Below are positions 1 to 64,000 of a DNA stretch of 64,000 nt, one piece after another; the stretch's first letter is position 1, and each line of letters opens with the position of its first letter. Source of the DNA: Bacteroidia bacterium (GTDB lineage: Bacteria > Bacteroidota > Bacteroidia > JADZBD01); NCBI GenBank assembly GCA_020852255.1, contig JADZBD010000020.1, forward strand, positions 1 through 64,000, in the 5' to 3' direction. Under the pieces are notes generated by a model, which was not told where the DNA came from, did no database searches, and was given only the letters and a program-made list of their open reading frames with translations. Position numbers and translations under genes: made by a program.

Positions 1-116
1 AAGCCAACGGAGGAAAGGATATTGCGCAGGAAGATGTGTATGTCTGGAAGATTGTGGTGTACGACTTTCTCGGAAAGAAACACAGCTATGTGGGTCATGT
101 GAGTCTGATCCGGTGA
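1..116 (+). CDS. T9SS type B sorting-domain protein (3' end only)
   Basis: The open frame begins at base 3 and ends at the TGA at 114-116; the gene starts outside the window. The 37 visible residues include VYVWKIVVYDFLGKKHSYVG and end GHVSLIR. This YVWKI...GK.H...GHV.LIR pattern is the end of the gliding-motility-associated CHU_C domain, the type B sorting signal that sends proteins through the type IX secretion system of Bacteroidota. The parent protein is therefore likely secreted or surface-attached; its own function cannot be seen. A strong hairpin terminator follows 15 bases after the stop. Confidence 0.8.
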   Translation, partial: ANGGKDIAQEDVYVWKIVVYDFLGKKHSYVGHVSLIR

Positions 117-131
117 TCAGAAACAATATTC

Positions 132-166
132 ATTAAGAAAGCGCGGGCAACCCGCGCTTTCTTAAT
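132..166 (+). terminator. Rho-independent terminator, 16-bp stem
   Basis: Perfect inverted repeat: arms 132-147 and 151-166 around a 3-base CAA loop, followed by TTT at 167-169. It ends the T9SS protein transcript. The downstream arm and T-run overlap the -7 box of the next gene. Confidence 0.85.
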
Positions 167-170
167 TTTG
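163..170 (+). promoter_or_regulatory. -7 promoter box TAATTTTG for the PrsW-like gene
   Basis: Exact match to the Bacteroidota -7 consensus TAnnTTTG. It ends 4 bases before the ATG at 175, so transcription should begin at or next to the start codon. Its first four bases belong to the terminator stem. No clear -33 TTG was found. Confidence 0.55.
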
Positions 171-174
171 GATA

Positions 175-1560
175 ATGGCGAATCTGGCGGAAATAACAAC
201 CTGGATACACGTTGGAGTGGCGGTATTTATCGCCTGGATATGGGTGGATTATTATCGCCTAATCAATATTTATTCCCATAGTAAACTGGGGTATCTGATT
301 CTCACTTTTTCCCTGGGTTGCGCAAGCGTAGGCATTGTAACCCTCTTACACCGCTTTACCCCATTCCCGGCATGGTTACCGGAAGATGGAACGGTGATTG
401 GTGATTTGTTATACTGCGTGATCCGCGTTGGGCTCGTGGAAGAGATCTGCAAATTGATTCCTTTCCTGATCATGTTTGCCCTGTTCCGGAAGCAGATACG
501 TGAGCCCATCGATTTTGTTGCATTCATCTCCGTGTCTGCTCTTGGATTCTCCGCAGTAGAAAATGTATTCTATATGCAGCGATACGGGCCATGGGTAATT
601 GATAGTCGTTCGATCCTTTGTTCTGTCGGACATATGTTCGACACCTCCATTATTGCCTACGGGGTAGTGCGTTATAAATTCCTTCACCGGAAAAACAGCA
701 TTCCGCTTGGATTTTGGTATCTTCTGCTTGCTGCAATTTCCCATGGCTTTTATGATTTCTGGCTGACACACAAAGGAGCGGAAAACTGGGGATGGATTGT
801 AACCAACATCTATTTTATGTTCACGATCTCTTTCTACGCCATTATTCTGAATAACGCCCTGAACAACTCTTCCGGGTTCACTTATAAGAAGATCATTGAC
901 GGAGATGCACTGGCCAGGAGACTTCTGATCTATTACGGGATATTGTTTCTGGTTCAGTTAATACTGATCTCGCAAAAGCGCACCTTTGAACAAGCGGCCT
1001 GGCACATGGCCTATACTTTTATAACAAGTGGATTCATAATTATTATTTCGGTTGTCAGGCTTAGTCGCTTCAAGCTTATCAAGGGGAGGTGGGAAAACCT
1101 CCGGGTGGAGTTGCCCTTTACTTTTTCTCCTATGCCGGGCGAACCGAATGCGTCGGCAGGATTCCGGGTGAGGGGAGAGTCCGTAAATGAAGTGAATGTT
1201 AACCGCTATTATGAAGAGTATTGCCTGATCACACCCGTTAGTCCGGTAAATTCACGGATGAAGAAACCGTGCGTGGCCTTTATCGAGAAGAAGATGTTTC
1301 TCAATCATGAAGTGCCTCATTATCTTGCCCGGGTATACAAGGGGGATTCTATGACCAACCCCGAGTTTTACCTGCTCCGGCCCAAGCGAAGGGGACTCAC
1401 CCTTATGAATGATCAGTACCCCATTGTGGCAATGATGAAAATAACTACGTTGCCTGATGCAAAGCAAAAAGGCAAATTCACTAAAAAGCTCCAGTTTGTA
1501 GAGTGGGCTTCACTTGCGCCTAAGCCGGAACTGCAAGCAGAACGGGCGAGAACGGAATAG
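175..1560 (+). CDS. PrsW-family intramembrane protease-like protein
   Basis: 461 residues. The first ~300 form a multi-spanning membrane domain; residues ~310-461 form a soluble tail. The membrane part carries the PrsW/CPBP-like motifs in order: paired glutamates E89-E90 in VEEICK, E129-N130 in GFSAVENVFYM, H153 in GHMFDTS, and H190/D194 in SHGFYDF. PrsW of Bacillus cleaves an anti-sigma factor within or next to the membrane, so regulated proteolysis is a reasonable role, but the substrate is unknown. Two ECF sigma/anti-sigma units lie elsewhere in the window; linking them to this gene would be speculation. The ATG follows a perfect -7 box by 4 bases, which supports this start and predicts a leaderless mRNA. 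Confidence 0.8.
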   Translation: MANLAEITTWIHVGVAVFIAWIWVDYYRLINIYSHSKLGYLILTFSLGCASVGIVTLLHRFTPFPAWLPEDGTVIGDLLYCVIRVGLVEEICKLIPFLIMFALFRKQIREPIDFVAFISVSALGFSAVENVFYMQRYGPWVIDSRSILCSVGHMFDTSIIAYGVVRYKFLHRKNSIPLGFWYLLLAAISHGFYDFWLTHKGAENWGWIVTNIYFMFTISFYAIILNNALNNSSGFTYKKIIDGDALARRLLIYYGILFLVQLILISQKRTFEQAAWHMAYTFITSGFIIIISVVRLSRFKLIKGRWENLRVELPFTFSPMPGEPNASAGFRVRGESVNEVNVNRYYEEYCLITPVSPVNSRMKKPCVAFIEKKMFLNHEVPHYLARVYKGDSMTNPEFYLLRPKRRGLTLMNDQYPIVAMMKITTLPDAKQKGKFTKKLQFVEWASLAPKPELQAERARTE

Positions 1561-1597
1561 AGGGTTTTTGTTCCGGATCCCTTACGACCGGCGCTGT

Positions 1598-1630
1598 AAA
1601 AAAAAAGGGGATCCCATTGCAGGAATCCCC
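1598..1630 (-). terminator. Rho-independent terminator of the cold-shock gene
   Basis: Read on the minus strand, a GGGGAT...ATCCCC stem with further inner pairing is followed by nine T residues (the A-run at 1598-1606). It lies 22 bases after the csp stop codon. Confidence 0.75.
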
Positions 1631-1652
1631 AGGTTCAGGATGATCTCTGGTA

Positions 1653-1844
1653 TTAAGAAGCTCTTACCACATTTACTGCGTTAAGACCTTTCTTGCCTTC
1701 TTGAACGTCAAACTGTACGCGATCATTCTCGCGAATTTCGTCTTTCAGCCCACTCACGTGAACAAAGATCTCTTCGCCTGTTTCTGTTTTGATGAAGCCA
1801 AAACCTTTGGCTTGATTAAAGAATTTAACTACTCCTGTTTTCAT
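1653..1844 (-). CDS. Cold-shock domain protein (CspA family)
   Basis: 63 residues forming a single cold-shock domain, the usual length for this family. It binds single-stranded RNA or DNA and acts as an RNA chaperone in the cytoplasm. RNP1 (KGFGFI) and RNP2 (EIFVHVS) are both present. The gene is monocistronic, with its own promoter about 140 bases upstream and a terminator just downstream. The predicted untranslated leader of ~130 nt is long compared with the near-leaderless neighbours and recalls the long thermosensing leaders of enteric csp mRNAs; no structure was computed. Confidence 0.93.
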   Translation of the reverse strand: MKTGVVKFFNQAKGFGFIKTETGEEIFVHVSGLKDEIRENDRVQFDVQEGKKGLNAVNVVRAS

Positions 1845-1981
1845 TTTACTTTTGGGGTCTTCCCCGGTTGATGAATAAAATAATTCCCCCGGACTTTCCG
1901 GTTCGGTTTCAGTTCAGGAAGAGAAATGGGTTTCTGTTGGTATTTACTAACAAAATCTAATCTCTTATGAACAGAGCAATG

Positions 1982-1989
1982 CAAAGATA
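1982..1989 (-). promoter_or_regulatory. -7 box TATCTTTG for csp, giving a ~130-nt leader
   Basis: Exact TAnnTTTG match on the minus strand, the only one between the cold-shock gene and its upstream neighbour. Transcription would start near 1975 and give a leader covering about 1845-1975. No ORF was seen in the leader. Confidence 0.5.
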
Positions 1990-2027
1990 AGTCAAATATT
2001 GCACCCTTTAACCATGTACAACCGGAT

Positions 2028-3242
2028 TCAGAATTCCCCGTCCTCTACCAGATCCTCTATGTCCTTATAAGACAGGCGTTTAATGTCTTTTTCCTTCCTG
2101 TTGACAGGGTTATTTCCTCCACCCGGATCAGAGTTGTTATCACCCGGATCAAAGGTGTTATTCAGGTGAAATACCTCGTACATCTGCGTATTCCCAGCCA
2201 TCTTTTTGGTTTTTCCTAAGCGAAGTGTAAGCCCGAACTGAATAAATCCCCTGGCGCCTTCCAGCGGCTCGGAAGCAAAAGGTTTTATCCGTTCCAGTTT
2301 CTCGCGATTTTGCTGATAAGAAGCGAATCCCATCCAGTTAAACAGGGTGACTCCGGCGCCTGCGTAAACGGAGAAATAACTCGATGGAGTGTATTCCAGT
2401 TTTAAGCCCGACAGGTACTCAAGCCGCCCGAAAATAATATAATTGCTGTCAGCGCTGAGCCCGCTGTAAATCAGCGTGTCTCTGCCGTCATTCAGATGAG
2501 CGCTGTTCGCAAAGTTATAGATACCTCCCATTGGTTTTGCATACATACTAGCACAGAATTTTTTTCCGACGGGAACGTTTACAGAAATGTTCCTGGGAAA
2601 GGTGAAGCTGGCGTAAACTCCATCCAGTTTTCCCAACCGTATTCCGATCACCGGCAAGTGCAGCCGGTCACCAAAAAGAAAGGTCTTGGTGATGCCCAGT
2701 TTGAAGCTGAACCAGTGATTCACGGTTCGGTTGAAAACAAGTACCGACGCCATCCTGAACTCATGTCCGGTTTTTACCGTGTTGTCTCCGGTAACAAATG
2801 GAGAAAAATCAAAAAACCAAATATTCTTTTCGCCATTGTTGTAGATATAGCGAATTCCTACCGACGATTTGAAAAGGGTATGCTGAGATGCCAGGTTGCT
2901 AAAGTGAGGCCGTGCCTTCAAAAAACTTCCCGTGATCAACAGGTGCCGGTTCGCAATCACTGTACCTTCCTTTTTATGAATATCTTTTGTGTAAACGGGG
3001 ATGTAAAAACTCGTCACCCCCTGTGAAAAGGAATAGTTGCCGAGCGTGTCAATTTTTTCATTGTCAATTGCGTAGGCTCCGGATCCGTACCAGTTAAACC
3101 AGAAGGTGCTGTTGAAATAATGTTTGGGACCACGTGCAAGGGTGTCCTGAGCATAACCGCTGTTTCCAAAAATAAAGGGCAGCAGCACCATTAGCAGTTT
3201 CACTGTCCACAGCAACTTATCACTGCCTAACGTTCTTTTCAT
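2028..3242 (-). CDS. Predicted outer-membrane beta-barrel protein
   Basis: 404 residues with a Sec signal peptide ending near SGYAQ. The body is rich in alternating aromatic and polar strands (for example FWFNWYGSGAY and IWFFDFSPFV), and a penultimate block ends in GFIQFGLTLRLGK, like a barrel strand. The last ~50 residues are low-complexity and charged (DPGDNNSDPGGGNN, then a K/E/D-rich tail). It resembles uncharacterised Bacteroidota barrel proteins of the DUF6268 sort, but that match is tentative. It is the last gene of the sigma/anti-sigma run, 18 bases behind the Spy-like gene, so it may be an envelope target of that sigma factor. Confidence 0.6.
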   Translation of the reverse strand: MKRTLGSDKLLWTVKLLMVLLPFIFGNSGYAQDTLARGPKHYFNSTFWFNWYGSGAYAIDNEKIDTLGNYSFSQGVTSFYIPVYTKDIHKKEGTVIANRHLLITGSFLKARPHFSNLASQHTLFKSSVGIRYIYNNGEKNIWFFDFSPFVTGDNTVKTGHEFRMASVLVFNRTVNHWFSFKLGITKTFLFGDRLHLPVIGIRLGKLDGVYASFTFPRNISVNVPVGKKFCASMYAKPMGGIYNFANSAHLNDGRDTLIYSGLSADSNYIIFGRLEYLSGLKLEYTPSSYFSVYAGAGVTLFNWMGFASYQQNREKLERIKPFASEPLEGARGFIQFGLTLRLGKTKKMAGNTQMYEVFHLNNTFDPGDNNSDPGGGNNPVNRKEKDIKRLSYKDIEDLVEDGEF

Positions 3243-3260
3243 ACAAATTTCTTACAATGC

Positions 3261-3692
3261 TTACTGCTCACTGCCAGACTCCTTTACTTTGATGATCAGT
3301 ACCTTCCTGAATTCTTCCTCTGCTTTAAAAACGCGGGCTGCCTTTTTTGGAGGTATCGCTGCTTTTATTTTTTTAATCATGTCCTTCTGCAGGTCAAGCT
3401 CTTTTTGTTTATAGGAAATCTCCGCTTCCATCAGTGCATTAGCCTCTTCATCACTCAACTTATCAAGGTCTGGGTATTTTGCCTTGAGCGATTGGCGGTG
3501 GGATTTTCTGAGGTTGTCTTTTTTCTGCAGATAGTCGTTATAGATCGGCCAGAATTTAGCGGCCTCATCTGTAGTAAGTCCCATCGCCTTGTTCATAACG
3601 GTGACTCGCAGTGCATCAATGTCGTCCTTTGTGCTCTTCTGGGAATAAAGTCCCAGCGAACAGAGGAAAAAAAGTATCGTTATCGTCCTCAT
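3261..3692 (-). CDS. Spy/CpxP-like periplasmic protein ('sensor of ECF-type sigma factor')
   Basis: 143 residues: a signal peptide (MRTITILFFLCSLGLYSQ) and a helical, Lys/Glu-rich body. It contains TTDEAAKFWPIYNDYLQKK, the hallmark of the Bacteroidota proteins annotated as sensors of ECF-type sigma factors. These resemble the periplasmic chaperones Spy and CpxP. The start chosen here lies one base past the stop of the anti-sigma-like gene; a longer reading frame would overlap that gene by 126 bases in another frame and has no signal peptide. A role as stress-responsive periplasmic partner of the sigma unit is inferred from operon position and family. Confidence 0.75.
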   Translation of the reverse strand: MRTITILFFLCSLGLYSQKSTKDDIDALRVTVMNKAMGLTTDEAAKFWPIYNDYLQKKDNLRKSHRQSLKAKYPDLDKLSDEEANALMEAEISYKQKELDLQKDMIKKIKAAIPPKKAARVFKAEEEFRKVLIIKVKESGSEQ

Positions 3693-3693
3693 G

Positions 3694-4398
3694 TTATTCT
3701 GTTTCGTTGATCTCCGAACTGATTTCTTCACCGGATTCCAGCAGCAGATCTTCCGCAGCAGATTCGTCCGGACCTTCATGCATTTCCACTCCCATTTCTT
3801 CCAGGAGCGATTGTTCATCTATGTTAAATTGCTCGGGATTTTCAATAACAAGCGATGTGCTGGATTCACTAAGCAGAAATTGGCCGTTGCCGGGGGTAGC
3901 GCCGTCCTTCAGAAAAAAGAGCAGGCTGCTGATTCCTGTCATAATCAACAAACCGGCGGCAACGGCCCACCACGCGCGTGTACGCGAGATTCGGACAATT
4001 TTTACCTCTTTTTCCGAAGCATCTTCCTCCCTGATCTTCTGCATCACACGGGAGGAAAGAGTTTTAAAATAGTCTCCGGGTATTTCATGCACTTCATCCT
4101 TCTGACGGTAAAGCTGCTCCGTTGCAATGCTGGCTTTGATCTGTCCGGGAAGTTCCTCAAAGTACGTGGGAGGTATCTGAAAAGGATTCGCTGTGCCGGC
4201 TTCTTCCATGTGGGACTGTCTGATTATCCTTACCCCCAATTCATCAAAATACGCAACAGGCACCGTAAAGCCATCCTTTGAAGGAAGTCTCATTTTAGAG
4301 CGAATCATCCCGGGTAGCTCCTCAAAATACCCTTCTGGTAATGTAAAAGGGTTGTTTTTCAGTAACTTATAATCTTTTATTTTAAATACCCTATCCAT
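3694..4398 (-). CDS. Anti-sigma-factor-like membrane protein with four P-x-x-Y-F motifs
   Basis: 234 residues with one membrane segment (~142-163), so the N-terminal ~140 residues are cytoplasmic and the acidic C-terminus is periplasmic. This is the topology expected of an anti-sigma factor, and the gene lies 55 bases behind an ECF sigma gene. No zinc anti-sigma H-x3-C-x2-C motif is present. The cytoplasmic part instead holds four spaced copies of a short motif: NPFTLPEGYFEELPG (~16), GFTVPVAYFDEL (~43), NPFQIPPTYFEELPG (~71) and HEIPGDYFKTL (~104). These could be repeated docking sites for the sigma factor or another partner. The function is inferred from context. Confidence 0.65.
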   Translation of the reverse strand: MDRVFKIKDYKLLKNNPFTLPEGYFEELPGMIRSKMRLPSKDGFTVPVAYFDELGVRIIRQSHMEEAGTANPFQIPPTYFEELPGQIKASIATEQLYRQKDEVHEIPGDYFKTLSSRVMQKIREEDASEKEVKIVRISRTRAWWAVAAGLLIMTGISSLLFFLKDGATPGNGQFLLSESSTSLVIENPEQFNIDEQSLLEEMGVEMHEGPDESAAEDLLLESGEEISSEINETE

Positions 4399-4453
4399 TC
4401 AATAATCAGACTGCCTAAATCGTAAAAGGTTTAATGCGTATCCCGGTATCCCA

Positions 4454-5008
4454 TCATCTCTCCATATTCTTTATCATATATTCCTCTACTTTTTTCACCG
4501 CGTGATGGTACGACGCCTTCAGGGCACCGACAGAAGTTTCCAGCACATCGCTCATTTGTTCATAAGGCATTTCTTCAAAGTAGCGCATATTGAATACGAT
4601 CCGTTGTTTGTCCGGAAGATTCAGAATGGCTTGTTGCAGCTTTTTCTGTAATTCATCTCCCTTAAAGTAGTTGTCGTCTTCCAGCGTTTTACTCAACCCG
4701 TGCGCTACATCATCAAAGTTGACGTACAAATGAGCTTTCTTCTGTCGGAGAAAGGAAAGAGATTCGTTTGTGGCGATTCGATAGAGCCAGGTAAAGAGTT
4801 GGGAATCTTCATTGAATTTATCCAGGCTCTTCCACACTTTTATAAAAACATTCTGGACAACATCGTCCGCATCGTCATGACTGATAACGATACGCCGGAT
4901 ATGCCAATAGATTTTTTTCTGGTAGCGTTCCACCAGATGTGTGAACGCGCGCTCCCGGGTATCGGGAGTTCTGAATTGGGCCAGTAGTTCCTTGTCAGTA
5001 AGTTCCAC
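4454..5008 (-). CDS. ECF-family RNA polymerase sigma factor
   Basis: 184 residues from a GTG start. Region 2 is clear (DDADDVVQNVFIKVWKSL and FTWLYRIATNESL) and region 4 follows (LPDKQRIVFNMRYFEEMPY, then a helix-turn-helix ending in VGALKASYHHAVKKV). It directs RNA polymerase to a specific promoter set, normally released from an anti-sigma factor by an envelope signal. It is followed by the anti-sigma-like, Spy-like and barrel genes and preceded at 9 bases by transketolase C, so it may share a transcript with the transketolase genes. Confidence 0.92.
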   Translation of the reverse strand: MELTDKELLAQFRTPDTRERAFTHLVERYQKKIYWHIRRIVISHDDADDVVQNVFIKVWKSLDKFNEDSQLFTWLYRIATNESLSFLRQKKAHLYVNFDDVAHGLSKTLEDDNYFKGDELQKKLQQAILNLPDKQRIVFNMRYFEEMPYEQMSDVLETSVGALKASYHHAVKKVEEYMIKNMER

Positions 5009-5017
5009 TCTCTTAGA

Positions 5018-5974
5018 TCAGGAGCGGCGCTTCATGGCCTTCAGGGCTTTCTCTGCTATTGCTTCTTTGGTAAGCCCGTATTTCTTCATGAGTTCCGCCG
5101 GCGTTCCGCTTTCTCCGAACTGATCGTTCACAGCTACCATTTCAACCGGGCAGGGAAATTCTCTTCCTGTCAGTTGTGAGATGGAGTCTCCAAGCCCTCC
5201 GTGGGCCTGATGCTCCTCCGCTGTTACGGCGCATCGGGTTTTGCGTACGGAAGTTAAGACGGCTTTTTCGTCTAAAGGTTTAATGGTATGTATATTTATT
5301 ACTTCGGCAGAAACACCTTGGGCTTCAAGCAGTTCGCATGCCTGTATGGCTTCCCATACCAAATGTCCGGTGGCAAAAATGCTTACATCCTTACCCTCAT
5401 TAAGCATCACCGCCTTGCCAATCTCGAATTTTTGATCCGCCGGAGTGAAGTTAGGTACAGCGGGTCTTCCGAACCGTAGATACACAGGTCCCTCGTAATC
5501 AGCAATGGCAAGAGTGGCAGCTTTGGTCTGATTAAAGTCGCAGGTATTGATCACCACCATGCCCGGCAGCATTTTCATTAGGCCAATGTCTTCAAGAATC
5601 TGGTGGGTGGCACCATCCTCGCCCAGCGTAAGTCCGGCATGCGACGCACAGATTTTTACATTCTTCCCGGAATAGGCCACACTCTGACGAATCTGATCGT
5701 AAACCCTTCCGGTGGAAAAATTAGCGAAGGTGCCAGTGTATGGAATGTGTCCTCCCACCGTCAGCCCGGCTGCCATTCCTATCATATTTGCTTCTGCGAT
5801 TCCTGCCTGAAAAAACCTTTCGGGATTTTCCTTTTTGAAGGCATCCATTTTCAGTGAACCGGTGAGGTCGGCGCAGAGTGCCACCACTTTGGGATTTTTC
5901 TTTCCCAGTTCCTGAAGGCCGGCGCCAAAGCCGCTTCGTGTATCTTTTTTTTCGGTGAAGGTGAACTTCTTCAT
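5018..5974 (-). CDS. Transketolase, C-terminal subunit (pyrimidine-binding and C domains)
   Basis: 318 residues, matching the C-terminal half of a split transketolase. It has the pyrimidine domain (AGIAEANMIGMAAGLTVGG, FSTGRVYDQIRQSVAYSG, HAGLTLGEDGATHQ) and the C-terminal domain (GHLVWEAIQACELLEAQG, TAEEHQAHGGLGD). With the N-terminal subunit it would transfer two-carbon ketol units in the pentose phosphate pathway using thiamine diphosphate. Split transketolases are common in Bacteroidota and archaea. Here the two halves are separated by a VWA gene instead of being adjacent. The start is one base past the VWA stop, so translation is probably coupled. Confidence 0.92.
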   Translation of the reverse strand: MKKFTFTEKKDTRSGFGAGLQELGKKNPKVVALCADLTGSLKMDAFKKENPERFFQAGIAEANMIGMAAGLTVGGHIPYTGTFANFSTGRVYDQIRQSVAYSGKNVKICASHAGLTLGEDGATHQILEDIGLMKMLPGMVVINTCDFNQTKAATLAIADYEGPVYLRFGRPAVPNFTPADQKFEIGKAVMLNEGKDVSIFATGHLVWEAIQACELLEAQGVSAEVINIHTIKPLDEKAVLTSVRKTRCAVTAEEHQAHGGLGDSISQLTGREFPCPVEMVAVNDQFGESGTPAELMKKYGLTKEAIAEKALKAMKRRS

Positions 5975-5975
5975 T

Positions 5976-7364
5976 TCAGTACATTTTGACAGTGGATGAA
6001 CCGCCGGGGTTGATGGTAAATTTACGCTCTACGGTGTATACAGACTCTTTCGCATTTTGCGGACGGTATTCGACGCGGTAATTACCGGGCTGCAAAACAA
6101 TATTTTCACTGGTAAGAGTGCTCTCAAGATTGGTCACCCAAACCAGCTTCCCGTTCTCTTCAAGGTATAGGCTGCACGGACCCGGGCTGGGCCGGATGAT
6201 TGTTGCGATGCCTGATTCCTGAATTTCAATGGTGGTTGTGGTGCTTTGCGAAATCGTCAGGTCTTTCATCTTGATCCTCGGCAGTGTAAGAATTTCTATA
6301 TCATAAAAGCCGGTAATGTACTTCTCAGGATCATTGATCATCTGCACATTCAGTGTGGACGGATCTTTGCTTTTTCTGACGATCACCGGCAGCGACTTAT
6401 AGTTGTTGGTACCGTTAATCTTTACATACAATGTTCCCTGAGGGGCGTCCACAGCGATTACATTATGCTTGCCTGGTGTAATGGTAATATTCTCCTTGCT
6501 TACAGGCGGAATTGTATGCACAACCATTTTATAAGTTCCCAGCGGATCGATCATTAGTGTGTCCGGATTTCCGCGGTGATTGATCGTGTGCATGTAGTTA
6601 TATTTGATCTCTCCGCTGTACTGGTCATAAAATGTCATATTCACGTCTGTTTCAGTGGGCTTCCCGGATTTATCAAGAAGATTCACCTGCACAGAGGTAT
6701 TATTCAGAACCTGGGTAACTATAACATTCAGAATATTCTTGAAACTTTCCTCACTGCTGGCGTCGTAGTATTTCCCGATACATCCCATCTGCTCGCCAAA
6801 GAGCTGGTTCAGACCAATGCCGATTACAAATGGTTTAAGTACGATGCCGGACTTCTGCAGCTTCATGGCAACTTCACAGGGATTTCCGCCGCATTCCTCA
6901 ATGCCATCTGTAATCAGAATGATCACATTACGGGTGTTGGCTTTTTTCGGAAAATCATTCGCGCATTGGCCTAATGAATAGGCGATAGGGGTAGTTCCTG
7001 TTGGAACCAGGCCTTTGATCTTCGCTTTCATCTTCGGGATATTCTCTACCGGCACACCGAATGGCACTTCCAGTTTCGTGTCCTCACAGTTGCGTTGCGG
7101 CTGCAAGGGGAACTGGTGACCATATACGCGCAGAGCAACTTCCAGATTTGGTTTGCCTTTCAGACTATCCAGGAAATCACAGAACATCGCTTTCGCTTTA
7201 TCAATTTTAATCCCTGTTTGCCACTGTCCGTACATACTGAACGAATCGTCGAATACAAAAAGTATCCGTGTGGTCGTCTGCTGGGAGAACGCAGCAACAG
7301 ATAACAGCAGCAACAGCAGTAATGCTGCAACTGAATAACTTCCTGAACGTTGTTTCGTCTTCAC
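5976..7364 (-). CDS. Secreted VWA-domain protein between the transketolase halves
   Basis: About 462 residues. A hydrophobic signal segment (SVAALLLLLLLSVAAFSQ) is followed by a von Willebrand factor A domain with a complete metal site: DDSFS at ~39-43, GTTP at ~123-126 and ITDGIEECGG at ~151-160. The second half (~220-462) looks like beta-sandwich repeats and has no recognised name. VWA domains mediate metal-dependent protein binding; the partner is unknown. The start is uncertain: GTG at 7364 was chosen over TTG at 7370, and there is no ATG before the signal peptide. It lies 1 base from transketolase C and 27 bases from transketolase N, an odd place for an exported protein. Confidence 0.8.
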   Translation of the reverse strand: MKTKQRSGSYSVAALLLLLLLSVAAFSQQTTTRILFVFDDSFSMYGQWQTGIKIDKAKAMFCDFLDSLKGKPNLEVALRVYGHQFPLQPQRNCEDTKLEVPFGVPVENIPKMKAKIKGLVPTGTTPIAYSLGQCANDFPKKANTRNVIILITDGIEECGGNPCEVAMKLQKSGIVLKPFVIGIGLNQLFGEQMGCIGKYYDASSEESFKNILNVIVTQVLNNTSVQVNLLDKSGKPTETDVNMTFYDQYSGEIKYNYMHTINHRGNPDTLMIDPLGTYKMVVHTIPPVSKENITITPGKHNVIAVDAPQGTLYVKINGTNNYKSLPVIVRKSKDPSTLNVQMINDPEKYITGFYDIEILTLPRIKMKDLTISQSTTTTIEIQESGIATIIRPSPGPCSLYLEENGKLVWVTNLESTLTSENIVLQPGNYRVEYRPQNAKESVYTVERKFTINPGGSSTVKMY

Positions 7365-7391
7365 AATCAATGCAAGGGTATTATATCATAT

Positions 7392-8285
7392 TTAATAATC
7401 TCCCAACGTCTCTTCCAGCTGTGCCAGCGCTTTCTTTAGTTGTTCATCGTTTGGCGCTACTCCATGCCAGTGGTGTGTTCCCTCCATAAAATCTACTCCT
7501 TTTCCCATCTCAGTCTTCATCAGTATCATCACCGGCTTTTTATTTCCGCACTTTCCTTTCGCTTCATTGAGCGTATTGACCAGCGCAACCATGTCATGTC
7601 CGTCGGTTTTTAGTACCTCCCAGCCAAATGCGTGCCATTTTGCTTCCAGATCACCCAATGGAAGCACTTTATCTGTCGGACCGTCAATCTGTTGGCCATT
7701 CACATCTATAGTGCTGATGAGGTTATCTATTTTATTGGCCGATGCAAACATGGCCGCTTCCCAGATTTGTCCTTCCTGGATCTCTCCATCGCCATGCAGG
7801 CTGAACACCAAACTCTTATCCTTATTCAGTTTTTTACCCAGCGCTGCACCTATCGCCACAGAAAGTCCTTGCCCCAGTGAACCACTGGCAATTCGTATGC
7901 CCGGAAGTCCTTCATGTGTGGTCGGATGGCCTTGTAATCGGGAATTGAGTTTCCGGAAAGTGGCCAGCTCATGGACGGGGAAATATCCGCTACGTGCGAG
8001 TACGCTATAGAGAAGTGGAGAAATGTGGCCGTTGGAGAGGAAAAAAATATCTTCACCATACCCATCCATGCTCCAGCCCTTGGCATGATGCTTCATTACG
8101 TCGAAGTACAAGGCAACAAGGAAATCCGTACATCCCAGAGAACCTCCGGGATGGCCTGATTGAACGGCATGTACCATTCTTAAAATATCTCTTCGAACCT
8201 GAGAGCTTGTCCTTTTCAGTTCGTCAATCTTCGACATAGGCCTTTGGCGTGTTAATGGGGTCTGAATGACCTCTTTTGCTTCCAT
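7392..8285 (-). CDS. Transketolase, N-terminal subunit (thiamine diphosphate domain)
   Basis: 297 residues. It holds the cofactor domain: SGHPGGSLGCTDFLVALYF, LSNGHISPLLYSVLA, ASGSLGQGLSVAIGAA, and the thiamine diphosphate motif GDGEIQEGQIWEAAMFASANK. It should pair with the C-terminal subunit encoded two genes later. Starts at 8285 and at 8237 (MSKIDELKRTSSQV) are both possible; the family core begins near the second, but an acceptable -7 box (TAATTTTA, 8303-8310) sits 17 bases before the first. The gene is divergent from ychF and begins the long minus-strand run. Confidence 0.92.
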   Translation of the reverse strand: MEAKEVIQTPLTRQRPMSKIDELKRTSSQVRRDILRMVHAVQSGHPGGSLGCTDFLVALYFDVMKHHAKGWSMDGYGEDIFFLSNGHISPLLYSVLARSGYFPVHELATFRKLNSRLQGHPTTHEGLPGIRIASGSLGQGLSVAIGAALGKKLNKDKSLVFSLHGDGEIQEGQIWEAAMFASANKIDNLISTIDVNGQQIDGPTDKVLPLGDLEAKWHAFGWEVLKTDGHDMVALVNTLNEAKGKCGNKKPVMILMKTEMGKGVDFMEGTHHWHGVAPNDEQLKKALAQLEETLGDY

Positions 8286-8302
8286 GAAATATCATTTGTG
8301 GT

Positions 8303-8310
8303 TAAAATTA
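8303..8310 (-). promoter_or_regulatory. Possible -7 box TAATTTTA for the transketolase run
   Basis: One mismatch to TAnnTTTG on the minus strand, 17 bases before the 8285 start. It would drive the transketolase/VWA/sigma run. Weak by itself. Confidence 0.3.
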
Positions 8311-8406
8311 CCCCTATTTGATACGCTGCTGATTTTGCTGTTGAAAACTTATAAGAATGTTGAAAACTAGGGAGAAAGGTACTCCGTGTATGCTCCCGGT
8401 CGCCGG

Positions 8407-8414
8407 TAACTTTG
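8407..8414 (+). promoter_or_regulatory. -7 box TAACTTTG for ychF
   Basis: Exact TAnnTTTG match, 20 bases before the ATG at 8435. It lies inside the longer reading frame that opens at 8357, which argues that translation starts at 8435. Confidence 0.55.
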
Positions 8415-8434
8415 CGCCCGAAAATTCGATTCAT

Positions 8435-9535
8435 ATGGCACTTAAATGCGGTATTGTGGGATTACCGAACGTTGGTAAGTCTACACTTTTTAATTGTTTG
8501 TCGAATGCCAAAGCGCAGGCGGCCAATTTTCCATTTTGCACTATTGAGCCAAATGTGGGAGTGATCACGGTTCCTGACGAACGGCTGAATAAGCTTTCTG
8601 AACTGGTGAAGCCTGAAAGGATTGTTCCCACCACAGTGGAGATCGTGGACATTGCCGGTTTGGTGAAAGGCGCAAGCAAAGGCGAAGGTCTCGGAAATCA
8701 GTTTCTTGCAAATATTCGCGAAACCAATGCTATTCTGCATGTGTTGCGGTGTTTCGACGACCCTAATGTGGTTCATGTAGACGGCTCCGTAAATCCGGTA
8801 CGCGACAAGGAGATTATTGACACGGAGTTGCAATTGAAAGACCTTGAAACGGTAGATACGGCGTACAAACGCCTGGAAAGGGCTGCAAAATCAGGAAACG
8901 ACAAGGATGCGAAAAAGAGGGTTGAAGTGATGCTGAAAGTGAAACAAACACTGGAATCAGGTAGCAATGCCAGGGCCTCGGGGTTGAGTCCTGAGGATTT
9001 TAGTCTCATTGCTGATCTTCACCTTCTGACGATGAAACCGGTAATGTATGTATGCAATGTGGATGAGGCCGCCGCGAAGACAGGAAATAAATATGTGGAT
9101 GCGGTACAGGAGCTGGTTAGGAGCGAAAATGCTGAGGTTCTGGTGATTACAGCTGCTATGGAGGCAGAAATTGCCGCACTCGAAACGTACGAGGAGCGGA
9201 AGGCATTCCTCGATGATTTGGGTCTTCAAGAACCTGGTGTTAATAAATTGATCCGCGCTGCTTACAAACTCCTGAATCTCCAAACTTACTTTACGGCCGG
9301 AGTGAAGGAGGTGCGGGCATGGACCATTACAAGGGGGATGACCGCGCCACAGGCAGCCGGGGTGATCCATACTGACTTTGAGAAAGGTTTCATCAAAGCA
9401 GAGGTGATCAAATACAAGGATTTTGTTTCACTTGGATCGGAAGCTGCCTGTCGCGACGCCGGGAAACTGGGAATCGAAGGCAAAGAATATATTGTTGATG
9501 ACGGAGATGTTATGCATTTCAGGTTCAACGTGTAA
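8435..9535 (+). CDS. ychF: Redox-regulated ATPase YchF (Obg-like)
   Basis: 366 residues, normal length for YchF/OLA1. The G motifs are in order: GLPNVGKST (9-17), the TxE segment [29 protein letters not shown], and the NVDE motif (YVCNVDEA) that makes this family prefer ATP. The C-terminal TGS-like domain ends with [11 protein letters not shown]. YchF binds ribosomes and is involved in stress responses. The start was chosen because [12 protein letters not shown] is the normal N-terminus and because the promoter lies within the 26-residue upstream extension. Confidence 0.96.
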
Positions 9536-9559
9536 AAGGTAGAGTCTGTATTAAGTTCA

Positions 9560-9646
9560 ATGAAACAGTCACAAAAAAATTCTTTGATAATGATCCTGCT
9601 CCCTTGCTTTTTTTCTTTGCATGTGTTTGCTCAGAAGAAAAACTGA
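9560..9646 (+). pseudogene. Orphan signal peptide (28 codons), likely gene remnant
   Basis: In the 190-base gap between ychF and parE, an ATG opens a 28-residue frame reading NSLIMILLPCFFSLHVFAQ and then stops after KKN. It is a typical Bacteroidota signal peptide with a cleavage site after VFAQ but no mature domain. It may be the 5' remnant of a deleted secreted-protein gene or a very small exported peptide. The rest of the gap shows no further feature. Confidence 0.35.
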
Positions 9647-9725
9647 CTCTGTCCCTAAGGAATACATGATCTGTTAAAATGCAATGGAAGGAAAAGAATA
9701 AATTTTGAATTAGGAAACGGAGAAA

Positions 9726-11549
9726 ATGGCAAAGTACACAGAAGCTGACATTCGATCGCTGGACTGGAAAGAGCACATCCGGCTGCGACCCGGGATGTAT
9801 ATAGGAAAGTTGGGAGACGGCTCCTCCTATGATGATGGGATATACATCCTCATTAAGGAAGTGATAGATAATTGCATTGACGAATATGTGATGGGATTCG
9901 GCAAGCAGATAGATGTGGAGGTAAGCGACGAGAGTGTAACCATCAGGGATTATGGCAGGGGCATTCCGCTTGGGAAGGTTGTAGACTGTGTTTCGAAGAT
10001 CAATACCGGGGCCAAATACGATTCGGAGGCCTTTAAAAAGTCCGTTGGCCTGAATGGAGTGGGCACCAAAGCGGTGAACGCGTTATCCTCTCACTTCCGC
10101 ATCCAAAGTGTCAGGGACGGGAAAACGGTGATCGCCGAATTTCAGCGTGGCGCACTGAAAAAGGAGGAACGGCCGAAATCTTCCTCAGAAAAACCGGGCA
10201 CCATTGTGATCTATACTCCCGACGAGAAAATGTTCGGAAAGTTCCACCACATCAATGAGTACGTAGAGCGAATGATGTGGAACTACGCTTACCTGAATAC
10301 GGGGCTAACCCTGAATTACAACGGCAAGAAATTCTATTCTGAGAACGGTCTTAAGGACCTTCTTACAGGAAAAATTGCAGAAGATCAGGTATTGTATCCC
10401 ATCATTCACCTGAAAGGGGATGACATAGAGATTGCGATGACACACCACAATAGTCAGTACGGTGAGGAATATTACTCCTTTGTGAATGGTCAGCATACAA
10501 CCCAGGGCGGGACTCATCTTTCCGCGTTCCGGGAAGCAGTCGCCAAAACGATCAAGGAATTTTACAAAAAGGATTTTGACGCGGCGGATATCCGGACCTC
10601 AATTGTAGCGGCCATCTCGGTGAAAGTGCAGGAGCCGGTCTTTGAATCTCAGACGAAAACACAGTTGGGATCCCTGGACGTAGGACCAAAGGGGCCCTCG
10701 ATGCGGAGTTTTGTGGGAGATTTTGTGAAGAATGCACTCGATAACTACCTGCATCAGCATCCTGAAATGGCCGAAGCCCTCCAGCAAAAGATCATCCAGA
10801 GCGAAAGGGAACGCAAGGAACTCGCCGGTATCCAGAAACTGGCGCGTGAACGGGCGAAAAAGTCAAGCCTTCATAACAAGAAGCTGCGCGACTGCCGGGT
10901 TCATTTTAACACGAATCATGAGCGGGCGAAGGAAACAACCCTTTTTCTTTGCGAAGGAGATTCTGCCAGCGGATCTATCACAAAGGTAAGAGACGTAGAA
11001 ACACAGGGAGTATTCAGCCTGAAAGGGAAACCTCTGAATGCGTTCGGTCTCTCTAAAAAAATTGTTTATGAGAATGAGGAATTCAATCTGATCCAGGCAG
11101 CTCTGGATATTGAGGAAAGTGTGGAAAACCTGAGGTACAATAACATTGTGCTTGCCACCGATGCGGATGTGGATGGGATGCATATTCGATTGCTTCTGCT
11201 GACTTTTTTCCTTCAGTTTTTTCCGGACCTCGTAAAAAACGGACATGTGTACATCTTGCAGACCCCGCTATTCCGTGTGCGCAATAAAAAGGAAACCATC
11301 TATTGCTATAGCGAGCAGGAAAAACGGAAGGCAGTAGAAAAACTGGGACCGAAGCCTGAGATTACCCGATTCAAGGGACTGGGAGAAATATCTCCGGATG
11401 AGTTTAAGAATTTTATAGGAAAGGACATGCGGCTGGAGCCGGTGATCATTGGGCAGGAAACCAATGTGGCGAATGTTCTCGCTTATTATATGGGTAAAAA
11501 TACCCAGGAACGTCAGAATTTTATTATTGAAAACTTAAAAGTGGAATAG
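9726..11549 (+). CDS. parE: DNA topoisomerase IV subunit B (ParE)
   Basis: 607 residues. The ATPase domain has RPGMYIG, the GHKL residues in [10 protein letters not shown] and RDYGRGIP, and [14 protein letters not shown] transducer region follows, then the TOPRIM domain with LCEGDSASG and DADVDGMHI. It lacks the long insertion of many GyrB proteins and is followed by a ParC-like subunit, which supports topoisomerase IV over gyrase. With ParC it decatenates daughter chromosomes. The ATG is preceded by GGAG, one of the few Shine-Dalgarno-like sequences seen here. Confidence 0.9.
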
Positions 11550-11590
11550 GATCTTGCAGAATCTGCCTGATCCTGAAATGAAGATGCGAA

Positions 11591-14242
11591 ATGGCTAAGA
11601 AGAAACCTGAGAGCAAAGGCAAAAAGAAGGCAAAAAAGGGAGGGGAAGAGGAAGACGGTCCAAATGTACCCCGTCCGGTGAACGATAAATCCGGATCCGT
11701 AATTCACTTGTCCGGTATGTACGAGAACTGGTTCCTCGACTACGCGTCCTATGTAATCCTTGAGCGCGCAGTTCCGCATGTGAATGATGGATTGAAGCCT
11801 GTTCAGCGCCGGATACTGCATTCACTCAATGAGCTGGAAGATGGTCGCTATAATAAGGTTGCAAACGTTATTGGAAATACAATGAAGTATCATCCGCATG
11901 GAGATGCTTCGATAGGTGACGCAATGGTGCAGATCGGCCAGAAGGACCTGCTCTTTGATTGCCAGGGAAACTGGGGAAATATTTTAACGGGCGATAGTGC
12001 GGCGGCCCCAAGGTATATAGAGGTCCGTTTGTCTAAGTTCGGGCAGGAGGTGGTATTCAATCCTAAAACTACCGTCTGGCTTTCCAGTTATGACGGAAGG
12101 AATAAGGAACCTGAAACTCTGCCTGTAAAGTTTCCATTACTCCTGGCTTCCGGTGTGGAAGGGATTGCGGTTGGATTAAGTTGTAAAATCCTCCCCCACA
12201 ACTTTATTGAGCTCATTGACGCAAGCATATCAGCATTAAAAGGAAGAAAGCCGAATATTTTGCCGGATTTTCCTACGGGGGGCCTCGCAGATTTTTCTGC
12301 ATACAACGAAGGTTTGAGAGGAGGAAGAATACGCGTGCGGGCCCGCATACGTCAGGAAGACAAAAAGACCCTCGTCATTTCTGAAATTCCTTTCGGCACT
12401 ACCACCGGGTCACTGATTGAGAGCATTCTTTCCGCGAATGACAAAGGCAAGATCAAAGTAAAGAAAGTTGAGGATAATACAGCCGAGAATGTTGAAGTGG
12501 TAATCCATCTGATTCCGGGCACCGATATTGATAAAACCATAGATGCACTTTATGCCTTTACGGATTGCGAGGTAAGTATTGCTCCGAACGCGGTTGTTAT
12601 TGAAAACGACAAACCTGTATTCCTGGGTGTGAATGAAATGCTTCGCCGTACTGCATTCCGTACGCAGGAATTGTTGAAGCAGGAATTGGAAATCAAATTA
12701 AACGAGCTGCAGGAAGATTGGCATTTCAGTTCCCTTGAAAAGATTTTTATAGAAAAACGTATTTATCGCGACATTGAAAACTGCGAAACCTGGGATTCTG
12801 TAATTCAGACTATTGATAAAGGGCTGAAACCCTACAAAAAGAAATTTTTGAGAGAGATCACTGTCGAAGATATTACCAGACTTACCGAGATCAAAATCAA
12901 GCGCATCTCTAAATTTGATGCGAAAAAGGCAGATGAGTACATGAAGGGTCTGGAGAAGGGCATTGCAGATACTAAGCATAACCTGAAAAATCTCACAGAC
13001 TATACTATTGAGTATTACAGAGAGCTGAAGAATAAATACGGAAAAGGAAGAGAGCGGCGTACGGAGATCAAGAGCTTTGAAGTAATAGAGGCCAGGCAGG
13101 TGATCATTAACAACACGAAATTGTATGTGAACCGGGAGGAGGGATTTATTGGATGGAGTTTACGGAAGGATGAGTTCGTCTGCGATTGTTCAGAACTCGA
13201 TGAGATTGTGGCATTTGCAGGCGACGGAACAATGCGGGTGGTCAAAATGGCGGATAAGGTCTTCATGGGAAAAGATATCAGGCATGTGGCCGTGTTTCGG
13301 CGCGGGGAGGAGAAGACGGTATATCATATGGTGTACCGCGACGGCCCCAAGGGGATCACTTTTATGAAACGCTTTACGGTGGGAGGGGTTACCCGCGATA
13401 AAATGTATTCCCTTACCCGCGGCACGCCCGGTTCTGAGGTGCTCTATTTTTCAGCCAATCCGAACGGCGAATCAGAGGTTGTATCTATTATCCTTCGCGC
13501 AGCTCCATCTTTGCGCAAAACAGAATTTGATGTGGATTTTGGAGCCATGGCAGTAAAGGGCAGGGATACGATCGGAAACCAGGTTACAAAATACACGGTC
13601 CGTAAAGTGGTAATGAAAGAAAAAGGGGAGGGGCAGATACAGAAAGTGAAGGTTTGGTTTGATGATACTGTTCATCGTTTGAACAATAGTGAGAAGGGAA
13701 CCTATGTAGGAGAATTCCGCCCGGAAGACAAGATATTGTCTATTAACCAGCGAGGTGACTACCGGATTACGGGCTTCGAGACAAGCATTCACTTTGAAGA
13801 CGATATTATACTGATTGAAAAATTTGACCCGCGCAAGGCGGTAACCGCAGTTTATTATGATGCGGATAAGAAAGGATATTTCGTTAAAAGATTCATTGTG
13901 GAACTGGCACGTGATCGTGTGGGATTTATACCGGAAGGGAAAGACAATGCCCTGGAGCTGGCCACTACCCAGCGCGAGCCGGTGGTGGCTTTAAGTTTTC
14001 GCGGACAGGACAAGAAGAAGAAACTGGAGCTGTCCCGTTTCGTGGAAGTTATGGGCGTAAAAGCGAAGGGAAATAGATTGCATTTTGATAAGATCAAAGG
14101 GATGGATCTGCTTCCTGCCAAAGGCGGAGCGGATGATCCGGAACTTGAATTTGAGGACAGCAAGCTGTCTCCGGTGCAGGAAGCGAAAGCCAAAAGCGTT
14201 AAATCAAAAAAGGGGAAAGGCGGTCAGATAGAACTCTTCTGA
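11591..14242 (+). CDS. parC: DNA topoisomerase IV subunit A (ParC)
   Basis: 883 residues. A Lys-rich N-terminus (~1-30) precedes the breakage-reunion domain: YASYVILERAVPHVNDGLKP, YHPHGDASIGDAM, and the catalytic Tyr142 in AAPRYIEVRL. A coiled-coil region (~350-490) is followed by a C-terminal beta-pinwheel (~510-830) and a basic tail. The tower and C-terminal regions differ from enteric ParC, as is usual in Bacteroidota. It cuts and rejoins both strands of the gate DNA. The gene lies 41 bases after parE and is surely cotranscribed with it. Confidence 0.9.
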   Translation: MAKKKPESKGKKKAKKGGEEEDGPNVPRPVNDKSGSVIHLSGMYENWFLDYASYVILERAVPHVNDGLKPVQRRILHSLNELEDGRYNKVANVIGNTMKYHPHGDASIGDAMVQIGQKDLLFDCQGNWGNILTGDSAAAPRYIEVRLSKFGQEVVFNPKTTVWLSSYDGRNKEPETLPVKFPLLLASGVEGIAVGLSCKILPHNFIELIDASISALKGRKPNILPDFPTGGLADFSAYNEGLRGGRIRVRARIRQEDKKTLVISEIPFGTTTGSLIESILSANDKGKIKVKKVEDNTAENVEVVIHLIPGTDIDKTIDALYAFTDCEVSIAPNAVVIENDKPVFLGVNEMLRRTAFRTQELLKQELEIKLNELQEDWHFSSLEKIFIEKRIYRDIENCETWDSVIQTIDKGLKPYKKKFLREITVEDITRLTEIKIKRISKFDAKKADEYMKGLEKGIADTKHNLKNLTDYTIEYYRELKNKYGKGRERRTEIKSFEVIEARQVIINNTKLYVNREEGFIGWSLRKDEFVCDCSELDEIVAFAGDGTMRVVKMADKVFMGKDIRHVAVFRRGEEKTVYHMVYRDGPKGITFMKRFTVGGVTRDKMYSLTRGTPGSEVLYFSANPNGESEVVSIILRAAPSLRKTEFDVDFGAMAVKGRDTIGNQVTKYTVRKVVMKEKGEGQIQKVKVWFDDTVHRLNNSEKGTYVGEFRPEDKILSINQRGDYRITGFETSIHFEDDIILIEKFDPRKAVTAVYYDADKKGYFVKRFIVELARDRVGFIPEGKDNALELATTQREPVVALSFRGQDKKKKLELSRFVEVMGVKAKGNRLHFDKIKGMDLLPAKGGADDPELEFEDSKLSPVQEAKAKSVKSKKGKGGQIELF

Positions 14243-14254
14243 TGAACGTGCGCT

Positions 14255-14404
14255 TTACCGGCATGGGAGTGATTTGATCCGGATACTTCCATTGTCTGCC
14301 ATTTCTTTTTTAACAAAGGTTTTCTCATGCGCCGATGAGTCATCCTCCACCATTGGGGAAATACCTTCGATCTTCAGGGTGATTTTTTCGGAATCATCAA
14401 ACAT
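14255..14404 (-). CDS. Small hypothetical acidic protein (49 aa)
   Basis: A 50-codon frame beginning MFDDSEKITLKIEGISP and ending IRIKSLPCR. It fills the gap between the VOC gene and the ParC stop, on the same strand as and 37 bases downstream of the VOC gene. The composition (Asp/Glu/Lys with alternating hydrophobics) looks protein-like. The frame stays open for 11 codons upstream of the ATG without another start, so it may also be the tail of a broken gene. No family was recognised. Confidence 0.3.
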   Translation of the reverse strand: MFDDSEKITLKIEGISPMVEDDSSAHEKTFVKKEMADNGSIRIKSLPCR

Positions 14405-14441
14405 GAAACTTAAACTTTTTGTTTTAAGGATACAGTATCAA

Positions 14442-14849
14442 CTACAACCATTTCCTTTCAATTGCAGAGGCAAAGGCAATTATATGTCCGTCCGGGTCCG
14501 AAAAATAACATGCGCTGTGACCCCAGTCTCTGAGCAGTATGGGGCTGATTAATCCTGCCCCGCTGCGTAGGGCATTGTTAAATTCGGCTTCTATGTCGGT
14601 TACATGCAGATAAAGTTCACAGCGGGGAATTCCATTGCCGGATCCGGGATCAGGTGTTTTTCCGTTAAGTATTTTAGCGATACCCCGGTTGGGCATCAAT
14701 CCTAATTTACAGTTCTTGGAAATCCGGAATTCTGTCATCCCGGGTACATGAAGTTCCGGCTCCTTACGAAAAATATTTCGGTAAAATATGCAACTGGCTT
14801 CCTGATCACTAACATATAAAACCGTTTGGAACAGGAGAATGTGATCCAT
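14442..14849 (-). CDS. VOC-superfamily (glyoxalase/bleomycin-resistance-like) protein
   Basis: 135 residues with the paired beta-alpha-beta-beta-beta modules of the vicinal oxygen chelate fold. The first module begins FQTVLYVSDQEASCIFYRNI; the second ends in the family signature DWGHSACYFSDPDGHIIAFA. The second module has a metal-type Glu/His arrangement (RCELYLHV, GH), but the first lacks an obvious His ligand. Family members include dioxygenases, glyoxalases and antibiotic-binding proteins; the substrate cannot be told. The gene follows the beta-helix gene at 3 bases. Confidence 0.8.
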   Translation of the reverse strand: MDHILLFQTVLYVSDQEASCIFYRNIFRKEPELHVPGMTEFRISKNCKLGLMPNRGIAKILNGKTPDPGSGNGIPRCELYLHVTDIEAEFNNALRSGAGLISPILLRDWGHSACYFSDPDGHIIAFASAIERKWL

Positions 14850-14852
14850 CTA

Positions 14853-16262
14853 TCAATGTATAACAATCAGTTTAACTGTTTCCGGCGGACGCCCGTGAAC
14901 ATGAACCGTAATACAATAGACACCGGATTCCCAGTCTTCCGTGTTTAAAGGGATGACATGCCGGCCCTTCCCGTATTGGCTGCGAACAGAAGGTGATATT
15001 TGATACCCTGCGATGTTGGTGATGAAGATATCCGCGAATGCGGGCACTGGCAAGGATAAAACCAGCTCCGCGGAATGAACAGCCGGATTCGGATACACAG
15101 CGGCGTTCTGATGCCATTGGTGCAGCTCCTGTACCGATGTGGAGGAGGGAAAGGAGGGAGGCATTGAACTGCAGGGACCTCCGTAGGCACCCATATCATT
15201 CCGCAAAATTCCCATAGAGGGGAATAGGGCGAAGCCGGGATTTCCGGTATCCTCATTATCATTATACACTGTCGTACTGTCTCCTGCATCCACACAGGGT
15301 GAGTTGTTCAGAAGAAAATAATTCTGCGCAACGAAAACCGGGTTGGCATTCATATTTCCGGCTCCGGTGTAACCGCCACCAATATCGCAATAACTCACGG
15401 TCAAGGTCGAGGTCGTACTTTTTATCTGTGTGGCCGGAAAGTTTCCCCAAATGATATTGTTTTTTAAGGTGACATTTGTGGCTGCCCAGGAGGATACCCC
15501 TCCCGTTCCGTTTGCAAGTGTTGAATTATTGTTCGTGATGGTGTTGTTAATAATCAGCTTCGGCGTATTGGAAAGATTGTTATAGATCCAAATTCCTGAA
15601 CCGCCGTAATAATCCTGCCCTCCGGTATTGGAGGCAATGATATTGTTTGTTAATCGGCATCCTGTATAATTGAGTACTATTCCTGCCCCGTATCTTGCTT
15701 TGTTTGAGATAATGGAGTTAGAGCAGATAAGAGGATTCCCATCGCCAACCCGTATGCCTCCTCCTCCGGTACTAACTACTCCGGTTTGATCCGTACAGGC
15801 ATTGTTGATAATCAGATTATGACGGATACTTGGAGAGGATAACTCGATCAGTATCCCGCCTCCTTCCCGGTAAAGCCCCGCCCCGTGAATGTCATTCCAT
15901 TTTGTTCCCCCGCCACCGGTAATTGTAAATCCCTGAAGAATGGCTGTGCTGTCTTCCCCGGAATTAAAAATCACACAACTGGCCGTATCTGAATCAGCCG
16001 GCATACTTCCGTTGATGATGGTCAAACGGATGTAGGTCGTGTCTTGGATTAAATAGTAAAGGCTGGTTACAAGGATGTTTTTCCCCCGGAAATTAATGTT
16101 TTCAAAATAGGTGCCGGGTGATACAGCAACTGTATCTCCCGCAGAGGATGCGTTGATTGCTGCCTGGATACTTGGGTAACCGAGCGGTACAGTAAGTACT
16201 GCGGCTCTGCAGCAAAGGCCTGCCAGCAGTGTGGATAAAACCAGTAAAAGTCTGTTATTCAT
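14853..16262 (-). CDS. Secreted right-handed beta-helix protein with T9SS type A sorting domain
   Basis: 469 residues. After a signal peptide (LLVLSTLLAGLCCRA) comes a pectate-lyase-like entry (YPSIQAAINASSAGDTVAVS, GTYFENINFRGKN). Asn/Gly-rich coils then run to ~310 with repeated 'NNIIxxN' ladders (IRHNLIINN, NSIISNKA, TNNIIASNT, INNTITNNN, KNNIIWGN). The last ~80 residues form a T9SS C-terminal domain starting at VYPNP and ending in SGVYCITVHVHG and VKLIVIH. It is likely displayed on the surface or released. A polysaccharide-binding or lyase role is possible; no catalytic residues could be assigned. Confidence 0.85.
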   Translation of the reverse strand: MNNRLLLVLSTLLAGLCCRAAVLTVPLGYPSIQAAINASSAGDTVAVSPGTYFENINFRGKNILVTSLYYLIQDTTYIRLTIINGSMPADSDTASCVIFNSGEDSTAILQGFTITGGGGTKWNDIHGAGLYREGGGILIELSSPSIRHNLIINNACTDQTGVVSTGGGGIRVGDGNPLICSNSIISNKARYGAGIVLNYTGCRLTNNIIASNTGGQDYYGGSGIWIYNNLSNTPKLIINNTITNNNSTLANGTGGVSSWAATNVTLKNNIIWGNFPATQIKSTTSTLTVSYCDIGGGYTGAGNMNANPVFVAQNYFLLNNSPCVDAGDSTTVYNDNEDTGNPGFALFPSMGILRNDMGAYGGPCSSMPPSFPSSTSVQELHQWHQNAAVYPNPAVHSAELVLSLPVPAFADIFITNIAGYQISPSVRSQYGKGRHVIPLNTEDWESGVYCITVHVHGRPPETVKLIVIH

Positions 16263-16317
16263 GTGAGAAAAATGTCAATAGAATTCGATTTACAATGCGT
16301 TTGTTCGCCTTCAATTA

Positions 16318-16325
16318 CAAAGGTA
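16318..16325 (-). promoter_or_regulatory. -7 box TACCTTTG for the beta-helix gene
   Basis: Exact TAnnTTTG match on the minus strand, giving a leader of about 50 nt. It is divergent from the regulator promoter at 16355. Confidence 0.45.
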
Positions 16326-16354
16326 TCAATTCCCTCTGATACCCGTATATTGGT

Positions 16355-16362
16355 TACTTTTG
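16355..16362 (+). promoter_or_regulatory. -7 box TACTTTTG for the OmpR-type regulator
   Basis: Exact TAnnTTTG match, 18 bases before the ATG at 16381. It probably drives the whole regulator/acyl-transfer operon. Confidence 0.5.
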
Positions 16363-16380
16363 TGAAGTTAACAAAACAGA

Positions 16381-17070
16381 ATGACCCCAAGGATTCTCCT
16401 GGCCGAAGACGAAGAGCATCTTCTGAAGGCAATAAAACTCAATCTTGAGTTGGAGGGCTATTCTGTTACGGCCTGCAGCAACGGCATACGAACGCTGGAA
16501 GCATACCGCGCGGCTTACTGGGATCTGATCATACTTGATGTAATGCTCCCCGGCGCTGATGGATTTGAGATTTGTCAGACGATCCGGCTCACAAATAAAG
16601 ATGTTCCCATTCTGTTTCTAACCGCCAGAAGCGGTGGCTCGGAGCGCATACAGGGCCTCCGGATCGGCGCAGACGATTATCTTACCAAACCTTTTGAGCT
16701 GGAGGAGCTATTGCTCAGGGTCCAGAAGCTTCTGCGACGCTCGGCTACATTTATCTCTCCTCCGGGTACCGTATTCCGGTTTTCCGGGAATGAGATAAAC
16801 TTTCAGTCGTACATGATCAGGGGAGTAAACGGCGATACCTTGGAACTCTCGAAACGGGAAATCCATTTGCTGCAGCTTCTGATCGAACGGAAGGGGGAGG
16901 TGGTTTCCCGGGAAGAAATTCTTCGAATTGTTTGGGGCGTTGAAGTATATCCCAGCACACGTACGATCGACAATTATATTGTGAACTTCCGAAAATATTT
17001 TGAAAACAACCCCAGAAGACCGGCGCATTTTCATTCCATCCGCGGGGTGGGCTATAAGTTCACAGAATGA
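16381..17070 (+). CDS. OmpR/PhoB-type response regulator
   Basis: 229 residues: a receiver domain (1-115) with the acidic pocket E9-D10, phospho-acceptor D53 (LDVMLPG), T81 and K103 (YLTKPF), then a winged-helix DNA-binding domain (~130-229) ending RTIDNYIVNFRKYFE...IRGVGYKFTE. It should bind DNA as a phosphorylated dimer. No histidine kinase is adjacent. It overlaps the MBOAT gene by four bases (ATGA), so it is translationally coupled to an acyl-transfer cluster it may control. Confidence 0.95.
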   Translation: MTPRILLAEDEEHLLKAIKLNLELEGYSVTACSNGIRTLEAYRAAYWDLIILDVMLPGADGFEICQTIRLTNKDVPILFLTARSGGSERIQGLRIGADDYLTKPFELEELLLRVQKLLRRSATFISPPGTVFRFSGNEINFQSYMIRGVNGDTLELSKREIHLLQLLIERKGEVVSREEILRIVWGVEVYPSTRTIDNYIVNFRKYFENNPRRPAHFHSIRGVGYKFTE

Positions 17071-18500
17071 TCTTCAATTCAATTGACTTTGCCTGGTTCC
17101 TTCCGCTGGCTTTTCTTGTTTATCGCCTGATCCCGGACAAAAGCATTCGTAACCGGAATCTCTGGATTCTGTGTGTTAGTTTATTCTTCTACGGTTGGTG
17201 GGACTGGCGTTTTGTTTCATTGCTCCTCTTGAGCATTATGGTCGATTTCCGCATGGCACAGCTCATTGCAGACCGCCCTGCGCAAAGCAAAGTTTTTCTG
17301 TGGACCAGTGTCATTCTTAATCTGGGCATATTGGTTTTTTTCAAATACAGTAATTTTTTTATTACTTCTTTCAGTCAAAGTTTTTCCTTTCTCGGGATTC
17401 CCTTTGAATGCAGCAGCCTCAATATTGTTCTTCCGGTGGGCGTCAGTTTTTATACTTTTCAGACGCTGGGTTATGTTTTGGATGTGTACCGCGGAAAAAT
17501 TGCCCCTTCACGGGACGTGCTTTCTTTCGGTGCTTTTGTTAGTTTTTTCCCACAACTGGTTGCTGGCCCCATTGAACGCGCGGCCCATCTGCTTCCCCAA
17601 TTTCAAAAGGAACATGATTTTAATAAGGTGGAGGCACATCACGCATTACGGCAAATGCTTTGGGGATTCTTTAAAAAACTGGTTATCGCCGACAATTGTG
17701 CTATGCTGGCGGATAGTGCTTTTAATGACCCTGGGGCTTCTTCTATGCAGCTTCTGTTAGGGGCCATGTTCTTTAGTTTTCAGATCTATGGTGATTTTTC
17801 GGGGTACTCTGATATTGCTCTGGGTACGGCACGTTTGTTTGGGTTTCGTTTGATGAGAAATTTTGATAACCCGTATTTTTCCAGAGATGTGGCTGAATTC
17901 TGGAGACGCTGGCATATTTCACTATCAACCTGGTTTCGCGATCAGGTCTATATTCCCCTTGGTGGAAGTAAAAACGGTAAGTGGGGAACGGTACGAAACG
18001 TCTTGCTTGTATTTATTATAAGCGGGTTTTGGCATGGTGCAAACTGGACATTCATATTTTGGGGGCTGCTGCACGCTCTATTCTTTCTTCCCCTCTTGAT
18101 GCTCGGGAAAAACAGATTACATACGGATATTCCTGCACGTGGCCGTACGTTGCCCGGGCTGAGAGAAGGGAGCAGAATGCTGTTTACTTTTTTTCTTGTT
18201 ACGCTCGCATGGATATTTTTCAGGGCAGAGAGTCTTACGGGAGCTTTCAGCTACCTGTCCGGTATATTTTCGCTCAGTGGTTCGTTTACGGAAGCCTTCA
18301 CGGGGAAGTCCCTACTTGCGTTAGGATGGATACTTGTAATGATGGTAGTGGAATGGACGGGAAGGGAAGAAGAATATGCGATTGCTGCTATGGCGCGATG
18401 GAAAAGCACGGCCCTTCGCTTTGGATGCTATTACCTTTTTCTCCTTGTACTGGTCTGGTTCGGAGGGAAAGCGCAAACATTTATATATTTTCAGTTTTAA
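17067..18500 (+). CDS. MBOAT-family membrane O-acyltransferase (AlgI-like)
   Basis: 477 residues with about ten membrane segments. The family core is present: PVGVSFYTFQTLGYVLDVYRG, FFPQLVAGPIERA, GYSDIALGTARLFGF, NFDNPYFSRDVAEFWRRWHI, and the catalytic H323 in SGFWHGANWTFIFWG. AlgI/DltB-like members pass acyl groups across the membrane to polysaccharides or other envelope acceptors, usually with a partner SGNH protein. That partner could be the next gene, which overlaps this one by one base. The acceptor is unknown. Confidence 0.92.
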   Translation: MIFNSIDFAWFLPLAFLVYRLIPDKSIRNRNLWILCVSLFFYGWWDWRFVSLLLLSIMVDFRMAQLIADRPAQSKVFLWTSVILNLGILVFFKYSNFFITSFSQSFSFLGIPFECSSLNIVLPVGVSFYTFQTLGYVLDVYRGKIAPSRDVLSFGAFVSFFPQLVAGPIERAAHLLPQFQKEHDFNKVEAHHALRQMLWGFFKKLVIADNCAMLADSAFNDPGASSMQLLLGAMFFSFQIYGDFSGYSDIALGTARLFGFRLMRNFDNPYFSRDVAEFWRRWHISLSTWFRDQVYIPLGGSKNGKWGTVRNVLLVFIISGFWHGANWTFIFWGLLHALFFLPLLMLGKNRLHTDIPARGRTLPGLREGSRMLFTFFLVTLAWIFFRAESLTGAFSYLSGIFSLSGSFTEAFTGKSLLALGWILVMMVVEWTGREEEYAIAAMARWKSTALRFGCYYLFLLVLVWFGGKAQTFIYFQF

Positions 18501-19453
18501 TGAAAAGCTTTCTTCTCCGTATCTTCTTTTTTCTGCTTCCGGTGATCGGGCTTATGTATCCTGTGGACTGGTTCCTTTCGAATCATTTGTCGAAAGCGCA
18601 TACCCCTCCCGGGGAAATCGAAGTGTGGAATGCCATTTATTCAGGCGCAATTGACGCGGAAGTTGCAGTGTATGGGTCCTCCCGCGCCTGGGTTCAGATT
18701 GATCCGCATATATTGCAGGATACGCTTCAACGAAAGGTGTATAATTTTGGTATAGACGGACATAAATTCAGGATCATCTATCTCCGGCACCTGGAATATC
18801 TCAGGTACAACCCACCTCCACGGTTGATCATTTTATCTCTGGATGTTTTTAGTCTCGAAGAAAGGGAGGACCTGTATGGTTCAGAACAATTCCTTCCTTT
18901 TGTTGCAGGAAATGACACGGTTAGGAAATACATTTCCTCTATGCAGGGGTTTAGTAAGTATGATTATGCGCTCCCCTCGGTGCGGTACTACGGCGAATTC
19001 CGCTGGAAAAATGAAGCTTTGCGGATTGCGCTGGGATTGACGGATAGCACCCCTTTCAGAAAAAATGGATTCAGGAACAGAGAGGTAGGCTGGCGGGCGG
19101 ATCTCGCCGGTGGTACGATGACTCCCGAAGGATTTACGGTAGTGCCTAGCAAGGAAACCATCCGGTTGTTCCGGCGATTCATCCTTGATTGCCGTGAGAA
19201 AAACATTGAATTGTTGTTTGTTTATACTCCCGAACTGAAAGAGACACGTGATATGGTCAGGAACAGAGATGCGATGCTCACACTCTACAAGAACTATTCC
19301 CGTGTGTATGGTGTTCCTTTCCTGGATTATTCCGAGCACCCTGTTTCCTATGACAGGTCTTACTTTTACAATAATTCACATCTGAATGCAGCCGGAGTAG
19401 CCGCCTTTACCCCTGTTCTTGCCGCTGATATCAGAAAATATATACCGAAATGA
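18500..19453 (+). CDS. Membrane-anchored SGNH-like protein, probable acyl-transfer partner
   Basis: 317 residues with an N-terminal membrane anchor (FLLRIFFFLLPVIGLMYPV) and an extracytoplasmic domain. Two segments resemble SGNH/AlgJ-DltD-like esterase motifs: AEVAVYGSSRAW (~53-64, a GxS-type nucleophile region) and a late NNSHLNAAG in place of the usual D-x-x-H. The family is not certain. The start overlaps the MBOAT stop (TAATG); a longer frame reaching back to 17981 runs inside the MBOAT gene and was rejected. The position supports a role accepting acyl groups from the MBOAT enzyme. Confidence 0.7.
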   Translation: MKSFLLRIFFFLLPVIGLMYPVDWFLSNHLSKAHTPPGEIEVWNAIYSGAIDAEVAVYGSSRAWVQIDPHILQDTLQRKVYNFGIDGHKFRIIYLRHLEYLRYNPPPRLIILSLDVFSLEEREDLYGSEQFLPFVAGNDTVRKYISSMQGFSKYDYALPSVRYYGEFRWKNEALRIALGLTDSTPFRKNGFRNREVGWRADLAGGTMTPEGFTVVPSKETIRLFRRFILDCREKNIELLFVYTPELKETRDMVRNRDAMLTLYKNYSRVYGVPFLDYSEHPVSYDRSYFYNNSHLNAAGVAAFTPVLAADIRKYIPK

Positions 19454-20508
19454 GCAGGGAAGGACATATTCCCCAACTGGATGGACTACGCTTTTATGCT
19501 ATTTCTTCTGTACTCGTAGCACATTGGGTACAATGGAACTGGTCGGATCCGTTTTGGACAAAATTCCCCTTTGTGCATGGCGTAACATTATTTTTTGTAC
19601 TAAGTGGTTTCCTGATCACACGCAACCTTCTTAATAGTAACGACTCCGGGAGAAAACCGCTGAAATCACTTTGGTCATTTTATGTTCGCAGGGTACTTCG
19701 TATTTTCCCAATATACTATCTTTCTGTATTTACCCTCTATCTGATAGATTATGAAAATACACGTGAAATATTCCCATGGTTGGTGAGCTACACTTCGAAT
19801 ATCTATCAGTCAATGCATAATGCATATATCGGGAATTTTAACCATTTCTGGTCATTGGCTGTTGAAGAACAGTTCTATCTCATCTGGCCGCTGTTCATAT
19901 TGTTTATTAGGCCACGGTATTCGATTTACGTTATTGCCGGAGCCGTGCTGCTTTCTGTTCTTTCAAGATTATATTTTAGTCATTCAGATCTGTGGATGGC
20001 TACCAATTATTTTACTACCTGTAACCTTCATAGTCTTGGCCTGGGTGCTTTAATGGCGTGGCTGTCAATTTATCATCCGGGGTGGTCCGGGAGATTATTG
20101 TCTTTACCGCTGCTTATTGGCGGAATAACTCTTTATCTCGGTACGCTTTTTCTACAGCTGTACCCGTGGGCAGCATGGTACAGGGAGGCTTTCGACAGTC
20201 TGTTGTTTTCCTGTATTGCCGCACTGATTGTTTTTCGCTGTGCCACATCCGGTTTCAAAGGAATCTTCGGGTTTATGCTACATAACAAACTTGTGATATT
20301 CGGAGGAAAGATATCTTACGGGATGTATGTCTTTCATTTATTCATTCCTGTAATTTATGAAACTGTTTTGAATTACTTCGGAATGGATTCTTCGGCGAAT
20401 AATTATTATTACTGGACTCTTTTCATTTTGCTGGTTGCCCTTGCGAGTGGATCGTGGTATATTGTTGAACGACCTGTCCAATCCCTGAAGAAATACTTCC
20501 TGTATTAA
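19450..20508 (+). CDS. Acyltransferase family 3 (OafA/YrhL-like) membrane protein
   Basis: 352 residues with about ten membrane helices. It begins with the family hallmark IPQLDGLRFYAISSVLVAH and has FFVLSGFLITRNL, RRVLRIFPIYYLSVF and FWSLAVEEQFYLIWPLF. Members O-acetylate or otherwise acylate polysaccharides, lipid A or peptidoglycan. It overlaps the previous gene by four bases, so the window encodes two different classes of integral acyltransferase in one operon. Confidence 0.92.
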   Translation: MSREGHIPQLDGLRFYAISSVLVAHWVQWNWSDPFWTKFPFVHGVTLFFVLSGFLITRNLLNSNDSGRKPLKSLWSFYVRRVLRIFPIYYLSVFTLYLIDYENTREIFPWLVSYTSNIYQSMHNAYIGNFNHFWSLAVEEQFYLIWPLFILFIRPRYSIYVIAGAVLLSVLSRLYFSHSDLWMATNYFTTCNLHSLGLGALMAWLSIYHPGWSGRLLSLPLLIGGITLYLGTLFLQLYPWAAWYREAFDSLLFSCIAALIVFRCATSGFKGIFGFMLHNKLVIFGGKISYGMYVFHLFIPVIYETVLNYFGMDSSANNYYYWTLFILLVALASGSWYIVERPVQSLKKYFLY

Positions 20509-20527
20509 TCGTTCGTTCTTAAATTCA

Positions 20528-20535
20528 TAACTTCG
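20528..20535 (+). promoter_or_regulatory. -7-like box TAACTTCG ahead of the LVIVD/T9SS gene
   Basis: One mismatch (TTCG for TTTG). It ends 4 bases before the ATG at 20540, the same spacing as in other predicted leaderless genes here. Confidence 0.35.
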
Positions 20536-20539
20536 TACG

Positions 20540-21973
20540 ATGTTACGTATTTTACCGTGTTTTCTTTTTCTGCTGGTTATAGGAGTTTTCAAAAGCGGCA
20601 GCTCGCAAAACTGCAGTAATTTAAACCTGCAATGGATTTCGGACATCGGAGGAAATTGTTCTCAAATGGTGATGACAATGCATCGCCACAGCAATCCGGG
20701 TTCTCCGTACTTGTTCGTGGCCAATAAGGAGGCGGGTCTGAAAGTTTATGATATTTCGGTTCCTGTTTCTCCTTCGCTGTTATCTTCTGTTTCAACGTTT
20801 AATTTTGACACCCTGGATGTGATGAACCTTTGTCAGGATGGACAGTACCTGTATCTTGCACTGGGAAATCATTTTACAAGTCCTCAGGCGGGGGGTATGG
20901 CCATTGTAGATGTGGCGAATCCGGCCGTCCCTGTAGTTACGGATTTTTATGTTGTTCCAAATTCAGGGAGTGGGGCAGGTATTGTTAAGGTGGAGGGCAA
21001 TATTGCCTACCTGGGTGCCATGGAAAGCGGGTTGGTACTGCTGGACATCAGCAATAAGTATAATATTCAGTTGATTTCACAGATTATTCCCCCTATTTCA
21101 TTTCCTCCGGTTTCGAATCCTAATCCTGCCACATTCAATGCACGAGGTATGGAAGTTAAAAATGGAATAGTGTACCTGTGTTATGATGCTGGCGGAATTC
21201 GTATTATCAATTGTACCAACCCTGCCACTCCTTTGGAGAGTGGTCGCTGGTGCAATCCGGCAATGTACCTACCGTTCAATATGCCTAAAGCATATAATAA
21301 CTGCATTCTCGACGACACCCTGCTTTATGTTGCGGTGGATTATGCCGGAATGGAGGTGTTGAATGTAAAGGATACGTCTGCAATTTCTTTGGTGGGATGG
21401 TGGAATCCATATAATGCACCGGCCAATAACTGGTTTACAAGTCCGGGACATATGAATGAGATGGCTTGGGAAAAAAATTGCCGGAGAATTTTTTTATCCA
21501 GCGGTAAAAGCGACTTGCATGTAATTGATGTTTCTAATCCGGCGGCTCCTGATTCATGCAATTATTACGGGGGAGTCTCTAATTCGATTGGAACCTGGGG
21601 TGTTTCATTGTATCAAAATCAGTTGTTTCTTTCTTATATCTGTGCGGCGGTACCGTTTTCTTCATTGTGGACAGGAGTTAAATTGCTGAGTTTTAATTCC
21701 TGTTCCTCGGGTTTTTCAGAGGAAGAAAACAGCAGTTTTCGTGTTTTTCCAAACCCTGCTGGGAGCCAGTTCCGTGTAGAATGGTCTTCATCTCGCGTAG
21801 TCACCGGGATTACGGTGTACAACTCCAATGGGGCGAAAGTGTTGTGCCGGAAAATACGCGAGGGAGAATCGGAGACTTTTTGTCAAGATGTAAAGTGGGA
21901 CCCCGGTATTTATTTTATTTCCTGTCAGCTTAATTCCGGTGAAGTAATATGCCGGAAGTTGATCATTGACTGA
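20540..21973 (+). CDS. LVIVD-repeat protein with T9SS type A sorting domain
   Basis: 477 residues. A signal peptide (ILPCFLFLLVIGVFKSGSS) leads into repeats of the LVIVD type, each around a Gly-x-x-(I/L/V)-x-D-(V/I) core: AGLKVYDISVPVSP, GGMAIVDVANPAVP, SGLVLLDISNK, GGIRIINCTNPATP, AGMEVLNVKDTS, SDLHVIDVSNPAAP. Such repeats likely build a beta-propeller. The C-terminus from FRVFPNPAGS onward is a T9SS sorting domain (DPGIYFISCQL...KLIID). It is a secreted or surface protein of unknown binding role. Confidence 0.88.
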   Translation: MLRILPCFLFLLVIGVFKSGSSQNCSNLNLQWISDIGGNCSQMVMTMHRHSNPGSPYLFVANKEAGLKVYDISVPVSPSLLSSVSTFNFDTLDVMNLCQDGQYLYLALGNHFTSPQAGGMAIVDVANPAVPVVTDFYVVPNSGSGAGIVKVEGNIAYLGAMESGLVLLDISNKYNIQLISQIIPPISFPPVSNPNPATFNARGMEVKNGIVYLCYDAGGIRIINCTNPATPLESGRWCNPAMYLPFNMPKAYNNCILDDTLLYVAVDYAGMEVLNVKDTSAISLVGWWNPYNAPANNWFTSPGHMNEMAWEKNCRRIFLSSGKSDLHVIDVSNPAAPDSCNYYGGVSNSIGTWGVSLYQNQLFLSYICAAVPFSSLWTGVKLLSFNSCSSGFSEEENSSFRVFPNPAGSQFRVEWSSSRVVTGITVYNSNGAKVLCRKIREGESETFCQDVKWDPGIYFISCQLNSGEVICRKLIID

Positions 21974-21979
21974 TTAGGG

Positions 21980-22672
21980 TTATTTTTCCTTTAAAATCTT
22001 TACCTCTGTCCGGCGGTTCTTCTGTTTGCCGCCTTCCGTATCATTTGAAGCAACGGGGCTTGTATCGCCGTATCCCTTTGCCACAATCCTGTCCGCAGGG
22101 ATACCATTCTTTATTAGCCAATCACGCACAGCATTGGCTCTGTCACCGGACAATTTCAGATTGGACTCGGGCTTGCCCACATTATCTGTATGCCCCCCGA
22201 TCTCAATAACCATATTCTTCTTTAGTTTAAGATAATCCAGTAGCTTGTTAAGTTCCGTATAGGATTCTGGCCGGAAAGTGGACTTGCCTGTGTCGAAATA
22301 GACATTATCAAGTGTGATCGTCTTCGGAAGATCGTACTTCAACTGAAATTCGAAACTAAGTAAGGTGTCTTTTGCCAGAGGCATGTCAAATTCAGTGTAC
22401 TGGAAATCTTCAGAAAACGCCTTGTACTTAACTTTATATTTTGCACCTTTAGGTACCAGGAGAAGGAATTTTCCATCCGATTGTGTAATCCCGCCGTATT
22501 CTTTTCCGCTGGAAGAATTTACAAATGTGATACTTTCTCCTTCACGGGGATTCTCCTTCATGTCTGTAACCAGAACGGTTAGCAGGGCTTCAGTGGCGGT
22601 AGGTTTCAGGGAGTTTTGTCCGATAACCATCCCGGTCATTAAGACAAATGCAATGAGAAGCAGTTTTTTCAT
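21980..22672 (-). CDS. OmpA-family peptidoglycan-binding protein
   Basis: 230 residues: a signal peptide (LLLIAFVLMTGMVIG), a carboxypeptidase-regulatory-like beta domain (~25-115), and an OmpA C-terminal domain (~118-228) with FDTGKSTFRPES, the peptidoglycan-contact segment GGHTDNVGKPESNLKLSGDRA, and the closing GKQKNRRTEVKI. It should tie the outer membrane or a periplasmic complex to the cell wall. It is the last gene of the second ECF sigma operon and so may be a sigma target. Confidence 0.92.
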   Translation of the reverse strand: MKKLLLIAFVLMTGMVIGQNSLKPTATEALLTVLVTDMKENPREGESITFVNSSSGKEYGGITQSDGKFLLLVPKGAKYKVKYKAFSEDFQYTEFDMPLAKDTLLSFEFQLKYDLPKTITLDNVYFDTGKSTFRPESYTELNKLLDYLKLKKNMVIEIGGHTDNVGKPESNLKLSGDRANAVRDWLIKNGIPADRIVAKGYGDTSPVASNDTEGGKQKNRRTEVKILKEK

Positions 22673-22690
22673 ATCGTTATAACGTAATAG

Positions 22691-22951
22691 TCAGTATTTG
22701 GTTACAGGGTATTCTGTACTGTCTTCTTGCGGAACATCAGGTTCTTGGTCATTCCCGGTAAATTCAAAGATCAGAAATACCAGAAGCAAGATAAGCAATA
22801 AGGCCAACAATCCGCGTTTGTCCTTGTAAAGCAGACGTTTATATAATGGCATGGTTGCCTTCTCATACTCCGTCATCAGCCGCCCGAAATTCCTGTGCTT
22901 GCTGGCTCTGTCGCCCTCTGTACCTGTTTGTTTTTTAACTTTTATTTTCAT
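22691..22951 (-). CDS. Small single-span membrane protein, possible anti-sigma factor
   Basis: 86 residues: a basic, cytoplasmic-type N-terminal half (~1-45), one membrane helix (~48-66, LLALLLILLLVFLIFEF) and a short acidic tail. It lies between an ECF sigma gene (18 bases upstream) and an OmpA-like gene (18 bases downstream). Gene order and topology fit a minimal anti-sigma factor, but no known anti-sigma motif is visible, so this role is inference only. Confidence 0.5.
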   Translation of the reverse strand: MKIKVKKQTGTEGDRASKHRNFGRLMTEYEKATMPLYKRLLYKDKRGLLALLLILLLVFLIFEFTGNDQEPDVPQEDSTEYPVTKY

Positions 22952-22954
22952 TTT

Positions 22955-22978
22955 CAGTATCTCAGTATCTCAGTATCT
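22955..22978. repeat. Three perfect 8-bp tandem repeats at the sigma gene stop
   Basis: CAGTATCT three times without mismatch (GATACTGA-type units on the coding strand). The first unit on the coding strand contains the TGA stop of the sigma gene; the rest fill the gap before the small membrane-protein ATG. Confidence 0.8.
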
Positions 22979-23545
22979 GGGTGTTTCATTGTCCACTAGT
23001 TTCTTTAATTTAGACAAGGCCCTGTAGGTTCTCACTTTGGCATTATTTTCTGTAATACTAAATATTTCTCCGATCTCTGCGAAAGACATTTCCTCAAAAA
23101 AACGTAATTCGATTAATTGCAGATCTTCGGGTTCCAGTTTTTGCAGTAACCGTAAAACAATCTTTAACGTTTCTTCACGGTCCTGGTCCCTCACCTCCGC
23201 TGCCAGATGGAAAGCCTGGGATTCTTCCATGCTGATTATCCTCTGCCCAGGGTGTTTACGAAAATACATATTCACTTCATTAACAGCAATCCGGAACAGC
23301 CATGACGAGAATGGAAGCCCTCTGAATTCAAATTTTTTCAGATGAATCATTGCTTTAAGGAACACGATCTGTGTTATGTCAGCAGTAGCTTCTTCATCCT
23401 CCAGCCTTTTCCAGACAAACCCGAATATTGAGTCGTAGTAACGTTCATAAAGCACACTGAAATCCTTTGGATTGGCACATGCTTTTTTTACTTCGGCGTA
23501 TTCTGCTTCCAGCTGCGCTGCAGTTTTATGATATTTATGCTCCAA
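22970..23545 (-). CDS. ECF-family RNA polymerase sigma factor (second copy)
   Basis: 191 residues. Region 2: VLYERYYDSIFGFVWKRL, ATADITQIVFLKAMIHL and FSSWLFRIAVNEVNMYF. Region 4: LEPEDLQLIELRFFEEMSF and IFSITENNAKVRTYRALSKL. It heads a three-gene operon with a small membrane protein and an OmpA-like protein. The codon at 23545 is TTG and no ATG lies near the family start; the true start may be another alternative codon slightly upstream. A weak -7-like TATCTTTT lies at 23572-23579. Confidence 0.88.
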   Translation of the reverse strand: MEHKYHKTAAQLEAEYAEVKKACANPKDFSVLYERYYDSIFGFVWKRLEDEEATADITQIVFLKAMIHLKKFEFRGLPFSSWLFRIAVNEVNMYFRKHPGQRIISMEESQAFHLAAEVRDQDREETLKIVLRLLQKLEPEDLQLIELRFFEEMSFAEIGEIFSITENNAKVRTYRALSKLKKLVDNETPRY

Positions 23546-23587
23546 TGCCTGTCCTAATGCACTCTGAATAAAAAAGATACAACTTTA

Positions 23588-26374
23588 TTAATCTTTTCCG
23601 CATACCTCCCTGAAAGCACAGTACTCGCACGTCTTTTTGTCTTCGGTTTGCCGGAAGGGGACCGTAGGATCCAAAAGTTCACGGAAATGCAGCTTCAGGA
23701 GGTGCTTGAACTCATCCAGCATTTCCGCACTGATTTCCTGACTTCCGTCCACCTCCAATACTTTTATCCCGCCTTTACTGCTCCGGAAAGAATAGATTCC
23801 CGATAGCAGCTCTCCCTTCTCTGGCAGTCCGTGCATGAGTGCATAGCTCATGAGTTGTACTGCCATACCTTTTCTGGCTTCAGCGGTCAGGGAAGTAATA
23901 TCTTTTGTGCGGACATCCTTTGCGTCAACTTTTCCGGTTTTATAATCAATGATTCTAAGGGTGTTTCCCAAAAGATCGATCCGGTCGGTAACGCCTGAGA
24001 GCCGAAGACCGGGTTCCAGCTGCAGGTTTAGCTTTTGTTCTACGGCCAGCAACTGAAAGCGGATACCTGCCTTCAGCGCATATTCTGCCTGGCGGATATC
24101 ATTACGGATCAGTTCTTCCAGGTAGCTCTGTGCGGCTTCCCATGCCAGGAGATTGGGACCCGATGCAAGGTCCTCTTTGCTGAATAACTGTAAGAATTCC
24201 CTTTCAAGTACACCAGGGGCTTCTATTTTCATTTTCTCCAGTGCGGGAGGACTCAGTGACTGACCAACCAGGGGCAGGTAGAGCTTTTCGATGGCACCGT
24301 GAATGACACTCCCCATTGAACGGGCATCAATGGTTTCTTCTACTTCCCCTGCCTCAGAAAGTCCGGCTACTCTGGAAAGAAAATACCGGAGCGGACACGC
24401 GAGATAGGTGTTAATAGCGGAAGGGCTGATGCCTTTTTCTAATTGTTTTTTCAAAAGTTCAAGTACCGCTTCATCTTTTTCCACCAGGATGGGATGTGAG
24501 GAAAGTTTTGGAGGTGGAACAGACAAGACACCTGAATAGATCTTGATATTTGGGTTCCGCCCGGGCAGCTCATTTTCCAGCTGTGTAAGAAAGCGACTTT
24601 TTTCTCCGCTGCCAATCACATCTTTGATCGTTGTATAGAGACAATGAATTTCCTTTGCCCGCTGGATCAGACGGTAAAAATGATAAGAAAATATGGCATC
24701 GCGGTCATGGTAGGTGGGTAGTCCGAAGTATTTTCTCAGATCATAAGGGATAAAGGAGTTCGCATTTCTTCCTGAGGGCAGTATTTGTTCGTTTGCCGAC
24801 AGCAAGATCACTCTGTCAAAGTCCAGTGCACGTGTTTCTAAAACACCCATGATTTGCAGGCCGGTCAGTGGTTCTCCGTAAAACGGTATGGAAGCAGTTC
24901 GAAAGGCCTGACGGATAAAAGATACCAGTGTCCGGAGTTCACGGAAGTAGTCATATTTTCTGTCTTGCTCCGCGATCATTCCAATAATGTTCCTCGCTTC
25001 GAAGAAGAATTCCTGTTCAGTGCCGCTATCCATTGCTTCCAGCCTTTCCAGGCCTTGCTCCAGCACCTTCTCCAAGGTAGCGAGCACGGCTGCTTTTTCG
25101 TTCATGGAAAGCAAGCTTTCGGTGAGTGTGCGGTCTTTGCCGGTGAAGTGCTTTAGAATACCATCTCGGCTGGAGAATATTTTGTTTTTTGTTATGATTT
25201 CATCCGTTACTGCACCGGCTTGCCCCGGCTGATCGAGTAGCAGAAGAAAAGCAGGCTGCTTCATGAGCGCCAGCACTTCACGGTGGTAGAAGAGGAAGTG
25301 ACCTTTTTGATCAGTTCTCGCGCTTCGCTCCGCCTGCTCATGCAAGCGGAGAAGTGTTTCAATAAATCCGGCTATAGTCGACATCTTCATCGGGAAGCCC
25401 ATGGAGATGTTCACTTTCTGGGTTTCTCCGGGCAGGGCATGGAGAACGGGAAACAGCAAGGATTCATCTGCAAGCACCACTGCCGTACGTAAAGAATCTG
25501 CTCCTGATAGATTTTCCAGCAATTGTCCGACATATTTTGCTTGCAGCGTGTTGCCGGGAATGCCAGTGATATAGATCTCTTTTTTTCCTGCGGATAGATC
25601 ATCACTGATCCATGCCGGTGTGGCGGCAGCGGGTTTAAGTCCCGGCAGGTGCTCACGAAGAAATTTCCCTGCCTCGTGGAAGGGGTCAGAGTAATAATAG
25701 ATATCCGCATCCCAGAAGAAGACTGCCAGTCCCTGACGTTGCCAGTATTGGAACAGCGTGGCTTCGGCAGTATTGAGTGCATTAAACCCGCATATCAGCG
25801 TGTTTTTTCTAAAGAGTGTTGTGTTTGATTCACATAGTTTTCGGAGCGCCATGCCGCGGTAGGCCAAACCTTCGCTTTCCAGGTCAATACGGAATTGAAT
25901 ATAAAGGCGGTGCAGCGATTTCCAGAATGAGAGGTACGATTGCTGCATTTGGGTAAGATCTTCCCGGTTCAGGCTCCATTCTTCCAGTTCGCGAATGCCT
26001 TCAAGGTTGCCGAACAGCTGGTCTGCATCCGCCAGGTAATTATCAATCTCCTGTATATCGTTCAGGAAGGTCCCCGCCCAACGGCAAAAGGCATCAAAAG
26101 CCTCGGGATCTGAGGGCGTAATCTTCAGGTAAGAACGGTATAGGAGAAAGAGGGATTCGGAATGGCCGGTGATTCGTCCGGGAAATAATTCTGAAATGAG
26201 GTCCTCAATGGCGTAAATCTCCGGCGAGAGAAGTATGCGGCCATGCATTGTTCCCAGCAATTTCTTTAAGTACAATCCGGCCCGCCGGCTGGGCAGGACC
26301 ACGCATAATTCTTCCGGCTTCCCGTATTTTCCGGAAAGAATTTCTGCCGCTACCTTCTCTAGGAAAGAGGTCAT
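23588..26374 (-). CDS. AddB/RecB-like PD-(D/E)XK nuclease with iron-sulfur cysteines
   Basis: 928 residues. The N-terminal two thirds resemble a degenerate UvrD-type helicase: VVLPSRRAGLYLKKLL stands where a Walker A would be, with no GKT. LETRALDFDRVILLSANEQILP lies in the middle. The C-terminal nuclease domain has SAINTYLACPLRYFLSRV, GVTDRIDLLGNTLRIIDYKTGK (the D...D-x-K core) and a final C-x2-C-x5-C (CEYCAFREVC). Together with the first Cys this matches the 4Fe-4S site of AddB and Cas4-type nucleases. It probably acts in double-strand-break end processing with an AddA-type helicase, which is not in the window. Confidence 0.8.
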   Translation of the reverse strand: MTSFLEKVAAEILSGKYGKPEELCVVLPSRRAGLYLKKLLGTMHGRILLSPEIYAIEDLISELFPGRITGHSESLFLLYRSYLKITPSDPEAFDAFCRWAGTFLNDIQEIDNYLADADQLFGNLEGIRELEEWSLNREDLTQMQQSYLSFWKSLHRLYIQFRIDLESEGLAYRGMALRKLCESNTTLFRKNTLICGFNALNTAEATLFQYWQRQGLAVFFWDADIYYYSDPFHEAGKFLREHLPGLKPAAATPAWISDDLSAGKKEIYITGIPGNTLQAKYVGQLLENLSGADSLRTAVVLADESLLFPVLHALPGETQKVNISMGFPMKMSTIAGFIETLLRLHEQAERSARTDQKGHFLFYHREVLALMKQPAFLLLLDQPGQAGAVTDEIITKNKIFSSRDGILKHFTGKDRTLTESLLSMNEKAAVLATLEKVLEQGLERLEAMDSGTEQEFFFEARNIIGMIAEQDRKYDYFRELRTLVSFIRQAFRTASIPFYGEPLTGLQIMGVLETRALDFDRVILLSANEQILPSGRNANSFIPYDLRKYFGLPTYHDRDAIFSYHFYRLIQRAKEIHCLYTTIKDVIGSGEKSRFLTQLENELPGRNPNIKIYSGVLSVPPPKLSSHPILVEKDEAVLELLKKQLEKGISPSAINTYLACPLRYFLSRVAGLSEAGEVEETIDARSMGSVIHGAIEKLYLPLVGQSLSPPALEKMKIEAPGVLEREFLQLFSKEDLASGPNLLAWEAAQSYLEELIRNDIRQAEYALKAGIRFQLLAVEQKLNLQLEPGLRLSGVTDRIDLLGNTLRIIDYKTGKVDAKDVRTKDITSLTAEARKGMAVQLMSYALMHGLPEKGELLSGIYSFRSSKGGIKVLEVDGSQEISAEMLDEFKHLLKLHFRELLDPTVPFRQTEDKKTCEYCAFREVCGKD

Positions 26375-26380
26375 GTTCTT

Positions 26381-26388
26381 TAAAGATA
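26381..26388 (-). promoter_or_regulatory. -7-like box TATCTTTA ahead of the AddB-like gene
   Basis: One mismatch to TAnnTTTG on the minus strand, 6 bases before the ATG at 26374; it would give a leaderless mRNA. It lies just past the stop of the next gene upstream. Confidence 0.35.
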
Positions 26389-26391
26389 CAA

Positions 26392-26664
26392 TTATGTACG
26401 GGATGGAGCGGACATGCCGTATGCCTTCAGGAACTCTTCCTCAGTGCAGATGTCCCAGTACTCATGGTAATGATGGATCAGATCTGAAACGAAATTCCGG
26501 TCGGGTAAGATTTTCGCTTCGAAGCGGAACCGGAAATACTTCCCGCCAATGATCTTTACTTCCTCAAAATCATCAGGACCATTAATGCGAAACCAGGAGG
26601 TGCCATTTTTATATTTTCTGTAGCAGGGATACATGTTGAGCCAATAATTGGTTCTCTTAATCAC
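26392..26664 (-). CDS. Hypothetical protein (90 aa)
   Basis: 90 residues from a GTG start, overlapping the Na/Pi transporter stop by 8 bases. No signal peptide, membrane helix or known motif was seen. The sequence is rich in aromatic residues (NYWLNMYPCYRKYKNGTSWF, YFRFRF, HHYHEYWDI), suggesting a small globular cytoplasmic protein. The overlap points to translational coupling with the transporter. Confidence 0.6.
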   Translation of the reverse strand: MIKRTNYWLNMYPCYRKYKNGTSWFRINGPDDFEEVKIIGGKYFRFRFEAKILPDRNFVSDLIHHYHEYWDICTEEEFLKAYGMSAPSRT

Positions 26665-28249
26665 CGAGATTCCTCAGATCCTCGGCGGTTCGTATAAGTG
26701 CTTTATTAGATGAATAGATCTCACGGTATACATTCAGTAGCATCACAGCATCCTTTTCTTCAATTTTTTGTTCCGAAAGGGCCGCCATGATCCGGGCGAT
26801 GTCGGTTTCGTACCATTCTCTGTTGTGGGTTTCTAACGCAGCTGCTTTCATGGCTGCATCCGGGAGTGCCGGATTCGTTATGCCGCTGAATTCCTGATAG
26901 AATTGAAGCGCTGAATTTCTGATACTTTCTCCCAGGTGATACAAACGATCACTGGCGGTGTGATTCATCTCTTCAAGATTGTGCCGTATATCTTTGATGT
27001 TTTTTACGGAACGCAACAGGTGTCGAACACCTGTGAGGAGTTTTCCGTGCAGCGCTGTTTCTTCCTGGTTCATGCTCTGAGGTGGAATGGATGCAAGGTA
27101 TGCAAGGATCTCCCCCTGCAGCTTCTTCAGTTGGTCATAATCTGTCTCTGTTTCAGGAGTGGCTACCCGCATCATACTCTTATTGTAGCTCACACACTTT
27201 TCCGTCAGGTGAGCAATCTCGCAGGAAGCAAGCTCAAGTGAGTCAGAGACCAGTACGGCGGTTTTCCGGTAAATAAATTGCGACAGCCTTCCGGAGTCTT
27301 TTTCTTTAATTCGTGCTTCAAGATAATTGCCAAAGGCGCCAAGGAAAGGCAGAAAGAGAATGATAGAGCTAAGATTGATTCCTGACTGAAAGATGACAAG
27401 GGCAGTAAGGTCATTGCCGGGAGACAATAGATCATGTGAAAGATAGGCAAGAGGGTACAGCGCGATGGAGGCAATGATCACAGTGGCAAGATTCATACTA
27501 AAATTACCCCAGGCAACTCTTCTCTTATCCGCGCTGCTGTTCGCAGATCCGATGAGAAATTTAATGGTTGTTCCCAGCTCGGATCCAATAACCACTGCGG
27601 CCGCCGCTTCGAATGGGATGAGATGATTGTACAACGCGCTCAGTGTGATAGCCATGGCTGCTGAACTGGACTGAATCACGGCGGTAATAACAAAGCCAAC
27701 TGGGATAAATCCTAAAGGTGGTATTCCGGAGAGATTAAGAACATCATTCAGCGAGTCCTTGTCTACGCTGTTCTTCATCCATTCCAGCGAAATGAACAGA
27801 AAGGCCAGGCCTGACAAAAGAGGAATCAGCGGATACATTCTCCTTTGCTTTTTTAAAAAGAGCGTAATGCCGAGTCCGAGTGCCAGTAAGGGAAAGGATA
27901 GGGCTTCGAAGTTTATTTTAAAACCAATCAGTGCGATTATCCAGCTGTCCAGCGTGGTACCAAGATTTGCGCCCAGGGAGGAGGCCAAGGCACCTCTCAT
28001 GTTCATCAGGCCTGCACCGGTGAAGGAAAGTACCATAAGAATGACCACTGAACTGCTTTGCAGCAAAGCGGTTACTACAGTGCTGGCCGCCATCATTCTC
28101 AGCGGCTTACCGGATTGTTTTTGAAGAAACTTTTTCAGTTTCCGGCTTCCAATCTGCTTCAGAGATTCCTCCATGAGAGACATCGCATACACAAACAGTG
28201 CGATGCCGCCCAGGAACTGCCATATGTTGAATCCGTAAAGCAATAGCAA
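26657..28249 (-). CDS. Na/phosphate cotransporter-family protein (NptA/YjbB-like)
   Basis: 530 residues. The membrane part (~1-310) has the two inverted repeats of the family, each with a QSSS motif (TALLQSSSVVILMVLSFTGAG and ITAVIQSSSAAMAITLSAL) and the ANLGTTLDSW / SELGTTIKF pair. The C-terminal ~200 residues are helical and PhoU-like. It is expected to move phosphate with sodium across the inner membrane; YjbB-type members can export. The first codon is TTG at 28249, with another TTG at 28243 possible. Confidence 0.9.
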   Translation of the reverse strand: MLLLYGFNIWQFLGGIALFVYAMSLMEESLKQIGSRKLKKFLQKQSGKPLRMMAASTVVTALLQSSSVVILMVLSFTGAGLMNMRGALASSLGANLGTTLDSWIIALIGFKINFEALSFPLLALGLGITLFLKKQRRMYPLIPLLSGLAFLFISLEWMKNSVDKDSLNDVLNLSGIPPLGFIPVGFVITAVIQSSSAAMAITLSALYNHLIPFEAAAAVVIGSELGTTIKFLIGSANSSADKRRVAWGNFSMNLATVIIASIALYPLAYLSHDLLSPGNDLTALVIFQSGINLSSIILFLPFLGAFGNYLEARIKEKDSGRLSQFIYRKTAVLVSDSLELASCEIAHLTEKCVSYNKSMMRVATPETETDYDQLKKLQGEILAYLASIPPQSMNQEETALHGKLLTGVRHLLRSVKNIKDIRHNLEEMNHTASDRLYHLGESIRNSALQFYQEFSGITNPALPDAAMKAAALETHNREWYETDIARIMAALSEQKIEEKDAVMLLNVYREIYSSNKALIRTAEDLRNLGD

Positions 28250-28252
28250 TCT

Positions 28253-28732
28253 TTAAAGAGAGGATCCTTTTTGTACGCGTGTAAATACCAATTGCTCAAT
28301 GGCATCTACTCCATCGCGCTTTCCAAGGAGCTGGACGAGCAGCGTGTCTTTTGTTGCAAGTGAGTAGATGATCTGTTCGGGAAATTCGCTTTCCTTGTTT
28401 TCAAAAATGAAGATTTCGTCATCTGAGCTGATAAGTCGGAAATTTATCGGGCCCTCTTCGTTTTGGTCAACGATATAAAAGATTTCCTCTCCCATTTCCT
28501 GTATACTAAGATGCTCTTTATAGATCGTGTCGCCGCTATTCATTCCGGCAAAGAAACCGGTATATTTCGTCTCTGAACTGTGTTTCCATGTTTCGGAGAA
28601 TTCATTCTCGTCCTGGCTGCCTGCCCACTTTCCGGTGAGAGAACTTAGCCGTTCCATTGGATCCGAACAGGACGTAAGGATGATTCCCGTAGTAAGAAGG
28701 TATAGCAGGTACTTTGTTGTTTTCTTTATCAT
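28253..28732 (-). CDS. Lipoprotein, DUF6265-like
   Basis: 159 residues with a lipoprotein signal (YLLYLLTTGIILTSCS, lipobox LTSC). The mature part (GKWAGSQDENEFSETWKH, TGFFAGMNSGDTIYKEHLSI) has the lipocalin-like Trp and Met pattern of DUF6265, a Bacteroidota family of unknown function; this match is tentative. It sits between the GT39-like and Na/Pi genes with gaps of 16 and 3 bases, so it is part of the same long run. Confidence 0.65.
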   Translation of the reverse strand: MIKKTTKYLLYLLTTGIILTSCSDPMERLSSLTGKWAGSQDENEFSETWKHSSETKYTGFFAGMNSGDTIYKEHLSIQEMGEEIFYIVDQNEEGPINFRLISSDDEIFIFENKESEFPEQIIYSLATKDTLLVQLLGKRDGVDAIEQLVFTRVQKGSSL

Positions 28733-28748
28733 GGGTTCATTTTTGTGA

Positions 28749-30617
28749 TTATTTGTACCGGTCGTTCAAGCCTTCCAGCCTGAGCTGGACCGGCTGAATG
28801 AGAAGCTTCTCTTTATTCCAAAGATAGATCTTAAGACGGTCAGAGCTTGTAATGGAGGAATCATTTGCGACAATCAGGCTCAAACGGCGTATACCGAGGC
28901 TGTCACGGTATTTGTTCTCGACGGAGGGCGCACCTGTCCAGAGTAACAGACTGTCTCCGCGTCGTATTTCTGCAACAAGAACTACCTCGCCCGGTATTTC
29001 GGGCTCCTGATATTCCAGGTTAACCAGGAGTTTTGGGCAGAGTCTGCAAGCGGAATCAAGGTTCAACTCTGTGAATTCAGCAAATTCCTGCTCTGGATGG
29101 ATCAAATACAGATCGTCCTCAGGGTAGTGCGGGAGAAAGGGTTCATGAGGGTTGAGTGGACGGGGTGGTGGAAGCAGGCTGATATCCTGCCTGTGACAAA
29201 CACTTCTCCGGCCAAAAACATAGATGCCTGAGTTAAAGAAGTCTTGCTGACGAATCAATTCAGGAAATTTCGAACGAATTACCGCAAATACCGCCTGCGG
29301 ATTTCTATTGTTGGTCCACCCATAAATAAACAAACTGTCTCTGCTCTCGTGAACGGCCTTTTGCATAGCTGTAAGGAATTCCGTGTCATCCCCACGGTGA
29401 AAAAGATAGTCTTTTTTATATCCAAGCCGGTCATAGTAGTATTGAATATATTCCGGTGCAATTGCATTAAAGAAAATGGTAGTCTTCTCGTTTTCGGATG
29501 TTGACTTGTTTGTATGGCTCTCAACCACAAGTTCCCTGAAAACTCCAAACCGCTCTGTTTGGTAAAAATTTTCATTTATCAGAGTGAATAATCCTGTTGC
29601 CACAAGCAGGGTCACACTTATTACCTGCGTACGGAGATTTCCCTCACCCCAGAATGAGAAGAGAAACATTGTAAGGAAAGGGAACGTGAAGAGGAGAACA
29701 GAATACTGAAGTACAGGATTTACAAGGGTAGAATAATAATATCCTGTGAGGAAAGTCACTGCAAATAATCCCAGGCAAACGGCGTGAAGCTTACTTGTTT
29801 TTTTGCGAATGGCCGGTATTCCCAGTGGAAGAATCACCAGGGCAATCAATGTAACTGCAAAGAAGGTGCTGTCATAGGCGCTGTTATACAGGAAGCGCAA
29901 AAGAAAATTCGGTTCCGGAGGCCCCAGCCAGGAATCAAGTCCGCCCCGACTCAGCTGTTCCAGCGTAATACCGGTATGAGGCAGGAATAATACTACTCCT
30001 AATGCACCTCCGATAAGATAGGGTTTGAAGTTGTTTTTGTTCAGAAAGAGAAATCCTGCCAGACCAAGTAAGGCGGCAAACATACCGCTGAAATAATGGT
30101 TGTAGAGGTTCAGGGCTGTGAATAAAGCCAGTCCGGCTGCCCACCACCAGTTAATTTTTTCGTCAAAAAGTATCTTTGTCCAGCAATATGCCATACCAAG
30201 GGCGAAAAACATACCCGGGGCATAAGGGCGGGCAATCTGGGCATACATCAGCGGTAGTTGAAGGATGGCAATAGCGGTGGCTGCCATTAATCCCGCGTTG
30301 GTGCCAAACCATTTTTTTCCTACAAGAAAGGTCAGCCAAACGCCCAGCGTACCAACTATCAAAAATGGGAAGCGAAGGGCGAACGGGGAGTCTCCGAACA
30401 CATGGGTCCAGAAATAAAGGAATGATTGTAAGCCTGCTGGATGGAAATCCGGGCGTACTCCTTTTTCAAGAAGTTCGCCAAAAGTGGGATACTGAAGCCG
30501 CAGCCAGGCGCTTAGTTCGTCGTTGGTCAGAGACCAGTCATCAAAATGAAACCACCGCAGGATAAAAGCGAGAATCAGCAGTAGAACCGGAAGAATATGT
30601 TGTGATTGCAGTTTCAT
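28749..30617 (-). CDS. GT39-like membrane glycosyltransferase
   Basis: 622 residues with 10-12 membrane helices in the first ~380 and a soluble C-terminal domain. The first periplasmic loop has the paired acidic site NDELSAW (~32-38) and HPAGLQSFLYFWTHVFG, typical of the ArnT/PMT (GT39, GT-C) superfamily that uses polyprenyl-phosphate sugars on the periplasmic side. The acceptor is unknown. It overlaps the preceding GT-like gene by four bases, so the two membrane enzymes are coupled. Confidence 0.82.
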   Translation of the reverse strand: MKLQSQHILPVLLLILAFILRWFHFDDWSLTNDELSAWLRLQYPTFGELLEKGVRPDFHPAGLQSFLYFWTHVFGDSPFALRFPFLIVGTLGVWLTFLVGKKWFGTNAGLMAATAIAILQLPLMYAQIARPYAPGMFFALGMAYCWTKILFDEKINWWWAAGLALFTALNLYNHYFSGMFAALLGLAGFLFLNKNNFKPYLIGGALGVVLFLPHTGITLEQLSRGGLDSWLGPPEPNFLLRFLYNSAYDSTFFAVTLIALVILPLGIPAIRKKTSKLHAVCLGLFAVTFLTGYYYSTLVNPVLQYSVLLFTFPFLTMFLFSFWGEGNLRTQVISVTLLVATGLFTLINENFYQTERFGVFRELVVESHTNKSTSENEKTTIFFNAIAPEYIQYYYDRLGYKKDYLFHRGDDTEFLTAMQKAVHESRDSLFIYGWTNNRNPQAVFAVIRSKFPELIRQQDFFNSGIYVFGRRSVCHRQDISLLPPPRPLNPHEPFLPHYPEDDLYLIHPEQEFAEFTELNLDSACRLCPKLLVNLEYQEPEIPGEVVLVAEIRRGDSLLLWTGAPSVENKYRDSLGIRRLSLIVANDSSITSSDRLKIYLWNKEKLLIQPVQLRLEGLNDRYK

Positions 30618-31969
30618 TTTATTGGGAAGGCACTGGCATAGCGGTTGGTACTCTGTATGCTGCTGTAAAGGTCATTATACGTATCCTGCTCAGGTAAAAA
30701 ATAGACGCTGCCGGACGTACTCATTTGTTTCATCTCTTCTTCCCCGGCATAAAAAACAAGCAGAGATCTTCTGGGATCATCTTTCATTTTTACGGCGAGT
30801 TCATTGTACCACCATCCGCAAATTATGCCCGACGGTTTCAGCTCGTCAAGGGAAGCGATAACCCGGTCTGTAAAATCTAATTTATTTCTTCGTTTGCTTG
30901 TTTCATTGAATACCGGACCGGAAACGGGGTCAAAGAATATTTCCTGCCCGCCGCTGCGGAAAGTAACAGCAAGGGCTGAGGAATCAGCTCCGCGTAAATT
31001 ATCGGTAAGATTGATTCCCATGCACCAGGGTGAGAGTACGATCAGAACCGTAAAAATATTCAGCGCACGGCTTTTCAGTCTGTCAAGAAAGAAGAGCAGG
31101 GCAAAAGGTATCATGGGGATCAGATACCCGGACTTTTGAGGCAAGCGGAGGTAAGCAATGGTGAACAGAACAGCAGCAAGAAGGAATGCTGTTAAAATGG
31201 CGGGATTCCCTGTTTTTGTACGTAGGGCAGGAAATAAAAATATACCGAGTGCGGTGATTCCGAGTATTCCCCAAACTCCAAGACTCATTTTGTAAAGTAG
31301 TTTTATAAGATGCGGATAAGGGAATTGGTCATAATACATAAAGAAAGCGGGACCATATTTCATGATGACCGGAATATAAAAAAGCAATCCTGTGATGGCG
31401 CATATGATCCCAGCGATAAGAGTGTTTCTCCATAGTTGTCCGGAGTTGAGGGGAAGTCCGGCCAGTGGAATAAAGCAAATCAGCCAGGCTCCGCTGGTAA
31501 TACGGCAGGCCATTGCAAGTCCGAACATTATTCCCGCCAGAGGTATTTTCTGTTGAATAAAGAAGTAGCCTCCGCCAAGGGCGAAGGCCGCAGCCCATAC
31601 ATAATCAATACTATAAGTAGAAGCGGCAAAGAAGACAGGAACCATTCCCAGTAGTAAAGAGGCCATCCATGGCTTGGGAATTTGTAAACGGGAGGCAATC
31701 TTACCGAAGAAAAAAACTGCTATTGTGCTGAAAAAGGCCGAGAGCAGATTGAAGAGTATCGGAGAAGGGTCTTTTCCTATTCCGGCGTACATATATTCCT
31801 GCAGGGGATGCCCCGGCAGCCGGGAAGCGCTGTATTCTCCTGTCCTGTACATCTCCATGGCATTTAAGGCGAGACCCCAGGAATCTTCCTCATGTCCGAA
31901 TCCGTCGGAAAGAAAGGGAAGCCGGGAAATAAAGACGATCAGACACGCAATGAAAAGGGAGCGATTCAT
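30614..31969 (-). CDS. GT-C-fold membrane protein, probable glycosyltransferase
   Basis: 451 residues with about ten membrane helices and a C-terminal soluble stretch. The N-terminal loop reads GHEEDSWGLALNAMEMYRTG followed by SRLPGHPLQEY, a plausible GT39-like acidic site (E-E-D). The match to a defined family is weaker than for its neighbour. It overlaps rlmB and the following enzyme gene by four bases each. A role in making a surface glycan or glycolipid is inferred. Confidence 0.7.
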   Translation of the reverse strand: MNRSLFIACLIVFISRLPFLSDGFGHEEDSWGLALNAMEMYRTGEYSASRLPGHPLQEYMYAGIGKDPSPILFNLLSAFFSTIAVFFFGKIASRLQIPKPWMASLLLGMVPVFFAASTYSIDYVWAAAFALGGGYFFIQQKIPLAGIMFGLAMACRITSGAWLICFIPLAGLPLNSGQLWRNTLIAGIICAITGLLFYIPVIMKYGPAFFMYYDQFPYPHLIKLLYKMSLGVWGILGITALGIFLFPALRTKTGNPAILTAFLLAAVLFTIAYLRLPQKSGYLIPMIPFALLFFLDRLKSRALNIFTVLIVLSPWCMGINLTDNLRGADSSALAVTFRSGGQEIFFDPVSGPVFNETSKRRNKLDFTDRVIASLDELKPSGIICGWWYNELAVKMKDDPRRSLLVFYAGEEEMKQMSTSGSVYFLPEQDTYNDLYSSIQSTNRYASAFPIK

Positions 31970-32733
31970 CCTCCAAGCCGTTGACGAACCACTTCGTAAA
32001 GCACAATGCCGGCCGCCACAGAAACGTTCAGAGAGCCAATCTTTCCAGCCATGGGGATCCTGATTTTATCATCTGACATTGTTAGCAATTCATCCGATAT
32101 GCCATCTTCCTCGCTGCCCATGATCACGGCCAGTGGACCTTGCAGATCGCGGCCGAACATAAGATCATTTGTTTTCTCTGTGCAGGAAACGATTCTTAAC
32201 CCCGAATTCTTCATGTAACGGAGGGCATTTACGAGATGATCCTCCTTGCACACTGTTATGCGGTTCAAGGCTCCTGCACTGGTCTTGATCGCGTCCGGAC
32301 CTACCATCGCACCACCTTTAGCGGGTATAACCACTGCATGCACTCCCGAACATTCGGCTGTGCGGCAGACGGCTCCGAAATTGCGGACATCGGTGATCCT
32401 GTCCAACACAAGAACCAGAGGCGTTTCTCCCCGTTCGAAAGCATTCGCGATCACATCTGCCAGAGAAGCATATTCTACTGCGGATAAAAATGCGGCAACG
32501 CCCTGGTGATTTCTTCCGGGAGCCAGACGGCTTACTTTCTCTGCAGGAACATACTGGTATTCAAGGTCACGTTCTTTCAGCAACAACTTCAGATCCCGTA
32601 TGTTTTCGCCTTTGAGGCCATTTTGTATAAATATTCGTTCGAATTTCTTTCCGGCACCTGCTGCCTCAGCTACTGCATGGATACCGTAAATAAGATTACC
32701 CGATTTTTCCCTGTCCTGGTTCTTCACGATCAC
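31966..32733 (-). CDS. rlmB: 23S rRNA 2'-O-ribose methyltransferase (SpoU family, RlmB-like)
   Basis: 255 residues: an N-terminal L30e-like substrate-binding domain (~12-90, IYGIHAVAEA...NHQGVAAFL) and a SPOUT catalytic domain with NFGAVCRTAECSG, LAVIMGSEEDGIS and GSLNVSVAAGIVLYE. It would methylate a guanosine in 23S rRNA using S-adenosylmethionine; whether it is exactly RlmB or a close TrmH-like paralogue cannot be settled by eye. The start is GTG at 32733, overlapping the GWxTD stop; a second GTG two codons later is possible. Confidence 0.88.
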   Translation of the reverse strand: MIVKNQDREKSGNLIYGIHAVAEAAGAGKKFERIFIQNGLKGENIRDLKLLLKERDLEYQYVPAEKVSRLAPGRNHQGVAAFLSAVEYASLADVIANAFERGETPLVLVLDRITDVRNFGAVCRTAECSGVHAVVIPAKGGAMVGPDAIKTSAGALNRITVCKEDHLVNALRYMKNSGLRIVSCTEKTNDLMFGRDLQGPLAVIMGSEEDGISDELLTMSDDKIRIPMAGKIGSLNVSVAAGIVLYEVVRQRLGG

Positions 32734-34016
32734 TTGTCTATAAATATGCGCCCGTCGCGCCAGGCATTTGCCGCTTTATACCATCCGTCCTGATAGGTCG
32801 GACTCCGCTCCAGACGGAAATCGTTTCCTGAAAAAGGATTAATTACTCTCGTAAAAGTGAATGAGAGAGAATTTATGTTGTTTTCTTCCCCGTAAACCCA
32901 CGTTTCACGGTCGTTGTTTCGGTAGAGAACATTCGGGGGGCCGTAAACGATATACACGAGGCCACGATCTGTTTTCCATCCCTCAAGGTAGGATGTAAAA
33001 TGATCATTGGCGTCATAAACCCGGTTATAGAATTTGCGGATCAGTTCCTTGCCTCTGTCAATGTTACCTCCACTGCTGAGCCAGAAACTATCCACCGCGG
33101 TCTTCCGGTTTGGATTTCGCATCATTTTATCATACTCGTTTTTGCTGGTCAGGTACCTGAGCGGTTGAATCATTGCTTCATACGTTCTGAACCTGGGATA
33201 ATTTGGCATGAAACATACAAGTGTCAGGCCTTCGATCCGGCCACTGTCGAGCTGCAGATGATAAATCCCTGGTTTGGGAGCTGTAAAGATGAATCTTCCG
33301 TCGGATCCCGGCGTTACGGCATAAAAAGAATCGGGTCTGAATTCAAAGCCCTTGGGGGAGAAATAGGAAAAAGGAGGAGGGGGGAGGGAGAACTCGCGGT
33401 TATAATACCTCACATACAATTTCTCGGGATTGTTACGGTGTCGGATCACCAGCGTATCTCTGGTTTGCAGATGTTCAATGAAAGCGGGTATACCCGGCTG
33501 GCCTGGGTTGCTGATAAAGAAATTCTGCCGTTGATAGATATTGGTCTTCTCAACAGGCAGATAGTCCGTCCGGTCCGCCATTCTGTTGATGTCGTATAGT
33601 TCGATCTCCAGCACAAGGTCTTTGCCAGCTGGAATTGTGAGCTGAAAACTGCCGTTAAGTATCTGCGATGGATCATTCTCAAATACATCTTCTCTTACTA
33701 CGGTTCCACTATCGATGAAAAGGTGGTCAGCATAATCATTTTTCAATTTCCAGCTAAATGAAAAACGGGCAACGTACTTCTCACCTGTGGCATCCTTTGA
33801 ATAAAGCAGGTTATCGGCACTGATGCGATAATACAGGCGCGAGACACCTTCTGTTTCATGGGCTACACGGTATACCGGCTGAAGGTATCCTGGTTCTTTG
33901 TTAAAAATGAAAGCAATATTCTGATCGCTAATCCCCTTGCCGCCAGTGCACGTGGAGGAAGTGAGGATAGCCAGACCTGCCAGTAAAAGAAGTGATATGA
34001 AAAAGGGTCGGAACAT
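32730..34016 (-). CDS. GWxTD-domain protein
   Basis: 428 residues with a signal peptide (FFISLLLLAGLAILTSSTC, possibly a lipoprotein). A beta-rich middle part leads to the C-terminal GWxTD domain: SYLEGWKTDRGLVYIVYGPP, LYRNNDRETWVYGEENN, and the end ERSPTYQDGWYKAANAWRDG. The domain is named for its G-W-x-T-D motif and occurs in Bacteroidota and Acidobacteria; its function is unknown. It is the first gene of a tight four-gene run with rlmB and the two GT-C enzymes. Confidence 0.85.
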   Translation of the reverse strand: MFRPFFISLLLLAGLAILTSSTCTGGKGISDQNIAFIFNKEPGYLQPVYRVAHETEGVSRLYYRISADNLLYSKDATGEKYVARFSFSWKLKNDYADHLFIDSGTVVREDVFENDPSQILNGSFQLTIPAGKDLVLEIELYDINRMADRTDYLPVEKTNIYQRQNFFISNPGQPGIPAFIEHLQTRDTLVIRHRNNPEKLYVRYYNREFSLPPPPFSYFSPKGFEFRPDSFYAVTPGSDGRFIFTAPKPGIYHLQLDSGRIEGLTLVCFMPNYPRFRTYEAMIQPLRYLTSKNEYDKMMRNPNRKTAVDSFWLSSGGNIDRGKELIRKFYNRVYDANDHFTSYLEGWKTDRGLVYIVYGPPNVLYRNNDRETWVYGEENNINSLSFTFTRVINPFSGNDFRLERSPTYQDGWYKAANAWRDGRIFIDK

Positions 34017-34032
34017 ATCCGTATATACATGG

Positions 34033-34040
34033 TAAAGTTA
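34033..34040 (-). promoter_or_regulatory. -7-like box TAACTTTA for the GWxTD/rlmB run
   Basis: One mismatch to TAnnTTTG on the minus strand, 16 bases before the ATG at 34016; the leader would be about 10 nt. Confidence 0.35.
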
Positions 34041-34055
34041 CGCTTTTTGTGCTTT

Positions 34056-35783
34056 TCAGAAAAGCCCTGCGATCCCGAAATGGATCTTGCCGTTTCGCAG
34101 ATCAGGGCCCGCCGGGAGCTCGCTTCCCAGGGCATAGCTCAGTGAAAAAATGCCTGCCCTTGTTTCGAAACTGATCCCGGCTCCGTAGCTTAGTAGAAAA
34201 CCCTCCCGTGAAGCAGTCAGGCTGTAGTTTTCATACCAGGCGCTCTCTCCGAAAAAGTGGAGATAAGAGTTTTGTTCGAGCAGGTAACGGTATTCCAGCG
34301 TGGCTGCACCGTAAGCACTGCAGGGGATACTTTCCTCATCGAACCCTCTCACGGTGTGTGTGCCACCTATCCGTACAAGCTCGTTTTGGAAAATATTCTC
34401 AGAAACCAGACCCGAACCCCTTACGCCCGTCATCAGGGCTGAACGGCGGAAGAGAGGCAGGAACCAGCGGGCTTCACCTTCAAGTACGTAGCTCGAAGTC
34501 TGCAAATCTGTGTTTAGATAGGCTGCGTCACCAATGCCTGCATTGGGAATGATTTTCTTGATCCCGGCCTTTCCGGTGGCTACAATCTGGTAACCTGAAC
34601 GCGGATTGTAACGGTAATCCAGATCCTCCAGTTTGAGACTGAGTCCGTACAGTGTACTCTGCATATCGGCAGCGGGGGGAAGGGTGCTGATCTGCTGGTA
34701 CGCAGAGGTTGAAAGAAGGTTCAGTGTTCTGCGGTCCACAAATCCGCGCACCGAACGCTTTCCACTGAGTTTGAACTCTATTCCTGCAATGGGATTCACC
34801 TCAATCCAGCTCGTATCTTTTTTGTAAAGCCTGAACCGGAGATCAAGACAAAAAGGTGATTGGAACAAGTATGGATAAAAAAAATGAGCCTTCATGTCCT
34901 GTGTCTGTACCTGCAGCTGTCGCCAGTTAAACTCATGACTTTCTCCCCGTGAAAAAGCGTTCAGGATTTTCAAGCGTACATCGCCGGTAAAAATCGCTTT
35001 TCCTGTTTTGGAATCCGGTTGAAATCCCAGGATGCCGTCGAACTGGCTTGCTCTCTTTTTGTTCAGTATCAGCCGTACGGTCGCCTTTTCGTTTAAGAAC
35101 AATACCTCAGGGCTTCCATCAGCTTTCAGGAAGGGGATTTCTTTGAGTTTAACAGAAATATTCCGGATGTTCTTTTCATTATAGGGATCACCGGGGCGTA
35201 TACCAAGATGAGATTGTATAAAGGCATTACTCACACGGGCATTGCCCTTGATTATCAGACTGTCAATAAGGATGAGAGGACCTTTAACCGTTACAAGTTT
35301 TGCGCTGATTTTTTGCGGCAGGATCTTCACGGAGTCAAGGCGGGTCACGATAAAGGGATAGCCATTTTCTTCGCCATACTTAAGGATGCGTTCCATAAAA
35401 CGCGATAGCGTTTGAATCTGAAAGGCCCCGTGAGGAATATCTTTCTCGCGAATTCCTGCGAGTGCAAGAAAAGCGCGGGATTCTTCATCCGGCTGGATAT
35501 CCGCCCATTCAAATCGCGTTCCGCAGTGTAGTATAACAGTACGCAAATTGCCTTGATCATAAAGGGAATCAGCTCTTGCAGTAAGATATCCTTCGCTGTG
35601 AAGTTTTGAAATAAAATCACCGATCTCCTGGTTGCGTGTTACGGTGTCGGAAAAAGACTGATTATAATCCCGTCTGAGACAGGTTTCATGATAGCGTGAA
35701 GTGAACAGCAGACCATATTTTTGCTGACCCACCAGTGAAATGTAAGAAATGAATAAGACGAAAAACAGCGAAAGCCGGTTCAT
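34056..35783 (-). CDS. Omp85/BamA-superfamily outer-membrane protein
   Basis: 575 residues: signal peptide (LSLFFVLFISYISLVG), an N-terminal region with one or two POTRA-like folds (~45-240; VTVKGPLILIDSLIIKGNARV is the most POTRA-like), and a C-terminal 16-strand-type barrel (~250-575). The lid-loop motif VRGF of Omp85 proteins is present in GGTHTVRGFDEES, and the chain ends in Phe (GKIHFGIAGLF). It probably inserts or moves proteins or lipids at the outer membrane. It is shorter than BamA, which has five POTRA domains. Confidence 0.85.
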   Translation of the reverse strand: MNRLSLFFVLFISYISLVGQQKYGLLFTSRYHETCLRRDYNQSFSDTVTRNQEIGDFISKLHSEGYLTARADSLYDQGNLRTVILHCGTRFEWADIQPDEESRAFLALAGIREKDIPHGAFQIQTLSRFMERILKYGEENGYPFIVTRLDSVKILPQKISAKLVTVKGPLILIDSLIIKGNARVSNAFIQSHLGIRPGDPYNEKNIRNISVKLKEIPFLKADGSPEVLFLNEKATVRLILNKKRASQFDGILGFQPDSKTGKAIFTGDVRLKILNAFSRGESHEFNWRQLQVQTQDMKAHFFYPYLFQSPFCLDLRFRLYKKDTSWIEVNPIAGIEFKLSGKRSVRGFVDRRTLNLLSTSAYQQISTLPPAADMQSTLYGLSLKLEDLDYRYNPRSGYQIVATGKAGIKKIIPNAGIGDAAYLNTDLQTSSYVLEGEARWFLPLFRRSALMTGVRGSGLVSENIFQNELVRIGGTHTVRGFDEESIPCSAYGAATLEYRYLLEQNSYLHFFGESAWYENYSLTASREGFLLSYGAGISFETRAGIFSLSYALGSELPAGPDLRNGKIHFGIAGLF

Positions 35784-35823
35784 GACATAAGATTACTAAA
35801 ACGGACCCTTCCCGGAAAAATTC

Positions 35824-36837
35824 TCAGTCCTTGAACTTTCCTTTACGGGCCAGCTTTTTGGACTCGGTCAGCAGCAATTCCTTGTCAACTGGAACCACAC
35901 CTACCTTTTCACAAACCAGTCCCCCGGCCAGATTGGCTATGGAAGCCATGGCAGTAGGGGTCATTCCAGCAGCAAGGCACAAAGCGGCGGTGCTGATCAC
36001 CGTGTCGCCCGCGCCCGAAACATCTGCAATATTGCGGACATGAGCAGGTATAATCTTGTCTGTTCCGTTCCCGCTCACATAGATTCCCAGTTCAGAAAGC
36101 GTGATCATGGCAATATCCAGCTTCAGTTTATGCTTTAGAATGTTGACCGCTCTGCTGAGGTCACCGGGATCGCTATGGTCAAATTCCACTTTCAGTCCTT
36201 CTTTCAGTTCTTTCAGATTCGGCTTGAAGAGCGTTACGTTCTTATAGGAGTTGAAGTTCTTTTTTTTGGGATCCACCACTACCGGTATTTTCTTTCGCCG
36301 GGCTTCGGTAACAACCTTGTTGATCAGGTCAGGAGTGATAAGTCCTTTGTCATAGTCTTCAAAGATCACAACATTGATCCTTTCTTTCTTTAGAAGGTAG
36401 GAGATGAGCGTTAGAAACTGTTTTGTTTCATGTTCGGAAATGGTTTCTTCCACTTCTTCGTCCACTCTAAGCATCTGGTGATTGCTGGAGATCACACGTG
36501 TTTTTACGGTGGTGATTCTTTCCCGGCTTTTCAGAATCCCTTTATTGGGAAGTTTCTGTGCACGCATGAGTTCCAGAAAGAGGTTACCCTTTTCGTCATT
36601 ACCGATCACCGAACATAGAATGGGAGTAGCGCCGAGCGCCTGAATGTTCAGTGCCACATTGGCGGCGCCTCCCAGGCGGCTTTCTTTTCTTTCGATAGCA
36701 ACAACCGGTACCGGGGCTTCAGGGGAGATTCGGGAAACACGCCCCCACATATAGGAGTCCACCATCACATCCCCGATGATCAACACTTTGAGATTATCAA
36801 AGTGTTTAAAAAACTGGCTGAGTTTACGTTCGTTCAC
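35824..36837 (-). CDS. rfaE1: D-glycero-beta-D-manno-heptose-7-phosphate kinase (PfkB family)
   Basis: 337 residues from a GTG start. It has the PfkB/ribokinase signatures GGAANVALNIQALGA near the N-terminus and DVSGAGDTVISTAALCLAAG with the catalytic Asp near the C-terminus, plus RISPEAPVPVV, typical of the RfaE/HldE kinase domain. It phosphorylates heptose 7-phosphate at C1 for ADP-heptose synthesis (lipopolysaccharide core). The nucleotidyltransferase half of HldE is absent, so a separate RfaE2 would be needed. It lies 4 bases behind the aminotransferase gene. Confidence 0.88.
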   Translation of the reverse strand: MNERKLSQFFKHFDNLKVLIIGDVMVDSYMWGRVSRISPEAPVPVVAIERKESRLGGAANVALNIQALGATPILCSVIGNDEKGNLFLELMRAQKLPNKGILKSRERITTVKTRVISSNHQMLRVDEEVEETISEHETKQFLTLISYLLKKERINVVIFEDYDKGLITPDLINKVVTEARRKKIPVVVDPKKKNFNSYKNVTLFKPNLKELKEGLKVEFDHSDPGDLSRAVNILKHKLKLDIAMITLSELGIYVSGNGTDKIIPAHVRNIADVSGAGDTVISTAALCLAAGMTPTAMASIANLAGGLVCEKVGVVPVDKELLLTESKKLARKGKFKD

Positions 36838-36841
36838 GGGT

Positions 36842-38032
36842 TCAGCTTAATCCTTCCAGGGCGAGTTTCATTCTCCGGATGGCTTCACGCAAATTGGCTT
36901 CAGACGTGGCATAGGAAAAACGTAAATACCGGTCATCTCCGAATGCAGCGCCGGGAACAAGAGCAACATGCGCTTTATCCAGCAGGTACATGCAAAGATC
37001 GGTTCCGTTTCTGATCACCGTATTACCATTTGTTTTTCCGAAATAGCTGCTGACCTCCGGAAAGAAATAAAAGGCTCCTTCGGGCAGGTTGGTTTTCATT
37101 CCGGGAATGTCTTTCATCAGGTCATAGCAAAGATCGCGGCGTTTGCGAAAGGCATCGCGCATGGGCATAATCTCACGGGGATCCATTAATACCGCGGCAT
37201 GGGTTGCCTTCTGGGCAATAGAACAGGTTGCGGAAGTGAATTGTCCCTGCATCTTATCGCAGGCCTTGGCGATCTCTGCAGCGGCTCCCATATAACCTAC
37301 CCTCCAGCCGGTCATTGCAAATGCCTTTGAAACACCGTTTATCGTAATCACACGGTCCCGCACAGACGGGAATTGTGCTATTGACTCGTGTTTGCCCGCA
37401 AAATTAATATGTTCATATATCTCATCAGAAATAATATAAATCTCAGGATAGCCGGCCAGTGCATCTGCGATATCCTGCAGTTCCTGTCTGGTGTAAACGC
37501 TTCCTGTCGGATTACAGGGAGAAGAGAAAATGAGCATGCGTGTTTTCGGGCTGATCACCTTGCGAATGTCTGCTCCGGTAACCTTAAAATTTCTTTCCAG
37601 CCCTGATTGAATAACCACTGGTTTTCCTTCGGCAAGTTTGATGATCTCCAGATAACTGACCCAGTAAGGAGCTGGAACAATCACCTCCTCTCCTGGATTC
37701 ACGAGGCTCAGTACCGCATTGGCAATACATTGTTTGGCCCCGGTGGATACGACGATCTGATCCGGCTTGTAATCAAGACCATTGTCCCTTTTAAATTTAA
37801 GGGCAATAGCTTCCCGAAGCTCCTGATATCCTGAAACATGGGTGTAGTAGCTGAAGTCTGTATCAATGGCTTCTTTGGCAGCCTCCTTCACTTTGTCCGG
37901 TGTACGGAAATCAGGCTCACCCAGGCTGAGGGAGATGATGTCAATTCCCGAGGCTTTCAGCTCACGGCTTTTACGTGCCATGGCTATGGTTTGCGACTCG
38001 CTTAACGCGTTGATCCTCTCCGCAAGTTTCAT
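36842..38032 (-). CDS. PLP-dependent aminotransferase (class I, aspartate-type)
   Basis: About 396 residues of fold-type I. Seen: SLGEPDFRTPDKVKEAA, YTHVSGYQELREAIA, SSPCNPTGSVYT, ISDEIYEHI, and the PLP lysine in NGVSKAFAMTGWRVGY. This is the subgroup usually annotated aspartate/prephenate aminotransferase. The start at 38032 (MKLAERINALSESQT) was chosen over the ATG at 38041 because a perfect -7 box (38039-38046) covers the latter; the mRNA is predicted to be leaderless. Confidence 0.92.
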   Translation of the reverse strand: MKLAERINALSESQTIAMARKSRELKASGIDIISLSLGEPDFRTPDKVKEAAKEAIDTDFSYYTHVSGYQELREAIALKFKRDNGLDYKPDQIVVSTGAKQCIANAVLSLVNPGEEVIVPAPYWVSYLEIIKLAEGKPVVIQSGLERNFKVTGADIRKVISPKTRMLIFSSPCNPTGSVYTRQELQDIADALAGYPEIYIISDEIYEHINFAGKHESIAQFPSVRDRVITINGVSKAFAMTGWRVGYMGAAAEIAKACDKMQGQFTSATCSIAQKATHAAVLMDPREIMPMRDAFRKRRDLCYDLMKDIPGMKTNLPEGAFYFFPEVSSYFGKTNGNTVIRNGTDLCMYLLDKAHVALVPGAAFGDDRYLRFSYATSEANLREAIRRMKLALEGLS

Positions 38033-38038
38033 AGAGGA

Positions 38039-38046
38039 CAAAACTA
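38039..38046 (-). promoter_or_regulatory. -7 box TAGTTTTG for the aminotransferase/rfaE1 operon
   Basis: Exact TAnnTTTG on the minus strand, 6 bases before the ATG at 38032. Confidence 0.55.
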
Positions 38047-38085
38047 AGCAAAATTTTTTCCGATATTTAGCCTTTCTTTTACCCT

Positions 38086-38610
38086 ATGGACAGCCTTCTT
38101 CCGGCCATTATTCTTGTTCTAGTATCTGGTGCCATTGTTTTTATTGCGGTTTACTTCATCGTAAGGGAGTTTTTCATGAATGAAGCCCGTAAAAGAGCAG
38201 CGGAACTGAGAGCCGGCGTGGAGGCACAGGTGGTACCGGCACGTATGCAGGCCTATGAACGGATTGTGTTGTTTCTGGAGCGTGTTGCGCCATCTTCCCT
38301 TATTATGAGGGTTCATAAAAATGGCATGACTTCCAGGCAGCTGCAGGCTGAACTGGTGCGCAGTATTCGCCATGAATACGAACATAATATTTCTCAGCAG
38401 GTTTATATTTCGGCACAGGCCTGGGAATCGGTTAAGTCAGCGAAAGAGGAGACCATTAAAATGATCAACATTGCCTCCACCAAGGTGCCGGATCACGCCA
38501 CCGGCATTGATCTGAGTCAGAAGATTTTTGAGATCGGCACACAATTACACAAGCTTCCGACAGATATAGCTTTGGAGATGATTAAAAAAGAATTCAATGC
38601 ATCCTTCTGA
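38086..38610 (+). CDS. Membrane-anchored hypothetical protein in the mutase operon
   Basis: 174 residues: one N-terminal membrane helix ([21 protein letters not shown]) and a helical cytoplasmic domain containing [40 protein letters not shown] and [20 protein letters not shown]. It looks like a conserved Bacteroidota family of unknown function (possibly DUF7935; not certain). Its stop overlaps the mutase start by one base, so the two are translated together. Confidence 0.7.
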
Positions 38611-40157
38611 TGACTGATAAACGCACGGATTCAGGTATTGAGATCAAAGAAAACTACCCTCGCTGGGAAGCCCAAATGGAAAGGGCGGGGGTGTTTCCGT
38701 TTACACGGGGGGTACAGCCCGATATGTACCGGGGGAGGTTGTGGACCATGCGGCAATACGCCGGTTTCAGTACAGCAGAGGAATCCAATAAACGCTACCT
38801 CTATCTTCTGTCGCAGGGTACTACGGGACTTTCCGTTGCTTTTGATCTTCCTACTCAGATCGGATATGATTCAGATCATGCTTTTGCTGAGGGGGAAGTA
38901 GGAAAAAGCGGGGTGGCGATTGATTCCTTGAGGGACATGGAAATATTGTTTAATGGGATCAGGCTGGAGGATGTCACCACAAGCATGACAATCAATTCCA
39001 CCGCTGCCATCCTGTTGGCTATGTACATTGCTCTTGCGAAGAAACAGGGTGCCTCGCTTGAAAAGATATCTGGAACAATTCAGAATGATATCCTCAAAGA
39101 GTATGCTGCACGCGGCACGTACATCTATCCGCCGCAGCCCAGCATGCGGATCATCACAGATATTTTTGAATATTGCAGCAGGGAAGTTCCACGTTGGAAT
39201 ACTATTTCGATTTCGGGCTACCACATACGGGAAGCGGGTTCCACGGCGGTGCAGGAGTTAGCATTTACACTGGCCAACGGAAAAGCTTATCTGAAGGCGG
39301 CCATTGCAAAAGGGCTGGATATAAATGTATTTGCCAAACGCCTCTCTTTCTTTTTCAATGCGCATAACAATTTATTTGAGGAGGTGGCAAAATTTCGCGC
39401 GGCGCGGCGTATGTGGGCTCAGATCACCAGGGAACTTGGAGCAACGGATCCAAGAGCTATGATGCTGCGATTTCATACTCAGACCGGAGGAAGTACGCTC
39501 ACCGCACAACAACCGCATAATAACATTTCAAGAGTAACCATTCAGGCTTTGGCTGCTGTTCTTGGAGGTACGCAGAGCCTGCATACCAATGGATTTGATG
39601 AAGCGCTGAGTATTCCGACCGAAACTGCTGCCCGCATTGCATTGCGAACGCAGCAAATTATTGCCTTCGAAAGCGGAGTGGTGGATGCCGTGGATCCTCT
39701 GGGCGGTTCATGGTTTGTGGAAGCTCTTACGGAGGAGGTGGAAGCAATGGCCTGGGAATATATACGGAAAATCGATGGGATGGGAGGAGCCGTAGCTGCT
39801 ATTGAGAAGGGATTTGTTCAGAAAGAGATCGCCTTAGCCTCCTACCGGTATCAGGAACGTATCGAAAAAGGTGAAAAGGTGATTGTGGGAGTGAATAAAT
39901 TTCAGATAGAGGAGACGCCGGTGGATGATATTTTTTCAGTAGATGATAATATAAGAATTCTGCAGTCAGCAAATCTGCAACGGCTTCGTGAAGATCGTGA
40001 TGCCGCCAGAGTTCGAAGCACACTTGCAGCCGTGGAAGAGGCTGCAAAGGGAACGGCCAATCTGATGCCTCCTATTCTTGCCGCAGTAGAATCCTATGCT
40101 ACCCTCGGAGAGATAGCCGACGTGCTTCGCAGAGTTTTTGGAGAGTATAAAGCATAA
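38610..40157 (+). CDS. Methylmalonyl-CoA mutase-type acyl-CoA mutase, large catalytic subunit
   Basis: 515 residues covering only the TIM-barrel catalytic domain; the cobalamin-binding domain (DxHxxG) is absent and must come from a separate subunit not in this window. Seen: [20 protein letters not shown] (the Tyr in QYAGFST is the methylmalonyl-CoA-type residue; isobutyryl-CoA mutases usually have Phe here), [37 protein letters not shown] and [19 protein letters not shown]. The layout matches archaeal-type split mutases. It would interconvert methylmalonyl-CoA and succinyl-CoA or a related pair by a radical mechanism. Confidence 0.88.
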
Positions 40158-40159
40158 AA

Positions 40160-40564
40160 ATGCAACGCATGGTCATAAAATACAATTTCTTGTTTCTGTT
40201 CTCCTTATTTCTATCTGTGGCGGTTTGTGCGCAAACGCCGGATTGTAACAAGTTTAAAGAGGGAACGTTTATTTATCCCACACTTCCTGGAAAAAAGAGT
40301 GTGCGAAAGGGAAAGATTCAGGAAAGCTGGGATTACAGCACAAAACAAATGATCTGGTCCGTTAAATGGGTGAATGATTGTGAGTATATTCTTACCTTCA
40401 GGAAAGCACTTGTAAAGGACATCAATTTCAGGAAGGGCGACAAAATCCATGTTAAAATTGTTCGTACGGAAGGCAATTGTTACCTCAGTGAACTCACTTT
40501 CTATAACAGGAAAAACCCAAAAGGCCTCAGGATAGAAGGAGGCGAACTCTGTTTGCAACAATAA
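40160..40564 (+). CDS. Small secreted hypothetical protein
   Basis: 134 residues with a signal peptide (FLFLFSLFLSVAVCAQ) and a mature domain of ~107 residues with four Cys, two of them bracketing the beta-rich core. CNKFKEGTFIYP and the YILTFRKAL... strands suggest a small barrel. It lies 2 bases after the mutase stop, a surprising partner for a cytoplasmic enzyme. No known family was recognised. Confidence 0.65.
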   Translation: MQRMVIKYNFLFLFSLFLSVAVCAQTPDCNKFKEGTFIYPTLPGKKSVRKGKIQESWDYSTKQMIWSVKWVNDCEYILTFRKALVKDINFRKGDKIHVKIVRTEGNCYLSELTFYNRKNPKGLRIEGGELCLQQ

Positions 40565-40571
40565 TTAAAAG

Positions 40572-41744
40572 TCAGGTTTCTTTCGAAGACACGGCGGCTT
40601 TCTTTTTGGACCAGTAGATGCCAAAAATTCCAAGCAATATAAGCACCACCGCTATAATTTCTGCTTGTGTAACCTGTGTTCCCATTATAGAATATGTGAT
40701 GTTGATCCGGATCTGTTCAATTGCGAAGCGTTCTGCGCCGTTAAGGATAAGATACACAGAAAACATCAAGCCGGGAATAAGAAGTCTTTTACGCAGGACC
40801 CAAAGCACTCCAAACAATGCCATGCACATGAGCACTTCATAGAGGGGCGTGGGAAAAACCGACTCCAGGAGGTAGGGCGTTTCATCCCAATTGCAGAAGG
40901 GTGATCCACAGTCGCCGTTAACATTATTAGGATAATTGTATGACCACAACCAGTCCGGTAATCCGCTCATCCATTCCGGCTTTGGCGCGGTGTTTACAAT
41001 TCCCCAGTCCCCGTCTCCTGCAACATGGCAGCCAATTCTTCCAATAGCATAGGCGAGCATGAGGCCGGGGGCACAGGCATCCATCACATGCAGCAGGTTT
41101 AGTTTGTTTTTAAAGGCATACCACAGAACAGATAATCCTCCAACAATTAATCCGCCGTACATGGCCAGCCCTGCGAAGGAAAACAATACGCCAAGGGGAT
41201 CCTGCACAAATTTTCCGGGATCTTCCAGTGCGTCAAATAATTTCGCTCCAAGAATGCCCCCGATGGCTGCCAGCAATGTCATGCTTCCGACATGTTCATG
41301 TGGCTGCATGAGTTCGTTCACTTCCTCTGGTTGCGGGTATTTTTTTTGCTCTTTTGTCCAGTCACGGTAACGCAGATAGCCAAACAGACCGGCGCCAATA
41401 ATACCTCCCACCGGATTGCCACGTACCGACAGAATGAAGCCCTGAGTGTCGTTCAGAAAATCATCGTAATCTATTATAATAAGGAGAAGTTTATATCCCA
41501 AGATGAATCCTCCTGCAAGTGAAGGCAGGTAATCCTTCCAGGTGGGTGGAACACCTTTCCGAACTCTGCGGGAGGTGCTGGTAAGCAAGCCCAATTCCTG
41601 CTTTCGTTTTAATTCTTTGGCAAAAACCCAAGCAGAGACTAGGAACGCGACCGCCACAAAAAACCCGAAACTCTGTACCATTTTCAGAAATTCGATTTCT
41701 ATACCGAAAAGATCCTTGAAAGCGTAATACAGGTTGGGATACAT
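40572..41744 (-). CDS. lgt: Prolipoprotein diacylglyceryl transferase (Lgt)
   Basis: 390 residues with about seven to eight membrane helices. The Lgt signature is clear: AYAIGRIGCHVAGDGDWG, then PTPLYEVLM and LNGAERFAIEQIR. It attaches diacylglycerol from phosphatidylglycerol to the lipobox cysteine of prelipoproteins at the inner membrane; the window encodes several such substrates. It is longer than E. coli Lgt, with an extra loop around NYPNNVNGDCGSPFCNWDET. It overlaps the mtaB stop by one base, so the two are in one operon. Confidence 0.93.
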   Translation of the reverse strand: MYPNLYYAFKDLFGIEIEFLKMVQSFGFFVAVAFLVSAWVFAKELKRKQELGLLTSTSRRVRKGVPPTWKDYLPSLAGGFILGYKLLLIIIDYDDFLNDTQGFILSVRGNPVGGIIGAGLFGYLRYRDWTKEQKKYPQPEEVNELMQPHEHVGSMTLLAAIGGILGAKLFDALEDPGKFVQDPLGVLFSFAGLAMYGGLIVGGLSVLWYAFKNKLNLLHVMDACAPGLMLAYAIGRIGCHVAGDGDWGIVNTAPKPEWMSGLPDWLWSYNYPNNVNGDCGSPFCNWDETPYLLESVFPTPLYEVLMCMALFGVLWVLRKRLLIPGLMFSVYLILNGAERFAIEQIRINITYSIMGTQVTQAEIIAVVLILLGIFGIYWSKKKAAVSSKET

Positions 41745-43024
41745 CAGTGAATGATTTCTGGTTCCGGAAGAGTTTCCGGCTGGATGAGTACATTGTGTGT
41801 TTTCCGAACGAGATCGGATCGGTATGGCATTACTACTTTAAGATAATTGTCCGTGTATCCGTGCATCATACCGTTGGGGTCGCCGGCTTCGAAAAGCACA
41901 GGGCGCGGGGTGTCTTCAAAGCGCTGACGGAATATCCTGCGTTTTTTATCCGATAGTATCTGTAATGTACGGTTTCTTTTTTTTCGCTCCCGCGGATCAA
42001 CCGGGTGGCCGAGGTGAAGGGCTTCGGTGTTGTCGCGTTCTGAATAGGTGAATACATGCAGATACGAAACGTCGGATGTGCGCAGGAACTCATACGTTTC
42101 TATGAATTCTTTCTCTGTTTCTCCCGGAAAGCCAACGATCACATCCACACCAATGGCGCAATGAGGTATATGTTTGCGTATGAGATCCAGTCGGTCGCGA
42201 TAAAGCGTGGAGCGGTATCTTCGTTTCATCAATCCAAGGATGTGGTCGCTTCCACTTTGAAGGGGAAGATGAAAATGTGGCGCAAATCGCCGGCTGCCGG
42301 CAACAAAACGAATGATTTCCTCTGTAAGTAAATTCGGCTCGATAGAGGATATCCTGAAACGATCAATTCCTTCCACTTCATCGAGCACACGGATGAGATC
42401 CAGAAAAGTCTCATTGCCGTTTCTGAAATCACCGATATTCACACCTGTAAGTACGATTTCCCGAACTCCTTTACTGGCTATGCTGGCAGCTTGTTCCCTG
42501 ATGCCGGAGACGGAACCGCTACGGCTCTTTCCCCTTGCCATTGGGATTGTACAGTAGGTGCATGGATAGTCGCATCCATCCTGAATTTTTAGGAAACTGC
42601 GCGTACGGTCACCGGATGAAAACGACGGTACAAAATCCTGAAGTGCTGAAGTTTCACAGGAATGTACTTCAGTCTGCGTTCGTTTGGATATATCCGCGAG
42701 GTATGACACTATGTTGAATTTTTCGCCGGCTCCAAGTACTATGTCTACGCCCGGAATACGTGAAATGTCCTCCGGTTTGAGTTGGGCATAGCACCCCGTT
42801 ACCACTATCAGCCCGGCCGGGTTCCGCTTTAGCGCGTCTCTTATTAATTTTCGGCATTCCCGGTCAGCATTTTCTGTTACGCTGCAGGTGTTGATGATAT
42901 ATATGCCGGCTGCCGATTCAAAATCCTTACGAATAAATCCCGCCTCACTGAGTTGCCTGGCAATAGCCGAAGTTTCTGAAAAATTCAGTTTACACCCCAG
43001 GGTATGATAGGCCACGGTTTTCAC
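41744..43024 (-). CDS. mtaB: tRNA t6A37 methylthiotransferase MtaB
   Basis: 426 residues from a GTG start. N-terminal MTTase domain with three cluster Cys (YHTLGCKLNFSE, INTCSVTENAD, VTGCYAQ), radical SAM core with C-x3-C-x2-C (GCDYPCTYCTIPMARG), then a TRAM-like end. It converts t6A to ms2t6A at tRNA position 37. A longer frame opens at 43162, but a perfect -7 box (43031-43038) lies inside it; the GTG at 43024, six bases past the box, gives VKTVAYHTLGCKLN, the normal MtaB N-terminus. The mRNA is predicted to be leaderless. Confidence 0.92.
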   Translation of the reverse strand: MKTVAYHTLGCKLNFSETSAIARQLSEAGFIRKDFESAAGIYIINTCSVTENADRECRKLIRDALKRNPAGLIVVTGCYAQLKPEDISRIPGVDIVLGAGEKFNIVSYLADISKRTQTEVHSCETSALQDFVPSFSSGDRTRSFLKIQDGCDYPCTYCTIPMARGKSRSGSVSGIREQAASIASKGVREIVLTGVNIGDFRNGNETFLDLIRVLDEVEGIDRFRISSIEPNLLTEEIIRFVAGSRRFAPHFHLPLQSGSDHILGLMKRRYRSTLYRDRLDLIRKHIPHCAIGVDVIVGFPGETEKEFIETYEFLRTSDVSYLHVFTYSERDNTEALHLGHPVDPRERKKRNRTLQILSDKKRRIFRQRFEDTPRPVLFEAGDPNGMMHGYTDNYLKVVMPYRSDLVRKTHNVLIQPETLPEPEIIH

Positions 43025-43030
43025 AGAAGG

Positions 43031-43038
43031 CAAAGATA
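43031..43038 (-). promoter_or_regulatory. -7 box TATCTTTG deciding the mtaB start
   Basis: Exact TAnnTTTG on the minus strand. It ends 6 bases before the GTG at 43024 and so excludes the upstream ATG codons from the transcript. Confidence 0.6.
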
Positions 43039-43180
43039 CGCAGAAGGTCCGGCATGTACTCAGGGTGCTCATGATCCCCCCCCGCGTATCGTATTCCAGG
43101 GGGGCTTTTGTTGAAAACACTGTTATTATCTCCTTTTGGGGCGGAGACGGACAGCGTGGCATACACCGTATTATTACACC

Positions 43181-44812
43181 ATGAGAAAATGGCTCATTAT
43201 TATCATCCCGGTCTTGCTTTGCACCTGTGGGGCTCCGGATAACGTCACCGATAAGATGATCTTCCGGTATAACGAGATGGCCGGTATCACGTCTCTTGAC
43301 CCGGCGGCTGCAAATAATCTGGAGAATATCTGGGCCGTAAACCAGCTTTTTAACGGGCTGGTGCAGTTAGACGATTCCCTGCATGTGATTCCCTCCATTG
43401 CTTCTTCATGGACTGTTTCGGATGATGGAAAAGTGTATGTATTCAAACTGAGGCACGACGTATTCTTTCACGACAACGAATATTTTCCGGATGGAAAGGG
43501 CAGACAGGTTGTAGCAGATGATTTCCTGAAGTCATTCATCCGGCTGCATGAGCATCCCAGTGAACAATCTGCCAAATTCCTTTTCCATTTGATGGACCTG
43601 TCGGATCCATCACGTCCACACGGATGTGATTCTCCGGATACCGGCACATTCAGGATTTTTTTGAAAGATCCTTATCCGCCGCTTCTTGAGGTGCTCACCA
43701 TGCAGTATTTCTCTGTAATACCTGTGGAAATCGCAGAGCGTTACGGGGAAGAGTGGAGGTATAACCCTGTTGGAACAGGCCCGTTCCGATTCCGTATTTG
43801 GGAGGAGGGATCGAAGCTCGTGATGGCAAAAAATGACAATTATTTTGAAACGGAGAACGGTGTTCGGCTACCCTTTCTTGATGCCGTTACAGTAACGTTT
43901 ATCCGTGACCGCGAAGCCATGATGGGACAATTTATGGCAGGAAAGTTAGATATGGTTTCAGGAGCAGATGTGATTAACCGGGATATGGTATTGGATAACG
44001 AGGGCAATCTTCAAGCGCGTTATACTGATTCATTTCTGATCCAGAAATCTTCATTTATGAAAACCGACTACATGGGGTTTCTGGTGGATGGATCACTGGA
44101 TCAGATGAAAAACAATCCACTGCTTGACAAGCGGATCCGGCAGGCGTTAAATTATACTGTGGATAAGGAAAAGATGATCAAATATCTGCGAAAGGGAATA
44201 GGCGTACCGGCCGTGGCAGGATTTATTCCTGTTGGAATGCCTTCCTATGCTCCGGCAGTAACAGGATACACCTATGATCCAGAGAAAGCTCGCCGGCTTC
44301 TCAAAGATGCGGGTTATCCCAACGGAAAGGGTTTGCCTCAGATTGTAATGAATATTACCCCTCCCTTTCAGCAGCTGAGTGAATTTATGGAAGTGCAAAT
44401 GGAGGATGCCGGATTCGATATTCGGATTAATATTAATCAGACGGTAGTTCACCGGGATGAGGTGGAGAATTCCAAGCTGCCGTTCTTCAGGAAGACTTGG
44501 GTGGCGGACTATGCAGACGCAGAAAATTTTCTTTCCATTTTCTATTCAAAGAACTTCTCACCGGAAGGATCTAATTATTTTCATTTTAAAAACGAGCAGT
44601 TTGACCGATTGTATGATTCTGCACTGAAAGTGAACAACCGCGAGCAAAGATATGCCCTCTACCGCGAGATGGACCAGATCCTTATGGATGAGGCAGTGGT
44701 AATGCCATTGTATTATGATGAGGTGCTCCGGTTGGTTAACCGCAAGGTGGTAGGACTTCATCCCAACGCGATGAACCTTCTTCAGTTGAAGCGTGTGAAA
44801 AAATTGAAGTGA
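43181..44812 (+). CDS. Peptide/oligopeptide ABC transporter substrate-binding lipoprotein (SBP_bac_5)
   Basis: 543 residues. Short lipoprotein-type signal (WLIIIIPVLLCTCGAP; the lipobox is non-canonical) followed by the DppA/OppA fold: RYNEMAGITSLDPAAA, VNQLFNGLVQLDD, SWTVSDDGKVYVFKLRHDVFFHD, NPVGTGPFRFRIWEEG, and LDKRIRQALNYTVDKEKM. It captures peptides or similar solutes outside the inner membrane. No permease or ATPase of its own transporter lies nearby. The start at 43181 is chosen because the signal peptide begins there; the frame from 43136 adds 15 unlikely residues. Confidence 0.88.
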   Translation: MRKWLIIIIPVLLCTCGAPDNVTDKMIFRYNEMAGITSLDPAAANNLENIWAVNQLFNGLVQLDDSLHVIPSIASSWTVSDDGKVYVFKLRHDVFFHDNEYFPDGKGRQVVADDFLKSFIRLHEHPSEQSAKFLFHLMDLSDPSRPHGCDSPDTGTFRIFLKDPYPPLLEVLTMQYFSVIPVEIAERYGEEWRYNPVGTGPFRFRIWEEGSKLVMAKNDNYFETENGVRLPFLDAVTVTFIRDREAMMGQFMAGKLDMVSGADVINRDMVLDNEGNLQARYTDSFLIQKSSFMKTDYMGFLVDGSLDQMKNNPLLDKRIRQALNYTVDKEKMIKYLRKGIGVPAVAGFIPVGMPSYAPAVTGYTYDPEKARRLLKDAGYPNGKGLPQIVMNITPPFQQLSEFMEVQMEDAGFDIRININQTVVHRDEVENSKLPFFRKTWVADYADAENFLSIFYSKNFSPEGSNYFHFKNEQFDRLYDSALKVNNREQRYALYREMDQILMDEAVVMPLYYDEVLRLVNRKVVGLHPNAMNLLQLKRVKKLK

Positions 44813-46567
44813 TCAGCTGAATTGTAAATCAAATAGTTTGCGGTACGCACCGTTCTTCCGGAGAAGCTCCTGGTGAGAGCCTTCCTCTATAATCTCTCCA
44901 CCGTCCATAACCAGAATACGGTCAGCTTTTTGAACAGTTGCCAGACGATGAGCTATCACAATGGACGTGCGGCCCTCAGTTATTTTCTGCGTTGCTCGCT
45001 GAATCATTAGCTCACTTTCTGTATCCACGCTGCTTGTGGCTTCATCCAGAATGAGAAGATGTGGTTTAAAAACATAGGCCCGGATGAATGCGATCAGCTG
45101 ACGTTGCCCCGCGCTCAACACCGCCCCGCGCTCCATGACATTAAAATCGAGTCCGCCGGGTAACCTGGAAATGAATTCCCATGCACCGATAGCTTTGGCA
45201 GATTCTTCAATCACCGCATCAGGTATGTTCTGATACAGCGTAATATTATTCCGGATAGTATCGGAAAAGAGAAAAACATCCTGTAATACCACACCGACGG
45301 ATCGCCGTAATTCCGGAAGATCATAGTCGCGGATATTTACCCCATCGAGCAGGATTTCACCATTATTGAATTCATAACTCCGGTTCAGAAGGTTTATTAT
45401 TGAACTTTTTCCGGCACCTGTGGCCCCGACAATAGCCAGCGTTTCACCGGGGTTCGCCTTGAAGCTTATCCCTTTTATCACATAATGTTCCTTGTTGTAG
45501 GCGAACCATAGATTTTTCACTTCCAGAGCTCCTTTCCACTTTTCAGGAACATACTTTCCGTTATCCGATATAGATTCCCGGGTGTCCAGTACTTTAAAGA
45601 CCCGTTCGGAGGCCACCATACCCATCTGTAGAGTATTGATGCGGTCTGCAAGCATCCGGATGGGGCGGAAAAACATCTGCACGATCATAAGAAAGAACAC
45701 GATCTCTCCAACACCAACACGTCCACTGAATACATCAGCGCCCGAACGCCACACCAGCAAGCCAATTGATACGGAAGACAATACTTCCACTATTGGAAAA
45801 AAAACAGAGTAGTGCCATACTGATCGGATGTTAGCATCACGGTGCATTTTATTGATTTCACGGAATTTCTCCAGTTCCTTCTCTTCCCTATGAAAAACCT
45901 GTACGATTTTCATCCCTGTAATGTGCTCCTGTGTAAAAGCATTCAACCGGGCTATTTGAGTGCGAACATCCTGGAAGGCCGATTTTACAGCATTTTTAAA
46001 CACCCAGGTTGCTATCAGCAGCAATGGCAATGTGGAAAGAGTAATGAGAGACAATCGCCAGTCAATGATAAACATTCCGGAAACATATACAGTAAGCGTA
46101 AGAATATCTCCTGCGATCACAATAAATCCTTGTGAAAAAATTTCTTCAATTGCTTCAATATCCGAAACCGTGCGTGTTACCAGCATCCCAATCGGCGTGT
46201 TATCGAAATATTTCGATTTTAATCCAGAAATATGATGAAAAAGCTGTACGCGAATATCACGGATAATGTGCTGCCCCAGCCAGGAAGTATAATAGGAATT
46301 GAGATAATGAAACAACGCTTCAGTAAGGAGTACCGACAGGAGAATAAAGAACATTCGCGTAAGCATTCCCGTGTCTGGATGATCCACGATGTACTCATTG
46401 ATTGTGAACATAACCAGTACAGGTCTGGCGAAGGCGAGAAAGGATAATAAAAAAGTGAGTAGTATGCACAGAGCAAAAACCGCACGGTAGGGGCGTGCAT
46501 AGGAAATCACTCTCCTGAACAATTTTAGATCAAATGCCTTTCCCGTTACACCGGAACTTTCACTCAT
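44813..46567 (-). CDS. ABC exporter, fused permease and ATPase (MsbA-like)
   Basis: 584 residues: six membrane helices (~20-310) and an ATPase domain with Walker A (GATGAGKSS), Q-loop (VVLQDVFLFSDTI), signature (LSAGQRQLIAFIRA), Walker B (LLILDEATSSVD) and H-loop (IVIAHRLATV). The layout fits lipid-A/lipid or multidrug exporters that work as homodimers. It overlaps the truA stop by four bases and meets the peptide-binding gene tail to tail with no gap. Confidence 0.92.
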   Translation of the reverse strand: MSESSGVTGKAFDLKLFRRVISYARPYRAVFALCILLTFLLSFLAFARPVLVMFTINEYIVDHPDTGMLTRMFFILLSVLLTEALFHYLNSYYTSWLGQHIIRDIRVQLFHHISGLKSKYFDNTPIGMLVTRTVSDIEAIEEIFSQGFIVIAGDILTLTVYVSGMFIIDWRLSLITLSTLPLLLIATWVFKNAVKSAFQDVRTQIARLNAFTQEHITGMKIVQVFHREEKELEKFREINKMHRDANIRSVWHYSVFFPIVEVLSSVSIGLLVWRSGADVFSGRVGVGEIVFFLMIVQMFFRPIRMLADRINTLQMGMVASERVFKVLDTRESISDNGKYVPEKWKGALEVKNLWFAYNKEHYVIKGISFKANPGETLAIVGATGAGKSSIINLLNRSYEFNNGEILLDGVNIRDYDLPELRRSVGVVLQDVFLFSDTIRNNITLYQNIPDAVIEESAKAIGAWEFISRLPGGLDFNVMERGAVLSAGQRQLIAFIRAYVFKPHLLILDEATSSVDTESELMIQRATQKITEGRTSIVIAHRLATVQKADRILVMDGGEIIEEGSHQELLRKNGAYRKLFDLQFS

Positions 46568-47325
46568 TTGAAGGTGTCTTTTGGGTATTCCACTCGTGTA
46601 AGATAAAGTCCACAGGCTAATGCAGATTTTCCCGCTTTCTTACGGTCGCGTCCGCGGATAACAGCATCCCAATCGGTGAGACTGAGTTTGCCACGACCTA
46701 CATCCATCATAGTTCCAGTAAGAGCTCTTACCATGTTGCGGAGAAACCGGTCAGCCGTAATTCGGAACACATAAAGATCTTGCGTTCTTACCCATTCAGC
46801 ATGGTGGATTGTGCACACCGTTGTTTTTTGTCCGCCACCTGTACGACAAAATGCGGCAAAATCCTTATGATGTAACAATCGTTCTGCAGCCTTTTGCATT
46901 TTTTTCAGATCCGGTATGTCATGAATTTGCCAGGCTTTGTTGTTCAGGAATGGATCCTTGCGCAGAGAGATCAGGTACTCATAGGTTCGACGAGTAGCTG
47001 CAAAACGCGCACTGGCAAGCGGAAGGGCATCATAGATTCCAAGAATAACAATGTCTTCGGGTAAAAGGCGGTTGATCTTGAATAGCGTGCGTTCCCTGTC
47101 GTTTTGCAGATTATTTCCCTTCACTTGTAAGTCTGCGAAGAATTCCCGTGCATGCACTCCAGTGTCAGTTCTTCCGCAGCCATTTAAAAAACAAGTTTCC
47201 CTTAATATCGTTGTAAAAGCATGGTTTACAGTCGCCTGTACGGTTTCGGCTGTGTTCTTTTGGATTTGCCATCCATGGTAGGATGTGCCGTCAAATGCCA
47301 GCTTTACGAAATAGTTATGTGTCAC
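46564..47325 (-). CDS. truA: tRNA pseudouridine(38-40) synthase TruA
   Basis: 253 residues from a GTG start. The catalytic Asp is in CGRTDTGVHARE (~D54), with NYFVKLAFDGTSYHGWQIQ at the N-terminus, RRTYEYLI in the middle and RFLRNMVRALTGTM near the end. It makes pseudouridine in the anticodon stem-loop of many tRNAs. Upstream ATG codons at 47361 and 47352 precede a perfect -7 box (47339-47346), so the GTG at 47325 is the likely start. The ABC exporter follows with a 4-base overlap. Confidence 0.92.
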   Translation of the reverse strand: MTHNYFVKLAFDGTSYHGWQIQKNTAETVQATVNHAFTTILRETCFLNGCGRTDTGVHAREFFADLQVKGNNLQNDRERTLFKINRLLPEDIVILGIYDALPLASARFAATRRTYEYLISLRKDPFLNNKAWQIHDIPDLKKMQKAAERLLHHKDFAAFCRTGGGQKTTVCTIHHAEWVRTQDLYVFRITADRFLRNMVRALTGTMMDVGRGKLSLTDWDAVIRGRDRKKAGKSALACGLYLTRVEYPKDTFK

Positions 47326-47338
47326 AGGGTCAGGGGAG

Positions 47339-47346
47339 CAAAAGTA
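47339..47346 (-). promoter_or_regulatory. -7 box TACTTTTG deciding the truA start
   Basis: Exact TAnnTTTG on the minus strand, 13 bases before the GTG at 47325; it lies inside the longer truA reading frame. Confidence 0.55.
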
Positions 47347-47380
47347 ATACATCATTTGCAACCTTGATGGGGGGAGATCT

Positions 47381-47429
47381 AAAAAGGCTAACTCAGCGGA
47401 ACCCTGGGCGGAGCCAGGCTATCTGAGTT
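47381..47429 (-). terminator. Rho-independent terminator after the tandem lipoprotein genes
   Basis: On the minus strand: outer stem AACTCAG/CTGAGTT (47423-47429 with 47390-47396), inner CCTGG/CCAGG pairing, then a T-run (A-run at 47381-47385). It begins 2 bases after the stop at 47431 and separates these genes from truA. Confidence 0.7.
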
Positions 47430-47430
47430 C

Positions 47431-48099
47431 TTATTGCTTTGTGTACGTTGCCGTACCATTCAAAGTGTTCATACCCTCTACAATTTGATAGTTCATTCGG
47501 AACCGAATAGGATTTGTGCCTATAAGAGTACCCGGAACCGGGGTGCTGAACGTTCTTGACAGCGGAGGAGTGCCGCAGACCAGCGTTTGTGACGGCACAT
47601 TAAACTGATCTCCGACGGTATAGTAATCAATATAAATGGCCGCATTTGCCAGATTTCCAAAGTGGTTCAGGATAATCCGGTCGTTAACGGTAGTTGAGAC
47701 CAGAATCGTTTCAGGATAATCTGTAAGAGGTCCGCCCCAAACACTGTCGTGCACCAGGTAACTACCCCGGTAAGCATCCATAGTGTTCTTTACAGAAATA
47801 CTCCTTTCCAAAGTAGATTTGTTCCCTGAAAAGTCACTGACCGAATAAGTAATAACATAGGAGCCGGCCTGATCGGGATCAACGCCACCGCTGACATCAA
47901 TTTTCCGTGTGAGGTCCCCATCGCGGTCATCCTGTGCAGTGGCTCCTGGATCCGTATAGGAATCACCAATAATCAGTGAAACAGAGGTAGCACCGTTGAG
48001 CGTTATTACCGGGGGAGTTTTGTCATCTTTTCTGCAGGAGAGAAGTGACAAAGAAAGAATCAGAACAAGAAAGTAAGGTAATCTCAGCGTTGTAACCAT
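47431..48099 (-). CDS. Lipoprotein with DUF5011-type Ig-like domain (copy 2)
   Basis: 222 residues. Lipoprotein signal LVLILSLSLLSCRKDD, then a single DUF5011/HYR-like Ig domain (~30-105: PPVITLNGATSVSLIIGDSY, DPGATAQDDRDGD, YSVSDFSGNKS) and a ~110-residue C-terminal beta domain without a recognised name. It is a paralogue of the gene just upstream, whose reading frame it overlaps by 16 bases. The Cys+2 and +3 residues are Lys-Asp. It probably sits in the outer membrane; binding or adhesion is a guess. Confidence 0.8.
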   Translation of the reverse strand: MVTTLRLPYFLVLILSLSLLSCRKDDKTPPVITLNGATSVSLIIGDSYTDPGATAQDDRDGDLTRKIDVSGGVDPDQAGSYVITYSVSDFSGNKSTLERSISVKNTMDAYRGSYLVHDSVWGGPLTDYPETILVSTTVNDRIILNHFGNLANAAIYIDYYTVGDQFNVPSQTLVCGTPPLSRTFSTPVPGTLIGTNPIRFRMNYQIVEGMNTLNGTATYTKQ

Positions 48100-48740
48100 G
48101 CTGTGCAGGTATCAGCACTCATTCCATCTGTCCAGCTATAACGGATGCGAAGACGTGTAGGTGGATTATTATTCAGAATCAACGTGGGCGGAGTGAATAT
48201 ATTGTCAATATAGCGCGTCAGATTCGTGTCAAGATATTGGCCCGCAGGAACTAAAATGCTGCTATCGCCCAATGTAGCCCATATCCACGAAGCATAATTC
48301 GAAAAATTGATGATGCGCACTAGTCTGTTGACAGTATCAGAAACAACCAGATTGGCCGCATAGGATACTGCGGAGGAGGAGAGCGTATCCCGGCAGTTTG
48401 GATAAGCACCTCCGAATATTTCTGCTTCATTAATTATAAATACATGGCGTATCCGCTGTGTGGTATTCCCAGATTCGTCCGTAACTGTGTAAATAATACT
48501 GTATTCACCTTTTCTGTTGGGATTTACGGAGTTAACAACAGACACATTACCCGTGAGGGCACCATCTTCGTCATCTTCGGCAATGTATCCGGGATCTATA
48601 AAAACCCCTGCACCTGCCGTTAAGGGCAGGTTCTGTGTAATGCTATCACCTCCAAGCAATTGCAGATCGGGAGCAGTTGTATCTGATTTCCTGCAGGCGA
48701 AAAGCAGAAGGAAAGGAAGTAATACTAGCCAAAGACGCAT
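48084..48740 (-). CDS. Lipoprotein with DUF5011-type Ig-like domain (copy 1)
   Basis: 218 residues. Lipoprotein signal RLWLVLLPFLLLFACRKSD, an Ig-like domain (~28-108: APDLQLLGGDSITQNLPL, DPGYIAEDDEDGA, YTVTDESGNTT) and the same type of C-terminal beta domain as its neighbour (ends in RYSWTDGMSADTCTAWLQR). The start at 48740 was chosen because the lipoprotein signal begins there and a perfect -7 box ends 3 bases upstream; a longer frame to 48932 runs through the divergent gene and was rejected. Confidence 0.82.
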   Translation of the reverse strand: MRLWLVLLPFLLLFACRKSDTTAPDLQLLGGDSITQNLPLTAGAGVFIDPGYIAEDDEDGALTGNVSVVNSVNPNRKGEYSIIYTVTDESGNTTQRIRHVFIINEAEIFGGAYPNCRDTLSSSAVSYAANLVVSDTVNRLVRIINFSNYASWIWATLGDSSILVPAGQYLDTNLTRYIDNIFTPPTLILNNNPPTRLRIRYSWTDGMSADTCTAWLQR

Positions 48741-48743
48741 GGT

Positions 48744-48751
48744 CAAAGTTA
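48744..48751 (-). promoter_or_regulatory. -7 box TAACTTTG for the tandem Ig-lipoproteins
   Basis: Exact TAnnTTTG on the minus strand, 3 bases before the ATG at 48740; a leaderless transcript is predicted. Confidence 0.55.
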
Positions 48752-48769
48752 ATGAATTCGTGGCTTTCT

Positions 48770-48777
48770 TATCTTTG
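48770..48777 (+). promoter_or_regulatory. -7 box TATCTTTG for the small Asp/Ser-rich lipoprotein
   Basis: Exact TAnnTTTG, 17 bases before the ATG at 48795, divergent from the box at 48744. Confidence 0.5.
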
Positions 48778-48794
48778 AGACATAGTCTGTCAGG

Positions 48795-49088
48795 ATGAAT
48801 CGATTTTTTCCATTGTTTGCGTTTCCGGTCATTGCGATGCTCACAGCCTGCGGACCCACGGAAGAGGAAGTTGCCGCCCGCAATAAAAAGATGCAGGACA
48901 GCCTTGACAGTATTGGAAAGATTGATGAGCAACGGATGATAGAGGAGATGATGGCGCAGCAGGACTCCCTTGATAAATTGATTGCTGATTCCCTTGAGAA
49001 GTGGCGGGCCGATAGTACCCGGATTCAGGATTCACTGCAGAGAAAAAGAACCAAAAAGACTATTCCGAAAGACGGGCCGAAAAAGTAA
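48795..49088 (+). CDS. Small coiled-coil lipoprotein
   Basis: 97 residues: a lipoprotein signal (FPLFAFPVIAMLTACGPTEE, lipobox LTAC) and a highly charged helical body with repeats of a D-S-L core (MQDSLDSIG, QQDSLDKLIADSLEKW, IQDSLQRKR), which fits a short coiled coil, then a basic tail. Its function is unknown. The acidic residues after the Cys and the repeats suggest a periplasmic spacer or a partner of a larger envelope complex. Confidence 0.65.
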   Translation: MNRFFPLFAFPVIAMLTACGPTEEEVAARNKKMQDSLDSIGKIDEQRMIEEMMAQQDSLDKLIADSLEKWRADSTRIQDSLQRKRTKKTIPKDGPKK

Positions 49089-49232
49089 TTACTTCTGTTC
49101 TTTGGTGATTTGGCTTTCACAACCGCATCCCCTGCCGCAAGCCGCTTGTTTTCGTTTGAAAAGGTAGCGTAGTGCCAGATAAATCACCGATGCGGAAACC
49201 AGAGCAATTACAAGAAAAGAGGAAGTGTTCAT
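49089..49232 (-). CDS. Small Cys-rich membrane protein (FeoB-associated-like)
   Basis: 47 residues: an N-terminal membrane helix (SSFLVIALVSASVIYLALRY), a basic stretch (LFKRKQ) and a Cys-rich tail ACGRGCGCES. This layout matches the short FeoB-associated Cys-rich membrane proteins, though no feoB is in the window. It lies immediately after the stop of the convergent coiled-coil lipoprotein. Its start is supported by a perfect -7 box 6 bases upstream. Confidence 0.6.
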   Translation of the reverse strand: MNTSSFLVIALVSASVIYLALRYLFKRKQAACGRGCGCESQITKEQK

Positions 49233-49238
49233 AGCCTC

Positions 49239-49254
49239 AAAGTTAGTACTTTTG
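49239..49254. promoter_or_regulatory. Two abutting divergent -7 boxes
   Basis: 49239-49246 reads TAACTTTG on the minus strand (gene starting at 49232) and 49247-49254 reads TACTTTTG on the plus strand (E1 gene starting at 49261). Both are exact matches, both end 6 bases before their start codons, and there are no bases between them. RNA polymerase could not serve both at once. Confidence 0.6.
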
Positions 49255-49260
49255 CCCGGT

Positions 49261-51258
49261 ATGATCACGGCAAATGACCCGGTCGTTTTTCAATCTAAAG
49301 GACTTCCTGACAGTGAGTTGTTGCGACTCTACCGGGAACTTCTCAAGCCCAGGCTCATTGAGGAGAAAATGTTGATTTTGCTACGGCAAGGGAGAATTTC
49401 AAAATGGTTTTCAGGGATCGGTCAGGAGGCCGGATCAGTTGGCGCCACGCTCGCGTTGCATCCGGACGAGTATATTCTGCCAATGCATAGAAATCTTGGA
49501 GTATTCACAGCCAGGGGGCTCCCAATGTGGAAGTTGTTCGCGCAGTTTCAGGGCAAAAAAGAAGGTTATTCCAAAGGACGTGAACGATCTTTTCATTTTG
49601 GCACGAATGAACACCATATCGTGGGTATGATTTCTCATTTGGGCCCGCAGATGGGAATAGCTGATGGGATCGCATTGGCCACCCGATTGAAGAAGGAGAA
49701 TAAGGCAACGTTGGTTTACACAGGTGACGGTGGAGCAAGTGAGGGAGATTTTCATGAATCTCTGAATACAGCCGCGGTATGGGACCTGCCGGTTATCTTC
49801 TTGGTGGAAAATAACGGATGGGGTTTGTCTACGCCATCTTCTGAACAGTTCCGGTGTGCTCAGTTTATCGACAAAGCCCTTGGATACGGTATAGAAGCTG
49901 TTCAGGTAGACGGGAATAATATCCTGTCGGTATATAGAGAGGTGAAAAGAATTGCAGAGCAAATCAGGAAGAATCCCCGCCCGGTGCTGCTCGAACTTAT
50001 CACCTTCCGGATGCGCGGGCACGAAGAAGCCAGTGGCACCAAATACGTGGATCCTAAATTATTCGAAGTTTGGGGAAAGAAGGATCCTGTAACTACCTAC
50101 GAGAGCTATTTGATGGACGCGGGAATTCTAAACGCAGTAGAGCGTGATGCTTTTCGTAAAACAATTACCGAAGAAATTGCATCTGAAGTAGAAAAGTGTT
50201 TCGCCCTTCCCGAAGTCATGCCGGACACAGAGGAGGAAATCCGGGATGTTTTCTGTCCTTTCGTTCCTTCCGGCGGAGAAATTCCTTCCGGTGGAAAAGA
50301 GATGCGGTTGATCGATGCGGTATCCGATGGATTATCCCTCGCTATGGAGGCGCATTCGGGATTAGTGTTGATGGGACAAGATATTGCGGAGTATGGCGGT
50401 GTGTTTAAGATTACCGATGGTTTTGTAAAAAAGTTCGGCAAGGAACGAGTGAGAAATACTCCGTTGTGCGAGAGTGCAATTGTTGGAGCGGCGTATGGCT
50501 TATCTGTTAAAGGTATGAAAGCCATGGTAGAAATGCAGTTTGCGGATTTTGTATCAGAAGCAATGACGCAAATTTGCAATAATCTTGCAAAATCTTATTT
50601 CCGTTGGGGTCAGGCGGCAGACGTGGTGATCCGCATGCCCACAGGTGCAGGGGTAGGTGCAGGACCTTTTCATTCACAAAGCAATGAAGCGTGGTTCTTT
50701 CATACTGCCGGGTTGAAGATCGCATACCCGGCCTTCCCGGAAGATGCTAAAGGTTTGCTACTCTCTGCTTTTGAAGACCCTAATCCGGTGCTCTTTTTTG
50801 AGCACAAAGCATTATACCGGTCTGTTACATCACTTGTTCCGGAGGGTTATTATACCCTGCCCTTCGGTAAGGCACGGGTGGTTAAATCAGGGGAGCATTG
50901 TTCCGTGATAACCTATGGACTCGGCGTGCACTGGGCCCTTCAGGTTCTGGATCAATATCCTAACCTGAGTGTCGATCTTATTGACTTACGAACATTATCG
51001 CCACTGGATACGGAAACCATCTATTCTTCCGTAAAAAAGACAGGTAGGGTGTTAATTTTGCATGAGGATAATCTAACGGGAGGGATAGGTGCCGAATTAT
51101 CAGCGTTAATCACCGAGCATTGCTTTGAGTCGCTAGATGCACCTGTCATTCGATGTTGTTCACTGGATACCCCCGTACCATTCGCGATCCCACTGGAGAA
51201 GAACTACCTTGCCCTTTCCCGTCTCAAACAGGATATTGACCGATTGCTTGCTTATTGA
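49261..51258 (+). CDS. 2-oxoacid dehydrogenase E1, fused alpha and beta subunits
   Basis: 665 residues. The E1-alpha half (~1-335) has the thiamine diphosphate motif GDGGASEGDFHESLNTAAVWDLPVIFLVENNGW; only parts are quoted as evidence: GDGGASEGDF and VENNGW. The E1-beta half (~345-665) has GQDIAEYGGVFKITDGF, RNTPLCESAIVGAAYGL and MRMPTG-like RMPTGAGVGAGPFHS. Such fusions in Bacteroidota are usually annotated as branched-chain 2-oxoacid dehydrogenase E1 and decarboxylate 2-oxoisovalerate-type acids with E2/E3 partners encoded elsewhere. The start at 49261 (MITANDPVVF) is the codon at the predicted transcript start. Confidence 0.9.
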   Translation: MITANDPVVFQSKGLPDSELLRLYRELLKPRLIEEKMLILLRQGRISKWFSGIGQEAGSVGATLALHPDEYILPMHRNLGVFTARGLPMWKLFAQFQGKKEGYSKGRERSFHFGTNEHHIVGMISHLGPQMGIADGIALATRLKKENKATLVYTGDGGASEGDFHESLNTAAVWDLPVIFLVENNGWGLSTPSSEQFRCAQFIDKALGYGIEAVQVDGNNILSVYREVKRIAEQIRKNPRPVLLELITFRMRGHEEASGTKYVDPKLFEVWGKKDPVTTYESYLMDAGILNAVERDAFRKTITEEIASEVEKCFALPEVMPDTEEEIRDVFCPFVPSGGEIPSGGKEMRLIDAVSDGLSLAMEAHSGLVLMGQDIAEYGGVFKITDGFVKKFGKERVRNTPLCESAIVGAAYGLSVKGMKAMVEMQFADFVSEAMTQICNNLAKSYFRWGQAADVVIRMPTGAGVGAGPFHSQSNEAWFFHTAGLKIAYPAFPEDAKGLLLSAFEDPNPVLFFEHKALYRSVTSLVPEGYYTLPFGKARVVKSGEHCSVITYGLGVHWALQVLDQYPNLSVDLIDLRTLSPLDTETIYSSVKKTGRVLILHEDNLTGGIGAELSALITEHCFESLDAPVIRCCSLDTPVPFAIPLEKNYLALSRLKQDIDRLLAY

Positions 51259-51893
51259 TTCCTGAAAAGTGCGCCGTCCAGGCGTTTACCTCCAAATTTA
51301 GCTGTCAACAGAACAGAAATGCATGCTACAAAAGTTCCTATGGCAGCACCGGCATAGATATCATTGAAGAAATGCTGTGATAAATAGATTCGGGTGCTTC
51401 CAATAAGGAGAGCTCCAGTGAACCAACTCAATTGCCAAAGCACACTTCTTTTCATGCCGGCAAAGATCAGGCAGGTAGCAAAGGCAATGGTTGTGTGACC
51501 GGACGGAAAGGAGTAGTGGGCATGGATTTCTACACCTGGTACCAGGTGTAGATTTGTAATGCCCTGAAAGAATTCGGAGGGACGGTCGTGGTCGTCAAAA
51601 ACAAATGTCTTCAGTACCTGAGTAATGCCGGATGCAATCAGATTCGCTGCTCCAAGCATCAAAGCTGTTCGGTATTGAAAAAAGAGCGAAAGTACCGTCA
51701 CTCCTGTAATAAACCAGCCGTCTCCCAACCAGGTAAGGAAGGGAACAATCTTGTCCCCGGCCGGCGTATGAAATGACGTAAGAAAAAGATGCAGATCAGC
51801 TTTGCTGAAGGTCATCTGTATCCACGCACCTGCTGCCATAAAGATCAGGAATGGCAGGATGAATCCCCGGTAATTTTTCAGAAAGAGTTGCAC
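51252..51893 (-). CDS. PAP2-family membrane phosphatase
   Basis: 213 residues from a GTG start with five to six membrane helices. All three PAP2 motifs are present: K-x6-RP (KTFVFDDHDRP), PSGHT (HAHYSFPSGHT) and SR-like/H-x3-D (GSTRIYLSQHFFNDI). Members remove phosphate from undecaprenyl pyrophosphate, phosphatidic acid or lipid A; undecaprenyl pyrophosphate recycling is a common role. It overlaps the convergent E1 gene by 7 bases. Confidence 0.9.
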   Translation of the reverse strand: MQLFLKNYRGFILPFLIFMAAGAWIQMTFSKADLHLFLTSFHTPAGDKIVPFLTWLGDGWFITGVTVLSLFFQYRTALMLGAANLIASGITQVLKTFVFDDHDRPSEFFQGITNLHLVPGVEIHAHYSFPSGHTTIAFATCLIFAGMKRSVLWQLSWFTGALLIGSTRIYLSQHFFNDIYAGAAIGTFVACISVLLTAKFGGKRLDGALFRNQ

Positions 51894-51912
51894 GATATTC
51901 TGATAAAAAGGG

Positions 51913-52746
51913 TCAGGAACCCAATACGTGTTTCAGATTCGAAATCTGCTTGTCCCACAGAAGTCGGGCGGAGGGTAAATCTCCCCCTTCCTCCAGAAAG
52001 TCGGTTACGAAGAGAGAAACTTCATTCGTGAGTTCGTCTGTCTGAAGTCTGAATTCGAAATACTTTCCGTCACTTCGTCCCTCCCACTGAAAGCGCACCA
52101 AGCGGTCATCTTTATAATTCACCAACTTAGCCATGTTGGGAATCCCGTCCCAAAAAAACACAAAGGCCCCCTCCTTTACATTTACATCGTCGGCAAACCA
52201 TTCACTCAGGCCGCTCGGCGTCGAGATCATCTCAAATATAATGGCAATGGGGGAGTGAATAATGTATTCAAAGGTGTATTTCCCGGCAGGTTCCGGTTTT
52301 TTTCTGTCGCTCTCCGACTTAACGATTGTAATCACCTTTTTCAGAGGCGGCGGCGGCGGTGGCGGTGGTAATAATGGTTTTTTGGAACTGTTGCCTCTTT
52401 TGCTTCGTGAGGGCACGGCCAGTATCGCTTGAGGCGGGGGGGGCGGCAGAACGGCTGTTGATTTTGCTACCGGTTTTACCATCACCTTTTTTGTAGCTAC
52501 GGTAGTAGTTTTCAGGGGCTTTGAATCTGGTTTTAATTTCGAGACAATGGTTGCTTTTTGCACTGGTTTGGCAGGCTTTTTTGCCGGTTTTGCGGACTTT
52601 TTTGCAACCTTCTTTAAACCTTTCTTTTTCAACATACCGGGTCGGGAAGTAGACTTGGATACAACCTTCTTCGTCTTCTTACCTGAAGCAGCAGACCGTG
52701 CCCTGGCAGGGGATTTTTTAGCGGTCTTTTTCTTCTGTTTTCCCAT
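51913..52746 (-). CDS. START-like (SRPBCC) domain protein with Lys/Pro-rich N-terminal extension
   Basis: 277 residues. The last ~120 form the Bacteroidota START-like domain (KYTFEYIIHSPIAIIFEMIS, TPSGLSEWFADDVNVKEGAF, ending LLWDKQISNLKHVLGS), normally a stand-alone protein of ~125-130 residues. Here ~155 residues are added in front: histone H1-like KKTAKKSPARARS and KKSAKPAKKPAKPVQK blocks, then poly-Pro segments (LPPPPPQ and LLPPPPPPPPL). The basic part could bind DNA, RNA or polyphosphate. The start MGKQKKK is downstream of a perfect -7 box that excludes the ATG at 52791. Confidence 0.82.
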   Translation of the reverse strand: MGKQKKKTAKKSPARARSAASGKKTKKVVSKSTSRPGMLKKKGLKKVAKKSAKPAKKPAKPVQKATIVSKLKPDSKPLKTTTVATKKVMVKPVAKSTAVLPPPPPQAILAVPSRSKRGNSSKKPLLPPPPPPPPLKKVITIVKSESDRKKPEPAGKYTFEYIIHSPIAIIFEMISTPSGLSEWFADDVNVKEGAFVFFWDGIPNMAKLVNYKDDRLVRFQWEGRSDGKYFEFRLQTDELTNEVSLFVTDFLEEGGDLPSARLLWDKQISNLKHVLGS

Positions 52747-52788
52747 TCGTAATTGATTGGCAGGCAATATATAAAAAAATATATAACT

Positions 52789-52796
52789 CAAACTTA
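52789..52796 (-). promoter_or_regulatory. -7 box TAAGTTTG for the START-fusion gene
   Basis: Exact TAnnTTTG on the minus strand; leader about 36 nt to the ATG at 52746. Confidence 0.5.
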
Positions 52797-52821
52797 GGGG
52801 TTCATATTTTTTTAAAAAAGG

Positions 52822-52829
52822 TATATTTG
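52822..52829 (+). promoter_or_regulatory. -7 box TATATTTG for the tRNA transcript
   Basis: Exact TAnnTTTG 14 bases before the tRNA-like element and 91 bases before tRNA-Met, so both would be on one transcript. Confidence 0.5.
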
Positions 52830-52842
52830 CGCCCTGATTTAA

Positions 52843-52913
52843 AGAGGGGTAGCTCAGTTGGTAAGAGCGCAGGATTCAAATCCGCCGCGGCGGACGAGGG
52901 TTCAGCTCTATGA
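52843..52913 (+). pseudogene. Degenerate tRNA-like copy ahead of tRNA-Met
   Basis: A 31-base run (52848-52878) is identical to 52925-52955 of tRNA-Met, covering the end of the acceptor arm, the whole D arm and the 5' side of the anticodon arm. After GGATTCA the sequences part: this copy continues AAATCC, a 12-bp palindrome CCGCCGCGGCGG and then CGAGGGTTCA (shared with the tRNA-Met T arm, but 4 bases further out). The 3' acceptor strand cannot pair, so it is not a functional cloverleaf. GGATTCAAATCC looks like a T arm, so the copy may have arisen by recombination between an anticodon arm and a T arm. Confidence 0.65.
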
Positions 52914-52919
52914 ATATAA

Positions 52920-52993
52920 GGCGAGGTAGCTCAGTTGGTAAGAGCGCAGGATTCATAACCCTGAGGTCGAGGGTTCAATTCCCTCCCTCGCTA
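52920..52993 (+). tRNA. tRNA-Met (anticodon CAT)
   Basis: A 74-nt cloverleaf can be drawn: acceptor GGCGAGG with CCTCGCT (G1-U72 wobble), D arm AGCTCAGTTGGTAAGAGC, anticodon loop TTCATAA (CAT at 52954-52956), T arm GAGGG-TTCAATT-CCCTC, discriminator A73. The A31/C39 pair at the base of the anticodon stem is a mismatch. CCA is not encoded. An elongator tRNA-Met is most likely; a lysidine-modified tRNA-Ile with CAT cannot be excluded. Confidence 0.9.
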
Positions 52994-52994
52994 C

Positions 52995-53174
52995 ATCGAA
53001 TACGTAGTATATGTATTATACTCGGTATCCCGTCAAATTACTTATACGGGATTGACGCAGGATCTGCGATCACGCTACCTTTCACATCAGATCAAGGGAA
53101 CGAAGGGCTGGACACTGCGTTATCGTCCCTGGGTTGTTGTGCACGTTGAGTTTTTTGCAAGCAGAGGGTGGTAA
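52995..53174 (+). pseudogene. GIY-YIG endonuclease remnant next to tRNA-Met
   Basis: The frame beginning right after the tRNA reads IEYVVYVLYSVSRQ, then ITYTGLTQDLRSRYLSH and KGTKGWTLRYRPWVVVHVEF, ending at TAA after SRGW. This matches the single-domain GIY-YIG nuclease family: the Y-V-Y and Y-T-G strands, the Arg helix and the KGW...RPW segment. The first codon is ATC where ATG is expected, and the C-terminal E-A-M-x-R-E-K-x-L-K segment with the metal-binding Glu is missing. A sequence resembling the family end (GGKNIAWN) appears in another frame at ~53167-53195, suggesting a frame-shifting deletion. It accounts for most of the gap behind the tRNA. Confidence 0.65.
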
Positions 53175-53219
53175 AAATATCGCTTGGAACTAGTTTCCGA
53201 TGGATGTCAGGATTACTTC

Positions 53220-53231
53220 TGACAGGAGTCA
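53220..53231. promoter_or_regulatory. Crp/FNR-type dyad TGA-N6-TCA upstream of the hemerythrin gene
   Basis: TGACAGGAGTCA: TGAC...GTCA half-sites. Its centre is 41.5 bases from the A of the ATG at 53267, where transcription is predicted to begin. It overlaps a larger inverted repeat TGTCAG/CTGACA at 53205-53224. Confidence 0.5.
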
Positions 53232-53254
53232 TTTTTACAGGTCGTCGGCAAGAG

Positions 53255-53262
53255 TAATATTG
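53255..53262 (+). promoter_or_regulatory. Weak -7 box TAATATTG for the hemerythrin gene
   Basis: One mismatch to TAnnTTTG, ending 4 bases before the ATG; TATTGTTG at 53258-53265 is an alternative. The dyad centre is 29.5 bases before the box. Confidence 0.35.
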
Positions 53263-53266
53263 TTGC

Positions 53267-53794
53267 ATGAATTTAAGATCCGGTTCTGGTGATTTGGTGA
53301 GTTCCTCCGAACTGATGCGGATGGTGGAGGGGGATCACATGCGTTCAACTTACAGTTTGTTTGAAAACATTAAAGTATTGCTTGAAGCAGCATTGAGTAT
53401 TGATGCAGAGGTGAATCCCGGTTTGCCGGCGGTATATTCAGAATTCGTAGAGTTGAAGGAAATGTTCCGGGATCATCAGGAGCGGGAAACACGCATGTTG
53501 TTTCCAGTGTTCAACTCAAACGAGTGGGCAAAGGTTTCCGGCAGCGTTACACGTAAGGAATTGTTGCATCAGATTGAGCGTCTCAAAAGAGATCATCGGC
53601 AAATCCGGAACGGACTTGCAGTGATCAAGAAGACTGCTTCCGAATTTCAGCCTGACCCCCGTTCCAGTCCTTCTCTGAAATTGTGTTATGCGCAGTTTTT
53701 TCAACTGGAACAGGAGATAAACACACATTTTTTTCTCGAGGAAGAGGCACTCTTTCCGAAAATGGCAGATGCTCTGAAAAAAACCAATAAGTGA
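53267..53794 (+). CDS. Hemerythrin-like (HHE) domain protein
   Basis: 175 residues, a four-helix bundle with the di-iron ligands in order: H24, H70-x3-E74 (HQERE), H110 and H154-x3-E158 (HFFLE). The family binds oxygen or nitric oxide or repairs iron-sulfur clusters (YtfE/RIC-like). The cytoplasmic location and the universal stress gene overlapping its stop by one base suggest a role in low oxygen or nitrosative stress. A Crp/FNR-type dyad lies at the class II activator position. Confidence 0.85.
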   Translation: MNLRSGSGDLVSSSELMRMVEGDHMRSTYSLFENIKVLLEAALSIDAEVNPGLPAVYSEFVELKEMFRDHQERETRMLFPVFNSNEWAKVSGSVTRKELLHQIERLKRDHRQIRNGLAVIKKTASEFQPDPRSSPSLKLCYAQFFQLEQEINTHFFLEEEALFPKMADALKKTNK

Positions 53795-54624
53795 TGAAAA
53801 CCATACTGGCAGCAACCAATTTTTCACCTTCCGCGCGAAATGCCGCCAGCTTCGCTGCAAATTTGTGTAAAGAGGTGGGGGCACGACTGGTGCTTTTTCA
53901 TACGTATCATGTGCAGGTACCGGTGAGCGAAGGCGGTGTGGTTACATGGACATTGCAGGACACGGAAGACGATATTAAGCGATTACTGGAGAAGGAGTCA
54001 GAAAAACTGTCGGGTGAGTTTGGCATTAAAGTGGAATACCGTTTTGCGCCGGGCTTCGCAAATGAGGAGATAGACTCGATGCAGAAAGAATTAAAGGCAG
54101 ATATGGTGGTGATGGGTATAGTTCATGGGAGTCCGCTCTCTGACTATCTGATTGGGAGTACCACCGTTTCCTTTATTCGCCATTCACATGCCCCCGTGCT
54201 GGTGATTCCTGACAAGGTGGTCTATAATCGTCCCAGGCGTATCTTGTTCGCATGTGATTACGACAGCAGGACAAGCCCTCAGGTTCTTGAGCCGCTTAAA
54301 GAGCTGGCAGCTATTTTCAATTCCAAGGTATTTGTGTTAAATGTTGTGAAGCCTGATTCGGAGTTTAATGTAAATCAGTCGGTTGCCGGTATACATTTGG
54401 ATGCCTACCTGGAAGCAGTTAATCATATTTATTACTTTCCTGAGGAAGAAAGTGTGCCGGAGGGGATACATCATTTCACTGCCACGCATGATATTGGGTG
54501 GGTGGCGGTAGTGCCTCACCAACACAAATGGTATGAGAGACTCCTGAATCTTCCTAACACGAAGAAAGTGTTGTTTCATGCGGACCGACCGGTTCTTGTA
54601 CTTCCGGATTCACTCAGGAAGTGA
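53794..54624 (+). CDS. Double-domain universal stress protein (UspA family)
   Basis: 276 residues, two UspA-type domains. Domain 1 (~1-145) begins KTILAATNFSPSARNAASFA and has the ATP-binding segment VVMGIVHGSPLSDYLIGSTT...PVLVIP. Domain 2 (~148-276, RRILFACDYDSR...PVLVLPDS) is shorter and lacks the clear G-x2-G-x9-G loop. The ATG overlaps the hemerythrin stop (TGATG). Its 3' end overlaps the convergent cation-efflux gene by 15 bases. Confidence 0.9.
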   Translation: MKTILAATNFSPSARNAASFAANLCKEVGARLVLFHTYHVQVPVSEGGVVTWTLQDTEDDIKRLLEKESEKLSGEFGIKVEYRFAPGFANEEIDSMQKELKADMVVMGIVHGSPLSDYLIGSTTVSFIRHSHAPVLVIPDKVVYNRPRRILFACDYDSRTSPQVLEPLKELAAIFNSKVFVLNVVKPDSEFNVNQSVAGIHLDAYLEAVNHIYYFPEEESVPEGIHHFTATHDIGWVAVVPHQHKWYERLLNLPNTKKVLFHADRPVLVLPDSLRK

Positions 54625-55602
54625 GGCAGAACCTGAATGTTTTTGATTACCTGTGACATTATCGAGCGACCAATCGGTTCGTTTTATAAACAGGTGTTTC
54701 CGGAAAGAGCAATCATGTTTAAGGCAGATTCCGCAAGAAGCTGGCGGCTCGCAGGGGTCTGTATGTATAAACGCTTCCAACGCCTCGGGATATTTGCTTT
54801 CCATTATCTCCTCAAACGCTTTTACCTCTTCATGCGATTCGTGCAAAGTCATGAAATAGGGTAGAGTCAGATGCGCATCGATGTGATATCGGTTGCCAAA
54901 TTTCTGGATACGCAGCTTATGAACGTCGACCCAGTTTTCTCTGCGGTGATTGTTAGCGTGGCTGATTACATTTTTAAGAACATCAAAGTCGGCCTCATCC
55001 ATCAGACCTGAAACGGACCGGCGTGCGAGATGGTAACCGCTGTAGATTATTACCCCTCCAAAAATGATCGAAAGAACATTGTCGATCCAGAACAATTGTG
55101 TAAAGAGAATGATTATAAGACCCAGAAGAAGTCCGATGCTTGTAGCCGCATCACTCAGGAGGTGCTTCCCATCGGCCTCAATGGCAATTCTGCCTTCCCT
55201 TTTTCCCCTCCTCAGAAGGTAAAGCCCCATTCCTCCATTCACAAGCAAAGACACTGCGGTTAACCAGGCGCCCAGGTCAAGCGCTTTGAGTTCCGGCGGG
55301 GAAAAGAATCCCTGAACACCGCGATACACACTAACAAGCCCTGCGATAAATATAAACGAGCCCTCCAATCCGGAGCTGAAAAATTCCATTTTTCCGTGAC
55401 CATAGGGGTGGTTGCGATCCATCGGCTTGGACGCATGGTGAATAGTATAGGCTGCGAATGTGCCCGCAACGACATTAACAATAGATTCCATTGCATCAGC
55501 AAGGATAGCGTTGGATCCAGTAATTACCCATGCGTATACCTTAACGGCAAGGAGAATGACGCCGGCTGCAACAACCAATACCATTAAGGTAAGAGAACGC
55601 AT
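54610..55602 (-). CDS. Cation diffusion facilitator (CDF) transporter with Cys-rich tail
   Basis: 330 residues: six membrane helices (~1-205) and a cytoplasmic ferredoxin-like domain (~210-285). Metal residues include D in LADAMESIVNVVAG and the H/D pair in ADGKHLLSDAATSIG; HPYGHGKMEF is typical. It should export Zn2+, Fe2+ or a similar divalent ion with proton antiport. Unusually, four Cys (C284, C290, C293, C298) lie past the normal domain end and could bind a metal. It lies 14 bases behind a universal stress gene, so it probably shares that promoter. Confidence 0.9.
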   Translation of the reverse strand: MRSLTLMVLVVAAGVILLAVKVYAWVITGSNAILADAMESIVNVVAGTFAAYTIHHASKPMDRNHPYGHGKMEFFSSGLEGSFIFIAGLVSVYRGVQGFFSPPELKALDLGAWLTAVSLLVNGGMGLYLLRRGKREGRIAIEADGKHLLSDAATSIGLLLGLIIILFTQLFWIDNVLSIIFGGVIIYSGYHLARRSVSGLMDEADFDVLKNVISHANNHRRENWVDVHKLRIQKFGNRYHIDAHLTLPYFMTLHESHEEVKAFEEIMESKYPEALEAFIHTDPCEPPASCGICLKHDCSFRKHLFIKRTDWSLDNVTGNQKHSGSASLPE

Positions 55603-55616
55603 CAGCTCAGTGAAAT

Positions 55617-56516
55617 TCAGGCATAGCTTCCAACCTCAGTCCAGTTCATCCGTTCAGGATGAACCTCCGGCTTAAAACAGATAACCGGTGCATGGGCATG
55701 GTTAATCACCTGATGTGCATAAGGCCCCAGCAAAAGCCCGGAAAACTCAGTTTCCTGATCTGACATAATCACAATCAAATCTCCCTTGATCTTTCTGGTA
55801 AACTGAAGTGTGCTGAAACTTCTGTTCTTTTCTGCAATAATTACTTCGGAATGTGAATTTACATCCTCTTTCTCACAAATCGATACAATCTGCTTCAGGA
55901 TGACCTCCATTTTTTTCTTCTCGGCTTTCTCACCTGGCCCCAACAAGCCAAGTGCATATACCGTTGCACCGTATTTTCCTGCCAGTTTTACCGCAGCATT
56001 CACCTTCTGCCGACTATGTTCGGAAAGATCGATTGGAATAACCACGCGCGAATACATATGCTCCGTCCGTTCCCGAACAGTCATTACCGGACAGGATGAA
56101 AGCTGCAGCACCGTAAGTGCATTACTGCCTAGTATAAATTCCTCCAAAGGGGAGTAACCATGAGTTCCCATCACTATCAGGTCAACACTGTTGTCTTCTG
56201 ATACGCGAACAATTTCCCGAGGGATACTTCCGGTTGAAACATCTGCCTCTGCTTTTACCCCCGACTCTTTGCGGATCTTTTTACACAGCTCTGCCAGTTT
56301 CTTTTCCGTTGTTTTTCCGACCTGACCATTGAGTTTTTTCATTTCAGGTGTACTGGCCAACACGCCTGAATGATCCGTCAGATCTTTCATAACATGAAGA
56401 AGAACTATCTCGGATTTGTAGCGTTTGGCGAGAAATACCGCATGATTCACAGCGTTCAGCGAAACAGGCGAAAAGTCTACTGGGATCAGAATTTTGCCAG
56501 GATTGAATTTGATCAT
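55617..56516 (-). CDS. Double-domain universal stress protein (second)
   Basis: 299 residues, two UspA domains. Domain 1: KILIPVDFSPVSLNAVNHAV...VIMGTHGYSPLEEFILGSNA...PVMTV, a good ATP-binding loop (G-x2-G-x9-G-S). Domain 2: SRVVIPIDLSEHSRQKVNAA...LIVIMSDQETEFSGLLLGPYA...PVICF. Divergent from pfkA, it shares with it a 124-base regulatory region holding two TGA-N6-TCA dyads. The cation-efflux gene is downstream in the same operon. Confidence 0.92.
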   Translation of the reverse strand: MIKFNPGKILIPVDFSPVSLNAVNHAVFLAKRYKSEIVLLHVMKDLTDHSGVLASTPEMKKLNGQVGKTTEKKLAELCKKIRKESGVKAEADVSTGSIPREIVRVSEDNSVDLIVMGTHGYSPLEEFILGSNALTVLQLSSCPVMTVRERTEHMYSRVVIPIDLSEHSRQKVNAAVKLAGKYGATVYALGLLGPGEKAEKKKMEVILKQIVSICEKEDVNSHSEVIIAEKNRSFSTLQFTRKIKGDLIVIMSDQETEFSGLLLGPYAHQVINHAHAPVICFKPEVHPERMNWTEVGSYA

Positions 56517-56536
56517 AGGTCTTGAGAGTGGATAAG

Positions 56537-56544
56537 TAAAGTTA
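56537..56544 (-). promoter_or_regulatory. Weak -7 box TAACTTTA for the usp/cation-efflux operon
   Basis: One mismatch to TAnnTTTG on the minus strand; leader about 14 nt to the ATG at 56516. The dyad at 56568-56579 is centred 29.5 bases upstream. Confidence 0.4.
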
Positions 56545-56567
56545 TATGTGAATAAAAGGCCGGGTCA

Positions 56568-56579
56568 TGAAATCAGTCA
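56568..56579. promoter_or_regulatory. Crp/FNR-type dyad (TGA-N6-TCA), usp side
   Basis: TGAAATCAGTCA inside the longer inverted repeat CATGAAATCAGTCATG (56566-56581). Centred about 43 bases before the predicted usp transcription start. Confidence 0.5.
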
Positions 56580-56590
56580 TGCTAAGATAG

Positions 56591-56602
56591 TGACTTAAGT
56601 CA
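56591..56602. promoter_or_regulatory. Crp/FNR-type dyad (perfect palindrome), pfkA side
   Basis: TGACTTAAGTCA, a perfect 12-bp palindrome centred 44.5 bases before the pfkA ATG and 32.5 bases before its -7 box. Confidence 0.5.
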
Positions 56603-56628
56603 TATTGGGAGTATTTCATTCCGGGCAC

Positions 56629-56636
56629 TATCTTCG
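56629..56636 (+). promoter_or_regulatory. Weak -7 box TATCTTCG for pfkA
   Basis: One mismatch to TAnnTTTG, ending 4 bases before the ATG at 56641. It excludes the upstream ATG at 56605. Confidence 0.4.
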
Positions 56637-56640
56637 CAGA

Positions 56641-57618
56641 ATGAGAAATGTAGCGATAGTAACCACCGGAGGTGATGCTCCTGGAATCAATGCAGCACTT
56701 AGAGCGGTAGTTATTCCTTTGATCCGGAGAAAAGTAAAGGTCTGGGGAATTCTGGAAGGTTATGAAGGGCTTATACATGGCCTTTTCATACACATAGAAT
56801 CTGGAATGTTCTCCGGTCTGTTACCTGTTGGGGGTACAGTACTACGTTCCTCCCGTTCAGCTGCATTCCGAACAAGGCAAGGCCGGAAAAAGGCTTTTGA
56901 ACAGCTAGCAAAAAGAGACATTGATACCTTAGTGGTTGTTGGGGGAAATGGTTCGTTGTTTGGAGCATGTGTGTTTGCCGGAGAGTTCCCTATAAAGGTG
57001 ATTGGGATTCCTAAGACCATTGACAATGATGTGGCAGGTACAGATTATAGTATCGGCTTTGACACCGCCCTTAATAATGCGGTAGAAGCGATTGATAAGA
57101 TCAGGGAATCCGCTACTTCTCATAATCGAGTTTTTTTTGTAGAAGTGATGGGTAGAGATGCCGGTCATATAGCCCTTTTATCGGGTATCGTTACCGGGTC
57201 TGAGGTGATTTGCATTCCGGAAACCCGATCCAAAATGGACATGCTTGAGAAAAGTGTGAGGGCGCATCTCGGAAAGAATAAATCACCAATGATCGTAGTA
57301 GTAGCGGAGGGAGATGATGCCGGGCATGCAATGGATATTGCACGGCGAATGAAAAAACGAATCCGCAGGTTTAATCCCGGAGTTTCGGTCCTTGGCTATA
57401 TTCAGCGAGGAGGTGTACCTACCGTTTTCGACAGGTACCTCGGAACCGCAATGGGAAGCAAAGCGGCCGATTGTGTTCTGAAGAGGAAAAGTGGATTGCT
57501 GGTAACATATAACAAAGCACGGATAGGAGTGGCTCCTTTGAAAGGTGTTAAAAAGGGGAAGCGCCCTATCGACCGGGAGCTGCTAAAACTGGCCCACAGA
57601 CTTGGGCAGGTGGTTTAG
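56641..57618 (+). CDS. pfkA: 6-phosphofructokinase
   Basis: 325 residues, normal bacterial PfkA length. N-terminus RNVAIVTTGGDAPGINAAL, catalytic PKTIDNDVAGTDYSIGF (D128 as base), substrate segment VEVMGRDAGHIAL, and LGYIQRGGVPTVFDR. It phosphorylates fructose 6-phosphate, committing sugar to glycolysis. The ATP/Mg segment reads VVGGNGSLFGA: Gly104 marks an ATP-dependent enzyme, but residue 103, usually Asp (GGDGS), is Asn, so kinetics may differ. Location and the upstream Crp/FNR-type dyad suggest induction under stress or oxygen limitation. Confidence 0.9.
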   Translation: MRNVAIVTTGGDAPGINAALRAVVIPLIRRKVKVWGILEGYEGLIHGLFIHIESGMFSGLLPVGGTVLRSSRSAAFRTRQGRKKAFEQLAKRDIDTLVVVGGNGSLFGACVFAGEFPIKVIGIPKTIDNDVAGTDYSIGFDTALNNAVEAIDKIRESATSHNRVFFVEVMGRDAGHIALLSGIVTGSEVICIPETRSKMDMLEKSVRAHLGKNKSPMIVVVAEGDDAGHAMDIARRMKKRIRRFNPGVSVLGYIQRGGVPTVFDRYLGTAMGSKAADCVLKRKSGLLVTYNKARIGVAPLKGVKKGKRPIDRELLKLAHRLGQVV

Positions 57619-57658
57619 ACAAGGCTCTGTTAGGGTCTTTTTTCGTGGAATTGGTCAA

Positions 57659-57674
57659 AATTCCGACCGGAATT
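57659..57674. repeat. Inverted repeat AATTCCG-N2-CGGAATT in the kinase upstream region
   Basis: Seven-base perfect arms around AC. No T-run follows, so it is not a usual terminator; it does not match the TGA-N6-TCA dyads. It may bind another regulator. The rest of 57619-57754 holds the dyad and -7 box listed separately. Confidence 0.4.
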
Positions 57675-57706
57675 GCGATTTGTGCGACAGCTATCACTGC
57701 AGAAGC

Positions 57707-57718
57707 TGATTTTTATCA
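57707..57718. promoter_or_regulatory. FNR-like dyad TGATTTTTATCA upstream of the kinase gene
   Basis: TGAT-N4-ATCA, the core of the classical FNR site, centred 42.5 bases before the GTG at 57755 and 29.5 bases before the -7 box at 57742. Confidence 0.5.
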
Positions 57719-57741
57719 TAATTTCGACCTGACCCTGCGGA

Positions 57742-57749
57742 GACCTTTG
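57742..57749 (+). promoter_or_regulatory. Weak -7 box GACCTTTG for the kinase/regulator operon
   Basis: One mismatch (first base) to TAnnTTTG, ending 5 bases before the GTG at 57755. Confidence 0.35.
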
Positions 57750-57754
57750 AACCA

Positions 57755-59026
57755 GTGATTACCGGTTCGAAAAACGTGCTTCTTCAGGTTAAGAAGATGA
57801 AAAAGGACAAAGAGCTGCTGGATGCTCTGTTTGAAAATGCCACGGAAGGCATTATTGTAACAGACCGGGATGGCAAAATTGTATTGGCTAATCCGAAAGC
57901 TATCGTCATGTTCGGTGATTCAGATCTTACAGGAAAGACAGTGGAGGAGATGATTCCTTTGAAGCATCGAAAAGCGCACCTCGGCCACCGCGAAGGATAT
58001 GTGAAGGATCCTCATTCACGGGTGATGGGAAAAGGTATGGATCTGATGGCGGTGGATAAAAATGGCAAAGAGTTTCCGGTGGAAATTTCATTAAGTCATT
58101 TTAAGACTTCTGATGGAGAGTACATCATGAGCTTTATAATAGATATCAGTGACCGTAAGCGGAGTGAACGGGATCTGGTGGTGGCGCTGGAGCAATTACG
58201 TACAACATCCGATGCATTGGCTCAATTGAACAGAAAACTTGAAAGTAAGGTGCATGAGCGAACGGAAGAGCTTGCGCACGCTATTCGTAATTTGGCAGAA
58301 TCTAAAAGAGAAGTTTTAAAGGCTCTCGAACGTGAGAAACAGCTGAATGAACTTAAATCACGCTTTGTAACCATGGCTTCCCACGAGTTCAGAACTCCAC
58401 TGGGAACAATTTTATCTTCCGTTTCCCTGATCGCGCGGTATGAGAAAGTGGAAGATAGTGAAAAGCGAAGCAAGCATGTTCTACGTATTAAATCCGCCGT
58501 TCAGAACCTCACTGAGATTCTGAATGACTTTCTGTCGCTGGACAAACTGGAAGAAGGAGCAGTAAGGGCTACATTGTCAAACTTTGATCTGAAGAGTTTT
58601 CTGGAGGAAGTCATTGACGAGATCCGGATCATTGCAAAAAAAGGGCAAACCATCAGGGCGGAATTTCATCAGACGGATTGTGTGATCCGTTCAGACCGAC
58701 AGATATTAAAGAATGTAATGAATAACCTGGTCTCCAATGCCATAAAATACTCACCTGAAGATACAGAGGTGCTGATCAAGACTTCACCCGACCACGGAAA
58801 ATGTGTGTACATTTCGGTAACCGATAAGGGAATTGGTATACCCGAAGAGGATCAGCCGTATGTGTTTGACCGGTTCTTTCGTGCCGGGAACTCTACAAAT
58901 ATTCAGGGAACCGGTTTAGGTCTTAATATCGTAAAGAAATACACGGAAGTACTGGGAGGAGACGTATCCTTCAATTCACGCGCAGGAGAAGGTACAACGT
59001 TTACACTTAACATTCCAATAACATGA
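57755..59026 (+). CDS. Soluble PAS-domain sensor histidine kinase
   Basis: 423 residues, no membrane segment. PAS domain (~20-133: LFENATEGIIVTDRDGKIVL...FPVEISLS...FIIDISDRK), coiled coil (~135-200), HisKA with phospho-acceptor H210 (VTMASHEFRTPLG), and HATPase with the N box (NLVSNAIKYS), DKGIGIP and GTGLGLNIVKKY. The PAS segment RKAHLGH (H75) lines up with the proximal heme His region of FixL/DosP, but this His is also common in non-heme PAS domains. The GTG start fits the promoter; an ATG at 57797 is an alternative. It overlaps the REC-Crp gene by four bases, so that is its likely partner. Confidence 0.92.
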   Translation: MITGSKNVLLQVKKMKKDKELLDALFENATEGIIVTDRDGKIVLANPKAIVMFGDSDLTGKTVEEMIPLKHRKAHLGHREGYVKDPHSRVMGKGMDLMAVDKNGKEFPVEISLSHFKTSDGEYIMSFIIDISDRKRSERDLVVALEQLRTTSDALAQLNRKLESKVHERTEELAHAIRNLAESKREVLKALEREKQLNELKSRFVTMASHEFRTPLGTILSSVSLIARYEKVEDSEKRSKHVLRIKSAVQNLTEILNDFLSLDKLEEGAVRATLSNFDLKSFLEEVIDEIRIIAKKGQTIRAEFHQTDCVIRSDRQILKNVMNNLVSNAIKYSPEDTEVLIKTSPDHGKCVYISVTDKGIGIPEEDQPYVFDRFFRAGNSTNIQGTGLGLNIVKKYTEVLGGDVSFNSRAGEGTTFTLNIPIT

Positions 59027-60081
59027 AAAAAATTCTACTGATTGAAGACAACCCTGAAATGAGGGAGAACACATGTGAGATTCTTGAACTCGCAGGATAC
59101 AAGGTAACAACAGCGGTCAATGGGAAAATTGGGGTTGAAGCTGCTCTCCGTGATAATCCAGACTTGATCATTTGTGATATCATGATGCCGGAGTTGGACG
59201 GATATGGCGTGTTACACATGTTGGGCACCAATCCGGCCACGGCATCCATCCCCTTCATTTTTCTCACCGCAAAGGCGGAAAAGTCTGATTACCGGAAAGG
59301 AATGTCCATGGGAGCAGACGACTACCTTACGAAACCATTCGATGATATGGAACTGCTTACCGCAGTGGAGATACGACTGAAAAAAAGCGAAAAATTAAAG
59401 GGAGAGTTTTCCCGGGATGCTCAGGGCCTGGATCAGTTTCTGGAGGATGCCGTGTCACTGGAAGTAATCGTGGAAAAGTCAGAAAAACGTAGAAGCAGAA
59501 AGATTAAAAAGAAAGAAAATATTTATCACGAAGGCACTTATCCGAATGGAATTTTCTTTCTCTCCGAAGGAAAGGTGAAAACTTTCCGGATCAATGCAGA
59601 CGGGAAGGAGTTTATTACTGGTCTTTTCCAGCCTGGAGATTTTTTCGGATACAATGCGCTACTGGAGGGCCTTTCGTATCAGGATTCTGCGACTGCCCTG
59701 GAAGAAGTGGAGTTGGTTTTTATTCCAAAAGAGGATTTTTCTTCTCTTCTCAGTTCAAGCAGGGAGCTGGCCGTGAAATTTATCAGGATGCTTTCCAATA
59801 ATATCCGTGAAATGGAGGAGCGTTTGCTGAAGCTGGCTTATAATTCGGTTCGTAAGAGAGTGGCTGAAGCGCTGGTGATGCTGCACGATAAATACAAGTC
59901 GGAAGGCCCGGATCCCTTTAAGATAACTATTTCCCGGGATGATTTGGCCAATATTGTAGGTACAGCTTCTGAAACTGTGATCCGCACACTTTCGGATTTT
60001 AAAGAAGAGCAGCTTATCGCCATCAAAGGTGGTACAATTACAGTACTTAATTATGATAAGCTCAAGAACATGAAAAACTGA
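59023..60081 (+). CDS. Receiver domain fused to a Crp/FNR-type transcription factor
   Basis: 352 residues: receiver domain (1-120; D52 in CDIMMPELDG, T82, K104 in YLTKPF), basic linker (~155-167), cyclic-nucleotide-binding-type beta-roll (~165-250), dimer helix (~255-275) and a Crp-type helix-turn-helix (~285-350). The recognition helix GTASETVIRTL keeps the Glu317/Arg321 pair that reads TGA half-sites. The cAMP-pocket residues are not conserved (FFGYNALLEG where Crp has GELGL and Arg-Ser), and there are no FNR cluster Cys, so phosphorylation by the adjacent kinase is the likely signal. Its predicted sites are the four TGA-N6-TCA dyads of this cluster. Confidence 0.9.
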   Translation: MKKILLIEDNPEMRENTCEILELAGYKVTTAVNGKIGVEAALRDNPDLIICDIMMPELDGYGVLHMLGTNPATASIPFIFLTAKAEKSDYRKGMSMGADDYLTKPFDDMELLTAVEIRLKKSEKLKGEFSRDAQGLDQFLEDAVSLEVIVEKSEKRRSRKIKKKENIYHEGTYPNGIFFLSEGKVKTFRINADGKEFITGLFQPGDFFGYNALLEGLSYQDSATALEEVELVFIPKEDFSSLLSSSRELAVKFIRMLSNNIREMEERLLKLAYNSVRKRVAEALVMLHDKYKSEGPDPFKITISRDDLANIVGTASETVIRTLSDFKEEQLIAIKGGTITVLNYDKLKNMKN

Positions 60082-60096
60082 TCCTGGCTGAATCCT

Positions 60097-60104
60097 TATC
60101 TTTG
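60097..60104 (+). promoter_or_regulatory. -7 box TATCTTTG for the phospholipase-like gene
   Basis: Exact TAnnTTTG match ending 4 bases before the ATG at 60109; a leaderless transcript is predicted. No TGA-N6-TCA dyad is present here, so this gene is probably outside the stress regulon. Confidence 0.55.
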
Positions 60105-60108
60105 CCGC

Positions 60109-61116
60109 ATGAAGCACGGAGCAAGGTTCTTTTTTTTGTCCGGATTCATTTTAGCACTCCTTTTCTTATGGCGGAAACCAGCGGCAGACGCTGAGACCTA
60201 TGCCTGGGGTTTCCACGGACATAAACTGATTAACCGAATGGCGGTATTTACCCTTCCGCCTTCCATGATCGGTTTTTATAAGAAGCACATCACTTTTATC
60301 TCAGATCATGCGGTAGATCCGGACAAGCGCCGGTATGCTGTCAATGACGAGGCCGCCCGGCACTATCTTGATGCGGATCATTACGGTCCTTCTCCTTTTG
60401 ATTCTCTTCCTGAGCTTTGGCCTGTAGCAGTGAAAAAATACGGGGAAGACAGCCTGAAGGCCCACGGAATAGTTCCCTGGTGGATTAATACTATGGTTTA
60501 CCGGTTGACAAGCGCATTCAGAAAGGAAAATGTAGAAGAGATACTTCATTATTCAGCTGACATTGGCCATTACATTGCTGATGCACATGTGCCACTGCAC
60601 ACTACCAGCAATTACAATGGACAAAAAACAGATCAGAAAGGGATTCATGCCTTTTGGGAGTCACGCCTTCCGGAGCTGTATTCGGAATCTTATGAGTTTC
60701 TTGCCGGCAGGGCAGTATATATTGAAAAGCCCCTGAAGGCTTCATGGAACGCGGTGCGAAATAGCTACCTGGCCGTTGATTCGGTGCTGGGCTTCGAAAA
60801 GAAACTAACGGCAGATTTCCCTCCGGATAAAAAATATTCATTTGAAGACAGAGGGGGGAGTATGGTAAAAGTTTATAGTGTTGAATTCAGTAAAGCGTAC
60901 CATGATATGCTCAAAGGAATGGTAGAGCGAAGAATGCTGGATGCTGTAGCGATGGTTGGATCTATCTGGTATACTGCATGGGTGAATGCTGGTCAACCTG
61001 ATTTGGACAGGTTGGGCACCCGGATTTACTCTGATTCCGTGAAGAAAGCTCAGGAAGAAATGGAGGAGTTGTGGAAAAAGGGAGGAGGGCAACCTCACCC
61101 CGGACACGAGGACTGA
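60109..61116 (+). CDS. Zinc-dependent phospholipase C / S1-P1 nuclease-like secreted protein
   Basis: 335 residues: signal segment (FFFLSGFILALLFLW), then the helical trinuclear-zinc fold: the first Trp of the mature protein in AWGFHGHKLINRMAVF (W/H ligands), AARHYLDADHYG, HYSADIGHYIADAHVPLHTT, and IHAFWESRLPE. These match the ordered His/Asp ligands of zinc-dependent phospholipase C and S1/P1 nucleases. Whether lipid or nucleic acid is cut cannot be told. The tail is Gly/His-rich. Exported to the periplasm or outside. Confidence 0.8.
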   Translation: MKHGARFFFLSGFILALLFLWRKPAADAETYAWGFHGHKLINRMAVFTLPPSMIGFYKKHITFISDHAVDPDKRRYAVNDEAARHYLDADHYGPSPFDSLPELWPVAVKKYGEDSLKAHGIVPWWINTMVYRLTSAFRKENVEEILHYSADIGHYIADAHVPLHTTSNYNGQKTDQKGIHAFWESRLPELYSESYEFLAGRAVYIEKPLKASWNAVRNSYLAVDSVLGFEKKLTADFPPDKKYSFEDRGGSMVKVYSVEFSKAYHDMLKGMVERRMLDAVAMVGSIWYTAWVNAGQPDLDRLGTRIYSDSVKKAQEEMEELWKKGGGQPHPGHED

Positions 61117-61153
61117 GTGTAACCAAACCGGATTTTTTACGTTATTACCTGGT

Positions 61154-62029
61154 ATGCGTGATTGGATCTGTGCGGCCTTATTGTTGACAACCGCACTCGG
61201 TTTCGGTCAGCAAAGCAATGGCACTCTTATTGTCAGGAAATCATCCGGAACGGTGCTAACCGGAAAAATCCCTCAGGAGCAGGTTCGAAAAGGCATTCGG
61301 TCTGAACGTGTCACGAGTGTCAGTGATAAGTTCGAGCTAAAGAAAATGGTGATCAGTCAAACTGAATTCGACACCTCCGGTCGGCCTACGTTGAGCATTG
61401 ACTTTTACAAAAATCAACAAACCACATTTCAATATGATTCTGCGGGTCGTGTGCTCTCTGCGGAGGTCTTAAACACGGTGCTCAACAAGGTGATTTATAC
61501 ACAGATTTACACTTACCCCGAACCGGGAATCAGGCATTACAGAAGAGTACGGCTGAATTATACGAAAGCAAATCCTAAACCCGACACATTCCTTCTCGTG
61601 GAGCAGGTTTTTGATACAGCCGGTGTAATGATTATGGAGACAAAAACGGAAAACGGTCATCGCGAGCGTACAACCTTCCGGACGGATAGTTTAGGCAGGG
61701 TAGCAGGTTGGATGACCTGGATTCCAGGAGTGCAGGATTCGCTGGTTTGTACAGCAGACGTTACATATGGTACCGGCCGGAAAGAAATAGTATCTCTGCT
61801 GGCTGGAGTAAGAAAAGGGAAGAAGGCGGTGCTGGAAGTAAAGGAAATTTATATCTGGAATGAAGAGGGACAGCTCCTCAGTGAGGAAAGAGTACAGGAC
61901 AAAAAGCCGTATATACAGAAAAACTATGTTTATAATGCCGAAAACAGGATCAGTGAAATGAGATCATTTGAAGAGAACACGGCCGGTGTGCATTACAGCC
62001 ACCATATCTATTCCTACGAATTATACTAA
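61154..62029 (+). CDS. Secreted hypothetical protein with YD-like repeats
   Basis: 291 residues with a signal peptide (WICAALLLTTALGFGQQ). The body consists of strands with turn motifs (FDTSGRPTLSIDFYKN, YDSAGRVLSAEVLN, FRTDSLGRVAGWMTW, YNAENRISEMRSF) that resemble the YD/RHS-type beta repeat, but no RHS core or toxin domain follows. Its function is unknown. It meets the regulator gene tail to tail with no gap. Confidence 0.65.
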   Translation: MRDWICAALLLTTALGFGQQSNGTLIVRKSSGTVLTGKIPQEQVRKGIRSERVTSVSDKFELKKMVISQTEFDTSGRPTLSIDFYKNQQTTFQYDSAGRVLSAEVLNTVLNKVIYTQIYTYPEPGIRHYRRVRLNYTKANPKPDTFLLVEQVFDTAGVMIMETKTENGHRERTTFRTDSLGRVAGWMTWIPGVQDSLVCTADVTYGTGRKEIVSLLAGVRKGKKAVLEVKEIYIWNEEGQLLSEERVQDKKPYIQKNYVYNAENRISEMRSFEENTAGVHYSHHIYSYELY

Positions 62030-63052
62030 TCAGAAGACGTACTTATCCAGCTTTGCCCGGGTGAAGCCAATCTCTCTTGACGCTGCGGCAAAAAACTGCT
62101 CCCTCTGTTTTTCGGCGCTGCCGCTGATAAGGGTTGCTCTCTTGATCATATTTTGCAGCCAGCTTTCTGTTTCCGCGGCCAGTATGGGATGAAAAGTGGA
62201 GAGCGTATTGAATGAGTGGAAAGCGATGTATACCTGGCGAAACTCACCGGCTTTGATGAACACTGTAATATTCCCCATGAGAATATCCAACTGATACATT
62301 GTAAAGGCTCCTTCCGGATTCCGGGACGGAAGATGAGGGTCGAATTTATATCCCACCTCAGCCATTTTCCTTATGTGTTTCATCATGGCATCAATCTCAT
62401 CCAGTACCCGTCTGGCTTCCATTCGACTCGCAAAGTTCCCTGTTTCCAGAACATATTCAAATTGCTTTAGTACGCCAACGATGGTTTTTTCACTCCAGAT
62501 TTCCGTGCAGTTAACCTTGTTGTACGCATCATACAGTTGTTTGGCCACTGCAACCAGCGCAGGATCAACTGCGCACGGCTCAAATTTTTTCTCCGCATAC
62601 TCCGGAGCGTTAAGTACACATTTATTCCAGTAATAGATTTTAAATGCAGTAATGGAGGGATAATTAAAGAAGTGAAAAATGGGCGTTTCTTCTGCAGTAA
62701 AGAACATCTGATGGCCGGGAATAGCAGCAATGTGAGCGGTTTGCTGGTATAACCCTCGAAAGTATTCATCGAATTGTTTCTCTTTTCTTGAAAGAGGAGA
62801 AAAAGAGAAAGAGGCGGTGGAACTTTCATCACCAACCATGGCTTCAGGCGATACTTTGAAATGCCTGCAAATCGTAAATAATTCATCCATGCTTACTTCG
62901 GATTCTCCGCGCAACCGCCGGTAGATGCCGTCTGTGCTAACAGACAGAATATCTGCGAGTACATTGACAAGCGAAATATGGTCTGGAAGTCCGTCTTTCA
63001 GTTTTTTAAAGAAACGAACCTGCAAGGGATGTTTGGATTCCTTTTCTCCCAT
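62030..63052 (-). CDS. BetR-like helix-turn-helix protein
   Basis: 340 residues. The N-terminus (~9-75: FFKKLKDGLPDHISLVNVLA, DILSVSTDGIYRRLRGESEV, SMDELFTICRHFKVSPEAM) is a helix-turn-helix of the BetR/XRE-like type seen in Bacteroidota regulators. The remaining ~265 residues are helical with no recognised sensor motif. It is probably a transcription factor with unknown signal and targets. It lies 21 bases from the MFS transporter gene on the same strand, which it may control or be cotranscribed with. Confidence 0.75.
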   Translation of the reverse strand: MGEKESKHPLQVRFFKKLKDGLPDHISLVNVLADILSVSTDGIYRRLRGESEVSMDELFTICRHFKVSPEAMVGDESSTASFSFSPLSRKEKQFDEYFRGLYQQTAHIAAIPGHQMFFTAEETPIFHFFNYPSITAFKIYYWNKCVLNAPEYAEKKFEPCAVDPALVAVAKQLYDAYNKVNCTEIWSEKTIVGVLKQFEYVLETGNFASRMEARRVLDEIDAMMKHIRKMAEVGYKFDPHLPSRNPEGAFTMYQLDILMGNITVFIKAGEFRQVYIAFHSFNTLSTFHPILAAETESWLQNMIKRATLISGSAEKQREQFFAAASREIGFTRAKLDKYVF

Positions 63053-63073
63053 TCCGCAATATAGGTAAATTTA

Positions 63074-64000
63074 TCAGGACGTTTCCTTGCGAAGATCAAG
63101 CTTTCGCAGAGCGGTGGAATACCATCCCATACCGACTACAATTATCATCGTCATTAGGCCTCCGAAAACAACGCTTGGGCGTAATCCCATCCAGGTGGCA
63201 GCAAGACCTGATTCGAGTGCGCCGATTTCATTAGAGGAGCCAATGAATATTCCGTTGAAAGCAGAAACCCGTCCTCTCATATCGTCGGGCGTAAGTACCT
63301 GAATGATTGTGTGCCGGATGACCACACTGATATTGTCGAATGCCCCTATCATGAATAAGATACCGCAGGATAACCACAGGTTCTCGGAGAAGGGGAAAGC
63401 CACTGTTAGAATTCCGAATATGAATACACTTACCAGCAGATTTCTTCCTGCATTACGGAACGGTGGAAAAAATGCAAGGAATGCCGACATCAGGACTGAG
63501 CCCGCCGCAGGAGCAGCGCGTAAAAAGCCCAGTTCAGCGGCTGTTTCCATTTCGGAAAGAATCACCCTGTCGGCGAATACCGGAAGCATGGCAACAGCAC
63601 CACCAAAAAGTACGGCCAGCATATCAAGGGAAATCGCGCCGAACATGGCTTTGTTTCCGATCACGAACCGAATTCCGGTTTCCAGACTCTTGATTATCGA
63701 TTCTCCCCGCGGAGATGGTTCAACCACTCTGGGCCGAATAATCAGAAAAAGTGAAAGTGAAAGGAGGATGAACAGAATATTAACGGCATAAACCTGAGAA
63801 AAGGAGTAGAAGATGCAAAGCACCCCACCCACCATAGGTCCCAAGATGGCGGCAACATGCCAGATAAAACTGCTCCATGTGGTTGCATTTCCCATGATTT
63901 CTTTAGGAACTGTTTGTGCTAGCAAGGCCTGATAGGCCGGACCGATAAAGGCGCGGATAATGCCCCATAATATAATAGCGAAGTATAAAAGCCAAAGTCC
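63074..64000 (-). CDS. MFS transporter (5' end outside the window)
   Basis: 309 codons are visible, open to the window edge; the start lies beyond 64000. The first seen residues are GLWLLYFAIILWGIIRAFIG, then PAYQALLAQTVPKEIMGNAT. At least nine membrane helices follow, with the motif-A-like loop LTPDDMRGRVSAFNGIFIGSS of the enterobactin-exporter/drug-efflux type. It probably exports a small molecule. The BetR-like regulator gene lies directly downstream. Confidence 0.85.
   Translation of the reverse strand, partial: GLWLLYFAIILWGIIRAFIGPAYQALLAQTVPKEIMGNATTWSSFIWHVAAILGPMVGGVLCIFYSFSQVYAVNILFILLSLSLFLIIRPRVVEPSPRGESIIKSLETGIRFVIGNKAMFGAISLDMLAVLFGGAVAMLPVFADRVILSEMETAAELGFLRAAPAAGSVLMSAFLAFFPPFRNAGRNLLVSVFIFGILTVAFPFSENLWLSCGILFMIGAFDNISVVIRHTIIQVLTPDDMRGRVSAFNGIFIGSSNEIGALESGLAATWMGLRPSVVFGGLMTMIIVVGMGWYSTALRKLDLRKETS

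Follow-up and report, generated by a model that had tools for sequence, protein, structure and literature searches.

A GIY-YIG reading frame behind tRNA-Met in a Bacteroidia genome as the possible dead copy of a homing-type element of Bacteroidota tRNA genes

Free-standing GIY-YIG genes among tRNA genes are known from the phages T4 and T6, where the homing endonuclease SegB cuts inside tRNA genes and drives the segmental amplification of tRNA-Tyr together with segB via homologous recombination (PMC13096335; PMC2988022). In fungal mitochondria, the endonuclease ORFs referred to as mORFs, described for atp6 of Allomyces and for atp6, atp9, cox2 and nad3 of Glomus, insert together with a copy of the 3' end of their target gene, so that the hybrid gene remains intact and the native 3' end is pushed downstream; the ORF at atp9 is of the GIY-YIG type (PMC3630166). 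A further comparison is offered by the REP/RAYT (TnpA-REP) systems, in which a small nuclease-type gene has short palindromes on its flanks that are also met elsewhere in the genome. RAYTs are HuH/Y1 transposases.

The locus described here and its relatives share features with each of these systems. They resemble SegB in being free-standing GIY-YIG genes that adjoin tRNA genes; however, SegB belongs to a phage genome, whereas the Bacteroidota element encodes a single domain of ~85 aa, lies in bacterial chromosomes and has a fixed tRNA breakpoint, and a palindrome-broken tRNA copy does not appear in the sections of those papers bearing on SegB. As in the mORFs, the element carries the 3' part of its target and the native one is displaced, judging from the terminators in the genomes G068, G014 and G015, while locus L068 does not fit; in contrast to the tRNA genes targeted here, mORFs occupy mitochondrial protein genes, and the relevant sections of PMC3630166 contain no palindrome. 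The likeness to REP/RAYT lies in the palindromes, but the Bacteroidota protein is a GIY-YIG protein and not a HuH/Y1 tyrosine transposase, and its palindrome is situated inside a tRNA copy. The GIY-YIG domains of UPF0213 and SLX1 are only distant relatives of the element protein, the nearest solved sequences being 1ywl (UPF0213, E=1.4e-4) and 6seh (SLX1, E=0.034). No description of this element was found in the open-access literature searched, with subscription journals and most preprints outside the search; each component is of a known kind, and the combination is apparently undescribed.

The analysis started from a window of 64,000 nucleotides of a Bacteroidia bacterium (contig JADZBD010000020.1, positions 1 to 64,000 of the forward strand), whose genome is referred to as G000. 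The features of the locus are collected in Table 1.

Table 1. Features of the tRNA-Met locus, in window positions.
Feature	Position	Strand	Remarks
Broken tRNA-Met copy	52845..52919	+	68-bp direct repeat of the intact tRNA, 81%
Perfect palindrome TCCGCCGCGGCGGA	52881..52894	.	Anticodon-arm position of the broken tRNA-Met copy
Intact tRNA-Met (CAT)	52920..52994	+	ARAGORN; Rfam 71.8 bits
Open frame with GIY-YIG remnant	52965..53174	+	Opens within the tRNA; without start codon
GIY-YIG domain remnant	53001..53165	+	Profile positions 2-58 of 78; aligned with the intact G068, L068 and L055 homologues

The tRNA-Met is the only tRNA of the window. From 52965, inside this gene, the frame runs uninterrupted to a TAA stop at 53172-53174, and its translation from 52992 reads YIEYVVYVLYSVSRQITYTGLTQDLRSRYLSHQIKGTKGWTLRYRPWVVVHVEFFASRGW, ended by that stop. 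An earlier note, based on the DNA letters only, had claimed that a GIY-YIG domain without a start codon and without the catalytic-Glu segment lies behind tRNA-Met, and both parts of this claim held. In a profile search the frame matched the Pfam family GIY-YIG (PF01541) with E=1.1e-8 and 35.7 bits, above the cut-off of 22.6, and it was also recovered in a genome-wide PF01541 search (E=8.9e-8). It had no match to TIGR01453 (group I intron endonuclease), for which two relatives reached 15.2 and 20.5 bits, below the cut-off of 56.05. No in-frame ATG, GTG or TTG precedes the domain, and in-frame TTG and GTG occur only within it; a start codon inside the tRNA was considered and rejected on these grounds. 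The domain is not complete, as its C-terminal third, including the catalytic-Glu segment, is gone and the match stops at profile position 57-58 of 78. In the relatives this segment reads R-E-x-E-[VI]-K, and E64 is kept in the intact homologues L053, L046, L059 and L023. The Glu of this motif is known to have a catalytic role.

The broken tRNA-Met copy consists of the 5' part of the tRNA to ~nt 36, 2 nt, the palindrome and then CGAGGGTTCA, with ten more tRNA bases behind the palindrome and without the 3' end of the tRNA. Its breakpoint lies after tRNA position 36 (t36), and the copy aligns with the broken tRNA copy of G068. The gapped pattern corresponding to the palindrome matched 0 times when the window was shuffled 100 times. 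The sequence behind the ORF remnant yielded no second tRNA piece. Because the start codon, the catalytic-Glu segment and a downstream tRNA piece are all missing, we call the window copy an inactive remnant, the dead copy of a tRNA-linked GIY-YIG element, which is an inference from sequence alone; the broken copy upstream and the type of its palindrome tie it to the tRNA-Met branch of the family. A search of its own genome for dispersed copies of the broken tRNA gave three other matches at 74-79%, mainly over the intact-tRNA part of the query, which we take to be other tRNAs, and the candidate was rejected.

In the protein tree the window frame pairs with L068, which also lies behind tRNA-Met, at 100/99, on a long branch (2.06) and in a tree of few columns. 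It aligns with G068, L068 and L055, all of which have TCCGCC..GGCGGA palindromes. The kind of linked tRNA is clustered on the tree, requiring 23 changes as opposed to a shuffled mean of 29.4, with 0/200 shuffles as low, although few columns were available and many forks are unresolved; the Asn group forms one clade. Ten sequence pairs were compared for selection: dN/dS was 0.06-0.18 in five (two with dS near 2), one had no amino-acid change and four were saturated. Based on the five usable pairs, the ORF is under purifying selection. Neither of the outcomes that would have refuted the earlier claim, i.e. no significant profile match or relatives with an unrelated frame, occurred, and in the relatives this frame occupies the corresponding position.

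The linkage to tRNA genes was surveyed class-wide in 40 genomes, that of the window and 39 others of its class, and 39/40 contained a GIY-YIG match. Beyond the given loci only small-frame matches were taken and long UvrC/DnaQ-like frames were left out, which gave 94 small-frame domain hits in 87 loci of G000 and its relatives. A tRNA on the same strand lies less than 150 bp upstream of 26 of these 94 hits, and none lies there on the opposite strand; the chance expectation is ~0.1, assuming the commonly quoted ~45 tRNA genes per genome and a genome of 3.3 Mb. Within 150 bp downstream, 7 hits have a same-strand tRNA and 0 an opposite-strand one. The linked tRNAs are of the kinds Ala, Val, Asp, Asn, Met, Pro, Phe, Ser, His, Leu and Arg. 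A second set of 79 loci, by title nearly all from Bacteroidota, was obtained by scanning named genomes with four proteins related to each other, of which three are tRNA-linked (query alignment A2; the first alignment, A1, was too diverse for the collection scan). In this clade set, 56/79 loci have a same-strand tRNA less than 300 bp upstream and 0/79 an opposite-strand one, a proportion that describes this clade alone, since three of the four queries were tRNA-linked. The tight same-strand association is shown by these counts, and a large group of small Bacteroidota GIY-YIG genes without an assigned role is now tied to tRNA genes. As the earlier note had proposed to survey, intact homologues directly follow tRNA genes and are flanked by tRNA pieces.

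The remaining 23 clade loci, which were assigned partly by eye, are not simply unlinked: ten lie behind a palindrome-bearing tRNA copy, six behind a T-loop piece without palindrome, one behind a tRNA interrupted by Ns and two behind tRNA ends at the edge of a contig; upstream sequence is lacking for two, L172 has no tRNA trace upstream and L164 is ambiguous. In L119, L133, L148 and L155 the left tRNA piece begins only at ~nt 26-33, after unrelated sequence, and these could be copies outside tRNA genes with their left edge at the anticodon arm.

The intact loci show a common order, namely tRNA, terminator, GIY-YIG ORF of 80-100 aa and another copy of the tRNA, part of which has given way to a perfect palindrome. 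For the analysis of this anatomy, the 56 and 26 tRNA-linked loci were pooled and three duplicates among the 82 (L108=L053, L139=L046, L142=L059) were removed, leaving 79; the duplicates are still present in the protein tree and in one breakpoint analysis. A palindrome directly abuts a tRNA piece in 66 of these 79 loci, on the downstream side in 57 and on the upstream side in 25, with 18 loci having both. Only perfect palindromes were sought, and a few of the 66 may be the T arm of the tRNA itself. Palindromes occur in the D, anticodon and T arms. The breakpoints are best resolved at tRNA-Val(TAC), where they fall after nt 28 or before nt 46 in 36/46 loci, with both in one copy in 21, so that the stretch replaced by the palindrome, nt 29-45, is exactly the 17-nt anticodon arm as read from the sequence. 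When the 3' half was sought first and the palindrome afterwards, 28/32 tRNA-Val copies had a perfect palindrome ending at t46, compared with 64/6400 random positions; in the other 14/46 loci a 3' half could not be detected within 260 bp. For members of the large Val clade that are situated at tRNA-Met (L122) and tRNA-Arg (L179, L180), the break again lies at the base of the anticodon arm (27), whereas in the clade to which the window frame belongs tRNA-Met is broken at 36, and in the Asn clade the position is 25|36. The breakpoint therefore seems to follow the protein clade; such clade-specific breakpoints are shown, albeit in few cases, and provide, together with the insertion anatomy, a predicted cut site per clade. 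The earlier note had suggested that the broken tRNA copy could be a by-product; this has to be corrected, as the element regularly includes a palindrome-bearing copy with a conserved breakpoint. Tandem arrangements were also seen: at L127 an array of broken tRNA-Val pieces with ~95 bp spacing and two alternating palindromes lies upstream of the tRNA.

The exactness of this replacement raises the alternative that the broken copy is itself functional as an RNA: with its extended hairpin it would mimic a tRNA and would regulate, guide or neutralise the nuclease encoded next to it. In its favour, the anticodon arm is replaced exactly and complementarity is kept in 44 different tRNA-Val palindromes (34 TCCCG..CGGGA, 10 TTCCG..CGGAA), although complementarity was required for detection, and in many loci the 3' end of the ORF overlaps the broken copy. 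On the other hand, the 5' piece of many downstream copies begins only at t8-t18, so the 5' acceptor strand is absent and no cloverleaf can form, upstream copies lack the 3' end, and the window copy showed no sign of a stable RNA, folding no better than shuffles (z -0.27, DNA parameters). We consider this explanation very unlikely.

Filled and empty orthologous sites were found at two tRNAs, Met (G069/G068/G014) and Val (G049/G015); all of these comparisons are between species that are 71-91% alike and not between strains. At a tRNA-Met of the window's kind within one genus, the empty site of G069 contains tRNA, terminator and host gene. The filled site of G068 contains the tRNA, a new terminator, an intact GIY-YIG ORF of 83 aa and a broken tRNA copy with the palindrome TCCGCCTAAGGCGGA at nearly the breakpoint of the window, followed by the host terminator and gene; according to the alignment the net insertion is ~342 bp and ~54 nt of the tRNA are duplicated. 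G014 has a 102-bp remnant without ORF at this site. At tRNA-Val, the filled site of G015 exceeds the empty one of G049 by a net 336 bp, and the alignment of the tRNA and terminator of G049 to the broken copy and the second terminator in G015 reaches 81%. In the genus of G015, 16 of the 17 genomes found were examined by eye over 430 bp at tRNA-Val (G041 was left out): the ORF or its remnants are present in six (G015, G054, G053, G045, G042, G043) and absent in ten, two of which have the broken tRNA copy only (G040, G048). Broken tRNA-Val copies without ORF are also given for G040 and G063. In G043 (L213, 678 onward, G043:C1) a tandem array of a shortened 170-bp unit lies behind tRNA-Val, each unit comprising a tRNA 3' end, a terminator, a truncated GIY-YIG start and a tRNA piece with a long T-loop palindrome. 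In the only same-family relative of the window searched, G001, tRNA-Met lies on contig C84, and no GIY-YIG match was found on that contig.

These comparisons show filled, empty and remnant orthologous sites as well as the duplication of the tRNA at insertion, and they support the earlier suggestion that such ORFs move or use tRNA loci. Displacement can be judged from the terminators only, because the 3' parts of the tRNA copies are too similar to be distinguished; a displaced host terminator is shown behind the broken copy in G068, G014 and G015. At L068, another tRNA-Met of G014, a terminator like that of the empty G069 stays beside the intact tRNA, and simple displacement therefore does not fit there. 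The insertions of 336-342 bp have room for the GIY-YIG ORF only and contain no tyrosine or serine integrase. No relatives of A2 or L263 were found in viral contigs, and a phage-borne element was rejected; the only phage matches were GIY-YIG proteins of Rhizobium phages (42-44% over 69% of the query). No vehicle was found in the viral contigs searched; plasmids were outside the search.

A passive history must also be considered, in which tRNAs were duplicated in tandem by recombination, common palindromes broke the spare copy and an unrelated GIY-YIG gene was retained. Tandem tRNA copies and arrays are indeed frequent, and palindrome-broken copies without ORF exist, such as that of tRNA-Cys in G000. 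However, the bias in strand and distance (26 vs 0; 56 vs 0) is not expected by chance, and chance predicts neither the conserved breakpoints nor the arrival of ORF and tRNA copy together in a single segment. The filled and empty sites already make this history unlikely, and overall we regard it as very improbable.

We favour the reading that the window contains the dead copy of a ~340 bp chromosomal homing-type element residing in Bacteroidota tRNA genes, to which we assign a probability of roughly 0.6, because the carriage of the 3' end recalls the mORFs and the setting recalls SegB. The nuclease would cut the tRNA gene of the recipient at or close to the segment whose place is taken by the palindrome in the broken copy, and repair from the element-bearing allele by homologous recombination would bring in the unit. 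The tRNA would survive the insertion because the element carries the tRNA's 3' part, which would restore a working tRNA, while the original 3' part of the host and its terminator would be pushed downstream, behind the palindrome. The palindrome may protect the spare tRNA copy from cleavage or silence it. In the window, the ORF has lost its start and C-terminus, and a broken copy upstream of the tRNA is left. The cutting, the completion by recombination and the shielding or silencing are all inferred; there are no cleavage data. Besides L068, further points speak against homing: the carrier's own intact tRNA should be cut unless it is protected, and broken copies upstream of the tRNA, as in the window, require a further step. 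Broken copies without ORF (tRNA-Cys of G000; tRNA-Val of G040 and G063) imply that the palindrome copy can arise or persist alone. If correct, the homing reading would mean that selfish homing endonucleases carrying the 3' end of their target, known from fungal mitochondria and phages, also occupy tRNA genes of bacterial chromosomes, and it accounts for tRNA fragments and tRNA-breaking palindromes that otherwise resemble random debris.

The palindromes themselves suggest a REP/RAYT-like alternative, in which they are mobile and multiply into hairpin sites such as tRNA arms and RNase P RNA, with the GIY-YIG protein moving them and tRNAs being affected as hairpin-rich molecules. This is supported by their recurrence away from tRNAs, with 11 TCCGCC..GGCGGA sites in G000 compared to 0 for the reversed control, and 17 TCCCGAT..ATCGGGA sites in G068 and 3 in G015 (control 0), the interiors of which differ. 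Further support comes from their presence in the D, anticodon and T arms and, in one case, inside the RNase P RNA of G000, and from tRNA-free GIY-YIG ORFs, which often lie within arrays of other palindromic repeats. Against it, several of the 11 sites in G000 resemble ordinary coding sequence by eye, the palindromes differ in their middle but keep a fixed tRNA breakpoint, which is not what scattered copies of a single REP would show, and filled sites gain ORF and tRNA and not the palindrome alone. We consider it unlikely. A bolder reading remains possible, although we hold it to be less likely than not, namely a minimal integrative class consisting of a nuclease and a hairpin-swapped tRNA, in which the GIY-YIG clade sets the place where a hairpin is exchanged for a palindrome. 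In that case the element would move by exchanging hairpins in a structure-specific manner, and the palindromes that break tRNAs across Bacteroidota would be the footprints of this process.

G000 contains seven PF01541 matches at E<=1, three of which immediately follow a tRNA, namely that of the window and those at tRNA-Ala (L001) and tRNA-His (L002). In L001 and L002 the ORF has its intact length, and immediately behind it come a palindrome and a further copy of the 3' half of the tRNA; L002 additionally repeats the start of the ORF. The broken tRNA-Cys copy of this genome lies upstream of tRNA-Cys (L098, 1490-1626; G000:C4, ~55.3 kb) and has the palindrome TCCGCCGTGGCGGA in its D-arm region; no GIY-YIG gene was found near it in the stretch read. 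The RNase P RNA gene (L104, 1418-1808; G000:C18, ~63.5 kb; Rfam E=6e-77) contains TCCGCCTTTGGCGGA and two similar GGCGG palindromes, which are of the same type as those in the broken tRNA-Met and tRNA-Cys copies. Outside tRNA genes, the GIY-YIG ORFs of L015, L021, L024, L026, L040, L044, L052 and L056 have repeat arrays on both sides, and a wider pairing of nuclease and palindrome beyond tRNAs is conceivable; the flanking repeats are palindromic in several cases, e.g. ACCCTGAAACAAGTTCAGGGT in L021.
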